Source of the DNA: Apostichopus japonicus
Lineage: Eukaryota; Echinodermata; Holothuroidea; Aspidochirotida; Stichopodidae
NCBI RefSeq assembly: GCF_037975245.1
Contig: NC_092561.1
Location: forward strand, 560,001-624,000
DNA length: 64,000 nucleotides
Reading direction: 5' to 3'
Shown: piece after piece, positions 1-64,000 of the stretch
How positions within the stretch are numbered: the stretch's first letter is position 1
How the letters are laid out: each line of letters begins with the position of its first letter
Position numbers and translations under genes: made by a program
Notes under the pieces: generated by a model
Seen by the model: only the letters and a program-made list of their open reading frames with translations
Databases searched by the model: none
Told to the model about the DNA's origin: nothing

Positions 1-537
1 TGTACTCCTACAGTAGGTCACATTTTCCACAAATCAATGATACTCTAGGCCTACTTGTGATGGTGTAGGTCAGGGGTTTGTTACCAAACCAATAATCCAT
101 TCTGAGCTGGTAGCAGACAATCCCCGCAGGGAGGCTGGCATTTTGGCCTTTGACCTCCAGACAGATTCGAAACTGTCTGATGAAGATTTTATGACACTTT
201 TTTTGAGCCAAATATGCAGACTGAGGAGAAACTAAAACTGTTCATTTTCAATTATGACTGCCTTCTTAGTCATCAAGTTTATATAAGAAGAAGAAGACGG
301 TGTTAACATGATCTCATATCATGCCTGAGGAAGATTGCCGTATCCATGTGAACAGAAACATCACAGATAAGTGAGCATCTTAACAGAAGATGTGAAACTG
401 ATTGTAAATATGAAGCATGGGACTTGGATGGCAGTGAAAAAAGTATTTGAGACCTTGCTCTTATTTATACCATACTGCAGAAAGAATGAAATCTCGACAG
501 CAAGCATTAGAAACAAATTTGCACATAAATATATATA

Positions 538-706
538 TGTTTATATGTGAATGACACACCAGAAAAATTCCACTTCATGACCGGTTTCGTCCTTTTGGGA
601 CTCATCAGGCGAAGGTAGGAATCGAACCCTGGATCTTTGTGTCACAAATCGAAGTCCGTACCACTCGACCACAGTGATTTTACTGGTGTGTGAATGCGTA
701 TAAATT
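538..706 (-). mobile_element. Small tRNA-headed, inverted-repeat-flanked element carrying a hammerhead ribozyme
   Basis: Read on the minus strand, this stretch starts with a tRNA-like head. It has a consensus Pol III A box (TGGTCGAGTGG, 671-661) and a perfect B box (GGTTCGATTCC, 628-618), followed about 10 bases later by a hammerhead ribozyme core (608-579). The outer ends are imperfect inverted repeats of about 28 bp. ACACACCAGTAAAAT on one side pairs with the other side at 14 of 15 positions, around 551-566 and 678-693. The family is not recognised. SINE-like hammerhead elements such as Smalpha of schistosomes, and hammerheads in Penelope-like elements and retrozymes, are known. Whether this is one of them or something new is inference. 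No clear target-site duplication was seen. Confidence 0.65.
571..619 (-). ncRNA. Hammerhead ribozyme core (type I-like)
   Basis: On the minus strand CTGATGA (608-602) is followed by a 4-bp stem II, GTCC/GGAC, closed by the loop CAAAA. Then comes GAAA (588-585) and CCGGTC, giving the GUC cleavage triplet ending at 579. Every conserved core base (C3 U4 G5 A6 G8 A9, G12 A13 A14, H17) is present. Stem III would be the self-complementary ACCGGU, which cannot close as a hairpin but can pair between two molecules, as in dimeric animal type I hammerheads. Stem I can be built from CUUCG upstream and UGAAG downstream, with an A-C mismatch at position 1.1. That mismatch could be a decayed CpG, so the copy may be weakened or inactive. 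Confidence 0.8.
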
Positions 707-3700
707 GGCTTTGTATAACTGTCATTGAGGGTGTATTACCCAAGTGTTATGATTGTACAGAGTGCACCCCTTGTGCTTTGAATCTGGTTATTCTGTATAA
801 AATTGTATATACTGTAAATGTAAATATATCTGATGCCCAGTCTAGCCTTCAGGCAGAGCTACAAGTTTTAACTTTTAGTTGTGGATGATATGAGGGGGGG
901 GGGGGGGAGGGGTACGTGGAGGAGAAATAATCCAGGCTGGTACAGTAGTATTTCTTGTACAGTAAGAATAGGACAATTTTCAGCAAGTTGTGGTGACTAA
1001 AACCTTTGAGGAGGAAGTAGGAAAGTCTAGGAGGGAAAAATAGTGGGTGAGGGAGTTTTCTCATTCCACCCACCTCTCTGCAACATCACTGAAAATGTGA
1101 TATAATGTGATGTGGATACCAAAACTGTGTGAAGTCTGTTCTTGCAATATAGGATGGCAGACCTATTTTGGTAAATAAACTTCAAGAATGTTTTGGGGAT
1201 AAATTGCTGTAATGTTCCGGTACCTAAGGTTCACTGGCTATGAAAAGAAAAACATATTTCACGCTTCCAGGAAGACATTCAAATGATCCAAGGTTTAACA
1301 GACAGTTCTGTTTTAATAATTATCAGGCATCATACCAGTGAACTGTACAATATACATAGATATACTGTATGTAACTTACTACATAGCCTTGAATGAAAAG
1401 GCAATGAAAACTCCAGACATAGTTTGAGTGGTTTTTGTGGTAGCTGACGTGGAGCTTTAGATTAATCTTACAGATAATCATACATAATGTTCTGATGGCA
1501 TGATTTCCTCCATCCAACACAATGGCCTTTGTACTTCAATTACATAAGTTTGCCAAATTCAAGGAGCCAGTTATCTGGTATCGACCCATATAATATTAAT
1601 TAAGTACAAATGAAACATACTGTACAATAGTATGGGCCTGCACACCGTATTAAAATCATATTTTGTGGAGAGTAATATTCATGCTATCCTACTAACATGT
1701 ATGCACTGTTCTACTGCTACTGTACGTACAGTACAACAACTGTAAATTCTTGTATTATATTCACTGTTCAAAGTACTGTTTAGTACAAATATCATTATGT
1801 TCATATATATGGTTTAAGAGGCAAATTCTGTTTAAATGTGAATATTGCTATCTGTACTAAATATCAGTCAGGACAAAGTCAGAAAAACAGAAAGCCATTT
1901 AAATGCAAAGTTTTGGCAAACTGCCAATTTTATTACTATGAGATATAGATTAATGAGCCAAAATTTCCCAAAAGATGGGTGTGGTTGTTACTTCACATAG
2001 TCTTCACTACATACATACAGTAGCAGAAAGTAAGATCTTGGGATCACTGTGACATGTGATGCAGTCTACTTCATGACCAAGCTGTTGGTGCTGAGAGGGT
2101 GAGGGGGGGGGGGATGGAGGTTGGTCAAACGAGTTAACAGAACCATCACAGGGGTAGAGTCCTTAATCCCCTTAATAGACTTCATGACTTAATCTTTATT
2201 GGAGCACTTTACATTTAAGTCCTCAGCCAATTTTGAACAAGTTTGAAGTTATGAAGAGGGTCTTAATTCCTAATAGATTCCTAAGAAATCGGCTTGACTT
2301 TTAGGAATGCAAATCAAGATCTTGAGACTAGCTAAACCCTTGTTGTCCATTATTCTAAAGATGCAGCAACTCATGAAATCCGATTAGCTAAATATTGTAT
2401 CCATATGTATGGGTATGTGTATAAATACTTCACCTGTTGTGGCTCTTGTGCTGCATTTATCTTGCTCACGGACCAGAGTATGATGCTATAGCAACTGTCC
2501 TTAAGCAGAATCTTACTCGCAGACAGCCCAAAATAACAAACACCTCCTTTCTACAGTGCAAATTGAAACACCCACTAAGCAAACTGAAAGTAGCAGTCTG
2601 AAAGACTCTGAAGGGCTAGTTTGAAGACTCCTCAAGAGTAGTTAAGCCTTCTTTCCAAAATCTTGATTCTTGAAAATCCTACACTTACAATCAGTGCAAA
2701 TCTGAATGTAGATAATCTGTAAGCCATAAAGCATTTCAAAAAGAGCTTTCTTTTGAACCATTGAATTAGTAGTAAATTCAGTATTACAGAAGTTACAGTA
2801 GGGAAGTCATTGCATGTAATTATGGTGCCATGGGATCTATTTAGATTCCTTGAAAGGGCTGAAGATGGTGATTGTTACTATCTCCAGTGGACCAATGATG
2901 TTTTATACAGTTTGTGGTTTCTGGTAGAGGGACTAAAATGCCCCAGATAATAAGATGGTCAAGTGCTTGGCCATATATTGAAATTGCTTAGTTGTGCGTG
3001 AAGTTAAATTTTAGCTTTTGGATTAGCACTACAGAAGTTAGGGAAGGCCTCAAAACATTGGCCCCCAATTTTCAAATGCTAAAAGTTGCTAATTTTAGTC
3101 TTCTCGAATTTGCAGTATATGCCCAGGATACTGGCTGATTCAAAGCACTGTATATTGTAAACAGGTGTACAGCTGTTTAATTTTAAAACAGTGTCTTTGG
3201 CATATTCGCAGAACTTGTGGTTAGAAGTACCATGATACTGTATAACAATCAACAAAACAAAACAAAATTGTTGGTATTAATTAAAGCCGAGCGCTGAGTC
3301 ACTCATGCGAATACATGTACAGTTTGAAGACGCCCGTAGATAATATAATCAATTGCAACTATACACCAACCACATCAGTATTTATTTTGAAGTTGTCATT
3401 AATAACCTTTGGGTTGTAACAATTTAGGGCTAAAATATAGGATTTGATAAAAAAAAAAAACAATTAAATCTATAGTAGGTCCCATTTTGGTAACAGCTCA
3501 GGACTCTCTGTTTTGTAGTTATTCCCATAAAAAAACGCCTGGGTGTCTGGCTAAGTCGTCATCCCAGTTCTCTGATTGCTTCAATATGGCCACAGCTGTT
3601 CCAGTTTCTGGAATTTCAACACCTGTTGTCCTAGCCCAGTAATAAATTTATTGAACCTCTACAACCAATAACAAAATCTCTCGCCGTAACCAGTATTGAC

Positions 3701-4249
3701 TGCCAATATTTACTTTGGTGTAGTCTGTGGTAGGGAAAGCATTAGAGCCAACAAATTTGAATCTTTGTGGAAGCAGATACAGATGGGTTCTGCCAATCGT
3801 TTCTTAGCAAGTGTTTACAAGTTAAATATATAGTGTACTGTACATGTAGCATGCGTTATGTGTTGAAGTTACAAAGATTGATTACAGTATAAGTTGGTAC
3901 TATGTCTCTGAAATCAAGAATGAGTTGTACAATGCGATCTAAGGTATTAAAAGGAAACTGGGGGAAGGGGGAAGGGGGGGGGGAGAAGAGTAAGAGAAAA
4001 TATGGATGTAACCTTTGACCGTCCTGTGCTTATTATGCATGTGGTCTTTGCTATTGGAATCAGCTATGAACTGGAAACAGGAAAATAATATGAAGATGGA
4101 AAATAATATGTAGATGAATTAACAAACTGCATTTAGCCTTTCACTGCAGTACTTTATGTACTTTATTAATGTGGTAATGAATATATACTGTACTGTAGTG
4201 TTCTATACAATTTGTACCAGTGCTCTCTAATAAATTATCAAGTTTGGAC

Positions 4250-4276
4250 TAACATCATCATCATCATCATCATCAT
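4250..4276. repeat. (CAT)n microsatellite
   Basis: About eight uninterrupted CAT triplets in non-coding sequence. Confidence 0.9.
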
Positions 4277-5505
4277 TTGTGATCAGTTTTTTTTGTTGTC
4301 AAAACTTCATCGAGCAATGTGAATATTCTTTGTCGTCTTTTGAAATATTTTCGATTGAAAACCGATGCCTTGCCCATGGATGGAAACTCCCTGTCGAGCT
4401 CAGTCTGTCTTTTATTCCGTTGAAAGTTTTTTCTTGTTATGTTGATGGTTCTTTTCAGTGTTTGTCGTATAAGGTGTGGTTCCATAACAACTCCCTGGTT
4501 ACATCCAAATCAACATTTCAGTCATTGACTGCATGAAGTTATTACGAAAACTAATAAACTTTTTACAAAGTATCATATTTAGCGTTGTCGGAAGTGAGAG
4601 TAGTGGGCCTAGGATAAGGTTTAGCAGAAAATTGATGAAACTTGCTGGTAGATCCTGTGAGAAAATTTAATCGTTTTACTTAGACAATAGAGAATACTGT
4701 AACTTAAGAAGATTAGACAAGACTGTACTGTGCATCCTTGATGAAACTAAAGCGGATTTTTGAATTGATTTTTTGATCAATTTTTGGGATGGACTATCTG
4801 CTAAATTGTATCCAACAACAGTATAATTCATTATCTGGATGATAGCCCAAGTTGTGCTTCAACTAATGACAGTAGAAGTTTTGGTCCCCCTGTGCCTTGG
4901 CCTGGCTATGGGATTGACCACATAAACTTGTTCAGTAAATATTCAATACCTTAGAAACCTCTAGTGAGGTTGTCTTCAATTGCAAGCCTATTTTTCGGTG
5001 ATATCCAGTGATTTGGTTAACTCATTGACCAAATGTAAAAAAAAAGTTGCTTTAATATGTTGCAGGTGCCTTTCCTTTGTAGCACACAGGACACAGGTGT
5101 ACAATATGCTGGATTTGAATCTGTACTGCAGTATACACGTACATTTATGTCGCTCAAGGGTGAGCAGCATCAATCCAGAACAGTTTGATGGCATATTAAA
5201 CGCCCACGATATTTCTTGAGTTAACTCATAATTAGTACACAACTCTGTGCATGCTATGGTCTTGTTGGTCTTATTGGTATGCAGGTCTGTGGTGCCTATA
5301 GACATGAAACTTTCACCTTGACATTGTACAAAAACTATTGATAGATCATCAATACGAAATGGATCAATACCAAACACAGATCTCAGACCTGCTAGACTTA
5401 CTGTATCCATACCAGCTGTTGCAGTGTAGAGTTGGTATATATGGAAACTCCCTGGGTACAGTATGTACAGTCTGGCCAAAAGTAGGGTGCGTCGGTATAT
5501 CGATA

Positions 5506-5559
5506 TACCAGGTTTACCTGGTATTTCTCGTATTGATGATATACCAGGTGTACCTGGTA
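5506..5559. repeat. Pair of near-perfect 18-bp palindromes
   Basis: TACCAGGT-TT-ACCTGGTA (5,506-5,523) and TACCAGGT-GT-ACCTGGTA (5,542-5,559) each have 8-bp arms and a 2-base centre, and start 36 bp apart. A related half-site (TACCAGGTATATCCGG) follows near 5,605. The origin is unknown; a remnant of a transposon end or of a small tandem repeat is possible. Confidence 0.75.
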
Positions 5560-6462
5560 TTACATTCATACCCCGAAATCTGTCATTAACCAATAAACTG
5601 AAAATACCAGGTATATCCGGAAAAAACCTGAGTACCCGGTAAACATAGTATCCGATTAAAATACCGACCCAAATATAATCCACGCAAACTTGAAAATATT
5701 CCCACTACTACTGTTTATCATGTATACCATTACCACTCCCGGTAGTCCCAATCTGTAAACATTCTTGCTGCACAGTCTTATCCCTTGCACCTGTTGCTTG
5801 TACTGTGTGTACAAACCATATGCAGATTATCATCAAAGATGAATCATGAATCATAGCACATAGCCAAAGAGCTAACCGGACAACAGGTCAACGAAGGGAC
5901 ACAGATTAATTCCCCAGTCATGTGTATAATAATATAATTACCCACAGCTTGCTATGACTAATTGCTTAAAAGCTTTGAGCATAGTGCTACCATACCGCAA
6001 ACTCAGTTCCCTGCCAAATGGTTCTCTCAAGTTCCTGTTCACGCAAGTACAGTAGTTTGTCAAATGCTCTAACAAGTTAGTTTAGGCAGAAACCGATTTT
6101 GCTCGATATGTATATTGATACCTGTTTGTTGTTAATAGTTGCTGCACTGTCTTCTACAATATGAATACCATTTCTGTGCACAACCCTCGTAGTACATAGT
6201 CTTCTACAATATGAATACGATATGAATAGATCACAGTGCTAATACTCGTAGTACCAGGTATTTGCCAACAAATATAAAAATATCTGTCTTTGCTTAAATA
6301 CCGTTGCACCAATGTTCAGCTCTGTAAGAGTGGGCAGTATTTATTACATTGCTACCTACTAGTGCTACCTCAATCAAACTCTGTGATCCACCAAGCTTTC
6401 ATACATTTCGAGCTCTGGAACAGATCTGCCCCAAAAGGGAGCAGAGGATCAGATAACCCTGA

Positions 6463-6483
6463 CCCCCCCCCCCCCCCCCCCCC
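6463..6483. repeat. Poly-C tract of 21
   Basis: Uninterrupted run of 21 C, one of about a dozen G or C homopolymers of nine or more bases in this AT-rich window. Confidence 0.9.
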
Positions 6484-9400
6484 GCTCGAGATCTATTGCA
6501 AGAGGACTCTTAGTTACCTAAATAAATTACAGTACACATGTTACATAGTATTTAGCTCTGATGGTGACTGACTTCATTTATACAAATTTACAATGATAAA
6601 AATACATGATAATTTAAATTTACTCTACCACAAAGCCAACAATTTGTTGTTAGGCTCTGTATGGGGCCAAACCGGTCATGACCGGCCAGACCAACATTGG
6701 CTAACTGTTTCCCAAGGTGAGTTGGCTTCAGGTTCACACCAGTTGGTCAGTAACCTCCAACATTTGATTTCTTGCTCCCCAGGATACTAAATTGACATAA
6801 TTACTTCAATACATGATCTGGCTGTAATGATCACATGACGTTACACACTGTGACCGAGTAAGTGATGGGCTATTTTTGGAAACCCACAGTTGAATGTATA
6901 GTGGGAACCATGGAGACTGATCTACAGTACTAGAGCCGTGCATAATCCAATCGTATGTTAGATTATTGTACATTCAGACTCTGTACAGTACATGTACATG
7001 GAAGTAGTTAAATGGAAAATGTGTGTTGTTTTGTGGAACGAATAAATCGATACCGTGTGTCATTGGTTTTGACATGAAACCACTGTATGTTGTGGTTCTA
7101 TTATGATTATTTCTTATTTGGGGTTTTGCCCCGGGCGGTTACATGCTGTTTATTGGCAATTCCCACAATAAAGTAGAAAGACCCCCGCATTTTCTCTTTG
7201 TGCCAAGGTTTTGCTTGCGATAGCATATAGGTTCAGTTGGAAAGGTTTGTATCCCCTAGGGGGAGCCCGGCGTAATATTCTCTCCTTGTTAATGTATGTC
7301 TGCCATTACATTGAGGATACATGACTCAATAGTTGTGATATGAAGTGTTGTGGATCACGTATATATGTTAGTACTAGTATTGTCAAGAATAAATTAACAA
7401 TGTTGTAACAATAACATCGGGCCATTCAATGATGGTTCTGTACACCTGGGGCCTTGTTGTCCTGTATTTGAAACATTTCTGCTTGTTATGCAAAATGTCA
7501 GTCTTTCTCCCGAGATTCAAACTCTGAAAATTCAGTATCATATTCAGACCCGTGTAATTTATACAAATTGTGAAGTTTCTGGTGAGCAACTAAAAGTAAT
7601 TTACACAGGTTCAGTACACTATAAGCGGACCCAATCCCATAGGTAATTGTTCACATTTGAGAGTGCAAGGAGGATCAGCATCTTATTTTCCCTTCCAGGA
7701 GGGGGTGGGAACAAGAGGATAGGGGGTAATACACACCCACATTTGATGACAATTGGTGAATCAACGTCGAGCGAAAGAATGTTACTTATATATGCAAGGG
7801 TGAAGTCTGGATTTTTGTTTACAAATCAATTAGCTAGTTACAGTACCACAATGCTCCCAAAAGGGAGATCTCTTAATTGCAGGGTATCATTGTGAGAATT
7901 TGAGCTTTCACACTGCCAACTGCATCACCATTGTCGTGTGCAGATCCCCAGGTTGCATGCTAAAATGTGAACTAGGGTAAAGTTGGTTTATGCTAAAGTA
8001 TGTTTTATCACATGTTATGTGTATACTGATATTAAATGTGATGGTATGATCAGCCATGGAGGTCTGTTTTTACCTCCATGGATCAGCATAGTACTCTCCA
8101 TTCTTATCAGATGTGTATGAAATAATACTGCATGATACTGCATAATACTGTAGCATTGATGCTGAGTGTTTGTGGATCCATACTCTGTATAATAGTGTAT
8201 AGTTATCCTATCACTAATCATGACAGATTACTAATTCATGTGTGATTATACCAGGGATTAAAAGAGCCAGTATTGTTACATTTATTTAACGGACAAGGTC
8301 ATCCATCTTGATGAATAAGATCAACACAGACACAATGTATGTGGAGACCATAGCCTAAGCACTGTACAGTATAGTAGGTCAGTGTGGATCATTCCTATCT
8401 GCACAGGCAAGATACGAAGGCAGCTCAGAGATTAACGTACTATCAGTGATCCATACATGGGGTCAGAGGTTGTTTCTTTCAATTGTTTCATATATCTTCC
8501 TTTGATTTCTGTAAACAATAGGTGTAAAATTAACCCTTCTGTGACCTTCCATTTACAACTCCATCTGACCCTATGTAGCAGGATACTGATCTTTACAGTA
8601 CCTCAAGCAAAGTGTACAGTTAATCGAATGCATTGTTGTTGAAATCAGTTCCCTTATTCCAAAACTACAAGTCAGATATGTACTACATGTACAGTAATAC
8701 ACACTGTACAGTTATCTGCTGTACAGTACACTGTACTTGGAAAGGATGAAATTCACATTCAGGAATGAAAAACGATAGCAACAGGTCACATGTCTGTGAC
8801 AAAACAAGAGATTGTAACACAAACTTGTTTGTACATACCATCCCCAATCTTTCACTGGCAAGATTATAAAACCTATACTGTATATATAAGTTTTAACTTC
8901 AGTGAATTGTGAACAGCTATATATTTATACAATACAGAAATTTTGATGTCCCACAAATTTCATTTTTTTTTCCATGTCGTCAGAGAGAGAGAGAGAGAAA
9001 ATACTATTAGCAACCTGCTTATGTATTCCAAAAGCCTGTGTAGGTAAACATGTAAATGTTAAGAGGGCCTGACCTTTTCACCCTGGCAGGATCTTCTTCA
9101 GAGGCTAACTGAAACGAAACCAATCTGAGAACACATTAAGAGAGACAGATGGACAGACAGTTAAATTGGACAAATGAGCAATCAATAGAGTTATAGATTT
9201 GGGGGATTTCATCATTCTCTATGTAGTTTTGTTGGACTAACATAGCAGATACTGTTTTTTTTTGCATACCTAATCTTCTCTTTGATAGCATAATAAAGCC
9301 TGTATAACCAGCCTGTGAGTCGTGGTCCTATAATTTTATTTGCTCGCTCTCCCTTGAAATATCTCATACCAGTAATGTGTTTTATTTTGTTTGCTATGTT

Positions 9401-10667
9401 GGCCCTCTTCTTTGCCCTTCTTGGCCGTCTTCTCTGCCCTTCCAGGCCACGGAGATTAGCCCCCACATCCTTTTCACCACTCTGTCTAGGTTACTGTGCC
9501 ACACTACCATCATGTTGTGTGTAAAAACTTAACAAGATTCAGGAGTACAGGACACAAGGTTTGTGCACATCCTTCAAATGTTGGTGCCCCTCCATAATGT
9601 GCTGGTGCCCAACCAACTGAGAGTGCAGGCTACAGTACAAGTCTGTGCCCCTCCCTCTTTATTCTTGCTTTGTGCAGCTGCAGATAAACTATTTTGTAAA
9701 GCTACAAATAGTTTTAATGACATTACATTACATTAAACATTGCAGGAATTGCTTGTATTGGTTGTTAACCATGTACTACTTGGTGTATGATGATTAAGAC
9801 AGACCTGTGATAACTTAATTAATACACCCAAGAGGTGTATGTCCTATACCTACAGACCACAATTAATAGAAACTTTTTTAAATTCTTTCGTTATTGGAAT
9901 CATCGCTTAAAAGCTTCCAGGTGCTTCTACCAAATGATATTTGCTACTAATGTAGATGTATCGTCTGAATGGTTGAGTAATAATAATAACGGAGCTGTCT
10001 AGACCTATTGGTCTGGTGGATCAATAAGCGATCGTTTCGTTGATACTCACAGGTCACATTAGCAATTCTCCTATTTAATCTTTATATGGTACAGTTCTGT
10101 CAAACCATTCTGCAAATGGGTTTCCTGTAAAAGCAGACAGCCTATCCGGTGTCACTCTTCTTGTCCCACCTTACTACAAGGAGTCTCATACGGACTAACG
10201 TCTGCAGCTCTATATCACTTGATGTACAAGATGGTTAAATCTGTCAGTGGTTTTTGATTACTACTGCCATTAGCCGCACCAGCCGTGCCAGCTGTGTACT
10301 GTCAAAGTTCATAGACACCACAGTTCACACAGCTTCTCCTGTGGTTGTATGCACAGAAGCTAGTATAGGTCATATTTGATATGGACCACTACTCAACAGC
10401 GACACAATATGAAAAATTGAGCTTATCTAACATGCATGTCAACGACAGTCTTCAAACTTAATTTACAGTTTCCACTTCACTTGTAGAAATTCACCTTTTA
10501 GGATCAGGGATCACCTTACATTCATTGTCAGGATCTCAACTATAGGATAACCTTCTATGTGTTATGTAAGGATAGGACCCACTTATATGAACTGCACTAT
10601 TAATATCCTATAACACATATCCATTAAAGTTACTGGTATAATATTCAAAAGTCAGCATTAATTCATT

Positions 10668-10790
10668 GCTTCACCTGTCTTCTCACAACTACTGCACTCT
10701 TGGTCATACCATGTTTAAGGTATCTGATCTGTTAGCCTTCTAACACTGACCTCCTAAAATGATCAGTCACTTCAGGCAATCTGCCATCCT
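10668..10790 (+). repeat. Diverged member of a dispersed repeat family
   Basis: Shares CACCTGTCTTCTCACAAC and CCTTCTAACACTG-like blocks, in the same order, with the fuller copies at about 19,288 and 24,233. The coding potential is nil and the family is not recognised. Confidence 0.5.
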
Positions 10791-11219
10791 CCTATAATAC
10801 CTCAAGTATTTAGACAAGTTTAGTTAAGTTGGACATTTGCAGGGTTATCGAATGCAGGTACTGGAAGTCTTGGAATTATAAGATCAGCTCAAAATATATC
10901 AAATAGATCACATCAAAAATGTATCAATATATTAACCCAAATATCAAAATATATAGGTGCTCTTGATAAAAAAAAAGTTGCCTCTATCGGTCATGTCCAA
11001 TTGAGTGTGTTTCTCTTTATTTCTAAGTAACTACTTACTACATGTTCAAGACATAATAATAAAATTTGAAAACAATCTTCTCAGTATAAAGATAAAAGTG
11101 ATGTTATTGGAGAGGTTAAGAATGCTGTCTTAGAGCATGGCAAACAGACTTTTCAGTGTCATGACAATATATTTGACAGAATTAACAGTCATTTCTCTAG
11201 AGCTTAAATACATTATATT

Positions 11220-11270
11220 TACTTAGCTCCTGGCTTACCTGTCTCCTCACAACCTCACAACTATGAGCTT
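11220..11270 (+). repeat. Short fragment of the same dispersed repeat
   Basis: CTCCTGGCTTACCTGTCTCC followed by TCACAACCT matches the left end of the copies at about 19,290 and 24,236, then the similarity stops. Confidence 0.5.
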
Positions 11271-13629
11271 AAGTACATATATATCCTCTTTTTGAAGAAA
11301 AAGTACAGAAAATACTTGTACATAACTTAGGCCATATATGTATTCAGCTTGACCACAGTTAAGAGTCACAGGTTTTAGAGGTTGGCCTCTGCAGTGACAT
11401 TTAGCAACCAGACCAATGGGGAAGACACTCTTACTGCATGAAGATGAACCTAAAATTATTGATTATTAAGGAATAATAGCCAGAGACACTTAACTAAAAT
11501 TTGAATTGCTTGACCAGTTTCTTATCAGTGGTGACCATCCATGCCATGGTCTAGGAATTATCTCTCTCTCTCTCAATTGTACTGACCCATGTCCATAGAT
11601 ATTGTCATCTTTATACAGGGGAAGGAAGCTGAGAAAGTTATTCCTGATGTGTAGCCAGAGTTGGTTATTTTATTCTGGTCAGAACATCATTCAGCAGGTG
11701 TGTCCCTCTAAGATAAAATGACAGTACTTAACAAACTTTGTTCTGGATGCATTAACTGGTACTTGCCTTTGAGTGAATGCTGAGCCCATTTCCTTTGTAG
11801 AAAATGGTCAAAATGATTGATAATATATTTTAGTAGGGTTTGGCTGTACATTTGTACTGAATCGGTAGTACATTGACTGTGAAGGATCTGTTCTGGTCAT
11901 TCATTTCTCTGTGGTAAATGGAGCCAGGTCATGATCAAAAAGTAGAGGTCATTTCCTGGCAGGAAGTACTACATTCCAGATTGATACTGTAGGTGTTACA
12001 CCTGTACATACAACATGTGTGGGAATGAGACAAAAAGTTCCAAAGACTAATTATCTCAAATTGATTGTAAGACTTGGGAACTATCTTTATAGGCCAATGG
12101 TTGAACTTTAAATAAAGTGAACTTTTTTCCTAGACTTGCTACTGGTTTGTAATGTATAACACTACTTAAGAGGTCAGATTAGGTGTTTCAAGTTTCCATG
12201 CTTGGGCTTCCACAGAAACAACAAGAGTGAAAAGCTTCAAAGCTTGTAAGTCACATGGAAAACTTCATTTTTTTCCACTTAAACCCATTGGGTTTGGACA
12301 AAATGCATGTTCCTGTTCAAATGAGAATTATTGTTCAAGCTCAATATATTTGAGATTACCACCAAACCACTGAGAGCTAGGCCATCAAACTTCCACCCCC
12401 CTCCCATTTAAACACAAAGTTGACAGGTAACTAACAAGTGGTGTTCTGCAAGAGGGGTGGAAGGGGGGGGCAACATCTGTAATTCTGTATTACATGTCCA
12501 CGAAGTTCCTGAAAAATACAATAGAATTGTCACCTTATGGCTTTCGTCTGGAATGTTTAGACCATAATTGATGTTGAACTCAGTAATCACCAAAAGTCAT
12601 TTACTGCCTAACTTGCCTTCAAGGTACGCTTGGTTTCACAGCGGGTACGCCCTCACCGCATATAACCGTATTTATCTGGCTCTAGCATCTGGCAATTCTT
12701 TGTGTGTATTTATGGCCATCTCTGTTCCGTAATTGCCATCCTCTTGTGCAAGCATCGCTCTTCTGTCGCTCTTGATAATCTTCATCAATCGTTCTCATCT
12801 TACATCTTTTTATCGCTTCGGATTCACCAATGGTGCGTCTGTTCTCCTTTGAAATCAGTATATATATGCATGTATTTTATTAAACTTATTGAACGAAAAG
12901 TATGATTTAAATTTGGCCTAGATACATTCATAAACTGTGATAATATAAATTTATAATGCTGTTCCATTCCTACATTTTGCATCATGCATCTAGCAACCTG
13001 TTGTTTAGCTGTATTCAACTACCCATATCTTTGTGTTTTGTATTGATTTATGTACATATATATATATGGAAGGATATTAATTTTCATTGATCACAGAAAA
13101 TTGTTGCTTGTAACCTGCATGCATGGCAGTGCTATAGTGACTGACTAGGGAGCTGTGGTAAAACAGCAGCTTCCTGGACAGATAGACTGGTGTTTGCCTG
13201 AGGTCCAGATCTATCTTAACAAGCAGCAGGATTTTAGGCAAATTGCCAGAGAAATAGGACAAGGCCAATGTACACTGCTGTATATGAAAGGATGTGGTTG
13301 ATGTTAGTGTTATGATAGAAAGATAAAAAACAGCTGATATTGATTTCTCTTTGTGAGATATATCCAGTTTTCTGTATTATTGGTAGTATTATTTACAGTA
13401 CACTGTACTTAGTAAGTTAGCAGTGTTTCAATGAGAGGTCAGGAATAGAGGAGAAAGTTAGCTACTGGATGGATATAATATTTAATGAAGTTCAGGCCAT
13501 TTCTCTGTTACAATGATAAATTGCTTCTTTATTGTATTTAAAATAAATACAGGCTGAGTGAAAATTCATTCTGTTACCAAAAATTGTATTGTTCTGTACG
13601 ACAGCTACAGCCTGCTGCATGACATCCAC

Positions 13630-13755
13630 TACCCCTCCCCCACCCTGTCCCTTGCTATCCCCTTAGTGTGCTCATTCCATTCCCTTCCCCATCTCCCATA
13701 CCCCTCTCCACCCCTACATCTCTCCCCCTCCCCCTCCCCCTACCCTAGACCCTCA
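13630..13755. repeat. C/T-rich low-complexity tract
   Basis: Imperfect reiteration of CCCTCCCC-type blocks ending in three CTCCCC units. Simple sequence with G-quadruplex potential on the minus strand. Confidence 0.7.
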
Positions 13756-15888
13756 CACATGTTGTGATCTTCATATTATGTGCTCAGTCTGACAAAATGA
13801 AGGCTAAAAACATGGTTGAGAAAAAAAAAAAATTAATAGCGTTCTCATGCTTTGCATGACAACCACAGAGTGGTATCAAGTAAACAAGCGTCCATATCGT
13901 TACAACACAGACAACAATTATCATCAGCTGAGGTCAGTTAACTTTAAATAATTCATCATTGAAAATAGAGTGAGTGCACTATCATACACATATTGGCTAT
14001 ATTCACAACTAGAGCTAATTTATTGGACCAACATAATTGGCAGTCATAAGATAAAAGAAAGCCAACCCATAGGTGTACACAGACTGATTTTATTAACTCA
14101 ACTGAGTTTTGAACAGTCTCTCTCTCTCTCTTTATAAGATTTTAAAAAATGCCAAATATAGACAATTATGCCTGTAATATAGCTACAATAACCTTTGAAG
14201 CAGAACAAGAAACAGTTTAATTGGCCCTATAGATCCTGTGTCTCAACTAGAGTGTAATTACCACCATGTGATTATCTGTAACAATTGACTTTTTGTGGGC
14301 GGTTTAATGGAATCCCTTTTAGTGTTGTCATTGATTGCTGATTAGAAGGTCATCATTATTCAGCTCACAATTCTAACCTGCTAAAACGTGTGAGAAAGTT
14401 GTCATCATTTCTAACAAGTACTCAAGTGAACTTACCGACTGTGCAAAGTTTTCACAATCATTAAAGAAATGCTTCAATTACTATATTATCTAATTTAATT
14501 ACCTCAAAATTGTGGAACAATGCTTATAATCTGAACTGAGAATCACCATATAACAGAACTTTATTGAAATTTCAGCAGAATCAGTGACCATTATTTAAAC
14601 TGTCTACCATATGTGTGGGAGCAGCACTGATAACTTATAACTGGATAGGAATATGTAGCTTAGTGCCCTCCATTTGGTACATTGTATACCTTTACTTTGA
14701 AAGAAACGTTTAAAGAAGTAATTACAGCAATACTTGTGCTTGAATTTGAAGTTTGGGTGTAACAGAGAGACACCCATAAAGATACCACTGTACAGTATAC
14801 CATCTCTTTCTGACATACCTCAGGTGTCTACTAGGTCACATATTTTCTCAAGTAGGTAACACCCATTGGTGGTTCCGTTACACTAGCAGACCGGGATTTT
14901 ACTACACTGGTAGTACTATAGAAGAAGAAATGTGATGGTTTCCTAGTAAAGGAGCAAAGTTCACACTCACACACAAAGTCACACCAAGTTGATACTCCAG
15001 TTGATATACTTACTGCATGGCCTGCCAACTTGCTGAAATACACACTTTTTCCCCTTTTTTTATGCATTGATAACGAAAGAAAGCTTTGAATTTGTTGAAT
15101 GCCGCAAAACAATTGAATGGGGTGCACACCCTACTAGAAAGGGTTCATTTGTTCTAATTATTTCTATGAAAGTTTGGCATACATGTGTACTTGGAAGGCC
15201 ACAATTGTGTGAAAAAAAAAAACTGGAAAAAAAAACTACTAGGCTATGGATACTGTTTTGTGATGTGCCTACTGGGGTACAAAGTTTCACCTTTGTACAA
15301 TTTGTGAACTATTGGGAAAGAAAGATAGTATTGTGTTGTAAAGAACAGACTGAAACCAACTTTTGGCACTAAGACACACAATGTTGAGGAGCTTCATTAC
15401 CAACTTTTTTGTGTGTGAAATCCTAGTATGCAATTTTACTGAAGTTTTTCTTGTAACTTAATTTCGGAAGATGTGTACTGTAACTTTGTTATTTATGGTG
15501 AAATGTTTATTTGGTTTCTTTTAACAATCATTTGATAATTTAATTAATAATTACAAACATACAACATTAAATTGTACTCAAAACCTAATATAACAGAATT
15601 AATTGAATAAACAAATCATGCCTAATTGGTTTGATTTCATTAAGTTATGGTAAACTTTTGATGGGTCATAAATATAAACTAATTTGCATATCTTAAGCCA
15701 ATAGCATTGATCAGCTGGATTGCAAATAAAATTGGGAAGTATGTGCATGCACGGTTGGTCAAGTCGGATACCTCAATTCCCATAGCTTACAGCTATAGTA
15801 GGTACAGCGGGCGCAATGTTGACCGAAACACCAAATTTCTGTGTCGACAACCACAATCAGCTTTGGTGGTTGTCTGGGGAACGACTAA

Positions 15889-16293
15889 AGGCCCGGTCAC
15901 ACTGCAGCAATAGTTTATCGGAATACGGTCCGATTTTTCCGATTTTAGGCCGAAGAGTGAGGTTTGTGGTAGTGAATGTAATGAATGCAGTGGAGTATTC
16001 GAATACCTACTCCAAATCTGAGGGGTTCTGGAACGGACTACATTCTGAAGTGACGTCACATCGAAAAACGATAAAAATCGGAAGAGAAATCGGATAGCTT
16101 ACCGATAAAAGGAAACGGAGTCAATATCAAAAGTTAGGAGAGGGCTATTCCACATCGGAATGGCTCAATAGATAGCAAATCAGGTCCTTTATCACTGTGG
16201 CTAGAAGACCCGAACGAAAAACTGTCTGTTTCGATTCCTCTGGGTAAATCGGATAGTATTCTGATAAAAAATCGGTATAGTGTGACCGGGCCT
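15889..16293. mobile_element. MITE with 3-bp TAA duplication (PIF/Harbinger-like)
   Basis: The ends are inverted: AGGCCCGGTCACACT at 15,889-15,903 and its exact reverse complement at 16,279-16,293. Weaker inverted similarity runs inward for about 55 bp, through GTTTATC-GAATAC-TCCGATTT-like blocks. TAA directly flanks both ends (15,886-15,888 and 16,294-16,296), and a 3-bp TWA duplication is typical of PIF/Harbinger elements. The body is 405 bp, too short for a transposase, and is studded with ATCGG/CCGAT motifs. It also contains a full palindromic CRE, TGACGTCA (16,051-16,058). Non-autonomous status is clear; the superfamily is inferred from the duplication length. Confidence 0.85.
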
Positions 16294-17429
16294 TAAGTCA
16301 TTTACATCAAATTCAGATTACTTTGTAACCAAATATCCAATATCACATGATAAATTGGTTAACACCCACTGTCACTTTGGTGCACAAAGTTGGTGTTCTA
16401 TTCACCAAACCTACAGTATTTACATCTTCCTTATGGTGTACACATCGGTCCTTCTTTATTTACATTTGCTTCATTTTTCGGACAACTAAATTTGCTGTTT
16501 AGGACAGCCAAAAAATAAGATCTGGTTGTCCACCAAAAATTCCTAAATATTTACATCCTATAGTTTTCCTGACAGTTTACAGTTTTTATAGTTTTATTTT
16601 GTTTGCCTTCCTAAGTGCCTCTTACCCTAGGTAAAGCCTTGAAGCTCTGGGTTAGCTCCCAAGCTTAATTGTATGCAGTACTTCAGATTTCAAAATTACT
16701 CTCTAAGTTTTCTTCAAACAGGATGGCATGCTATGGCAATGTAATCACATTTGTCAAGTTTTGGATTGTAAAAGCAAAAAGGAAAGTGGCTCAAGAATAG
16801 GATTAAATTAGAATTTAGAGATAAATTGGCTTAGCTTGTAGGCAAATGAGTTTAATAATGATCAACACGACCTACAGAAACACAGGACATATATGTACTG
16901 TACAGATGGTGTGTACATGTGTATAGGTCTTTACAAAACATTCTTCGGTCACTCGGGAGGAACTCAAGCTGTAAATCCTACTACAGTACACATTAGTGGG
17001 TACGTTCAATTCAGGAGTGAAAAGAGGACGTAAATATGTCAATAAAGGAAGTTGATGGAGGAGGGGTGGTCTAGTAAATAAATTGGTGGAGAGTAACGTA
17101 TGTGTAGACTACCAACCAATTCCGATGTTTGAGTTGTGATGGGTGGAGTAGGTTGAAGATGTTTACAGAGAGGATAATCCAAGACTCTGAACAATGGATT
17201 AACATTTGCCGAGTGGTTGCTTTCACAAGGTACATACAACTTGGTATTGCCATACATGTGAAAGTTACTTAGCTTGCATATATTGCATAACATTATCAGA
17301 CACATCATGATATAGTAGATGCATGGTGAGTGGAATGGCTGTACAGTATATGACAAAGCAAGATAGTCATCTTGGAAAGAAAAAATGAGCAGGAAATTTC
17401 ATAGGTCACTCCCTTAATGGTAAATTGTT

Positions 17430-17500
17430 AGGGGGGTTTAGTGGGTGCTGGGGGGGTTAAGTGGGTGCTGGGGGGTGTGGACTGTGGGGGTGCAGTGTTA
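17430..17500 (+). repeat. G-rich tract with short direct repeats
   Basis: GTGGGTGCTGGGGGG recurs, with several runs of five to seven G within 70 bases. A G-quadruplex could form on the plus strand. It lies about 400 bp upstream of the first CREB3L exon in the window. Confidence 0.6.
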
Positions 17501-17704
17501 AAATGTTACTAGTTACTAGGTTAGGTATAGTAGATTATGAAAGTGCATAAGAAGACTGGCTACTCATGACCCGTCATAAATTCCCAAACAGTAACTTTTG
17601 TATCAAATTTGTAGTTAAGTGACAAGTTGACCATTTTATGATCGGTCAGCTTGCATGATGATCAAGTCACTCATCATACACAGATTCAATTTCTGCGGCC
17701 TGTC

Positions 17705-17865
17705 ATTATTATTCTTATTATTTTTATTATTTTTATTATTTTCATGATTTTCATTATTTTCATTATATTCATTATTTTCATTATTATTATTATTTTCATT
17801 ATTATTATTATTATTATCATCATTGTTAATATTATTATTATTATTACTATTTTTATTAATATGTA
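17705..17865. repeat. ATT/TTATT microsatellite
   Basis: About 160 bp of reiterated TTATT, TTTCATTATT and ATT triplets just upstream of a CREB3L exon acceptor. It produces open frames of Ile/Phe runs on both strands that are not genes. Confidence 0.9.
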
Positions 17866-17894
17866 TTTGGTTTTTTCTTCCATTGTGTTTACAG

Positions 17895-18096
17895 CCCCTA
17901 GCAGAACAACTGGAAGGCCTTCACTCCAACAATATCAGTGACCTACTAGATGATCCGCTACTCTCGGATCGCCTACCCTACGATGATGACTACTACGGGG
18001 ATTCCCTGTCACCAACTCCTTACATCCAATCAGATCACAGCTACTCCATGGCCAATGAAATTGACTCTCCTTTCTTTAAGACAATCAAAGTGGAAC
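17895..18096 (+). CDS. CREB3L: CREB3L exon encoding acidic activation region
   Basis: The acceptor is TTTACAG at 17,888-17,894 and the donor is C|GTACGT at 18,097. It enters in phase 0 and leaves in phase 1. It encodes 67 residues including [11 protein letters not shown] and [13 protein letters not shown], matching the second exon of vertebrate CREB3L1, so one short N-terminal exon is missing upstream. A TA-dinucleotide run follows the donor at about 18,168-18,196. Confidence 0.92.
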
Positions 18097-21000
18097 GTAC
18101 GTACACTGCTTTAAAACTCCCTCTTGTCTCTCTGACCTGTCTGCTCTTGACGATTGCACTCTTCCTATATATATATATATATATTTATATATATACATAT
18201 CGCGAGTTGGTCAGCATCATGTTTGATCTCTAGAGTAAGGCAAATATGTCACCAAAACAGAACTAGTATTGTTCGATACAGGTGACAAACGCCTATGTTC
18301 AGTGAAATTACAGCCTTCCTTACCGGTGTCGAACCTCTGGACAAACAATCAGCGTCCATACCCTAGTGGTTCGGGTGTCCGCATATAAAGCGGGAGGCCC
18401 GGGTTCGAATCCCAGCGGAGGCTGGAAGTTTTTAGCTGTTCTGGATTTACCAACTCACTACGATTTCAATTATATGTCACTATAAATATATCACTATATT
18501 ATCCTGCTCCTTGCTGAAGCTGCAATGTTGTCAGTGATTGGCCACAAGTTCCTGTCATAGTGTAAACACAGTTTTGAAGTTACCTATTATAAGCTGCATC
18601 CATTAGCTACTTGTACAGTAATGTTACTATACACTCCATATTACTTACTATTGGACTTCACTTTGGTTGTTAATACATTAATAAATGGTAGTGGTGAATG
18701 AGCTTTGCATTTGTTTAGCTTGCAGTTACAACATGAGAATTGGTAGCAGCTGTCCAAGTTTACACTAGGTTGTTATGTTGATTTTGGCATAATTTTCAAT
18801 ATTATCAAGTACTGAAATCTGATTGCAATAATAAAAAAAAACTAAAAAAGAGAGTCCAAAGGCCAGTGATTAATGCTTCCAGCCATGTTTGTTGTTCACT
18901 TCATTTTAATGATAACATTGATTTAGCATTGATAACATTGATTTTATCATTAATGATTATATACTTTGGCCCACAGCTGACGAAGACTATGAAAATGAAT
19001 TTATTGACATCCTGCCACTTTCGCCAGAACTCCATCAGCCGATACCACTTTTAAAGAAAGAGAAAGAAAAGTTACCTTACAACAACATCAAAGCACAACA
19101 GGTGGTCCTTAAGGAACCTCTTTACCCCCATTTGAAACCTAAGGGCTCTCAGAGAGCTGTAGTCCTTAGCCCAGGGACCAAGCATAATGTGCCACATCTC
19201 AAAGTTGAACTTCTGCCTTCCCCAGATGAGTCAGGTGAGATATACATCCTATTAATGTAACTGAAATATTCCTCATGATGTTTTTTACTTTGCTCCTCGC
19301 TTACCTGTCTCCCCACAACCTTAGCACTCTCGTTCTACAGAGCCTAGAATGAATTGGTAACCTTCTAACATTGTGCGCCCTGCCAGCTCCTCAGGTCAAT
19401 GCCCTTCTCATTCCACTACACAATGTGACAGCATCGTGCGCTTTTCGTCTGGATTTTGCTCAACGTTATTCGTACAGAACTGTGACCTAGGATCTTGGTT
19501 TTTCCATCCATTGGATACTGAGGTAGTTACCAAGCATGCACAACCCGATAAGTATCCTTTCTCTGCATAGGGAGGGGTTTTCAGGGTTGTTTTGGAGGAG
19601 CGGTTTCCTACTTGGATATGTGTTTATCTCTACTTGTAGTACCACTACACAGCTGACTCACACATCTTGAACTTTCCCATCCAGCCAGCAAGTCACCAAA
19701 GTGATAACGGTTTAACCCTGCACTACATTACACTGCAGATAATAAACTCAAACAAATGTAATATAAAATGAAAGAACACATCTGAGGGTAAGAAGCATGT
19801 TGTTTTCCTCCATAACTTCAATCATACTGTTATAGCCCACCCCCTACCCCCAAATGTATAGCAATGGTTTACCCCATTGTTGATATCAAATGCCCTGTGC
19901 ACAGAGGCACTGCCCCACATTAAGTTTTGGAATGCTCCCGTAGTATGCCAATTACCATACCAAATACCATGTACATGATAACAGCGTTCACAAAACCCTG
20001 TTGCATAATAATATACCATGCCGTTACAGTAGGTCTAATAGTTTATAGTTAACTCTCTCCAGGAAGACAAAGATTGAAAATCCATCCACCTGAATTTGTT
20101 CAAAATGTCATTGTGTTGTTGAAAGAAGAAAACTCAATGGGGTATGGTCAAAGGTGTACCTTGTATTTAACTACTGACTGTGAGCTAGTCTTAAGTCAAA
20201 ACCTCTGTTAAATAGTCCAGCCCTACCTTCTTAAGGGCGATCCTTTTGAGGCGTTGACTTTAGATTTTCAATGACTTGCTAATAACATTCAGCTCAGTGT
20301 AAAGCCTTGGCTTCTGACCTGTTTGGCTCTGTCTAGACAATTCTTGGTACTCACTGATGGGATGAAGAAGGGGAAATTCTCGGTTATGTTTCTTTTTGAA
20401 AATAAGCTTTTTCCATGAGTGAAAGAGATGGAGGAGGTCCTTAAGGATTATGTCAAAGCTTCTGAAGGGCCAGCAGAGATTAGCTGATAGCTGACATTTA
20501 TAATATATTCTTTTGATAGTCAAGCAGTTGTCTAACTGCAAAAGGGCATTACAGAAGGGGAAAATATCAAAGGAACAATTTTACCAGGGGATTTTCCCAC
20601 GTGAGCCAAATATCTCAGTGTGATGTATGACAAATCGGTTTCAAAATGACAGAGAGAATGAAACAAATATCGGATATTTATTTATATAAATAAATATGGG
20701 ACGGAATTGCTGCAAGTGGAAAGAAGGGAATATTAATCGACCTATGCATACTTCTTAACCTCCTTATGGGTGTTGCCTGCAAGTAAACTGAAACAGGAAA
20801 TGCAGTTTTCCAAATGAGGAAGTATAAATAATTTGCATCTTTTAGGTTTGGGTCGGCATCCAAGGTTTTCATCTAATCTGCAGAGGATTACTCAAAATAA
20901 GATTTGCAATTGGTTCCAAGTTAAGATATCCTTCTTAGTTGCTGTCACCAATTTAAGGTTAATGAGGAAGTAATTAAGTCTGTTTAATAGTTCTCATCGT

Positions 21001-24000
21001 GTTGTCTCCCCAGATAGTTTTTCCATTTTACTGACATAGTAATTGTAATTTCATGTAAAAAATACCACACTTGAAAATATTTCAAAACTTCACATAACAT
21101 GAAACTCATTAAAGCAAGCAAATAACTTGTCGCAGGGTTTTTAGTCTTGCATAGCATCAATGTAAAATTAGTCTTAAAAACATGTTCAAAGTTGCCATGA
21201 CGACATGAGCATTACGACAGTATAAAGCAAGCACAAGATGATCATGTGAAACATCGTCTATCGTAGCATTTGTTCCTTTATTTCAAATAAATATAATTCT
21301 ATATTTAAAGAATCCAGGTCTTGACTTGTTAATCTGCAGCCAATGCGAGAATCTAATTTGTAATTAATTGGTGGAGTTGATGGAGTTGATGGAGTTGACA
21401 AACTGTGGGGGAGGCTGTCATAAGTGATGATCCAACTCTGATTATTATTAATAACCAAAACAAATGTTGATTTTAGAATGTGACCTATTAGTTCTACTCA
21501 TTTCAAGTGTAAATTTATCTCCATTTTATCAACCCCTTGAAAGTCTTTTAACACTTGAAAGTGATATTTACTATCAGTGATATATCCTTTTAGTTTTTAA
21601 ATGTAACCCCGCCCCCCACCTCCCCACCAGTCTTTGCTTTCAACATATTACATGTTAAAGTCTCAGGTTGTTTGTTTCCTGCTCCTCTATGTTTGCTTGA
21701 CATTTTCGGTAATTGATTCTGTACCATCAGTTAAAGGTTACAAATTCTAGTCATTAGGTGAAAGGGGACTGTTTGTAAAGGTCAAGTAGTTCAGAATGCC
21801 AAAGGTTACCCCACGATTAAAGTAGCTTTTCCAGGTTGAGTTTGATTATTTTCTCATCTGCTGTAGCAGATACATTATGGATCGATTAGCTTTGATGTTT
21901 CATTTCCACGTACAGGTAACAAAACTAAAAGTAAAAACAGAGAGGATTTCTGCCAATTTCCTTTTTTATTTGCTCGTGAGTGAAAAAGGAGCTGGGTGAC
22001 AAAAAACAACTTGAAACGAGTCAAGTTCACTCACTGCACTCACTCAGTACAGTAACTTACTTGAAAAAAAATATCAGGAAGATTTCTGATCAATAGTAAT
22101 CTTGGCTTGTGTAAAACTTTGTAAATTTTGGTAAAATTTGTTGAAAAATACAACACGCTGCTTTAAGTGGCAGCTGAAAGCCCTATGGGGGGGGGGGGCT
22201 TATAAAGTTGTCTTCAGTCTGTGGGTTCAGTAAATTGCCAGGAATAATTTAAGAGAACTTTGTAAACGAACCACATCAGGTGTACCACGTACAGCAATTG
22301 GTGAACCACATACACTTGGGTTTCTGGTAATTTGGGATGGTAGATATTTAGAAGGCCGTACATATGGTATCTTTCTATTGGCTCAGGTATTCCGTACAAG
22401 CTGTATCAATGTCACGGTTCTTAATAATTCAGTCCTAACTTTTTAAGTAATTTTTTTAACCAGTTTGATAATTTGGTTTGGGAAAAAAGATTGTGACCTC
22501 CTTTCACATTGCAACAAGGTTTTCATAGCAACATACAACCTTTAAAACCTCAATGACAGTTCATAAGAGGGTTAGGAATGGAAAGTCATTCAAGAACTGT
22601 GTCAATTTGGTCTTTCAATTTGGCATTTGCTGAGCCTGTATAACACGACTTTCAGTATGCCATGAATCAGTATGCAGTGAGCCCTCGAAATGGGTGGATA
22701 GTATTTAGCCTAGTCATGTAAATCTCTCCTAACACCACTAACAGTACAAGTGCCTTCAACCGTGACTCTTGCAAAGTTCTGTGTGTGGGAACACCCATCT
22801 TGTCTTTTGTTACCATTCACTGCTTGGCAAAGGTTACCTCTTTATCTCCTGTGATTTTTTTTTATACTTTGTTTAGAATGCAAGTCAGTCAGATTGGTTC
22901 TTATTTAAAAAAATCTCAGTTAAAGGTCCGAGAAAAATCCCCAGGAAACTTCAACTACAGCAGTTTTTATGATAGAGTGGATGTCACAGCCGAGTGGATA
23001 ATCTACTTAGTGCATACTGTAGGTTTAACAGTACTTTAACCAAGGTATAGTGGGCCGGATTATAGGGCTAGCATACTGTACCTCCAGATTTACCATGACT
23101 TGTCCTTTAATTTTTTTTTTTTTTTTCTGTCTTAAAAGAGCATCCCAAGTTCCCAACTGGCAGATTTACTAAATGTTAAAAATATGTCAGTATTTTAAGG
23201 TATTAATAGTAAGTAGTTGTAATTATTAGGTGGGAATACTGTGATTCAGTGGCGATTCTAATCCAAATGATTGTATCCACAGTGTATCTCTGAGTGTTGT
23301 AGCGCAGTATATCACCACTCATAAGTCTTTTATCGTGTCTTTTATCGTTGTAATGGCTGCATGGTTTTGTCCTCAAAACTGTTACACAGACACTGAACGT
23401 TGTACCTTCATACATACATACCACCCAGCGATATTTCCAAGACTCCTACCGAGGGGTCACATCACAGAAATTTATGAGTATAAGCCCCCAGGCAGTTTGG
23501 AGGGTTAGATTTTAATCTTTCAGCAGCTAAATTACATTTTGTTTGTCATATGCAAAGTTTATATAAGATCATATCATTCTAAAAAATATCACTGGCAAGG
23601 TGATGGAGCTAATATCACCCAATCAATGTTACTGTACAAGGATTAGACTATGCATGGACTAATGTTACATGTTTGTGTGTGCCTTTATATATATCCATTA
23701 GAACATGCACTGTATATAGACATGGTCTCAAGCGTAACTCAGGGGCTGAATTGACTTTTGGAAATTGAAGGAGACACATTAAATCCTTAGGTCATCATTG
23801 GTTTGTCTGACCGAGAGATATGTACAACTTCCCTAATCAGCTACAGTGACGGAAAAAACCTTGTTCCATTTGGGAGATATGAATTCCCGTTTTAATGTTC
23901 CTTCACACACAGGGAAGGCTGAAGACTTGCGTAAGTCTAAACATCACATCATCGCGCCACATACTGTATACAACATATACATGCTAAGTTTTATAGCTTT

Positions 24001-27000
24001 CTTGCTTTTAGTCTTAACCATGTTTATTTTGTGTTATGGATATATGAGTTTTGCCAAATGCTATATCAAACATAGTGACGCTTTTAACATGAACTAAGGA
24101 TGGATGACATTGGGTTATTTTTAAATGTTGTTCTTCCTGGTGATTGTATTTGTTTGAAGGTAACAGTTAAGAGTTTTAACTTGTACCAATCATGCCAAGG
24201 AGTGACGACCATTGTAAATCAAACATTGTACTTCGTTCCTCGCTTACCTGTCTCCCCACAACCTTAGCACCTCGTTCTACTGTGCCTAGAATGAACTGGT
24301 AACGTTTTAACACTGTGCGCCTTCTACGACCATCTGCTCCGGTCAATGCCCTTCCTTCTCATGCTACAGTACCATCCTAAGTGCCAACTTCGTGTGTTTT
24401 GTTGTCTGGATTTCCTACAATGATTTTCATACGGAATTGGAACCTACTGTAGGTTCTTGGTCTTTTCCATACTTTGGGTACTGAAGTATTTACCAAGCAT
24501 GCACATTTCCCAAAAGATACTGAAGAACATGCATACCTGTGGACTCCGGATGTGTGACCTGATTAATCACTTTAGCTTGGGCTTTGAGTACAATGTTTCT
24601 GTATGCTGCCATGTTGTATGAATCTAACCAAAATAGCAGTTACAGACTTAGCTATCCGCATTATGGTCATTGCTGACTTTGCAATTCGCAGTCCCCGTTA
24701 CAATCTTGCAAGGTCAGTAAGAGTGACTCAATAGTTTTCCCTTTCGGGGAAACTAAATACACTGTTATTCCATTTGGTGACATGTTGACTATGGCAAGAG
24801 TGTTAAAGTGAAAGAAGGACTAAGGATCGTACAGATGTAATAAATTAAGTGCATTGAATATTCATAAATTTATATTTACAACATTAGTTACATAAGTATT
24901 ATCATGAATTGTAACATCATGTCAATTTTGAGTCTTATAATGATAAAGAAATTCTGGACAAGTGATACTGTTCTGTTGTACCTCTGTTGTCCTGAGTATT
25001 GGGCTACTAGCAGAACTGCTTTATGGATATTCATGCTGACTGTGGTCGTGAGGGTTGGCTTGCTAATTAAACAAAGTGTGGTTCATCAACCACAATATCA
25101 TGCTTCGGCAGGTCCTTTTTGAGTACCATTCATCAATTCTTATCTGAAGCACTTGTGTAGCTTTCCTCAGATGGAACAATGGATGAAAATTTTTGACTTT
25201 ATTGATGTTTACAATAGGTATATGGGGTATATTAGTTCTGTTCTACTACAAAGCTTTTAATATAGTAATACACACTGTACAACAGTAATAGGGTTTATTG
25301 TCATTCAGTGTGATATGATCTAGAACTCTCATTTTGTCTGTGGGCCTACATAAAAAAAACTGATTGGTTCAAAAAACTCCAATTATCATACTGTAGATTT
25401 AAGTATTGTAAACAGCTGAAACTACTGCAGTCTGAAATTAATACCATTGTTTGTTATAATTACGTCTATTAAAGGCATTATAGACACATCCTGTCTGTGA
25501 TATTTAATCAAGGCATAGTAAATAGTTCAATTAGAAACACTAGCAAGTATTGCTATTTGTGTATAGATAGACCAACAAATGTGCAAGAAAAATGCTAAAA
25601 TATGAACAGAAAAGTCCATTTTCCCATTTGATATTACCTTATAAAACTTGAAATGCATTTGAAGGTAAGCCCAGTTCTTCTACTCTGGAAGGGGTGGAGA
25701 GGAGATTTGTAAAGTTGGTTCTTTTCTGGCAGAGGAACAGGAGAGGAAAGAACCATTTTACTGAAAGAACTCTTTAATACTTAAAAAGAAGAGCCTACGT
25801 TGTTGATTTTTATTTGTTATTAATTGTAAGTAACAATGTGTTTTCTCTTCTTTTCTAACTCTGTACAGGATCTGACAATGTTGATTTGCCTCCCACGCCC
25901 CCCAGTAGCACTCCGAGTGATAGCGAGGGTGGAAGTAGTCCACAGCGGAGAAGCCCTTCTGAACCCAGCTCTCCAGTGGGATACGAATCACCCGTCAGAA
26001 AACCTGAATCTCGAACCACAGCCATCACGTCACAGATGTTTACCAATTTACAGGTAGGCGTTTGATTTTCATGGAATACGTAAAGGTTAACTGTGTGCAA
26101 ATACACATGTTTAAAAGGTCAGAGTTTGTCTATATTGCTAAACTGGAAATTAGAGGCCCAACACTACATCACAAGTAACACATGAGTGCAACCATTTTAT
26201 TAAAATTTAGTTTGTTTTGCAAACGTTTATGAATCGTTTACACCTGCTTGTGGCAGTTTGTAAGTTAGCCTATAGAGGGCTCTCTTCCCACTTTCAAAAT
26301 CCCACATCTTGCCTTGGTAGTTGATATCACCTTGCAAATGAACAGATCTTACTTTAAAACAACATGATGAAGTGATAAATGATTTTCTTTCTTTACAAGA
26401 CTTAATCAGAGTCAAATGGAACTGTTCACCCATAAATTTGAAAAAAATTGCCAGAATGTTTTGTTTTTGGCAAATCACTACAAAAAGGGGAGGGATAATA
26501 TGCTAATTTAGGTAACTAACAGAAATCTTGTTGTGTCATTGTGACAGTACTCTATCTTCCACAATCTCCTTCATTCCTTTCCCTCTTTATCACTAACCCC
26601 TCCCATTCTCTCCCTAACCCCCTTCTATGTACCCTCCTTAATCCACCTCCCACCCCTTCCTAACATCCTCCTATCCCCTTCCTAACCTCCTAACATTCTC
26701 TCCCTAATCCCCTCCCATTCTCTCCCTAACCCCATTGCATTCCCTCCTCAACCCTCTTCCACCCCCTTCCTAACCCGTCCCATCCCTTCCTAAACCCCTC
26801 CCATCCCCTTCCTAACCCTCTCCCAATCCCTTCCCTAATCCCTCCCTATTTTTCACATCTCTTTTCCTCCTTTCCCCACTCAGTGATTGATTTTATGAAA
26901 TTATTGAGATGGAACACTCATGTTCTTTATTTTCACAGGTTATATTTGCTTAAAAAAGATCAAATGGCACTACTCTTTTTGTCTAAATTCTAAACTTGCT

Positions 27001-30000
27001 CTCATCTGTTTGTTTCATACAGAGACTGCCCCCGTCAGGACCTATTGTACTCACGGAAGAAGAGAAACGTACATTGGTGGCGGAAGGATATCCCATCCCG
27101 ACAAAACTACCCCTGACCAAAGCAGAAGAAAAGGCTTTGAAGAAAGTTCGAAGAAAGATTAAAAACAAGGTACGAAATATAGATTGACAGCCTGCCCCTC
27201 TTTTGGTTGCTTACTATCCGTAATAACTGTTAATTAATGGGTCTGTCATCACTTTTCAAAATGGAAGAGGGTGTAAGAGGGTGCCTTTATTTTTATTTGT
27301 TTACAGATCTCAGCTCAAGAAAGTAGGAGAAAGAAGAAGGAATATGTTGAAGCTCTGGAGAAAAGGTAAAAATACTTAACATTACATAAAATAATAAGAT
27401 ATAATGAATATTCATAGTCTACAGAGTAAGGCTGTAATCGGACCCTCCACCCACCCCCCCCCCCCCTTCTCCAATCCACCCAGCACTTTTAGGAGGTTAA
27501 CTAAGGGTGTTAAATATCCCACGACGATGATTCCTAACTTTCCTAATATGAAAACTGTTCGTAAATCTTTTTAGATCGACTTTACATTTCAAGTATTTTA
27601 ACTCAGAAAGACAATGCTGTTACTGACAATAATCCGACATTGTTTTCAAATGGTTGGGTTTCCATTTTTCTTTGCGAAAAAGAATTTGTTCAATCAGTAT
27701 GAAGAAACGTACTCTTACAATTGAAAGTAGTGAAAAACCTTTCTTTGAGCCGGCACTGTTGTATGTCATGGTCCTTTCAATTTCTTGATGATGTCTTTAT
27801 ATGTTATTTCATTTGGTTTTAGTTTCTGTTGCTTTCAAGGTTGCTGATTTGATGATTACCTTTGCTTTTCAGGATGGAGTCGTATTCTCACGAGAACGGA
27901 GAGCTTCGTAAGAAAGTGGAGAACCTAGAGACCACAAACGAGTCGCTCGCAGAACAGCTGGAAAGACTGCAAGCAATCGTGAATAAAGTAACCCGACCAA
28001 TCAAAGCCAGCGCAACTCAGACCGGTACCTGCCTGATGGTAAGTTCACTTTTAATACCAGGAGTGAAAATTTTTCTGTGATATAAAGGTCATCGGTTAGT
28101 TGTCCCATAGTATGCCAGACAGTCCAATAACGGTCTTGAATGTCTATGCATATTTTAACGTTGAGCTAATTTGCCTCCGCCCACAGTGCGGCATGCGATT
28201 GCCTGCTTGGACACAACTCCTCTACCTCTACCTCTGAAAATAACAGGCTTGTTAAAACCACTCTGACTAGTTCTTTGTGTAATTTTAAAAAAAATTAAAA
28301 ATTAATAAAAAAAACAATTTGGATACAATGCTGATGACATTTATGTTATCAGTATTGTGAGATCTTGATATTTATTTGTCAGCATAGCAAGTTAGAGATC
28401 ACATTTGATGGCAGAGAGCGACAATCCACTGTGCACTGACCCAATAGTGGGTCGCAGGATTTCTCCAAACGTCAGAATATTCACGTTCGTTTTCAGGAGC
28501 TCGATGACCGAGATAGATTTAAGTTTTTTTTTTTAAATCAATTCTGTAGTCCAAGCTAGCTTTCCTGCATTCTGAGTGTGGATTCTGAAGGGTGAGGATC
28601 TGTCCATGTGGAAGATCCTGGATTCTGAGATGAAATATTGTTTGTGACTTGGGTAATGCTTGGAATGATAGGATGCTTTTAGTAGGAATTTGCTGAATGT
28701 GTTGTCTTCCTCGTGCAACCATTTGACGTCAGCAAAATGTAAATGTCACATTTGAAAGATTAGGCAAATTTCCTTGAAGGATGGGCTGTTAGGTGTATAG
28801 CTCTTAAGTGATAATTCTGTGTACCTCCAAGTTCTCAACACTTGTTATGTTACTACACTACAGTTCTTTAGCAACATTTTTTGTTTAATTTCAAGATTCG
28901 TTAGACAAGAAATATTTGATGAGCAGATTTGTCAAATATTGGTTATAGTATTTGGCTGATCCCAACAGACATGCATATTGCTCAATGCCTTCTTCAATCT
29001 TTCAAAAGCTTTTTCATATCTCCTCTCTATATCTCCTCTCTGCTCTCTCATGACAGCATCTTGACCCCTGCATCAGTTACTTCCTACTTGCTTGTTATCT
29101 ACAAACTTTTCCAGCTTACAAATCTGCTGTCATGGTAACCGTTTAAAACACTCGCCAATACTGAAATTAGACAACAACATCATATATATACCAAGATAAT
29201 TTAGTCATCAGTTCCCTCCTGCCTTTCTGTGACAGTTTCACAGGTGTTCTATGAAATTTGTGGGTAAATTACTTTTATATTGTTACACAGAGGGACATAT
29301 GAAATATCCTACGGTGCATTCCTCTCATCACTGACTACGAAACCCAATTACTACGGTATAAGATACCGTGTGAAACCTCTCCTGGGTTTGTTTAAATGCA
29401 ACTGTCACTTTCTTACTTATACTGTACAAAAGTGGGATACCACAGAAACATACACAAGGATCTTATTTCCCTTTAACATTTTTACCTCATACATATTCCT
29501 GATCCACACAAATAGAAACTATCTTTACAAATGTTCCCGTTCAGTTTCAAAACGTACAAGAAAACGTGTCTCAGTGGGCCACCGTTCCAGTCTGTGAAAT
29601 CTTGATCCAAAGGAAACAAATGGTTAAATAAAAAAAATAAAATTTCAAATTCACACACATAACGATCAAGTTGATGAAAGAATACTAATTATAGAAGAAT
29701 ATTAACCTAAAGTTTGGACAGGTGTACGTTTGTTGTTCAACAGGAAACAAGAATTGACCCCCTCCCCCAACCTGGGAATTGAACTACACAATAGATATGG
29801 TTTGATATCCACCTTGACAGTACAAGACTTAACTAATTGTTTTACACTACCTGTGTATAGTATTTTCAGATGAAATCTTAACAATGGATCAAAACTTGAC
29901 TATTTCCACTTATCAAACAGAAGCAGAGGTTCATATTACTTGACATCTGGGTGGCAGTCTATGATAGTAGTCTATCATAGTACATATGTTGTCCCTCATT

Positions 30001-33000
30001 GTAAACCTTGTAAGATATGCAGCTGGAAAACAACTCAATATTAATGTCAACAGAATTATGTGACAGATATATTCTGTTTACACCATCATATATGAATGTT
30101 TGATATTTTCCCAACCTTTCTTGGGTTTTTGTGAATTTTTGTGATTGTCTACTTTGCTGCCTGTTTGGTTACTGTAGTTCAAGCAATGCATTAAGATTAT
30201 ATTTGCACTGGACTGCCTTTTCTCATTGTTATTATAATATCTCTTGGTGATGCTCATTTTGGTAGCTGGGATTATTTTCCAATCAAGTGTATTTTTTGGC
30301 ATGTAGTCTAAGCTGCTCTAAATGGTTATATATTGCTTTGGATCTCTGCCACCGGATTAGAATTTTCTTGCCTTGCATTCAACTTGCCTTCCTCCAAAGG
30401 TTGAATTATGTCTTCAAGTAAATTGTAGGACTTGATTACTCATTGGCACAATGCAGCCATTCACTGGCAACAATGCCAAGATTACATGTACACTAATAAT
30501 CAACATGTGCCTTTTGTTTAAGGTTGTAGATATATCTGGCCAGCTAAACTTATTTCATGTACATGTTATATTTCATGTTTCTGTTAGGTTGTTATTAGTG
30601 GAAAATGGAATTGAATTCTTAACTATATGAAGGCAGTTTCTGATAGGAACAAGGCATTCTCATAGAAGCTAAGCAAAGAAATCATAAGATGAAAATGATG
30701 TTAATCCCTTTGTATTATAAATATCCTTGTTGGCATAAGTGTGATTGAATAAACCTCATATGTAAGGAAACCTTATTAATTATTATGATAAGTAATATTA
30801 TCATATAATTCATAACCATGGATAAACACAGACTGACATCAAGCCATATTCTGTTTGCCAACAAATACTTCCCCAGTTCTTTCTCCCCCCCATGCCTTCC
30901 CCCTCCCCCTTCCTCCCCTTGGTAGCATTTTTCATTGATAATAAACCACTCACTGGTCTTGTCAAAGTCATATCAACTGCTCCACACACATATGCATAAT
31001 GCAAATCAGTTAAGATATTTCTCTCGGTTTGCTTCATTGTGTTGTTTCTTTTGTCTGGTTCCGTGTTGATCTGGCTCAACAAGTTTGATGTTTATTTTCT
31101 TCTGTAGTGTCTTTCAATCTTACTGTTGGTTCCCTTGCACGTTTACTTGAATAAATATATGAATTATTCTCTGTTGGGATGACGGTACAGTCTATTTTAC
31201 AGTTCACCACACTCACTTGACTGACACCATTAGTCAAATTCCTCGGAAAGTGATTTGGAAACACTTCCCTACTTAATAGTACAAAGTAATTAATAGCACA
31301 TCGGTACATTTGCTGCCTTTAAATTTGTCTGTTTGGATCATAGAAGTTTTGTTGATTAACATTTTTTTTTGATGGACGAGCAAGGAAAAAGATCACACTT
31401 TAAAGTGACTATTGCTGCATCAGATATATAACTACCCCTGAAAACGTCCTGTTAATGTCGGGCCGAGATGCACTAGAACACAAGTCCAAGCTTAATAATG
31501 AAGCCCCTTTTTTTTGGGGGGGGGGGCAAGGGGATTCCCCCTGCTATTCTTTTTTGCTTTTGTTTGCTGTGACATCATCATCCTGCATGTTCTTTTTGTT
31601 TTTTCCTTGGTGTTTCAGTACAATTTACGTCGGTGGAGATGATATGTGCAATCAACATCCAAAGACTCCATTTTGTATCTATAGGAAAGGTCTGTGCTCT
31701 CCAAAGTTCCTTTATTTTTCCTCTCTTTTTCTTCTCGCTGCTGGCTGTAGCTTTCATCGGCTTTTAGGGTAGGGTGGGGGTGGGGGAGGGGGAGAATTGG
31801 CATGTATGTAAGGGGCACTGGGTGTCTTTCAAGATCTTGTATGGTCTGCATGTAACCATTCCTTTCATTCTGGTAGTTTTGTTTCATTTCATGAGGTCAA
31901 AGGTCATAGATGCACTTGTCCCGTCTCTTCCTAATCAGTTACGATCTTTGTTTTCTTGGTTTCTCTACCTGGCAAGGGGCTATGCTTGCATGATGTTCAC
32001 AATTTCATTCTTCATCCTGTTTCTACTAATCCCATCATTAAATTCGGTTTGGCATTCTTCGATCGGTCTGCTTTTTCTTGGTGATGGGGCTATACATCTA
32101 TTGTTTCATAGTACGGCAAGCTCTACCAGGGCAAGCCGAACTCACTCTCTTCGTCATTAGGCACTTACCATTCGATACTTTTCAATCCTTGTGGATCCTT
32201 CTGTACCATTCTTTGTCCATCTATTAAAGATGTGTTGTTTCTAGGAAAAATATTTGTCAAGTTCATGTACATATACTAATATCTGGACATCGCAGGCAGC
32301 TGTACAAACTATCGCAAACTTGAATCAGCTGGTCATTTTCCGAAACATGTAACAGCACAAGAGTTTTTTTTCTTGAGGCTGCTTGCATTTAGTAAGCAAG
32401 TTTACCAAGCCATCCTAGCATTATTACACCCTTCAGATGTTTTTTCAGCAAGTAGGGATACAAATATGAGACAGTAATTCTAATAAATTTGATTTGGATC
32501 CCTACATACGCTGTCACCTGGAGGGGGAGGGTGGGGGGAGGGTAGGGGAGGGCAAGGGCATTACAACCTGCTGGGAAGGAGAATCTTGTTCGCTAATGTA
32601 GAACAAGTTACAACCTGTTTTTCTGATTACTTTGATGAATTCAGAATCTAACCTTTCATGTTTGCAAACATTGACTGTCTGTGGTTCCAGGATGTAAATC
32701 TAAGTACCCTATTTTTTATATTGACTTAAATCAAGAAAAAATACCAAATTATCAATATTATTATTATTATCAGGAAATGTATCCATCGGCCATGTTGACA
32801 TTTTATTGTTTTTGTTTGGAAAATGTACCCATGGATGAAAATAAGTTTTCAGGGGGTTGTTCAGAGCTACAAAAACATTGGAAGATGAGAAATGAAATGG
32901 AAAGGGCCTTTATAATACACACACACCCACTCATATACATACACACATAGAGACATGCATAAATACATGCATACATTTACATACAGTACATACAAACGCA

Positions 33001-36000
33001 GGCACACCCACATAAATACACACATATGTATGCATATATATATTAGTGTACTATCACATAGTTTACATGACAGGGTACAAGTTTATAAAAGAAGAACATG
33101 CAGTATTGAGAGGAATAATTTGACAAGTTGATTGTCATCTAGCTCATAACTTTATGAACACATAGCCATGATTCAATCTGTAAAGTTGTAAAGATCCTTA
33201 TAATTTCAGATTTTGTTTAAATCTCTTCTAAGAGATGAATGTAGCATACATACAGTATCTTTTACTTTATCTCTGCATCTGCTAGGTTGTTATGTGTTTC
33301 GGTGTGTACCTTGACTGTGTTATTACTCTACAATTAACCAATACATTACTTCAGCAGTTACATATATATAGTTCCACAGTAGTTACATAGTTACACAGCA
33401 GTTAACACAGTGGCAGCAACAGTCATATAGTAGGGTGATAGTACTGTATTGATAGCTGTGCTGAGGATGGTTCAAAATTCCCATACGTATGATGGGTACA
33501 GCTGCTATTGTACAAACAACTATTAACCAATATGTGTCCTCTGTACACAATATAATTTGTGCTATAATCAATAATTCAACAGAGATGTCCGCTGTAACAG
33601 GTGTTCCCCGCATCACACATTTTCAATCAGTTGCTGAGAGGTACAATCTTTGGCTCACCCTTTTCATGGGTCGTTAATTACTAAATGAAATGTATGCAAA
33701 CTATTGTTTATGACCCAAGTGTAAGTTTTTTTTTTTTTTTTTTTTACCTTAGCCATGGTGGGTGTGTTGTAGCTCGAATAGTCAGATTGGAAATTTACTG
33801 TAGGTCTCGTTGGTGGCAATGTGTTGTAGATTGATGGTAAAAACGGATGTGAACACAGCAATGGTAGCAACAGCTGGTGGCACAAGCTAAGGGGGGGGGG
33901 GGGGGACAAGGCATATTTTGTTTGGGGGAGGGTTCAAAGGAGAGAAGTTTCCTCCCCTTTGGGTATTTTGGTATGTAAGTAAAGTGAATAAGATGCGAAA
34001 TGGTGCTATCATTTGACAATTTTTCACATTAATGCATTTGAAGCACTGGAAGCTGTTTTGAATACAAACGATTAGCCTATAGTTCTGTATATTTTGGATA
34101 AGTAGCAGATCTGAATGGGGGAAATCTGGGGGAGTAATTGCCCCTTCATGTCCCCCTCCCCCTCCCCTCCATAGCACTGCCACTGTGCAAGGAGAATACC
34201 CCCCTTGAATTATACCATTATTCTGTGTACCTTAATGTGCAATCATAACTGCATGTATCTAGGCATGTGTATGTTTAGTGTACAAAGATTAAAGGAATCA
34301 TCACTTACTGCACAAGTGTGGAAGTGTATGCAATCACCAGTGCTAAATAAATGGTTGTTTGGATAAAGAGCTGTTGCACTAGAAGCAATCAAACCTAGCA
34401 AGCATGTGGGAGATACGTACAGGCTGGCTTTGAAACGTGGTGGGCAAGAGTAAAGTGGATTCCTCATCCCAGAGAAATCCATGGTTTTGTCCCATCTGAA
34501 ATGTCTTCCAAATGACCAGTAATAAATCTTAAAATGAGCTGAAACTGTAAATTGGGATAGCCACCTGACCTGAAGTGAAAGTAATAAGCCACTCAACTTC
34601 TGCAGCTTCCATATATATGGCTCTTTAGTATCGTTTATTAACGGCCATCCAGGCTGACTCTCTCATGAATATTCATATGATGATGAGGAACTAATTAAAG
34701 CAATCATTGTATAAATCTGTTCCATGCTTTTGCTGACATTGTAAATAGTCCTTCAATTACTTGAGTGATTTTAAGTGTCCCCATTGCCGCTCTGTAGGAA
34801 TGAGTACTCATTACTTGGGAACAGTACCACATAAGTTTACATGGTCACTGTACCAGTGACCTACTGTACATTGCTGTAGTGTAAACAGTCACTCACATTC
34901 CGTACAGTGATAAAGTGTGTGCAGTCACTCACATGTCATACGATATTGGAAGTGTTCACAGTCCCTCACATAAGTTACAATGATGGAAGTGTACACACAC
35001 AGTCCCTCACATAAGTCACAATGATGGAAGTGTACAAAGTTCCTCACATAATTCACAATGATGGAATTGTACACAGTCCCTCACATAAGTTACAAGGATG
35101 TAAGTGTACACAGTCCCTCACATAATTCACAATGATGTAAGTGTACACAGTCCCTCACATAAGGTACAATGATGGAAGTGTACAAAGTCCCTCACATAAG
35201 TTACAATGATGGAAGTGTACAAAGTCCCTCACATAAGTTACAATGATGGAAGTGTACACAGTCCCTCACATAAGTTACAATGATGGAAGTGTACACAGTC
35301 CCTCACATAAGTTACAAGGTAGGAAGTGTACACAGTCCATCACATAATTCACAATGATGGAAGTGTACAAAGTCCCTCACATAAGTTACAATAATGGAAG
35401 TGTACACAGTACCTCACATAATTCACAATGATGGAAGTGTACACAGTACCTCACATAAGTTACAATGATGGATGTGTACCCAGTCCTTCTCATAAGTTAC
35501 AATGATGGAAGTGTACACTCTTACTCACTTATAAGGTCACTTTAATACCATACACTGATAAAAGTGCACATAACCAGTCACTACTCAAGTAATTTGTTCT
35601 GTCACTATGCAAATCTGTTGTCTGTCAACCATTCTCTTTTTCTGTCAGAAATATCTTCGTCTGGCTGTATCTGTTGCCATTGATACCTGTTTTATGTGAG
35701 ATATGCTATTCCCCTATATCAGAGCAGATGCATCGTCAATCAAACCATTTTTGATTCACAGAAGGATAAAATAATCTTTCCATGATACCCTTCCTATTGG
35801 TAAATATAAAGTGATATTTTTTAATACCTAATCTTTGGTTTAACATTCATTGTTGTTTTGATTTTTTTTGTCCTGCAGGTTTTAGTTCTATGCTTTGCCG
35901 TCTTTCTTGGCAGTTGGTCGCCCCACTCTCCCATTATCAACTCCAGTAGAAGTACCCTGTTTCGACCATCTTCAGCCCCCTCGACCTCACCAAACTCATT

Positions 36001-38665
36001 CCCTTATGGACCAAACGACCCCCACCATTACGAACACAGCATGGGTGAAAATGTCGGGCCAGTTTTTGGCCCCGAAGAGGACCCTTATGCTACTCCTTCA
36101 AGTAAGTATTTAGAGGAATTTTTATTAAATATTTTCTGACTTTGTGATGGTTATTAAGTTGCAAGCAGCTGATCCTTAAAACGAGTCAGCATTTTGCTAT
36201 CTTTTTATAAATGAACTAAAAAAGAATGCAAACAAAATTGTTTGATGGTAAGAAAAAGTTTAAAGTATGCCTATTATCAAATTAATGCAAGAACCTAGAA
36301 ATTTACAAATTTTTTCAAGTCTTGGCATGTTTTGTGACAATCACTTTTATTATCCAACCTGAACTGATCCAATGTTGTTAACATTTGAGTATTGGCTGTG
36401 CTTCCATAACAGACAGTGTTAGGTAAATCGAGGGCGCTACTCATTAATAGGTAGTCACTCTGGTTGATCACTTAGTCAATAATAAAACTAAATGCTAACA
36501 GCCTTTGGTGACATTAATCTGCATCGGGGCGAGGCATATGTAAAGTAATTAATTACTAGCAGTTGAGTGTTGACTTGAAACTTTAATACCAGACAGTACT
36601 AATGTATGTCTTATTTATTCAGCGATATTTAATTACCCTTAGGAATATCCACTATCAGAATAGGAAACCTGATGTGTTACAGTAGCTGGTAGGCGCTGTG
36701 CTATAGGGTTAACAGTAGCACGTACACCATAGTAATGTACTGGGTAGTGGGCATGTCTCTAAGATAATGGTATTTATGTTCATTCAGCCGTTATTGCTAG
36801 ATTATTACTAATCCAATCTAATGTTGTGCCGCCACCATAATACAGTGTGCAAGTGTCGTTGTCCCAGACAACTAGGTAGGCTGTGCTATAGGCTTAACAG
36901 TAGCACATACACCATGTTAATTCATTGTCCCAGACCTCAAACTGTGACCTACAACTAGGTAGGCTGTGCTATAGGCTTAACAGTAGCACATACACAATGT
37001 TAATTCATTGTCCCAGACCTCAAACTGTGACCTACAACTAGGTAGGCTGTGCTATAGGTTTAACAGTAGCACATACACCATGTTAATTCATTGTCCCAGA
37101 CCTCAAACTGTGACCTACAACTAGGTAGGCTGTGCTATAGGCTTAACAGTAGCACATACACAATGTTAATTCATTGTCCCAGACCTCAAACTGTGACCTA
37201 CAACTAGGTAGGCTGTGCTATAGGCTTAACAGTAGCACATACACAATGTTAATTCATTGTCCCAGACCTCAAACTGTGACCTACAACTAGGTAGGCTGTG
37301 CTATAGGTTTAACAGTAGCACATACACCATGTTAATTCATTGTCCCAGACCTCAAACTGTGACCTACAACTAGGTAGGCTGTGCTATAGGCTTAACAGTA
37401 GCACATACACAATGCTAATTCATTGTCCCAGACCTCAAACTGTGACCTACAACTAGGTAGGCTGTGCTATAGGTTTAACAGTAGCACATACACCATGTTA
37501 ATTCATTGTCCCAGACCTCAAACTGTGACCTACAACTAGGTAGGCTGTGCTATAGGTTTAACAGTAGCACATACACCATGTTAATTCATTGTCCCAGACC
37601 TCAAACTGTGACCTACAACTAGGTAGGCTGTGCTATAGGTTTAACAGTAGCACATACACCATGTTAATTCGTTGTCCCAGACCTCAAACTGTGACCTACA
37701 ACTAGGTAGGCTGTGCTATAGGTTTAACAGTAGCACATACACCATGTTAATTCGTTGTCCCAGACCTCAAACTGTGACCTACAACTAGGTAGGCTGTGCT
37801 ATAGGTTTAACAGTAGCACATACACCATGTTAATTCATTGTCCCAGACCTCAAACTGTGACCTACAACTAGGTAGGCTGTGCTATAGGCTTAACAGTAGC
37901 ACATACACCATGTTAATTCATTGTCCCAGACCTCAAACTGTGACCTACAACTAGGTAGGCTGTGCTATAGGCTTAACAGTAGCACATACACAATGTTAAT
38001 TCATTGTCCCAGACCTCAAACTGTGACCTACAACTAGGTAGGCTGTGCTATAGGTTTAACAGTAGCACATACACCATGTTAATTCGTTCTCCCAGACCTC
38101 AGACTGTGACCTGCAACTTTTCCTCCTTTCTTCAGATAGACCACGGTAAAGCCTACCAGTCACCTAATTGTGCAATGATTTAAAGTGTACACAGTTTTCT
38201 CACGTAATTCACAATGATGATTTACATCTTTCTTACACAGTCACACGTAAAATCAACTTTACCCTAAAATTATGCTAACAGCATTCCGATTTACAAATTT
38301 ATGACTATTCGTCTGAGTAATTCTTCCTTGCTTTGCAAATGTACATGTCTCTTGAGTAATACATGTCCATCTTTTCTTCCTCCTCACTAGGATTGTCATC
38401 TCGTATCCTCATGTCCTTTGATGAGGCTGAAGATTGCTCCAATACCCTCGACGCCTACGTCAACTACCAAGATGATGATCCTCCTCCTCCCTATAAAGTG
38501 GTCTCTTTCCCGGAATCTCCCAATCCAGTTGGCATGTCGGCCAGTGTGGTGCGATCTGAAGATGGGGGCAGCAACCTCCATTTACAAGCCACCATACATC
38601 CAGACATACAACTAGAAATGCCTGTGGACACCCTAGCCAGTATTAATCGCTCGTCCAACAAGTAA
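17895..38665 (+). CDS. CREB3L: CREB3L1/CREB3L2-type ER-anchored bZIP transcription factor (8 exons, 5' partial)
   Basis: The joined exons 17895-18096, 18977-19234, 25869-26053, 27023-27169, 27307-27365, 27873-28038, 35879-36101 and 38391-38665 give 504 codons plus stop, all in phase, against about 520 residues in human CREB3L1/2. Residue numbers count from the first base in the window. An acidic N-terminal part contains [13 protein letters not shown], and PPTPPSS follows at about 161. Next are the family signature [20 protein letters not shown] (about 224-243), the basic region [13 protein letters not shown] and a leucine zipper to about 325. A single membrane segment (about 336-352) precedes a luminal tail with a site-1-protease-like RILM (418-421) in SRILMSFDE, aligned with RSLLFYDD of CREB3L1. 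The family is held in the ER, moves to the Golgi under stress or secretory demand, and is cut by S1P and S2P to free a nuclear activator of secretory-pathway and matrix genes. The N-terminal exon is not seen. Confidence 0.95.
18350..18425 (+). mobile_element. tRNA-like SINE head
   Basis: It has an A-box-like TAGTGGTTCGG (18,364-18,374) and a perfect B box GGTTCGAATCC (18,402-18,412). Between them is an anticodon-arm-like hairpin, CCGC-ATATAAA-GCGG (18,379-18,393). The 7-bp acceptor stem cannot be formed, so this is a tRNA-derived SINE or tRNA pseudogene, not a working tRNA. It lies in the CREB3L intron between the first two exons of the window. No hammerhead follows, unlike the element at the left edge. 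Confidence 0.65.
18977..19234 (+). CDS. CREB3L: CREB3L exon, linker with [10 protein letters not shown]
   Basis: Acceptor CCCACAG ends at 18,976; donor CAG|GTGAGA at 19,235. Phase 1 in and out. It encodes 86 residues of low conservation, including [17 protein letters not shown] and [13 protein letters not shown], with Ser/Pro and Lys-rich stretches. The corresponding part of vertebrate homologues is also poorly conserved. Confidence 0.85.
19288..19555 (+). repeat. Dispersed repeat family, copy A
   Basis: About 265 bp, similar in order along its length to 24,233-24,515. Shared blocks include CTCGCTTACCTGTCTCCCC, ACAACCTTAGCAC, CGTTCTAC, GCCTAGAATGAA, GGTCAATGCCCTTC and TTACCAAGCATGCACA. No terminal inverted repeats or poly-A tail were noticed. 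Confidence 0.8.
24233..24515 (+). repeat. Dispersed repeat family, copy B
   Basis: Full-length partner of copy A at about 19,288-19,555, in the same orientation and the same CREB3L intron. Differences are scattered substitutions and small indels, as expected from old independent insertions or an old duplication. Confidence 0.8.
25869..26053 (+). CDS. CREB3L: CREB3L exon with PPTPPSS Ser/Pro segment
   Basis: Acceptor TGTACAG ends at 25,868; donor CAG|GTAGGC at 26,054. Phase 1 in, 0 out. It encodes [17 protein letters not shown] followed by [16 protein letters not shown] and [13 protein letters not shown]. The PPTPPSS-x-SDSEG block matches the same place in vertebrate CREB3L1/2, just before the bZIP-flanking domain. 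Confidence 0.93.
26551..26880 (+). repeat. C/T-rich degenerate minisatellite
   Basis: About 330 bp of imperfect CCCTTCCTAACC and CTCCCATTCTCTCCCTAAC-type units, almost all pyrimidine. It ends about 140 bp before the exon carrying the conserved bZIP-flanking domain, in the same intron. Confidence 0.85.
27023..27169 (+). CDS. CREB3L: CREB3L exon, bZIP-flanking domain and start of basic region
   Basis: Acceptor CATACAG ends at 27,022; donor AAG|GTACGA at 27,170. Phase 0 in and out, 49 codons. It encodes the most conserved part of the protein, with [20 protein letters not shown] and [19 protein letters not shown]. This is nearly identical to vertebrate CREB3L1/2 and identifies the family. Confidence 0.97.
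27307..27365 (+). CDS. CREB3L: CREB3L exon, DNA-contacting basic region
   Basis: A 59-base exon with acceptor TTTACAG ending at 27,306 and donor AAAAG|GTAAAA at 27,366. Phase 0 in, 2 out. It encodes [19 protein letters not shown], the bZIP DNA-recognition core. The intron splits the basic region at NK|IS. Confidence 0.96.
27873..28038 (+). CDS. CREB3L: CREB3L exon, leucine zipper and start of membrane segment
   Basis: Acceptor TTTTCAG ends at 27,872; donor ATG|GTAAGT at 28,039. Phase 2 in, 0 out. It encodes the zipper ([19 protein letters not shown] and [13 protein letters not shown]), then ATQTGTCLM, which opens the transmembrane segment exactly as in CREB3L1. Confidence 0.96.
28039..34878 (+). 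other. Intron with no recognised gene
   Basis: The left 6.8 kb of the 7.8-kb CREB3L intron. Seen inside are a perfect 9-bp hairpin CTATGATAG-TAGT-CTATCATAG (29,959-29,980), a smaller one ACGGTAT-AAG-ATACCGT near 29,353, a CA/CATA-rich stretch at about 32,915-33,040, T and G runs near 33,727 and 33,890, and C-rich or G-rich tracts near 30,885 and 32,520. No splice-linked coding segment was found. Confidence 0.6.
34879..35520 (+). repeat. 37-bp tandem array, about 17 copies
   Basis: The unit begins GTGTACACAGTCCCTCACAT and continues AAGTTACAATGATGGAA. The outer copies are diverged and the inner ones nearly identical, with AAGTTACAA and AATTCACAA variants mixed. It lies about 360 bp upstream of the membrane/luminal exon of CREB3L. 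One detached unit occurs at 38,185-38,220. Confidence 0.95.
35879..36101 (+). CDS. CREB3L: CREB3L exon, rest of membrane segment and luminal region
   Basis: Acceptor TCCTGCAG ends at 35,878; donor CAA|GTAAGT at 36,102. Phase 0 in, 1 out. It encodes [13 protein letters not shown], completing the membrane helix, then a Ser/Pro-rich luminal stretch. An RSTL (363-366) also fits an S1P consensus but is closer to the membrane than the usual site. Confidence 0.93.
36690..36740 (+). repeat. Diverged outlying copy of the 83-bp unit
   Basis: GGTAGGCGCTGTGCTATAGG then TTAACAGTAGCACGTACACC resembles the 83-bp array unit that begins about 180 bp further on. Confidence 0.75.
36872..38117 (+). repeat. 83-bp tandem array, 15 copies
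   Basis: Fifteen copies fit the span exactly. The unit begins CTAGGTAGGCTGTGCTATAG and ends CAAACTGTGACCTACAA. Copies are nearly identical and fall mainly into two linked variants, GGTTTAAC with ACACCATG and GGCTTAAC with ACACAATG, plus a CATTG/CGTTG change. It occupies over half of the last CREB3L intron. Confidence 0.97.
38185..38220 (+). repeat. Detached single copy of the 37-bp unit
   Basis: GTGTACACAGTTTTCTCACG then TAATTCACAATGATGA matches the unit of the array at 34,879-35,520, but lies on the other side of exon 35,879-36,101 and just past the 83-bp array. Confidence 0.85.
38391..38665 (+). CDS. CREB3L: CREB3L terminal exon, luminal tail with S1P site
   Basis: Acceptor TCACTAG ends at 38,390; phase 1 in; TAA at 38,663-38,665. 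It encodes [15 protein letters not shown], whose RILM is the likely site-1-protease cut, then [11 protein letters not shown], Ser-rich sequence and [13 protein letters not shown] near the end is an N-glycosylation sequon, in keeping with a luminal tail. PPPPY fits a PPxY motif, but on the luminal side it is unlikely to meet WW domains. Confidence 0.92.
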
Positions 38666-39239
38666 TCCTTTCGTTTTGAAAAGATTAATTTCGCTTATGT
38701 TCCAGTAATGACCCTTGCCTTGTTATGTTTTTTTAACAACTATTTCCAGCCTAATTTTTTCCCCCTGTATACAAACAGTCTGTTTCCATAACAGTCTGTC
38801 ATTTTAGTGTATTATAATAGTAACAAACACAGTTACAGTCCATTTGGCTGAATTTGTAACAAACTAAAAAAGATCTCTTGTTTATTAGGTCAGTTTCATT
38901 ACCTAGATAGCAGATCATGTCTTTTTCTTTTGCTCTGTTTTGTAGCCATTGTTTAAAGCAGTCTTCACCATGATTGATAAAGTAAGAGAACTATTAACCT
39001 GCTTGTAAATAACTTGTTCCAGGTTTAACAAAAACTTAACCTTGTAAAACAACTCTTCTTTTTTTGTTTTTCGAATTATGGAGTCTTTGGGATGTTATGT
39101 GTGTCGATAACAGAAATATTGAAAAAGTATTGAGAAATGGTATAAAATATTTATTGAAATAGGAAATCATGTGTATTATAAATATTAGCTTGTACATAGA
39201 ATAAACACAGTGGAGATGTGAAGCATAGTGTTAAGAACA

Positions 39240-39296
39240 GGGTTTTGGGGGAGGGGAGGGTGAGTGGGAGGGAGGGGTAGGTGGAAGGGAGGGGGT
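39240..39296 (+). repeat. G-rich run in the probable 3'UTR
   Basis: More than six G runs of three or more separated by one to seven bases, in the sense strand of CREB3L. This suits an RNA G-quadruplex if the longer 3'UTR is made. Confidence 0.65.
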
Positions 39297-39832
39297 ATAT
39301 TGATGGGGAATATCGATGACTTGCGTCAAGTCCAAGTGCCTTCAATCATCAGTGTGCTGAAAGATGAAAGTTTTTTTTTTTATCATTATTAAAATCATGA
39401 TAGAATTAGGTAAATTGAGAATTTGTTTATTAATTAGTACTACCACTTTGTGCATTGTCACATGTAAGCCCCCCACCCCCCCCCCCCTGTAAATTGTTTC
39501 AAATTGGTCACATTGTCTTACCTTATTGGGAATCAAAGAAGAAGATATTTTAACTTCAGAGTCAGCAAAGTATAAAAAATGTTCATTCCATTGTCCGAAG
39601 TATGACTTGAATATCACGAGAAAAAAAAAGAGAGACCCGATTGAAATTCACAAATTAATTGCTGCTGCTTTATATATATTTTAAAATGATTTCTTCTTTT
39701 CTTTTAAGCTTGGGAGACCAAGCTGATTTGTAAATAGTTTCATGATATTTTTTTTTCTTCCTCCTTGAAAATCTTAATTCTTCCAAACATTGTAAGCTTT
39801 AGCTTTTCAGACTTCAAAACGATGTAATTTGT

Positions 39833-39838
39833 AATAAA
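39833..39838 (+). terminator. Candidate polyadenylation signal AATAAA for CREB3L
   Basis: Canonical hexamer about 1.17 kb after the stop codon. Confidence 0.5.
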
Positions 39839-39880
39839 ACGGTTGAGAAAGAGAAACAACAACTGGTCAGTGTAATCTTT

Positions 39881-40000
39881 TAGTATGTAATGCTTAAGTA
39901 ATACTTGTATGTAATACTTGTGAGTATGTAATACTTGTGAGTATGTAATACTTGTGAGTATGTAATACTTGTGAGTAATACTTGTACTAAGTAATGCCTA
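39881..40000 (+). repeat. 17-bp minisatellite, about 6 copies
   Basis: AGTATGTAATACTTGTG repeated, with shortened and diverged end copies, just beyond the candidate poly-A site. Confidence 0.9.
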
Positions 40001-43000
40001 AGCTATACTTTTCCAGTTTGGTTTCCTGAATATTTATATTTCATCCTCCACCCTTTCTTTCTCGGAGAAAATTGAGGAAATCTCTGTCACTGTGCTAGCA
40101 CTAGTTCAACTATGTATCTAGATTCCTTGAAATGGTCCAACTCTCATATTTCAAAGTCCAAGACCCCTATATTCTGGACTCCTTAGCATTTTGAATGTCC
40201 CCCAATTTATAGAACAGAATCAAAATAACACTATAGTTTGGGCTACATCATGAGCAGAATTAATCTGTTTGTTTCAAGAGAATTTTAAAAATGCCCTAGA
40301 TACACCATTGTGATCTCAAGGCCACACTTAAGTTTTAAATAAGATGGGAGTGGTTCTGGAATTGTATCAAATACAGTGAAATAACCAATGTTTTTGTGCC
40401 ATGGTAATAAAAGATAAATTGGGATGTATTTTTCTAAAACATATCTATCACCTTCTAACAAAGTCATTCAAGTCCTCTAATTGCCCAGACGAAGCTAATT
40501 TTATTTTACAGCTGATATATACAATTTACGGTATATTTTGGCGACAGTTCAACCGACGCATTCATTGGATTGTAGCCATGCATATTAATGGTTTCCTGTT
40601 CTGTGTACAGGTTTGCCAACGTTATACAAACCGAAGCCAATTCACAACAATGGGACTAACTCGAGTCTTTGAGAATGTCTACCAGTTGCAATAAATGAAT
40701 GGCATGGGACACTGAAAGGGATTTACCCAAGCCTGTTACCACGAATCCAAAACATGTCTCTAGTCGCATGAATAGCTACGAAGATAAGGCTTTAAAGTGC
40801 ACTTAATTAAAATCATTTATAGGTAGTAACAATTCACTAAATAACTGGACTAGTTCATCTAAAGTTTAAAGTGGAGTAGGGTCACTGTATTTCCCAATTT
40901 TCCAAGACAAAAGACAAAGGTGTCTGTTTGGATTTTACGAAACGTGTGATTTTAGGGTAGTTCTGACAAAATTGTTTTTGTATAAAGTGGAAAGACAGTG
41001 CTTTGGCCATCTAGCTTACCATCATTTGAGACAAGAAACAAGTGGTCAATAGCAAGTGTCCTTCCACTAATACCCTGACCATGACAACTTGTCCACTCTT
41101 CAGATGTAGAAAGAGAGAGAATCATCTCACCATCAAAAAAAACAAAATATGGAAAAGAAACACTGTTATGTCAAATGAGCACTAACTTTATTAGCAAAAA
41201 ATTAAATTTACAAGCAGTATATAAAATAACACGTAACATTTTTTCACATTTCAAACAACTTATGTTACATTCCTACATATAGAGAGTACCGAATACTGAG
41301 TACCATCTGATATTATAGAATATTAGTCACAGAATACAAACATGGAAAAGATGGGAGATGGAAATAAAGGATTTAGCCAGATGTACATCTTACAGAGTAA
41401 CACCAACCATTTTTTTCCGGGGGGGGGGGGGTGGGGGGGGGGGTGGAGGGAGTAGAGAGAGGAGAGAAGGAAGGCATATTGATATCACTGAAGCATTCTG
41501 ATACTTTTTGGCCCATGACCCATTATCTTCTGTGAGGTATGAGCCATGAACCACCAGACACCCACCCCTCAGAGTGCATGAAGGCTAGCTTTGACTAAGA
41601 CTTGATGTAAGAAGAGCAAAAAAAAAACTGCCCGGAAACTGCAGATAAGTTTGACGTCCAGAAAATTTTACAGCCCACTGACAAGCTTTTTCTTTGAGAC
41701 CTAATTTTAGATTGCACCTATTATTTTAAGGACTGTTGCCCTGAATGGGACCAAAAAAGTCTCATTTTTTTTTTGTATACTTGGGAGGTAGTTCTCAAAG
41801 GATAACATTAAAGTGGTTAGTTACATGATTCTATACATAAAATGTTTTCCACCTTTCTTGATGAGAGTCAAAGCAATCCAAGAAGTTAACGTCTTACATC
41901 ACATTAGTGCATTATGAAAGTAGTACAGCTAGATTACTCAACTTCAGAAAAGTAACCAAGTTATCGGAGAGTGTAATCTAAAGAAGGTACATCATAAAAA
42001 AAACCTTCCAAATGTTATTTATTTTTCATATTCATGATAAATGGCAGCTTTCGGATTGTCATTTTTTTTTCGATTCCGTCCGATACCCAAACCCTGTTTC
42101 ATTGCAGATTATTATTTAAACTTTCCATTTCAAACGATATAAACATGGTTAAGAATAATACGATCATTTAGATGACAAATTGTTAATGATCAAATCAAAT
42201 AATTAATTGCTCATTAACCTTTCACAGTTGGTGACAAAATCTAGCAGTCAGGTAAACCATATTTTAAGTAATACTTAATTGTAGAGAGTTGGTCCATTCT
42301 TCGATGCAGACTATATTTACCTCTGATATTACCTTCAGTACACAGAAGAAATTCAAGAATATACATTTGGCATAAAAATTGGTTCAGTTAATGAACTGAA
42401 GAAACTGAAAAATCATTTGCACTATATGTATATTAAACTGAAAAAAAAAGAAAAAAAATGTATTGCTAAAATGAAAGAAAATGGAAATACTTGCAAGATT
42501 CTTGGCATCATTATTTATCATGATTTTCTTTTCAATCATTCAAGGAGAATTTGGAAGGTAACATTACAAAATGTGAACAGGATCAGAAAACAATTATCCT
42601 GGAAGACAATAGGTCATTGTCGTAATTAAGACAAAGATAAATGGACATTGGCCTAGCACCTTTCTAAGATGACACAGTTTTATCTCACTTGATGATTTCA
42701 GCCAATTTAATAATGATACAAAAACAACAAAAAACAAAAAAATTCCCTGAAGAAAGCATAATGCATTGCACTCTTTAATATTTCCAGGATGATATCCAAC
42801 CATCATAAACACATTTGGTGAAAATCACTGCCCCATCCCACTACCCCCCCCCCCCCCCACACACACCTCTTTGACTCTAACCCCATGGAATATAGGAAGC
42901 TAACACACCAGTACCTATAACCCATGTGATGGCACTGCACACTTATAATGGACAAATCTTCCAAACAGTTCTTGGTCTGTTTGGAAAATCAAAATATCAC

Positions 43001-46000
43001 ATGGCTTTAAAACTTCATTTATACACATTAATGATGGTGGAAAAAACAAATTCTAGAAAGTCAGAATTGGTCGAAAGTTAAATTATTACTTTTTTACAAC
43101 TAAGTTTTCTTTGTTAGAGGCGGTGTGATATATGATACTTATTTAGTTATTCTTGAGATTGCATAATACTGACATTGTCTGTTGATGTGCACCGTAACCA
43201 TACAAAGAGTGATGTGTAACATTCAACCAATTGGTAGCACTACTCGGTACCCATTACAAGAAGTTTTAAAATTTCAACCTTCGCTGCACTGTGTCTTAAT
43301 TTTCAAAAGCACACAAGGACAGACAAATTTGGCAAAATTGGCAGAGTCATCTGTTCCAAACATTATTTGCTTCAACAAACGTTAATATGGACATGGTTAA
43401 AATAGAAAAGATAAAAGAAGCCTATAGCCTCCTTAATCACTTTATTAATATGTGTGTACAGATCTGTGTTATGGGTACCGTCACACTGTTTCATGAAATA
43501 TTCTATACCGTCCACTATCAGGACATTACATAGTTTAGGTGTACAGCAGGTTAAGAGGTCTCTGAGATGTAGTTTAAATTCATAACCAAGGTATTAATTA
43601 CTACAATAAATAGACACAAAAAGCACCTCTGTGTGGTTCTTAAAAATACACAAGTGACTGATCACCACACCAAATTAGCCACACAAAAACAAAAAAAACG
43701 GGGATAAAACTTTTTTTTTTAAATGTTAAGATTATAGACCAGTGTGAGACATAATTACTTTATAGAGATGTCTCATTTTGGAGGATACATCACTACGTCC
43801 TATTTATTTTGTTATCCTTCAAAATTCTTCTGAGAAATCACACTTGCTTATGTTATCCAACAGGTCTTTGTCTTTTTACCCCTAAATATTGCAATACTCA
43901 TTCAGGATATTATTTAAAATCATGATAATGTCATAATATATATACACAAATCGGTCAAAACATCACTTGCAGCCCTTCTCGTAGTGTTCTTGCTTTCGTA
44001 TCACATAAAGCACGATTAAGAAGAAGAAATATGAAATAATTTCTATGAAAGAAAAACAAAAACGAGAATAAAGATATTAATGATAACGAAGGAGGAAAAA
44101 CAGCACACTGCAGAGGTAAAGGTACAAAGGATTCAGCAAACACAGCCCCCCCCCCACCATCCCCTCATGAATAATTCATTATGTTATTGTTATCATTATT
44201 ATTATTATTATAGTAAATGATGTCAAATCTGAAAGAAATCAGGTAGGAAAAGAAAAAAAAACCTTTTTGTGAATTTAACAATGACAAGAAATTTTCATCA
44301 AATTGTTGAGGGGGACTTTCCACTTTAAAATACAAAGGTTCTCCCATGTTGTATCCCTTTTTGAAAACGACTGTGAATTACCTTGCAAACATCAAAAAGG
44401 CCACTTTACAAGGTCAAATAAAACCTATAAAAACCAGACAACAAAAGTGTACAAGGTGCAAGGATATTTTGGCGAGAGAGAGATTTCAAAAGCTACGAAA
44501 CAACCACTGTGAGTGAAAACAAAGTGACTAGAACTATAAATATTAAAAGAACTGTTGCACGAACACGTAATCACAGCCACCGTGGGAATTCAGGCCATGA
44601 CTTAAAAACACCTTTTTTTAATACAGCTTAAAAATGCAGAAATAAGGTTTTTTTCAAAGTTTATATAAAAAATAAATATTGCTAGAATGGAATGGTATTG
44701 CACTAACAAGAAACACAGAATAGGAAAAAAAGAGAAAATAAAATAAAGACTGCCAGACATTGACTTCAACTGTTATCAGCACCACAACATCAATATTGCT
44801 GGAGAGGCCATAGACTAGTCCATTAAATATGCTATGCTAATATGTCTGTAAAATCAGTCCCCCTTTTGGTTCCCATGGTTAGTTATATTTGACATTTGTC
44901 CTTCCGAGAATCAAGGTTAACTCTGACATGGTAAAAGTTATTTTCCATCTGTCATAAGAAAAAATGACAAATTTAAAATACTACAGCACCTCCTGAAATT
45001 TTGTGACATGATTGGATGGTAGATCACTTAATATGCAAATGATGTAGAAGGCAAATAACAAAACTAGATAACACCCCTTCACCTCTTTTGACCAATAAAG
45101 AATCATCTTTTTAACGCTATGTCCTGTAACCACTTCAGATTAGTTTTGACCCACCGGTTTGATTCCTTCATTTCATTTGTTATCAATTTACCAACTCCTT
45201 AACACTTAAAAATATTAAACATCTTTGAAAAATTATTCTGTGCAATGTTCGATCTAAAAAAAAAAATGCGGTCAATGTGCGTTTTATTACCGGCATCTTG
45301 TTTTTATTGCACCTTTGTAATGGTTTGAAATTAATAGTTTCTGTTGTCTCTCTACCTTGGCCACTAAAAAGGTTGCATATGTAAATTGCCTTTGCATATT
45401 CATGTATGAATACAAAACAGATTGAAATAAAAAATATATTAACTTGGTCCTGATGTCTCAACGTTAATAGGCACGGTAAGATTCCTATTTTTTTTTTCAT
45501 TATTATTATTTTTTTTATATTCTCTGCTTTTTCAACTGTTATTACGTTATTTTGTAAGCTTACCGGTGCCATCAAAATAATCTTTAACATTCAAGCTAAT
45601 GATGCACATTTCTGCTTCTTTTTAAATAGATTTCTCTTCCATTTTCTCCCTTTTTCTCAACCTTCATCAACATCCTTCCTCAATCTGCTCATTTCTCAGC
45701 ATATAAACATAACAGCCAGACCACTTGAGAGATTACAGACATTCTTACAAAAGACATTTACAAGGTACTAAATAATGCACTTCATTTCACGTTTCATAAA
45801 TTATCGATTGCAGATTTGGGAGGTCGTCGTCACCATCGAAACATTCCATACTTATTTTGTTTCATTCTCCTTCCAATTTTGAAGCAAATATGCAAGTTTA
45901 ATATAACAAAACTGACCTCTTATACCACCAAGTTTGAAAAGAAAACACTTCACAAATTCTTACCATTTTTCTATAGTCACAACTTTCCATTATTGGAAAA

Positions 46001-46242
46001 AAAATAATGAGCAATTTCTTCATACAACTTCCTTGAAATGTGCTGTCATTTCATCCATATTCATAAGGAAAAGATAAATCATTCCTGTTGGTATGCCTTT
46101 CTGCTAAACACAACTTGGTCACTATGTGTTTTAGTTTAACTTTTGACACTTGGGAGAGGCCGTTTCATCACAGGATCATAAACTAGTGACTATTTAATAA
46201 CAATTTCATTTGTCACTGATTAAGTTGCAGCACACCTTGATC
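40001..46242. other. Intergenic or SINHCAF 3'UTR, no coding signal
   Basis: The genes on either side converge here. Many short A/T runs and TTTATT (AATAAA on the minus strand, for example 41,187-41,192 and 43,441-43,446) could end a SINHCAF transcript, but none is decisive. Also present are G/C homopolymers at 41,419-41,450 and near 42,845, and an ATT run near 44,190. Nothing else is recognised. Confidence 0.55.
41419..41450 (+). repeat. G-rich homopolymer tract
   Basis: Thirteen G, one T, eleven G, then TGGAGGG. Strong G-quadruplex potential, and also a likely assembly or read-error site. Confidence 0.85.
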
Positions 46243-46603
46243 AACATTACTAAATGCTTTCATCAACATCGACAGAGACCTTTCATCAATATCAACAGAG
46301 GTCTTTATCGACATTGGCAGAGGTTCTTATCAACATCATAGCAAAGGCTTTCACCATCATCGACATGAATAGAGGCCTTCCTACACATCCACTGAGGCCT
46401 TCTTGCACATCGACAGGGGCCTTCCTACACATCGACAGGGGCCTTCCTGCACATCGACAGGGGCCTTCCTACACATCGACAGACCTTTAGCAACATTGAC
46501 AGCAGGTCTCAACATCACTATCGATACAAAAGCTTTCATCAATGTCAACAGAGGCCATTATCAACATCAACAGAAGCCTTCAGCACCATGGACAGAGGCC
46601 TTT
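46243..46603 (+). repeat. Degenerate 22-24-bp minisatellite
   Basis: Four tight copies of GGCCTTCCTACACATCGACA with GG (46,399-46,487) sit within about fifteen degenerate relatives of the form CTTTCATCAACATCGACAGA. The open frame across it is repeat-driven. It lies about 250 bp downstream of the SINHCAF stop on that gene's strand. Confidence 0.85.
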
Positions 46604-46850
46604 AAATTATCAATTATCTGCAATAATCCAAGATATACTCTCTGATTAAACAAAGCCAAATATTTATCACAAACCCTCTGGATTCCTTCCATTAGAAATA
46701 TCAGTCTTTAGTTTATAAAGGTGTCTCTTGTAATGTGGAAGGCAATCCTACCAAACTAATTATGATGTTTCAACATTACCCCTCCCTTCCCTCCAACACA
46801 CCCCTCCCCACCCCTCGTTTTTTGACCCACTCACTCAGAAGTACCATCTA

Positions 46851-47070
46851 TCACAGACCAGAACTGGATGAACATGTTTCTGTCTCTTCAAACTCTGAGT
46901 AGTCGCCGGAGCCATCACTCCCGAGACTGTCTGGGCGATGTATCCGAGGAGCCGATTTCCTTTCGGAATTTTTTAGCAGGCAAGAGTTTGGACAAGGTCG
47001 TAGAAGCTGGGGATGTATGAGAACTTCGCCGTGCATTCCCTTAAAGATTGTACCGCAGCAAACTTTCTCT
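46851..47070 (-). CDS. SINHCAF: SINHCAF exon 5 (coding), C-terminal block and stop
   Basis: Acceptor CGTATAG then AGAGAAAG on the minus strand. Phase 2 in; TGA at 46,853-46,851. It encodes EKVCCGTIFKGMHGEVLIHP, a Lys/Arg-rich linker and an acidic Ser-rich tail (DGSGDYSEFEETETCSSSSG). Confidence 0.95.
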
Positions 47071-50000
47071 CTATACGAAGATAAAGAGAACCCCTCAAAA
47101 AACATTCATACAGACATACAGACAGTGCTAATTATAAAGAGAGCATTTAATTTTATATGCTTGCAGATCTTCCAAACAGGAGCAATGCATGACATTATCT
47201 GTTATTTAAAGTGAATTCCCATATATTTTTTTAGCATCATTGGTCAGGGAAGTATTAAAGCCATGTTCTGCGTGTGTTTCGGATAAACTCACCGTTTCCA
47301 GTATGAGGTGTCGACTATGGATTTCAGGGCTTTGGGGACATCGGGGGGAAAGGACCTCTTTCGGACTACTGGCAGCTGTACGCACGTCTCTGAACTTTCG
47401 CTGTTTGTTGGGCTAGGTGGTGAGGTGAATGAATCTATGGAAATGGTGAAAAGGTTGTTGTTTATTGGTTAAACATGCAAAATTATGTAACCAAACTATT
47501 ATGACGGCCCCAAATGCCAAAAGAAGTCGACGGATGTTTATGTCGCAATTCACTTCATTCTTAGAAGTCAACGATTAAAGCAGACCTAACTCTTCTTCTG
47601 AGAGCTCAATTTCCAAATTATGTCTAACTGATAAAACAGCTGACAGTTGTAGTCAGCTACTGATGTTTGTGAGTTTAATACACTTGGTTGTGTTTCAATA
47701 AAGCAACATATTACATTATTTTCAATTCACTGGCAGTCCTTTTTCTCAACAGATGCTATGTTTGAAGTATTCCTTCTGGTCCAACAAAGAAGAAATAGCA
47801 GAAACTTAGGCATACCAGTTCTATAACCATAACAACTTTTTTCCAGATTGTCCAAGGTTAGGCTATGCCAAGGTACTGTAATGATAACTTTAATTGCTGC
47901 TCAGGCTAGAAAGAAGTGAATATATCCATGTCAATTATAACCTGTGATGTCACAATCCCTTACTGTTCAGGCTAGAAAGAAGTGAATATATCCATGTAAA
48001 TTGTAACCTGTGATGTCACAATCCCTTACTGTTCAGGCTAGAAAGAAGTGAATATATCCATGTAAATTGTAACCTGTGATGTCACAATTCCTTACTGTTC
48101 AGGCTAGAAAGAAGTGAATATATCCACGTAAATTGTAACCTGTGATGTCACAATCCCTTACTGTTCAGGCTAGAAAGAAGTGAATATATCCATGTAAATT
48201 GTAACCTGTGATGTCACAATCCCTTACTGTTCAGGCTAGAAAGAAGTGAATATATCCATGTCAATTATAACCTGTGATGTCACAATCCCTTACTGTTCAG
48301 GCTAGAAAGAAGTGAATATATCCATGTAAATTGTAACCTGTGATGTCACAATCCCTTACTGTTCAGGCTAGAAAGAAGTGAATATATCCATGTAAACTGT
48401 AACCTGTGATGTCACAATTCCTTACTGTTCAGGCTAGAAAGAAGTGAATATATCCACGTAAATTGTAACCTGTGATGTCACAATTCCTCACTGTTCAGGC
48501 TAGAAAGAAGTGAATAAATCCATGTAAATTGTAACCTGTGACGTCACAATCTCTTACCCGGGTCGCTCCGAAGTCTCATTCCGTAGAGACGCATTCTTCG
48601 TAGTCGTTGGAGTTTCTTTGGCGAGCGGTGTTTGTATTTCTTGAGCACATTAAAGCCACAGTGTGTGTGGGCGGAGGGTCTGCGTTTCAAGGTGTTGGCC
48701 AACCTGCCGGCGCCATGCTGGTCAGAGGTCAAAGGTGAGAGACGATGTTTCAGTTTACTTCGGAGCTGTGATTTACCGCCAGGTCCAGCTCTTGCGTCCA
48801 CAACCTTAATAAACAAAAAACAAAGAGAGAAAATTATTGTGATCTCATATTCAGTTTCTCAGGAATTCTCAAGACCAACATTTAATGAGATCAGGGTAAA
48901 AGCTTACCTCCGGCTTGCATCATAATGTTCAATTGCTCATTGTCTGGTAAACGTTTAACACTTCAGAATCAGATACAGGTTCCCTCTGGGATTTTTAAAA
49001 AGCCAGAAATCCATTTTTGTTTGGTTTATGAAATTTAGGGGATACAAGAGTTTGCATTTCATATTCTTAGTAAATTTTGTTTACAATTTACATTTTCCCT
49101 AAAGGCTCAAGTTGGTTGATACTTGTTCTTACATGATTCCAGTTACGCTCTGTTCCTTTGGGTAATTTTTTCCAGCGCTTGATAAGGAGCACGCAGGCAT
49201 TGCAGATTTCCCCGGCCCTCTGTTCCGAATCACTCAGATTGAAGCACGAGTGGAACTCCATCTCGTATCGTTTACTGTCTGCAAATGAAAGATAAAGGAA
49301 AAGTTGTCATTAGATGTACATCACAATGTTCCAGACTGACTGAAAACAGACTGTTCCAGACCGACTGAAAACAGACTGTTCCAGACCGACTGTAAACAGA
49401 CTGTTCCAGACCGACTGCAAACAGACTGTTCCAGACCACTGAAAAAAGACTGTTCCAGACCGACTGAAAAAAGACTGTTCCAGACCGACTGCAAAGAGAC
49501 TGTTCCAGACCGACTCAAAACAGACTGTTCCAGACCGACTGAAAACAGACTGTTCCAGACCGACTGAAAAAAGACTGTTCCAGACCGACTGAAAAAAGAC
49601 TGTACCAGACCGACTGAAAACAGACTGTTCCAGACCGACTGAAAACAGACTGTTCCGGACCGACTGAAAACAGACTGTTCCGGACCGACTGAAAACAGAC
49701 TGTTCCGGACCGACTGAAACAGACTGTTCCGGACCGACTCAAAACAGACTGTTCCGGATCGACTCAAAATAGACTGTTCCGGACCGACTCAAAGCAGACT
49801 GTTCCGGACCGACTCAAAGCAGACTGTTCCGGACCGACTCAAAACAGACTGTTCCGGACCGACTCAAAACAGACTGTTCCCGACCGACTCAAAACAGACT
49901 GTTCCGGACCGACTCAAAGCAGACTGTTCCAGACCGACTGTAAACTGACTGTTCCAGACCGACTCAAAACAGACTGTTCCACACAGAATACACTTTCTTG

Positions 50001-51153
50001 GCTGTGTTTCTCTTAAATTACATTTTGCAAAGACTTACCTCTAGTGTTGAATTACTTTGTCTGTCGCACTAGCACCATGGCAGTTGTTTGATTATTCAAG
50101 AACACTGGTTGATGCACAAAGCAGACAACATGTGAACATTTGACACCCAGTATATGATGTATACTTACACCTAGCCTTCTTTGATTTTTGCATATTTACC
50201 ACAGTATTGCTATTTGAGGCTGAATGCTTTAGTTTCATCCATTGATGAGGATATATTTACAGCTAATTTGAGTTAAAGTAAATGATAAATCATGACTAAC
50301 ATGAGACAAGGAAAGCAGGTGGTCCAATTTGCAATGTGGGTTTTGTGTTCTCAGCCAAGGAAAGGGTTCAAAGGGTGAAGGGTGGCTCCCTCCCCTTTGA
50401 TTGATAGTGCTTATGCAAAATGGTGCGTATTTTTTCAAGGTTACGAATTAACCTTCATTTCTAACATCTGTTCCTCACTTTTCTCCAAACAGACTTGTTT
50501 AATAGAAAGTGGGCACAAGCAGTGTGAAATATACATCCCTAACTTAACAGTACATTTGTGCATTGTTTTTTTCTATGCCTTTTCTTTGTCATTGCCCATG
50601 GTCGGCAATCCAGCGCACAGCTAGCCTGGCCACTTATTAAATACCTAGCTTCATAGCTTCTGTTAGAAATTTTGCACTTATTCTGTACATTAACTTTGTT
50701 TCTTGAAATGGATGTCCTCTAGCAGGTTTAATATAAATGAACAATATGAAACTTTATGCAAATCAGCTACTTTAACTGAGGTGAATCAGTAGGTACTAGG
50801 TACCATAGCCAGAAATGCTAGAATGACCCAAATTAATGGTCACACATTCTCCAACTGTTACTCTTGTTTATAAATTCCTTACCACTTGATGCTTTGTTGC
50901 CCGCCCCCTCCAATAACTGGAGCATACAACATTTCATGTTTACATAATGTCAAAGGATATGTCCATCAATGCCTCCACCTCCTCCTTCAAATGAATATTA
51001 CTGATGTCCAAAATTGATCAAATTAATCATTTTTAACACAAAGCAAACTTAGAAACTTTACGCACCTGTGAATCTTGAGCTTGAGGATTTGGCCCCGCAG
51101 ATACAGCAGCCATTGACACTTCGGTAGATCTTAGGACGGTGGAAAGTGAACAT
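46851..51153 (-). CDS. SINHCAF: SINHCAF (FAM60A), Sin3-HDAC complex-associated factor, complete coding region
   Basis: Five coding exons (51153-51066, 49278-49133, 48804-48558, 47434-47293, 47070-46851) join in phase to 280 residues; human SINHCAF has 221. The N-terminal module has paired cysteines, C16-x2-C19 in GCCICGAKSSSSRFTDSKRY and C55-x2-C58 in GEICNACVLLIKRWKKLP, probably a zinc-binding fold. It ends in NWNHVVDARAG, nearly identical to human. A basic middle part (HRLSPLTS, KKYKHRSPKKLQRLRRMRL) is longer than the human one. The C-terminal module YWKREKVCCGTIFKGMHGEV matches the human C-terminal block, followed by an acidic Ser-rich end. The protein is a nuclear subunit of the Sin3-HDAC co-repressor that affects TGF-beta, cell-cycle and stem-cell genes in vertebrates. 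Identity is firm; function is by homology. Confidence 0.96.
47293..47434 (-). CDS. SINHCAF: SINHCAF exon 4 (coding)
   Basis: Acceptor TCCATAG, donor CG|GTGAGT. Phase 1 in, 2 out. It encodes SFTSPPSPTNSESSETCVQL, then KALKSIVDTSYWKR, where SYWKR lines up with TYWKR of the human protein. Confidence 0.94.
47904..48557. repeat. 66-bp tandem array, 10 copies, abutting a splice donor
   Basis: Unit starts fall exactly 66 bp apart (47,904, 47,970 and so on to 48,498). The unit begins GGCTAGAAAGAAGTGAATAT. The last copy runs into the donor of the neighbouring SINHCAF exon at 48,557. On the gene's strand each unit carries ACAGTAAGGGATTGTGA, equivalent to the real donor GTAAGAGATTGTGA. The last copy has a full CRE, TGACGTCA (48,539-48,546); the others have TGATGTCA. 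Confidence 0.97.
48558..48804 (-). CDS. SINHCAF: SINHCAF exon 3 (coding), basic middle region
   Basis: Acceptor TTATTAAG, donor CCCGG|GTAAGAG. Phase 0 in, 1 out. It opens with VVDARAGPGGKSQLRSKLK as in human SINHCAF, then a Lys/Arg-rich stretch ending MRLYGMRLRSDP. It is longer than the human counterpart. Confidence 0.95.
49133..49278 (-). CDS. SINHCAF: SINHCAF exon 2 (coding), second cysteine pair
   Basis: Acceptor CATTTGCAG, donor CAT|GTAAGA. Phase 1 in, 0 out. It encodes DSKRYEMEFHSCFNLSDSEQ and GEICNACVLLIKRWKKLPKG to NWNH, very close to the human sequence. Confidence 0.97.
49327..49980. repeat. 25-bp tandem array, about 26 copies
   Basis: The unit ACTGTTCCAGACCGACTGAA then AACAG is repeated with few changes. 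The left part carries CCAGACCGACTG, the centre-right CCGGACCGACTC, and the last copies return to the first form. It ends about 48 bp before the acceptor of the SINHCAF exon at 49,278. On the gene's strand each unit contains CTGTTTTCAG, an acceptor-like motif. Open frames on the minus strand (to 148 codons) come from the repeat. Confidence 0.97.
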
Positions 51154-51189
51154 CACTAAACTGGAATGTATGGTTATGATTGGCAGCGA
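51066..51189 (-). CDS. SINHCAF: SINHCAF first coding exon with 36 bases of 5'UTR
   Basis: Acceptor ATTTCTTCCAG precedes 51,189. ATG is at 51,153-51,151, the donor follows ACAG at 51,066, and the exon leaves in phase 1. It encodes MFTFHRPKIYRSVNGCCICG and AKSSSSRFT, aligned with the human N-terminus, which fixes the start. The 5'UTR continues in at least one upstream non-coding exon. Confidence 0.95.
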
Positions 51190-53249
51190 CTGGAAGAAAT
51201 GAATATGCAACATACGGTGTCAGAATTAGAATATTACTGAGAGGTGGGGAAGGCGGGGGGGGGGGGTAGAGAGTGGATGGAAGGGGTTCTGTATACAAAA
51301 CATACTTCAGTGGTTCTTACGTACATGTAGGTATACCCATCCTCCATATTGTGGCAGGAGAAGGCATATTAGGCAACAGTATTGCACGATATATGATGAA
51401 AATGATGATGTTATAACAACATTATGATGACACAATGAAGACATTATAATGAAAGCTATATATATAGGCTAGCCCCAGTAAAATTTGCTGACTCAGTTAA
51501 AAGCAGACTTTTTGTAATTAATCATTCCAACCATTTGAAATTTCTTTCCTTATTCATGTAGTGAATTATGTTAGTAAGTATACCATCAACTATGAAACTA
51601 CTTGATGTTTTAGTGAGTCTCATTATCAGGCAATAGGATCATGCAATAAACAAACTTCTTGTGGTACACATGCAAAACAAATAACTGGGGTAAGGTCCCA
51701 TCCCCTCCACCCCCCCCCCCCCCTTCAATCTATTCCAGCAGAATTTACTAACTTGGATGTTTATAATTGAATGATCCAGTCAAATTTTGACCTTAAAAAT
51801 TAATACATGGTTGTGTGGGTACATATATAATTAATTTAAAGGTATATAGTAACTTGTGCTGTAACCTCTGGAAACACTCTGAGAAAGCAGTGTACTAAAG
51901 ATTTTCACATAAACAAACATCCCCTCATTCTTGGATATCTACGTGGTTTTAATTAATTCTAGTTCTAATGTGTGTTATTAACCAGTATGCAAAACACATA
52001 GAAAGAAAAACAAAAGAGTTGTGCCTGACCACATCAAGTCTAGAACTTTAATTTTCTTGGACTAACTTACAAATAACATTTCCCAGATATATTTTATTTT
52101 TCTTTAACTACATCCTGCTTTGGCAATTATATCAAAATAGAGCTATATAACTCTTTCGACATATTTGTACTTGTTTGCGAACGTGTTTTTTTCTTCTGAA
52201 ACCCTGCCTGCCAATTCCATGTATTATTTCTAGCCCAGGTTGAATTATATAAGAAATAAAACTTGACCAACAATCAATGTTTAAGTGCATATTTAGTGCT
52301 TACAAGAAGTGATTGTCCTTTGAACAAATCATATAAGATAAGCTGAATTTATAGTCAATTGACATTAATAGCTTTAAGTATACTATACCTATAATACCTT
52401 GATGCTAAAGGAAATTGTAGTTTGTCACAGTACTTGGCAATGAAAAAGGGCCCTATAGTCGAGATTATTGCCATGAAAATTTATATTACAAAGAAAATAA
52501 CAAAAATAATGTTAATTAGTCATCTACAAGATCTCACCTTTATAATGAACATGTGTTAATTAGTACACAAATTAGTTCTTTCTAACCCATGCCTTGTTCC
52601 CCTTCCCACTTGAAAACTTTTTAAAAATGTATCTGTCAACAAATTTCCTTTAGTAGCTTGTCTGAATAATTTGATGAGATTACAAATGTCAGATTTTCAA
52701 ACAATATAGGGGCCTACAGTTTTCTATCTTTGTATAATTGTGGTAAAGAATCATGATAAGTGTCACCTGCTCTTCATACGAAGAAAAACTCAAATTATTT
52801 TCCCAACAGGGACAAAACCCTGCCAACAGTCATGAAAATGGGGCAAATTAGCATTGAATAAAGTTTATTATTGAGTTGGGCCTCTATCCTGCCAAAATTA
52901 TGCTATAGGCCTAACCAAAGGTTAATCTTCGTACTTCCTTCCCCATATCCAGACTGACAAAAATAACCATACTATATTAAGAATTGGGATGTGAGTTCAG
53001 TTGTCAAACTTACCTGTTACTGTAGTGTTTTCCTATCACAAAACAAAGCCAAATTACCTATTCCAATAACAGTAACACACATATATTGTATAATAATGAT
53101 ACTTCCACCACTTTCCCTTTCCTCCACCAACTCAGAAATGACCATCTTTAATACATTCTCACACAACGAAAGTTTACAAATACCCAAACTGGACAAAGAA
53201 ATCCCAAATGCCTTTGTTTGTGCAAGTTGGACAAAGCTATTCGAGTTAT
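51190..53249 (-). other. Probable SINHCAF first intron, nothing else recognised
   Basis: AT-rich sequence with G or C homopolymers at about 51,254-51,265 and 51,709-51,723. No coding exon or mobile element was recognised. Confidence 0.5.
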
Positions 53250-53560
53250 TTTGTTTCGATAATAACGACGGGTTCTCCTCGCCACAGGCGATCGACTTTC
53301 TTTCCCTTTGTTCAAAATGTAACCCTACACGCGACCGGCACGCGACCAGTCCACCCTCTTGTGTGACCTTACGTAACAATCATCTCCTTTCTTGGAAGCA
53401 ACGAAAAACAAAGTAACCCGAGACGAAATGGTATACAACATGGCGGCCAGAACATTGCTACAACATGACATAGAAGCAAATGGAAACAGTGTGAAAAATG
53501 TTTTGCGGGTGCGAACATAAAGCCCAATGTCAGCAACTACTTGTCTTACGACGAGTTACA
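53250..53560 (-). promoter_or_regulatory. CpG-enriched segment, probable SINHCAF promoter and first exon
   Basis: CpG is plainly denser here than in the flanks (for example ACACGCGACCGGCACGCGAC near 53,327-53,346). It holds a YY1-like CAACATGGCGGCC at 53,437-53,449. A donor-like GTAAGG on the minus strand near 53,370 could end a non-coding first exon. A palindromic TACGCATGCGTA, close to an NRF1 site, lies at 53,978-53,989. The assignment is inference from composition and position. Confidence 0.5.
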
Positions 53561-56500
53561 TAGGCCTGATATTACTACTAGTACCACCTCAGTACTGCTA
53601 CTCTACCGTACCTAACACTACTGTAGTAGCAATACTAGCAGCCTACATACAAAAATTAATAACGTTCCAACATGTTTGATGAAAATGAAGTTTAACTTAG
53701 AATGATAGCACGGTTTACTTAATCTATAAGGTAACATGAGCAACAAAGAGCATCATGGGAAAATGACATACAATGATTAAACTTTCCAAAAGAAGTAAAT
53801 CGTAATAAACTTACCGGCTAGGACAGACAAAAGACATGTATGGTTGTACATGTATGGTTGGTTCTACGTACATATATACTGTACCGCTTAGTGCAATACA
53901 TAATCACATGTATGTACTAGATGCCGTACACGCATCCATTCACACTTTCCAAGGGACTGGGAAAGTAGTAAACGAATACGCATGCGTAATTATCTATGAA
54001 TAATCATTACAGAGCGTTTAGCAACTAGTTCCATGGCTTTTCTGCGTCTGGGCAACTGTATTTATGCTGTTAATTTGTTCCTAATATAATTGCTTTTAGG
54101 TGATAGGGTAAATAATTATTAAATATGTTGATCCCGTGCTTGCACAGGAAGTCATTAGTAATCCATCGATCGGGTCACTTAATGTCATAATTTATAAACT
54201 GTTAAACCCCTGTGGTTGAAGAATGTTTTTGTGATCCTTATAAATAGTTGTGATCATACTTTGTACATACAGTTAGTATCATTTCCATCTGTTCACCAAC
54301 CAGGACCTCCCCGCACCAACAAAAAAGGAACTTAATTAATGACTTCAGTCATATATTTGTAGAGGTATAACGGAGATAGTGTTTTAAGCAGTCCTGCCCA
54401 AAGAATTGTCGAGAACCGATGACATTTTTGCCAAGGTTACTTTGACTACCACAAACATCTTTCATGGATCAACTTCCATATAAACATGTTCATTTATGAC
54501 AAAAGTAGCCGAGGCTTTAAGAACATGGCACCAGATTTGATGTATATTTTGGTCAGTCTGGAACAGCTCGACTCATTACTTTGAGGGAAAGGGTGGTAGG
54601 GGAAGGGGATGATGGAGAAGGTGGTAGCAGAGCTCCAAAGTGACCCGCATTCAGACACCCAAACCCGGACAAACCTCCGAAGAACCAAATTATCTTCTAA
54701 CCATTTTGGTGTACTTAGATATTTCATGGAATACTAAACAGCACTATGAGTTCCAATTAGATATTAACTTCTTAGTTATTCCAAGTGTGGAGTGATTTCT
54801 TATTTTCTTGTTTTGTTATCATTCCTGTCTGCAGTGATTCATACTTGTATCCTAACAAAAAAAAAAAAAATCCTACAGTTCACAAGTTAAGCTTATAATA
54901 TATGTCATTTTATTTTTTTTACGTGTTATTTAGTTAAAGAGCGAAATCCAAATCTGTTTTGAAATGGAATTGATAAGTTCAACTTATCACATGTCATTTT
55001 ATTTCTTACATGTCATTATTTTAATAGTAAAATCCTTTTCAAATTTTAAGCTGGTAGGGACTGACCTGTTGAATTAAATGGCACAATGAATGGCATCATC
55101 ATGCTTCAACATTCTGCACAATGGCCAGCCAACATATTTTTGTCATAGAGAATTTGTCAACAATCAAAAATATCTTCCAGTCAACTTCAGTGTAACACAA
55201 TAAAAAACAGAAAAATTTAGGCCAATAAATTTTGAAGGTCTAATTCCAAAATAAATGCCACCATTACAAATAAATGCTACCATTATTCATGTAGGCATCA
55301 TCAGAATTCAAAAATTTCAAAAAGGCAAAGGGGACTACCCACCCCCTTATACCCCTCCCCCAGGCCACAGATATACTAATGGACAGATCAGTGATGGACC
55401 AGCATTTCCCTTCTGAAAACTTGGAAGCTATGTGGCAGCTGTTGTATGGTGATAGATCTCGTAGAGACTGGCAATTTCTTGTCCTTGCACTATGGTCAAC
55501 AATGTATTTGCATGCCAGTCTGGTAATGGCTCTAGTCATAACATAGGGACAAACTGTTTCCTCTGCACAACTAATTTCACATACAAACTAGCATCATCGT
55601 TAATGCACAGATTCCGCACAATGGTTTTCATAATACTGATTGAAGGAGATATAATGCTCAATTGCTCATAACTGTTGTTTGTAATTCACTGCATTCAAGT
55701 TTTATTATTAATTAAGTAAAAGAGAAAAAAGAAAAGAAAAAAAGAGAGAAAACTAGGCATGATTTTTTTTTGTCCAGAACATTCTTATTGTAATTAATAC
55801 ATACACTTGCATTGTAAAAATTGGTTTTACTATCTGCACTCTGGAAGATGACAACTGATTTAAGACCAAAACCAACAAATGCACAAAACTTGGATCTGGT
55901 GTTAAGAACAGTCAGATGTCCCCCACTTGTCTCCAAATAAAATCTCAGACGATACAGGAACAACGAAAGAACTGCTTCCAAAGCGGCATGCAGTGTTCAA
56001 TCACCAGACCACAAATCCGCAATTTTCTGCACTTCTCAATATCAACAGTTTTTAATACCTATCTCACACTGCTGTTACTTGTGGGTGAAATTAAGGGTGG
56101 GGTGGGGGGGCGGGGGACTCATTCCCTTTTTATTTACTGAAATGTTTCGCTATTCCTGCACTAGCTATTAAACACTGTAGTCAAGGAAGGCAAAAACTCT
56201 TGCATGGATTTTGTTCGACTCTTTCAAAGATAAATTTGTAAAATTTCTGTTCCTGGAAATAGAGATTTATAAGCCTATGTTATTGAAAACATTTAATTCT
56301 GTGATTTGGAGATGTTTTCCTGAAAGCTGAATAAATCCCAGCATATTACTTCAAAGTAACTTAAGAAACATTTTGTTCTTCTCTCTGATATGGTTAATGT
56401 AGTGTTGGTCTCTAAACTTGTTCAGCACAGGGGAGGGAGTGAGACCCAGTATTTCTTCACTATGCCATGACCGACTGACTCTATTCAAACAGTATTGTAA

Positions 56501-59500
56501 CTGATTTAGTGATAACTGGATCAGCTATATTACATATTTCTCTCCTCCATAGGAGGATCAGTCTGTCATGAATGAAGGTAACCTTAGTGAAACATCTTGA
56601 GCTTAAAATTTCCAAATCGTTTTTACCAAACCAAATCGCTCCACGTGAGGTTAAAGGAAAAGCACACGCACACAGAAACAAACATATGAACAAAACAATA
56701 AATGACATACAGTGATGAAAAAATTGAGATTATTTCTAACATTTCAGAATAACCTGTAAAGATTAACTAACTTATTCCCTATATCAATTAAATATGAGAT
56801 TAAAAACTCAATGAATAACCATAAAGTAAAAGAACATTTTGATTTTACAGTTGTAGGATAACTTCAAAGCTAGGTATGAACAAAACAGCGTACTGTTCTC
56901 TGACCGACTTCCTTCATCAACACAAAAAGCCAACCTCTTACAAAATCTGTAGCTTGGAAACATATTTCCAGGAAACCACCAACCCCCCCCCCCCCCCCTC
57001 ATAAAACCACTTGTTCCAATGCTAGACATACTGATAAGCTGCAGAATATCGTCAGATACGTCATTAAAATTTCGAAACTAATTTCAGCATCTAGAAAGTA
57101 CTTGAAAATATTTTTCAAAGAATTCCTTAAAAGTTATGACCCTACAAATTATTCATACTCACTTAGAAGAGTAAAATTAGGCAACTAAATTACTTGGTGA
57201 ATTACCAACTATTTGATTCTCTAGCATATTATATAAAAGTCCTTGTCAATTGTAACAAAACACTGGCATGAATTATAACTAAGGAAGGGGGCAATATCAG
57301 TCACCTACTACAATGAGTGGGTTGTCTCGCATACTTAAAATTCCTTGGAAAGTGGGCAGAGCATTTGAGGACCAACCCTTACAGTGGGAGTGCAGGTGGG
57401 GGGGGGGAGGGGTAGATGCTGATGAACTTTGAAACAAACCCTACAGACAGAATGGTTGACCTTTAATTTAGAAGCCACATGTTACATAATCCAAACAAGC
57501 AATTCCTTCCACCCAACCATCAACCTCTTTAAAAATGTGAAATAAATAAAGGGAAAAAAATTGTTTGCAAAAATTCCAAATATACTTTGATGCAAGTTAT
57601 ATAAACAATAATTCATCTCTATGCTAAGCACCATTTTGACAGTACAAACAAAACCCCCGGTGATATAAATTTGATTTGGAACAAAGTGGAACCATTCTTG
57701 TAGTAACTCTAACGTTACAGACTTATACTTCTAGTACTGTGTCGTCTTTGTATAAAGCAACGAGAATGAATTTAAAGGCTAGGTCTTCCTTGGATGGATG
57801 GGTTGCCCTCCTTTCTTATACTAGATACAATATGGAAAAACCTGGCCCTTCTTGGGTTTTTCAAAAATATGCAATTGTGTAAAAGATTCCTGTTGGATTT
57901 CTAAGGCTATTTATGAAGAACAACGATTGGTCAAATTGTTTTAACACATCCTTGTGCCAATGAGGAATCCCACTTTGAAAAGCACCTGCGAAAGGTGATC
58001 GAGGAAATATTCTTTGAATTGTGATGCAAAAATGTGACACAGTGAATAGGTTGTGAAGAAATGGATCCCCCCCCCCAACAAAAAAAAATGCTGAAAATCT
58101 CAAATTCGACGATGAACTAAAAATGAGGTTGGGACATTCTTGAATTACCATGATTACAGTCATTGCGTTGTAGAACTATTTTTCAGTCCTTTAAGACTGC
58201 TAACTTTGCATGAATATTCTGTTCCGACTCTCATTACCAGTTCAACCTGGTTAGCCCTTGCTTCGTTTATACCAAAAAGAAATGGCGATCTTAATTATCA
58301 TGTGATCTATGAAGTAACCAAAGCTATCCTCCTAATCTTACTCAAGTGAAAGTTTATTCCTGCTGCAGCCACTTCATAAGCCAAGATAAGACAGCCTCGA
58401 TTACCTCGAAGATCACATGATACCTGGAAAATCACTGTTTTTCTTTTTTTCGGATATAAACCAAGCGAGGGCTAACCAGATTGAATTTGTAGGATATCAC
58501 TGAATGATCCTGTTGTTTACAAGGGGCTTGGAATACAATGTATGATCACTTTAGGGACTTTAACAGTCAACACACAAATTAACAGGAGATTGTTTCACTT
58601 TAATCGTTAACCTAGTTTTGATATTTCACCCAGAATCGTAAAGAAAAGTTTTCTTAATTTCAACAACGGCCTAAAATATGTTGTCCAGAGTGAGCCTTCC
58701 TTTTGACGCATTTTGAGCACTAAGCATCGACCAACGTTACATGGCAAACTAATGAGAGGATGCCACAGGTGCACAAAATCAGGACCACCATCCCACCCTC
58801 CCTCATACCTTACAATTCTGAGTCTGATTCCAATTCTCATTGAAGATACTACAAAACACTTACAAATGAAACTGAGGGTGACCTGCAAAAGTGTAATCAG
58901 ATAATACACAATAGCACTACTCCTTACAATAACTGAAGATTATTATTAATGCTGAATTTCTCTTTCCCACCCCACTAGCTTTCTCCCCAACCCCCCCCCC
59001 CCCCCCTGTTAGTCCTTTATACCGAAAAGCATAATTAAAATGAACCAAAAATCAAACCATATGATACGGTTAGCTAATGGGACAGAAAAATATTTCTGTC
59101 ACTTTCGAATAATATAAAAATATCTATGCGTTAAATTAAGTAGTTTATGCCCGTACTGTGATGCATACTGTTCTTTTACACCAGTGAAAACAGAAAAGCC
59201 CCCTTCCCACCCCCCCCCCCCAAATCTAAGAACAAACAAGCACAGCTCTGAGAGTTATGTTCCATGATCACTAGGATGTGGGAACATTTGATTAGGCAAA
59301 GTGAAGAGGAATGAGTCAGATTTATAAACAGAAGATTGAGATTACGGTATTCCCTGAATGGTATGATCGTAGCAAAGGGTTATAGTTTAAAAAAAAATAA
59401 GGTTGCAGATGTCGCTCGGAGATCAAGTCGATTAAAGAATCTTCCAGAATATGCAGTCTTTTTAACTTTTTCTTTGAAAATTGTTTAAAATATTTTGTTA

Positions 59501-60745
59501 TGTTAAAGGCACCATTAAGAGTCAACAAATGGTTGAACTTTGTACTCCAATAGAAATGGATGGGGCGCAGCAAAGATGGTTTATTTATAGAGACGGGACC
59601 CTACAACTAGGATCCTTCTTCTTGAAGTAGCATAATGAGAGAATACTTCAAGGGTACTCTTAAGAAGAAACATGCGTTTGGCACTAACAGGTATTCACTT
59701 CCCTGATAAACAATTATGAACCGACCCTGTGATTGTCTGGTGTTCTTCATGTGGCATTAAGCTTGGAGAGGGGGAATGAATGGGGGGCGGGGGTGGGGTG
59801 GGTGGCTGTCAAGTGATTGATAGTACCTACCGACCCTTCTTACCCCAGACGTTTTGTCTACAGGTACCTGACGTTGTGTTCATGCAGTTCACATAAAGAC
59901 TATACGCTAACCCAGATATTGCAGACAGACACACACACATCATCTAATCATAGTGCAGGCTAAGAACTGAAACAGACAAGAAAACCAATCAACTGTACAA
60001 CTGCACCCCTCCCAAAGTCTGTCGGGCTTTCACATATGTAAACAAAAATATAGAACATGCTTTAAAAAAACAAAAGACCACATCTGCGATAAATGTTTCC
60101 ATGACAGGTAGACAAGTTTGCACTCTTCAATCGAGCCATGGTGTTAGAGGCTTTATGAAGGTTTGCCTTGTCATTTTTGAATGAAAGCAAACAATCCTTA
60201 CCAATGGCCTTTAGGAACTTTAAAATGCGTATTACTAACGCTTACTACCGAGAGGGAAGCATATCAATGTGTCAGGTAGGCCCTAGGCAGAGGCTGTTTC
60301 CTCTGGTATGTCTGGTCCCCGAATGTTAGCTTATATCTTGGTGGAACAATAGCAAAGTCATTCTACCGCCCAAGAGTGACCGGGCGAGATTGAAAGATCT
60401 CCTTTAACTTCCTCAAGTTGCATAACATATACATTTATACACGGTACGATTGACTCAGTGGTTTTATGCCACGACTGAAAAATTGAAGAATAAAAGGAAC
60501 GGAAATAAAAAGAAAGAAAGGTCCATATCTGTTGATGGAAGATGATAATAAAACTGTTAACCAAGGTCAAATTAAAAACCATGGAGGGCCTTCCTTCTGC
60601 CTTCCCATAGCAACAACCAAAGGCCAGACACAACTCCAAAGCATCTCTCCACCAGCCAACTGATGATGGACTTAAGGGCGCTGCAGCAGGGACCTGTCGG
60701 CTATGTACACATGGCGAATAACTCTACGCCACGGTCACGAATGCT
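53561..60745. other. Intergenic and PPP6R3-like 3'UTR, no recognised exon
   Basis: No coding exon was recognised on either strand. There is an inverted-repeat element at 58,241-58,485, C runs near 56,983 and 58,989, and G-rich sequence near 57,398 and 59,781. TTTATT at 59,580-59,585 (AATAAA on the minus strand) is one possible poly-A signal, about 1.16 kb past the PPP6R3-like stop. Confidence 0.5.
58241..58485. mobile_element. Inverted-repeat (foldback/MITE-like) element
   Basis: TTCAACCTGGTTAGCCCTTG (from 58,241) is mirrored by the reverse complement of the right end, TTCAATCTGGTTAGCCCTCG (from 58,485). The likeness runs inward through TTTATA-C and ATCATGTGATCT for about 75 bp, leaving a central part of about 90 bp. 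No confident target-site duplication and no coding capacity were seen. Confidence 0.7.
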
Positions 60746-60812
60746 TCACACAGGCCCGTTCTGAGTTGGCTCTGTTGTCACTGGTTTATCTTTGGGCCCT
60801 GTTTCTTCCAAC
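60746..60812 (-). CDS. PPP6R3: PPP6R3-like terminal coding exon
   Basis: Acceptor TTACTTTGTCAG, phase 2 in, TGA at 60,748-60,746. It encodes LEETGPKDKPVTTEPTQNGP and V. The NGPV end is the family clue. Confidence 0.8.
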
Positions 60813-63668
60813 CTGACAAAGTAAGGAAGAGCAATGCTTGTAAGTCTTTCTTTGAAGCTTTGATTAAATGGAGCACCCAGGTCTTCCCAGAATACTGAAA
60901 GTCCGCAAACTCTGACATGGATCAAAACCAGCTGCAAACATAAAATATGGGCTGGATGCAGGTGGAGCAAGACTTAGCAGATATGTATAAATAATCTTCT
61001 TCCTCTTCTTCTCACAGATGTAAGGAGTTTAATATTTAATGTTGAGTCATTATGAGTTAATCTATTGAACCAAGTCTTGTCATCAACTAGACTTCACTGT
61101 ATTATCTCCATCGGAGGGAAAAGCTGCATGACGATGCTTTAGAGACTTCAACGATGACATTTTGTGATCAGAGTAGCAACTTGTTACGTCACTGCATCCA
61201 GGGCAAACATTACCACAATCCTGACTCTATGACTGTGTTTACATTACTAAATCAGACACTGCACTCGGTGTTAAATTGATTTTGAACCCCCTTTGTCCGG
61301 TATCGGACATTGAGGTTTCATTACTAGAAGAAGAGGCTTGAAACCGTAAGCCATGTTACATGCAGCACTGCTACTAATGCCTACCACTATCATAGTCAAA
61401 TAACGCCGGCAAATGACAACGACAGAAGTCAAAGGTCCCATGTCAACCCCAAGCTGTGTTTACATTATAGATTAAACACCGAGCATGTGATCTGATCCTC
61501 CCTTGATCCTACTCTATCATGTAGTTCAAGCTGTGGGGTCTGATCTGCATTAACATTTACAGATTTAACACCCAGCACTAGGTTCAACACCACACTTGTG
61601 GTCCTATGGTAAAGGGTGAATACAAGTCAGAGAGACTTCTTGAGATTAAAAAAAACAAGAAACATAGTATTCTATAAAGTAAGTTTGTTACCTTTGCAAC
61701 TCTGCTGCAGGGCCGTTAGGTTTGACAGTCAGAGGTGATTCTAGAAATATCTGTTGCTTCCCTTGTTGTCCAGCAGGTCTGTGAGGAAAATAAGATTAAA
61801 CAAGTAGAAAAGAGGAAATGGACAGACAAACAACTCTAATACCCCCCCTTGGTGTACAACATTCTTTCCAAGGTAGGCGTCTTTCTATTCCCCAACCAAA
61901 CCATTAATGACAATACTGAAAAATAGCTCAAACTTTTGAACAAAGCGATTGGACCCTCCTCTCCTTCCTCTCAGCTAATCGACTGATGAAACACCTGTCA
62001 AAGACCTAACTGGGTGGTCAAGAAGTTTCCATAATTCCTGCTAAGAGCAATCCTTCAGAAACAATTGCCTATATGATCAACAGCCATCTACCACCAACCT
62101 TGATGTGATTGTCACCGCCTGTTTGGCTTCCCCTTTGATTTCTGGGGCTGGGCCGCTTTGCACTGCTGGTCCGCTCTGCACTGCTGGTCCGCTCTGCACT
62201 GCTGGTCTGGGCTCTGTTTTGTTTCTTCCTCCTGCGGAGGTGGATTCTGCTTCGGATTCCTTCTCTTTGTCTGCCCCAGTCTTGGCTATTGATTCTCCTT
62301 CTGGCGAGGGGTCCGTGTTTTCGACGACCATGCCTTCTGGCTCATTGGATTCATCATCTCTTTTAAGTGTTTGTGATGTGTTATCAGTTTGATTTTGTTG
62401 TCCTAAGTTATCACTTGATTGATTCGGGCTTTCTGCTTGGCTTGTTTCAGTCTCTGATTGACTGTTTGTGTCTAAAGAAGAGCTTTCCTTGGAAGGGCCC
62501 TCCTGCTGTTCAGACGATGGATTGACTGGATGCTCCCCATCTTTGTTGGAGCTGAAAAAGATGAAAGGGTAACACCTTTTTTAGCCAAAGGGTAATATGG
62601 ATTAACTGACAGAATGGAAATGGTCTCAAGAAAATGCCTTATCAGGGAAATTAATAGTAGCCACAGAAAAACATAATTTTTCATTGGAGAAAAAGATATT
62701 CAGAAAACTGTGAAACATCTTAATTGCAACCACTACTTTGAAGACATCTCAGTGATGAAGTTAAAATAAAAATAGGAACTGACCTTTGACCTAGGGATGA
62801 AGATGATTGGCTTTCAGCTGTTAACCTTTCCTTATCATCTGCACTATTACTTGAATCTAGAAAATTGAGAATAGAAAAGGAAGTCACATGTTAACTTAAT
62901 TGTTGTGAATCTACAAAAACAACAGGGAAAAGTCCTTCGTCTGTTGTCTGTTTATTCTGTTGGGTTTATTTTACCACTATTACCTAGTATTTTTGCTGAA
63001 GGCTTTGGGAAGTAAAACCTAAATAAAAAGGACGTTGGGAATTGGGGCAAAGCAAGAAAATGACAGAATAGTAGATCTTCTGACCAAACTCAGTAACATG
63101 TTCATTACAAGATTCCACAACTATGGACTTTTGCCAAAATGAAATATACCTGTGTTGGCAAATATTAGTGCCAAGAAATGAAAGAAAAGACTGATGGTTT
63201 TCTCCATTTTGAGTGGCTAGATATCAATTCTACCTTAGTCTCATAGAGTTACTAGTAAAATCCAAATCCTAGACGGTTTGTTGTTCCTTTTGGTTAAAGA
63301 TATTTTGGCACTTATCAGTTGAAAATCAACTCAGGTGGTTTGGAACACACATGGAAATGGCAACAAGTTGTATTACTCTCGATTCTTTCGTATTTATGTC
63401 CTACATCAAACTTTAATTTTGCCTCAAGTCAAAATCTGGACTGCAGTGAGCGACAGAGAGAGAGTGAGAAAGAGAAAGAAAGAGGAAAGTGAATCTCTTG
63501 CCTGTTTGAGCTTCAGAGGACTCTGGAGGAGACGAGGAGGGACCCTGGGGTGATGATGGTGGCTTGGAAGGCTCTACTGAGGTACGAGGTTGAGATGAGA
63601 CTTCTTGGGAAGGGGCACTATCCATTTCAACCGGGGAACTACTACGTGGTGCCGCACTGTCATTACTC
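60746..63668 (-). CDS. PPP6R3: PPP6R3-like (SAPS family) protein phosphatase 6 regulatory subunit, C-terminal part
   Basis: Five exons (63668-63502, 62856-62784, 62551-62099, 61778-61692, 60812-60746) join in phase to about 280 residues of disordered Ser/Pro/Glu/Gln-rich tail. Two anchors tie it to PPP6R3. RSSSPVEMDS near the start matches RSNSPVEMET of the human tail, and the protein ends in NGPV as human PPP6R3 does. The SAPS-type N-terminal domain that binds the PP6 catalytic subunit would lie beyond the right edge. PP6 holoenzymes act in mitosis, DNA repair and signalling in the cytoplasm and nucleus. Exon structure is well supported. The family call rests on short motifs and position in the tail, so another disordered protein cannot be fully excluded. 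Confidence 0.75.
61692..61778 (-). CDS. PPP6R3: PPP6R3-like internal exon
   Basis: Acceptor CCTCACAG, donor CAAAG|GTAAC. Phase 2 in and out, 87 bases. It encodes PAGQQGKQQIFLESPLTVKP and NGPAAELQ. Confidence 0.8.
62099..62551 (-). CDS. PPP6R3: PPP6R3-like large tail exon with in-frame 18-bp repeat
   Basis: Acceptor CTTTTTCAG, donor CAAG|GTTGGT. Phase 2 in and out, 453 bases. The sequence is Ser/Glu/Gln/Asn-rich and contains three tandem PAVQSG hexapeptides near its end. Confidence 0.82.
62784..62856 (-). CDS. PPP6R3: PPP6R3-like small tail exon
   Basis: Acceptor TTTTCTAG, donor CAAAG|GTCAGT. Phase 1 in, 2 out. It encodes SSNSADDKERLTAESQSSSS and LGQ. It joins cleanly to both neighbours. Confidence 0.78.
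63502..63668 (-). CDS. PPP6R3: PPP6R3-like tail exon with SPVEM motif and GC donor
   Basis: Acceptor TTATCTTCAG, phase 2 in. The donor is ACAG|GCAAGA, a GC-AG intron, phase 1 out. It encodes SNDSAAPRSSSPVEMDSAPS followed by Ser/Pro-rich sequence to SEAQT. Earlier exons are off the right edge. Confidence 0.82.
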
Positions 63669-64000
63669 CTGAAGATAAACAAAATATTGAGGACAAGGAA
63701 ATAAAACACCTCCATCTCCATCTGGATTTGAAACCCTTTCTAATGAAAATCAAATTTTCTTCAAAACTGAATCATTTTTAATCATAACACACTTCAATTT
63801 GCACTGGTTGAAACAAATTGCTGTTTACTTTCCACTATGCTAACAACTCTGACATCAAATGAGCTTCTATTTTGATATGTAGGCCACTTATTCACTATAA
63901 ACCTAGCCACTGTGAACTTACATAGACTATTCTACTCAGCTAGCTATACTATATTCCCAACAGCTACATCATGATAACAAACTAGCAGGTTTCTTTCAAA

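What the first reader, a model, noticed from the sequence alone, without database searches (positions are those of the whole stretch)
538..706. tRNA-like Pol III boxes and a hammerhead ribozyme in one 170-bp inverted-repeat element
Seen on the minus strand: perfect A and B boxes, then a complete hammerhead core (CTGATGA, 4-bp stem II, GAAA, GUC), all between imperfect inverted repeats. Known relatives are SINE-like hammerhead elements of schistosomes, Penelope-like element hammerheads and retrozymes. I do not recall one with a tRNA head fused directly into stem I and outer inverted repeats. It may be a Pol III-transcribed, self-cleaving, possibly circularising small retroelement family. This is the best candidate here for something new.
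Basis: partly seen in the sequence, partly recalled or inferred. Interest (0 to 1): 0.85.

Follow-up and report, generated by a model that had tools for sequence, protein, structure and literature searches.

The report
Hammerhead retrozyme with Pol III boxes
A small repeated jumping element, probably in a sea cucumber, carries a self-cutting RNA enzyme overlapped with a tRNA-like promoter motif, and its insertion scars suggest that a Penelope-type retroelement spreads it into TA repeats, which bears on who copies such elements in animals.

Summary
The motifs are real. On the minus strand, a perfect A box (671-661) and B box (628-618) precede a complete type I hammerhead that should cut after 579. 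The 170-bp "inverted-repeat element" is only the middle of a larger unit: a dispersed family, in places tandem with a period of about 341 nt. The 30-nt core has 193 exact copies in the genome; the assembly matches Apostichopus japonicus by size. Stem III (ACCGGU) is a palindrome, so two RNAs should cleave as a dimer, as in axolotl retrozymes. Copies do not start at the expected Pol III start: 5' ends are scattered evenly round the unit. The 3' ends cluster at three places that usually run into (TA)n, and 12 of 40 sampled loci carry an inverted fragment abutting the 5' end. GIY-YIG Penelope-like elements (PLEs) here show similar (TA)n borders (7 of 9) and inverted tails; LINE-type controls show 0 of 12, two of them poorly placed. 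Best reading: a non-LTR animal retrozyme, most likely mobilised by a PLE priming on (TA)n ends. New variant of a known kind; schistosome repeats already combine a tRNA with a hammerhead. Pol III use, cleavage and RNA circles are untested.

The parts
549..786 (-). This copy of the repeat (238 nt; starts at monomer position 134, ends at position 30 of the next unit)
   Evidence: Aligns at 93% (222 of 238) to the L005 tandem unit
785..806 (+). Short inverted fragment of the same unit abutting the 5' end (positions 112-133)
   Evidence: 22 nt, 95.5%; an inverted fragment abuts the 5' end in 12 of 40 sampled loci
579..608 (-). Hammerhead core, stem II and stem III; cleavage predicted between 579 and 578
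   Evidence: identical 30-mer in 193 places of the genome
580..585 (-). Stem III ACCGGU, self-complementary, predicted to pair between two RNAs
   Evidence: cofold of two hammerhead domains of the L005 type gives the dimeric hammerhead
609..614 (-). Stem I inner 5' strand CTTCGC (3' strand at 578-573; C-A mismatch next to the cut in this copy)
618..628 (-). B box GGTTCGATTCC; its ATTCC is also the 5' strand of outer stem I
   Evidence: sequence; Rfam alignment
661..671 (-). A box TGGTCGAGTGG
   Evidence: sequence
563..567 (-). TTTTT run, potential Pol III terminator directly after stem I
   Evidence: sequence; kept in most aligned copies
554..568 (-). Outer inverted repeat, 3' arm
   Evidence: 715 of 741 cells paired over eight of its pairs in 96 distinct copies, no both-side changes
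677..691 (-). Outer inverted repeat, 5' arm

Best explanation
A non-autonomous, non-LTR animal retrozyme with a monomer of about 341 nt. Shown by sequence: a dispersed family with some tandem copies, a complete type I hammerhead whose one-pair stem III (A-U closing CCGG) is self-complementary, A and B boxes overlapping stem I, 3' ends clustered at TA-rich sites of the unit that usually run into genomic (TA)n, scattered 5' ends, and inverted fragments at some 5' ends. Inferred: copies are transcribed (possibly helped by the A/B boxes, possibly by read-through); hammerhead dimers cut the RNA into 341-nt monomers; a host ligase closes them into circles; and the RT/GIY-YIG endonuclease of a Penelope-like element cuts a (TA)n tract. 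The cut TA 3' ends anneal to UA-rich sites inside the RNA and prime copying on both DNA strands, giving copies that cross the ribozyme cut site, can exceed one unit, end in (TA)n and may meet head to head.
For: Hammerhead. Copies: 43 matches from 40 scored of 1118 candidates; 193 exact 30-mer cores, reversed-pattern control 0. Tandem spacing 337-341 in L005, L012, L062, L063, L066; L063 holds about 2.5 units. In a sample of 40 exact-core loci: 31 of 40 3' ends in monomer positions 45-90 (5.4 expected); starts uniform (KS p 0.55); 14 of 40 longer than 341 nt; (TA)6 at the outer 3' flank in 27 of 40 and the outer 5' flank in 15 of 40, against 0.2% of window stretches and 8 of 138 distant stretches in the same loci. 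37 of 40 main copies cross the cut site; 12 of 40 have an inverted fragment within 60 nt of the 5' end. GIY-YIG PLE loci: (TA)6 at both ends of the shared block in 6 of 9, at one or more in 7 of 9; inverted copies of their own tail in L041 and L046, a head-to-head pair in L040. RVT_1 and GIY-YIG found in 3 of 3 frames checked (RVT_1 of L041 is 0.6 bit under its cut-off). LINE-type control 0 of 12: p 2.5e-5 against the element, 3e-4 against PLEs. Tandem passes of one locus share variants above chance (59 vs 15.8, 0 of 1000). Dimer fold. A lizard PLE cuts AT-rich DNA, extends both strands and initiates inside its RNA (PMC11167929, passages).
Against: No RNA data: transcription, cleavage and circles are not shown. 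No convincing sequence is shared with the 9 PLE loci. 13 of 40 3' flanks lack (TA)6. TA runs are common (22,997 of 24 nt or more) and distant stretches in the sampled loci are enriched too (8 of 138), so some (TA)n may have grown from the tail itself. The LINE-type control is small: L134 and L138 contain TA runs and their true 3' ends could not be placed; counting both as positive gives p 0.003 (element) and 0.009 (PLE). 2 of 9 PLE loci (L043, L047) showed no (TA)6 at the block ends, and the right end of the L046 block includes a nested copy of another repeat. Tandem passes in several loci differ by 4-12%, more than copying one circle would give unless the insertions are old. The L005 unit as a circle pairs 62% of bases, z -3.5 on 60 shuffles, under the >70% reported for other retrozymes; the linear window RNA is not unusual (z -1.43). 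HH9 matches stay under the cut-off in 55 of 55 genome places, and at the same loose E-value HH9 also rings in 11 of 14 control genomes, none over the cut-off.
Confidence: 0.58

Rival explanations
1. A conventional tRNA-derived SINE that has captured a hammerhead: Pol III transcribes from about 12 nt upstream of the A box, and a LINE or PLE copies that RNA.
For: Perfect A and B boxes, the only strict pair in the window; D-arm-like pairing in 275 of 285 cells; boxes kept in most of the divergent copies aligned.
Against: 5' ends are uniform, 2 of 40 in positions 225-250. TTTTT at 563-567 would be expected to end the RNA before the tail and before any second unit. 14 of 40 copies exceed one unit. 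tRNA models do not match. The boxes vary about as much as the sequence just upstream (mean minor-allele fraction 0.031 and 0.031 vs 0.033), though less than the middle of the tRNA-like part (0.06-0.08).
Confidence: 0.15
2. A retrozyme as in the best explanation (this rival concerns the promoter only and overlaps with it): the A/B boxes are an inactive relic; transcription is Pol II or read-through.
For: T5 run, uniform 5' ends, no clear excess conservation of the boxes; the published model for retrozymes invokes read-through (PMC7761336, section 9 read).
Against: Strict boxes persist in most copies, and another animal repeat with a hammerhead (schistosome) also carries a tRNA.
Confidence: 0.45
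3. A satellite DNA spread by DNA-level duplication or recombination between (TA)n tracts, with the hammerhead incidental.
For: Some loci are secondary duplications: L001 (157-nt period including flank) and L053 (about 1.6-kb blocks with host DNA).
Against: Exact cores on each of the 14 contigs covered by the capped list, preferred 3' ends, scattered 5' ends and inverted junctions fit primed reverse transcription better.
Confidence: 0.1

Closest known systems
Metazoan non-LTR retrozymes (Cervera and de la Pena 2020, PMC7229834, parts 1-4 of 6 read)
   Same: Type I hammerhead, tandem units of a few hundred bp, low GC (41.6% for the L005 unit), no long ORF (73 aa at most from ATG), dispersed copies
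   Different: A/B boxes overlapping stem I and a (TA)n footprint; the review PMC7761336 (section 9 read) says retrozymes seem to lack promoters and metazoan ones show no motif naming their helper. Circles not shown here
Axolotl retrozymes, HHR_Amex1 (PMC7229834)
   Same: One base pair in stem III capped by a palindromic tetraloop; dimeric cleavage; repeats of 330 and 350 bp
   Different: A term search of that paper finds tRNA only for ligation and processing, and no Pol III or SINE
Schistosome Sm-alpha / Sj-alpha SINE-like repeats (PMC2770079 and PMC8490949, passages; PMC4918200, section 10)
   Same: tRNA-related sequence and type I hammerhead in one repeat; a 335-bp relative in PMC8490949
   Different: A full tRNA-Gln is reported there; here only boxes and a D-arm-like stem. 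I did not see the layout of tRNA and hammerhead there
Penelope-like elements with minimal hammerheads (PMC11167929, passages)
   Same: AT-rich targets, tandem copies, initiation inside the RNA
   Different: This unit encodes no protein and has a fuller hammerhead

Membership tests
Metazoan non-LTR retrozyme | Type I hammerhead with intact core | tested here: met
Metazoan non-LTR retrozyme | Tandem units of about 150-450 bp, low GC, no coding region | tested here: met
   spacing 337-341 nt in five loci, GC 41.6%, longest ATG ORF 73 aa in the L005 unit; the window copy itself is single
Metazoan non-LTR retrozyme | Strongly self-paired RNA (>70% reported) | tested here: inconclusive
   62% paired, z -3.5 on 60 shuffles, one copy only
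Metazoan non-LTR retrozyme | Self-cleavage and circular RNA | not testable with these tools
   needs RNA or in vitro assay
tRNA-derived SINE | Internal A and B boxes | tested here: met
tRNA-derived SINE | Recognisable tRNA homology | tested here: not met
   0 tRNAs in 17 loci; no tRNA match at E<=5 or E<=10
tRNA-derived SINE | Full copies begin at the Pol III start | tested here: not met
   2 of 40, uniform starts
Penelope-like element | Encodes RT and usually GIY-YIG endonuclease | tested here: not met
   no ATG ORF over 73 aa in the unit
Rfam Hammerhead_HH9 | Score at or above gathering 52 | tested here: not met
   35.5 and 40.0 bits; 0 of 55 matches in the genome reach it

The most novel reading that the evidence does not exclude
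An animal retrozyme with its own internal Pol III promoter built into hammerhead stem I, transcribed into RNA that dimer hammerheads cut and the host circularises, and copied from circles by a (TA)n-targeting Penelope-like element that primes on both DNA strands. It would be a retrozyme whose insertion scars point to its helper, which I found reported for no animal retrozyme in the papers seen.
Probability: 0.28. Interest if true: 0.78.

Novelty: new variant of a known kind. Interest (0 to 1): 0.58.

Why it matters
A 2020 review states that retrozymes seem to lack promoters and that metazoan ones show no motif revealing their helper retrotransposon (PMC7761336, section 9). The authors of PMC7229834 named PLEs as a strong candidate from shared hammerheads, tandem copies and co-existence. 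This family offers a concrete footprint: (TA)n borders plus inverted tails, shared with GIY-YIG PLE loci and not seen in 10 of 12 LINE-type control loci (the other two could not be placed). If the host is the farmed sea cucumber, RNA is easy to obtain. Two questions become directly testable: is a Pol III promoter used, and does a PLE copy retrozyme RNA. What is said to be unreported rests on the listings in an open-access library only.

Tried and rejected
Intact tRNA head: rejected, tRNA models and ARAGORN do not match. Pol III SINE as sole explanation: disfavoured by the 5' ends. Other hammerhead families in this genome: 18 loci covering 21 of the 55 HH9 places were fetched and all 18 match this element; the rest were not examined for this. 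A larger autonomous element at L053 (hammerheads about 1.6 kb apart): repeated blocks with host DNA, no ORF over 168 aa listed. Hammerhead-only units in L001: a tandem duplication that includes flanking target DNA. Sequence shared between element and PLE loci: none convincing. Covariation: in 96 distinct rows both-side changes were 6 cells at one pair of a hairpin in the tRNA-like part (where 14 other cells break the pair), 3 in its alternative, and single cells in stem I outer, stem I inner and stem III, so inconclusive; conservation there is biased because 40 loci were chosen for an exact core. Rolling circle: passes share variants but several differ by 4-12%, so circle versus multimer is open. 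Viral contigs: 0 matches for a 28-mer.

Post hoc: 2 of 40 copies (L095, L104) end exactly at the ribozyme cut site, which hints at cleaved RNA as template, a small number. One of the 40 starts (L109) is cut by my fetch boundary.

Selection: the 40 loci were picked by hand from the 100 listed of 193 places, contigs C1-C14. The 9 PLE loci came from 37 GIY-YIG matches, picked mostly for long frames. The 12 control loci came from 150 listed RVT_1 matches, called LINE-type by me from the length of the RT match; this was not tested. One search used 113 sources and left out L039-L047, L053, L069-L072 and L087; one search also left out L025, L031 and L082 (poor alignments).

Full report
What is there. 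On the minus strand, a strict A box (671-661) and B box (628-618) lead into a complete type I hammerhead (core to cut site 608-579), all between a 15-nt inverted repeat. The core pattern is unique in the window with 0 in 100 shuffles, and the A+B pair is the only strict one, with none in 40 simulations. Rfam's HH9 model gives 35.5 bits, E 1.7e-7, under its curated score of 52; copy L004 gives 40.0 bits. The default whole-window Rfam scan listed only a tRNA at 18352-18423.

It is a repeat family. In the window's genome (671,581,487 bases, 35 contigs) the 169-base query gave 43 matches from 40 scored of 1118 candidates, and the 30-nt core occurs exactly 193 times, reversed control 0. The size fits Apostichopus japonicus: 671.60 Mb, 23 chromosomes of 18.21-46.02 Mb, 34 scaffolds (PMC10344927, passages); contigs C23 and C16 are 18.20 and 46.04 Mb. 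This is an inference, not a name given by a tool. Divergent copies down to about 73% identity (L064; L068 is 79% to L064) keep the hammerhead. Most of the aligned divergent copies keep the boxes, but L064 has a changed A box and L068 and L075 lack that region.

The real unit. Tandem loci repeat at 337-341 nt (L005, L012, L062, L063, L066). The outer inverted repeat extends stem I, and the B box's ATTCC is the 5' strand of the outer part of stem I, so promoter box and ribozyme overlap.

How it should cut. Stem III is ACCGGU, one A-U pair closing CCGG if folded alone. Two copies fold together through this palindrome into a dimeric hammerhead, -31.7 kcal/mol against -13.8 for a monomer. Published axolotl hammerheads with a single-pair stem III and a palindromic tetraloop cleave poorly alone and better as dimers (PMC7229834). 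The window copy has a C-A mismatch next to the cut.

Is it a Pol III SINE? The boxes are perfect, but the tRNA itself is not recognised. In a sample of 40 exact-core loci, 5' ends are uniform over the unit (KS p 0.55), with 2 of 40 near the expected Pol III start where 3.05 are expected by chance. A TTTTT run directly after stem I would be expected to stop Pol III before the tail. The boxes vary as much as the stretch just upstream (0.031 vs 0.033), though less than the middle of the tRNA-like part (0.06-0.08). So Pol III may transcribe copies, but the RNA that was reverse transcribed does not look like a simple Pol III transcript.

How it moves. The 3' ends cluster: 31 of 40 in positions 45-90 (5.4 expected), of which 18 at 47-50, 7 at 72-79, 5 at 83-87 and 1 at 62. 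(TA)6 is at the outer 3' flank in 27 of 40 and the outer 5' flank in 15 of 40 (both in 10), against 0.2% of window stretches and 8 of 138 stretches over 300 nt away in the same loci. 14 of 40 copies exceed 341 nt, and 37 of 40 main copies run through the ribozyme cut site, so their template was a circle or an uncut RNA; the sample was chosen to hold an intact core up to the cut, so only continuation past it is informative. 13 of 40 loci hold an opposite-strand fragment, 12 of them within 60 nt of the main copy's 5' end. Nine loci with GIY-YIG matches, taken from 37, look alike: 6 of 9 have (TA)6 at both ends of the shared block, 7 of 9 at one or more; L041 and L046 carry an inverted copy of their own tail, and L040 holds a head-to-head pair. 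L043 and L047 showed none at the block ends, and the L046 block includes a nested copy of another repeat at its right end.

Control. Twelve loci downstream of LINE-type reverse transcriptases, two families, show 0 of 12 by the same measure; 10 of 12 have no (TA)6 anywhere in the 2.6-2.7 kb fetched, while L134 and L138 contain TA runs and their 3' ends could not be placed. Fisher p is 2.5e-5 (element) and 3e-4 (PLE) with 0 of 12, and 0.003 and 0.009 if both doubtful loci count as positive. Genome-wide there are 22,997 TA runs of 24 nt or more, about one per 29 kb. A lizard PLE studied in vitro cuts AT-rich DNA, extends both strands and starts inside its RNA (PMC11167929, passages). This is why I favour a PLE as helper; no shared sequence proves it.

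Circle or multimer. Passes through the unit in one locus share non-majority variants more than passes of different loci (59 vs 15.8 expected, 0 of 1000; without L063, 49 vs 14.1), and so do inverted pairs (28 vs 7.6; without L063, 18 vs 6.6). L063's two full passes are identical over 341 positions, but L005, L012, L062, L093 and L121 differ by 4-12%. This fits one source RNA per insertion in part, and does not prove a circle; local duplication after insertion would also raise sharing.

Against what is known. Metazoan retrozymes are tandem, low-GC, non-coding repeats with type I hammerheads (PMC7229834, parts 1-4 of 6 read). The review PMC7761336 (section 9) says they seem to lack promoters and show no motif for their helper. 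The tRNA plus hammerhead pairing is known from schistosomes (PMC4918200 section 10; PMC2770079 passages). Listings for echinoderm, Apostichopus or Pol III retrozyme papers showed none that describes this (open-access library, titles and abstract starts only).

Verdict. Observation confirmed; interpretation partly right. A new variant of a known kind, valuable because it makes the promoter and helper questions testable.

Noticed in passing
window about 18203-18475 (+); L140-L153: A second abundant family (2248 candidates, 40 scored) with a real tRNA-Tyr(ata)-like head (ARAGORN in 14 of 14 fetched loci), two copies 360 nt apart in L149, and tails running into TA repeats in many of the 14 copies read. 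No canonical hammerhead seen by eye or in the two loci scanned with Rfam (L140, L149); it may use the same helper.
   Followed up: partly
L043 about 4380-4410; L149 unit: The second family shares an 18-nt stretch (AGAACTAGTATTGTTCGA) with a motif resembling a minimal hammerhead downstream of the endonuclease in PLE locus L043; L039, L042 and L047 have a similar motif. The hammerhead reading of that motif is mine and untested.
   Followed up: partly
L095 and L104: Two of 40 sampled copies end exactly at the predicted ribozyme cut site.
   Followed up: no
L051: Stem III reads ACGCGT instead of ACCGGT, a change at two bases that keeps the palindrome.
   Followed up: no
L053: Host DNA with one element copy is repeated in blocks about 1.6 kb apart or a multiple of it.
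   Followed up: partly
L060 252(+) and 1028(-): Inverted repeat around a CTGATGATCGC motif near a copy of the element; perhaps a DNA transposon.
   Followed up: no
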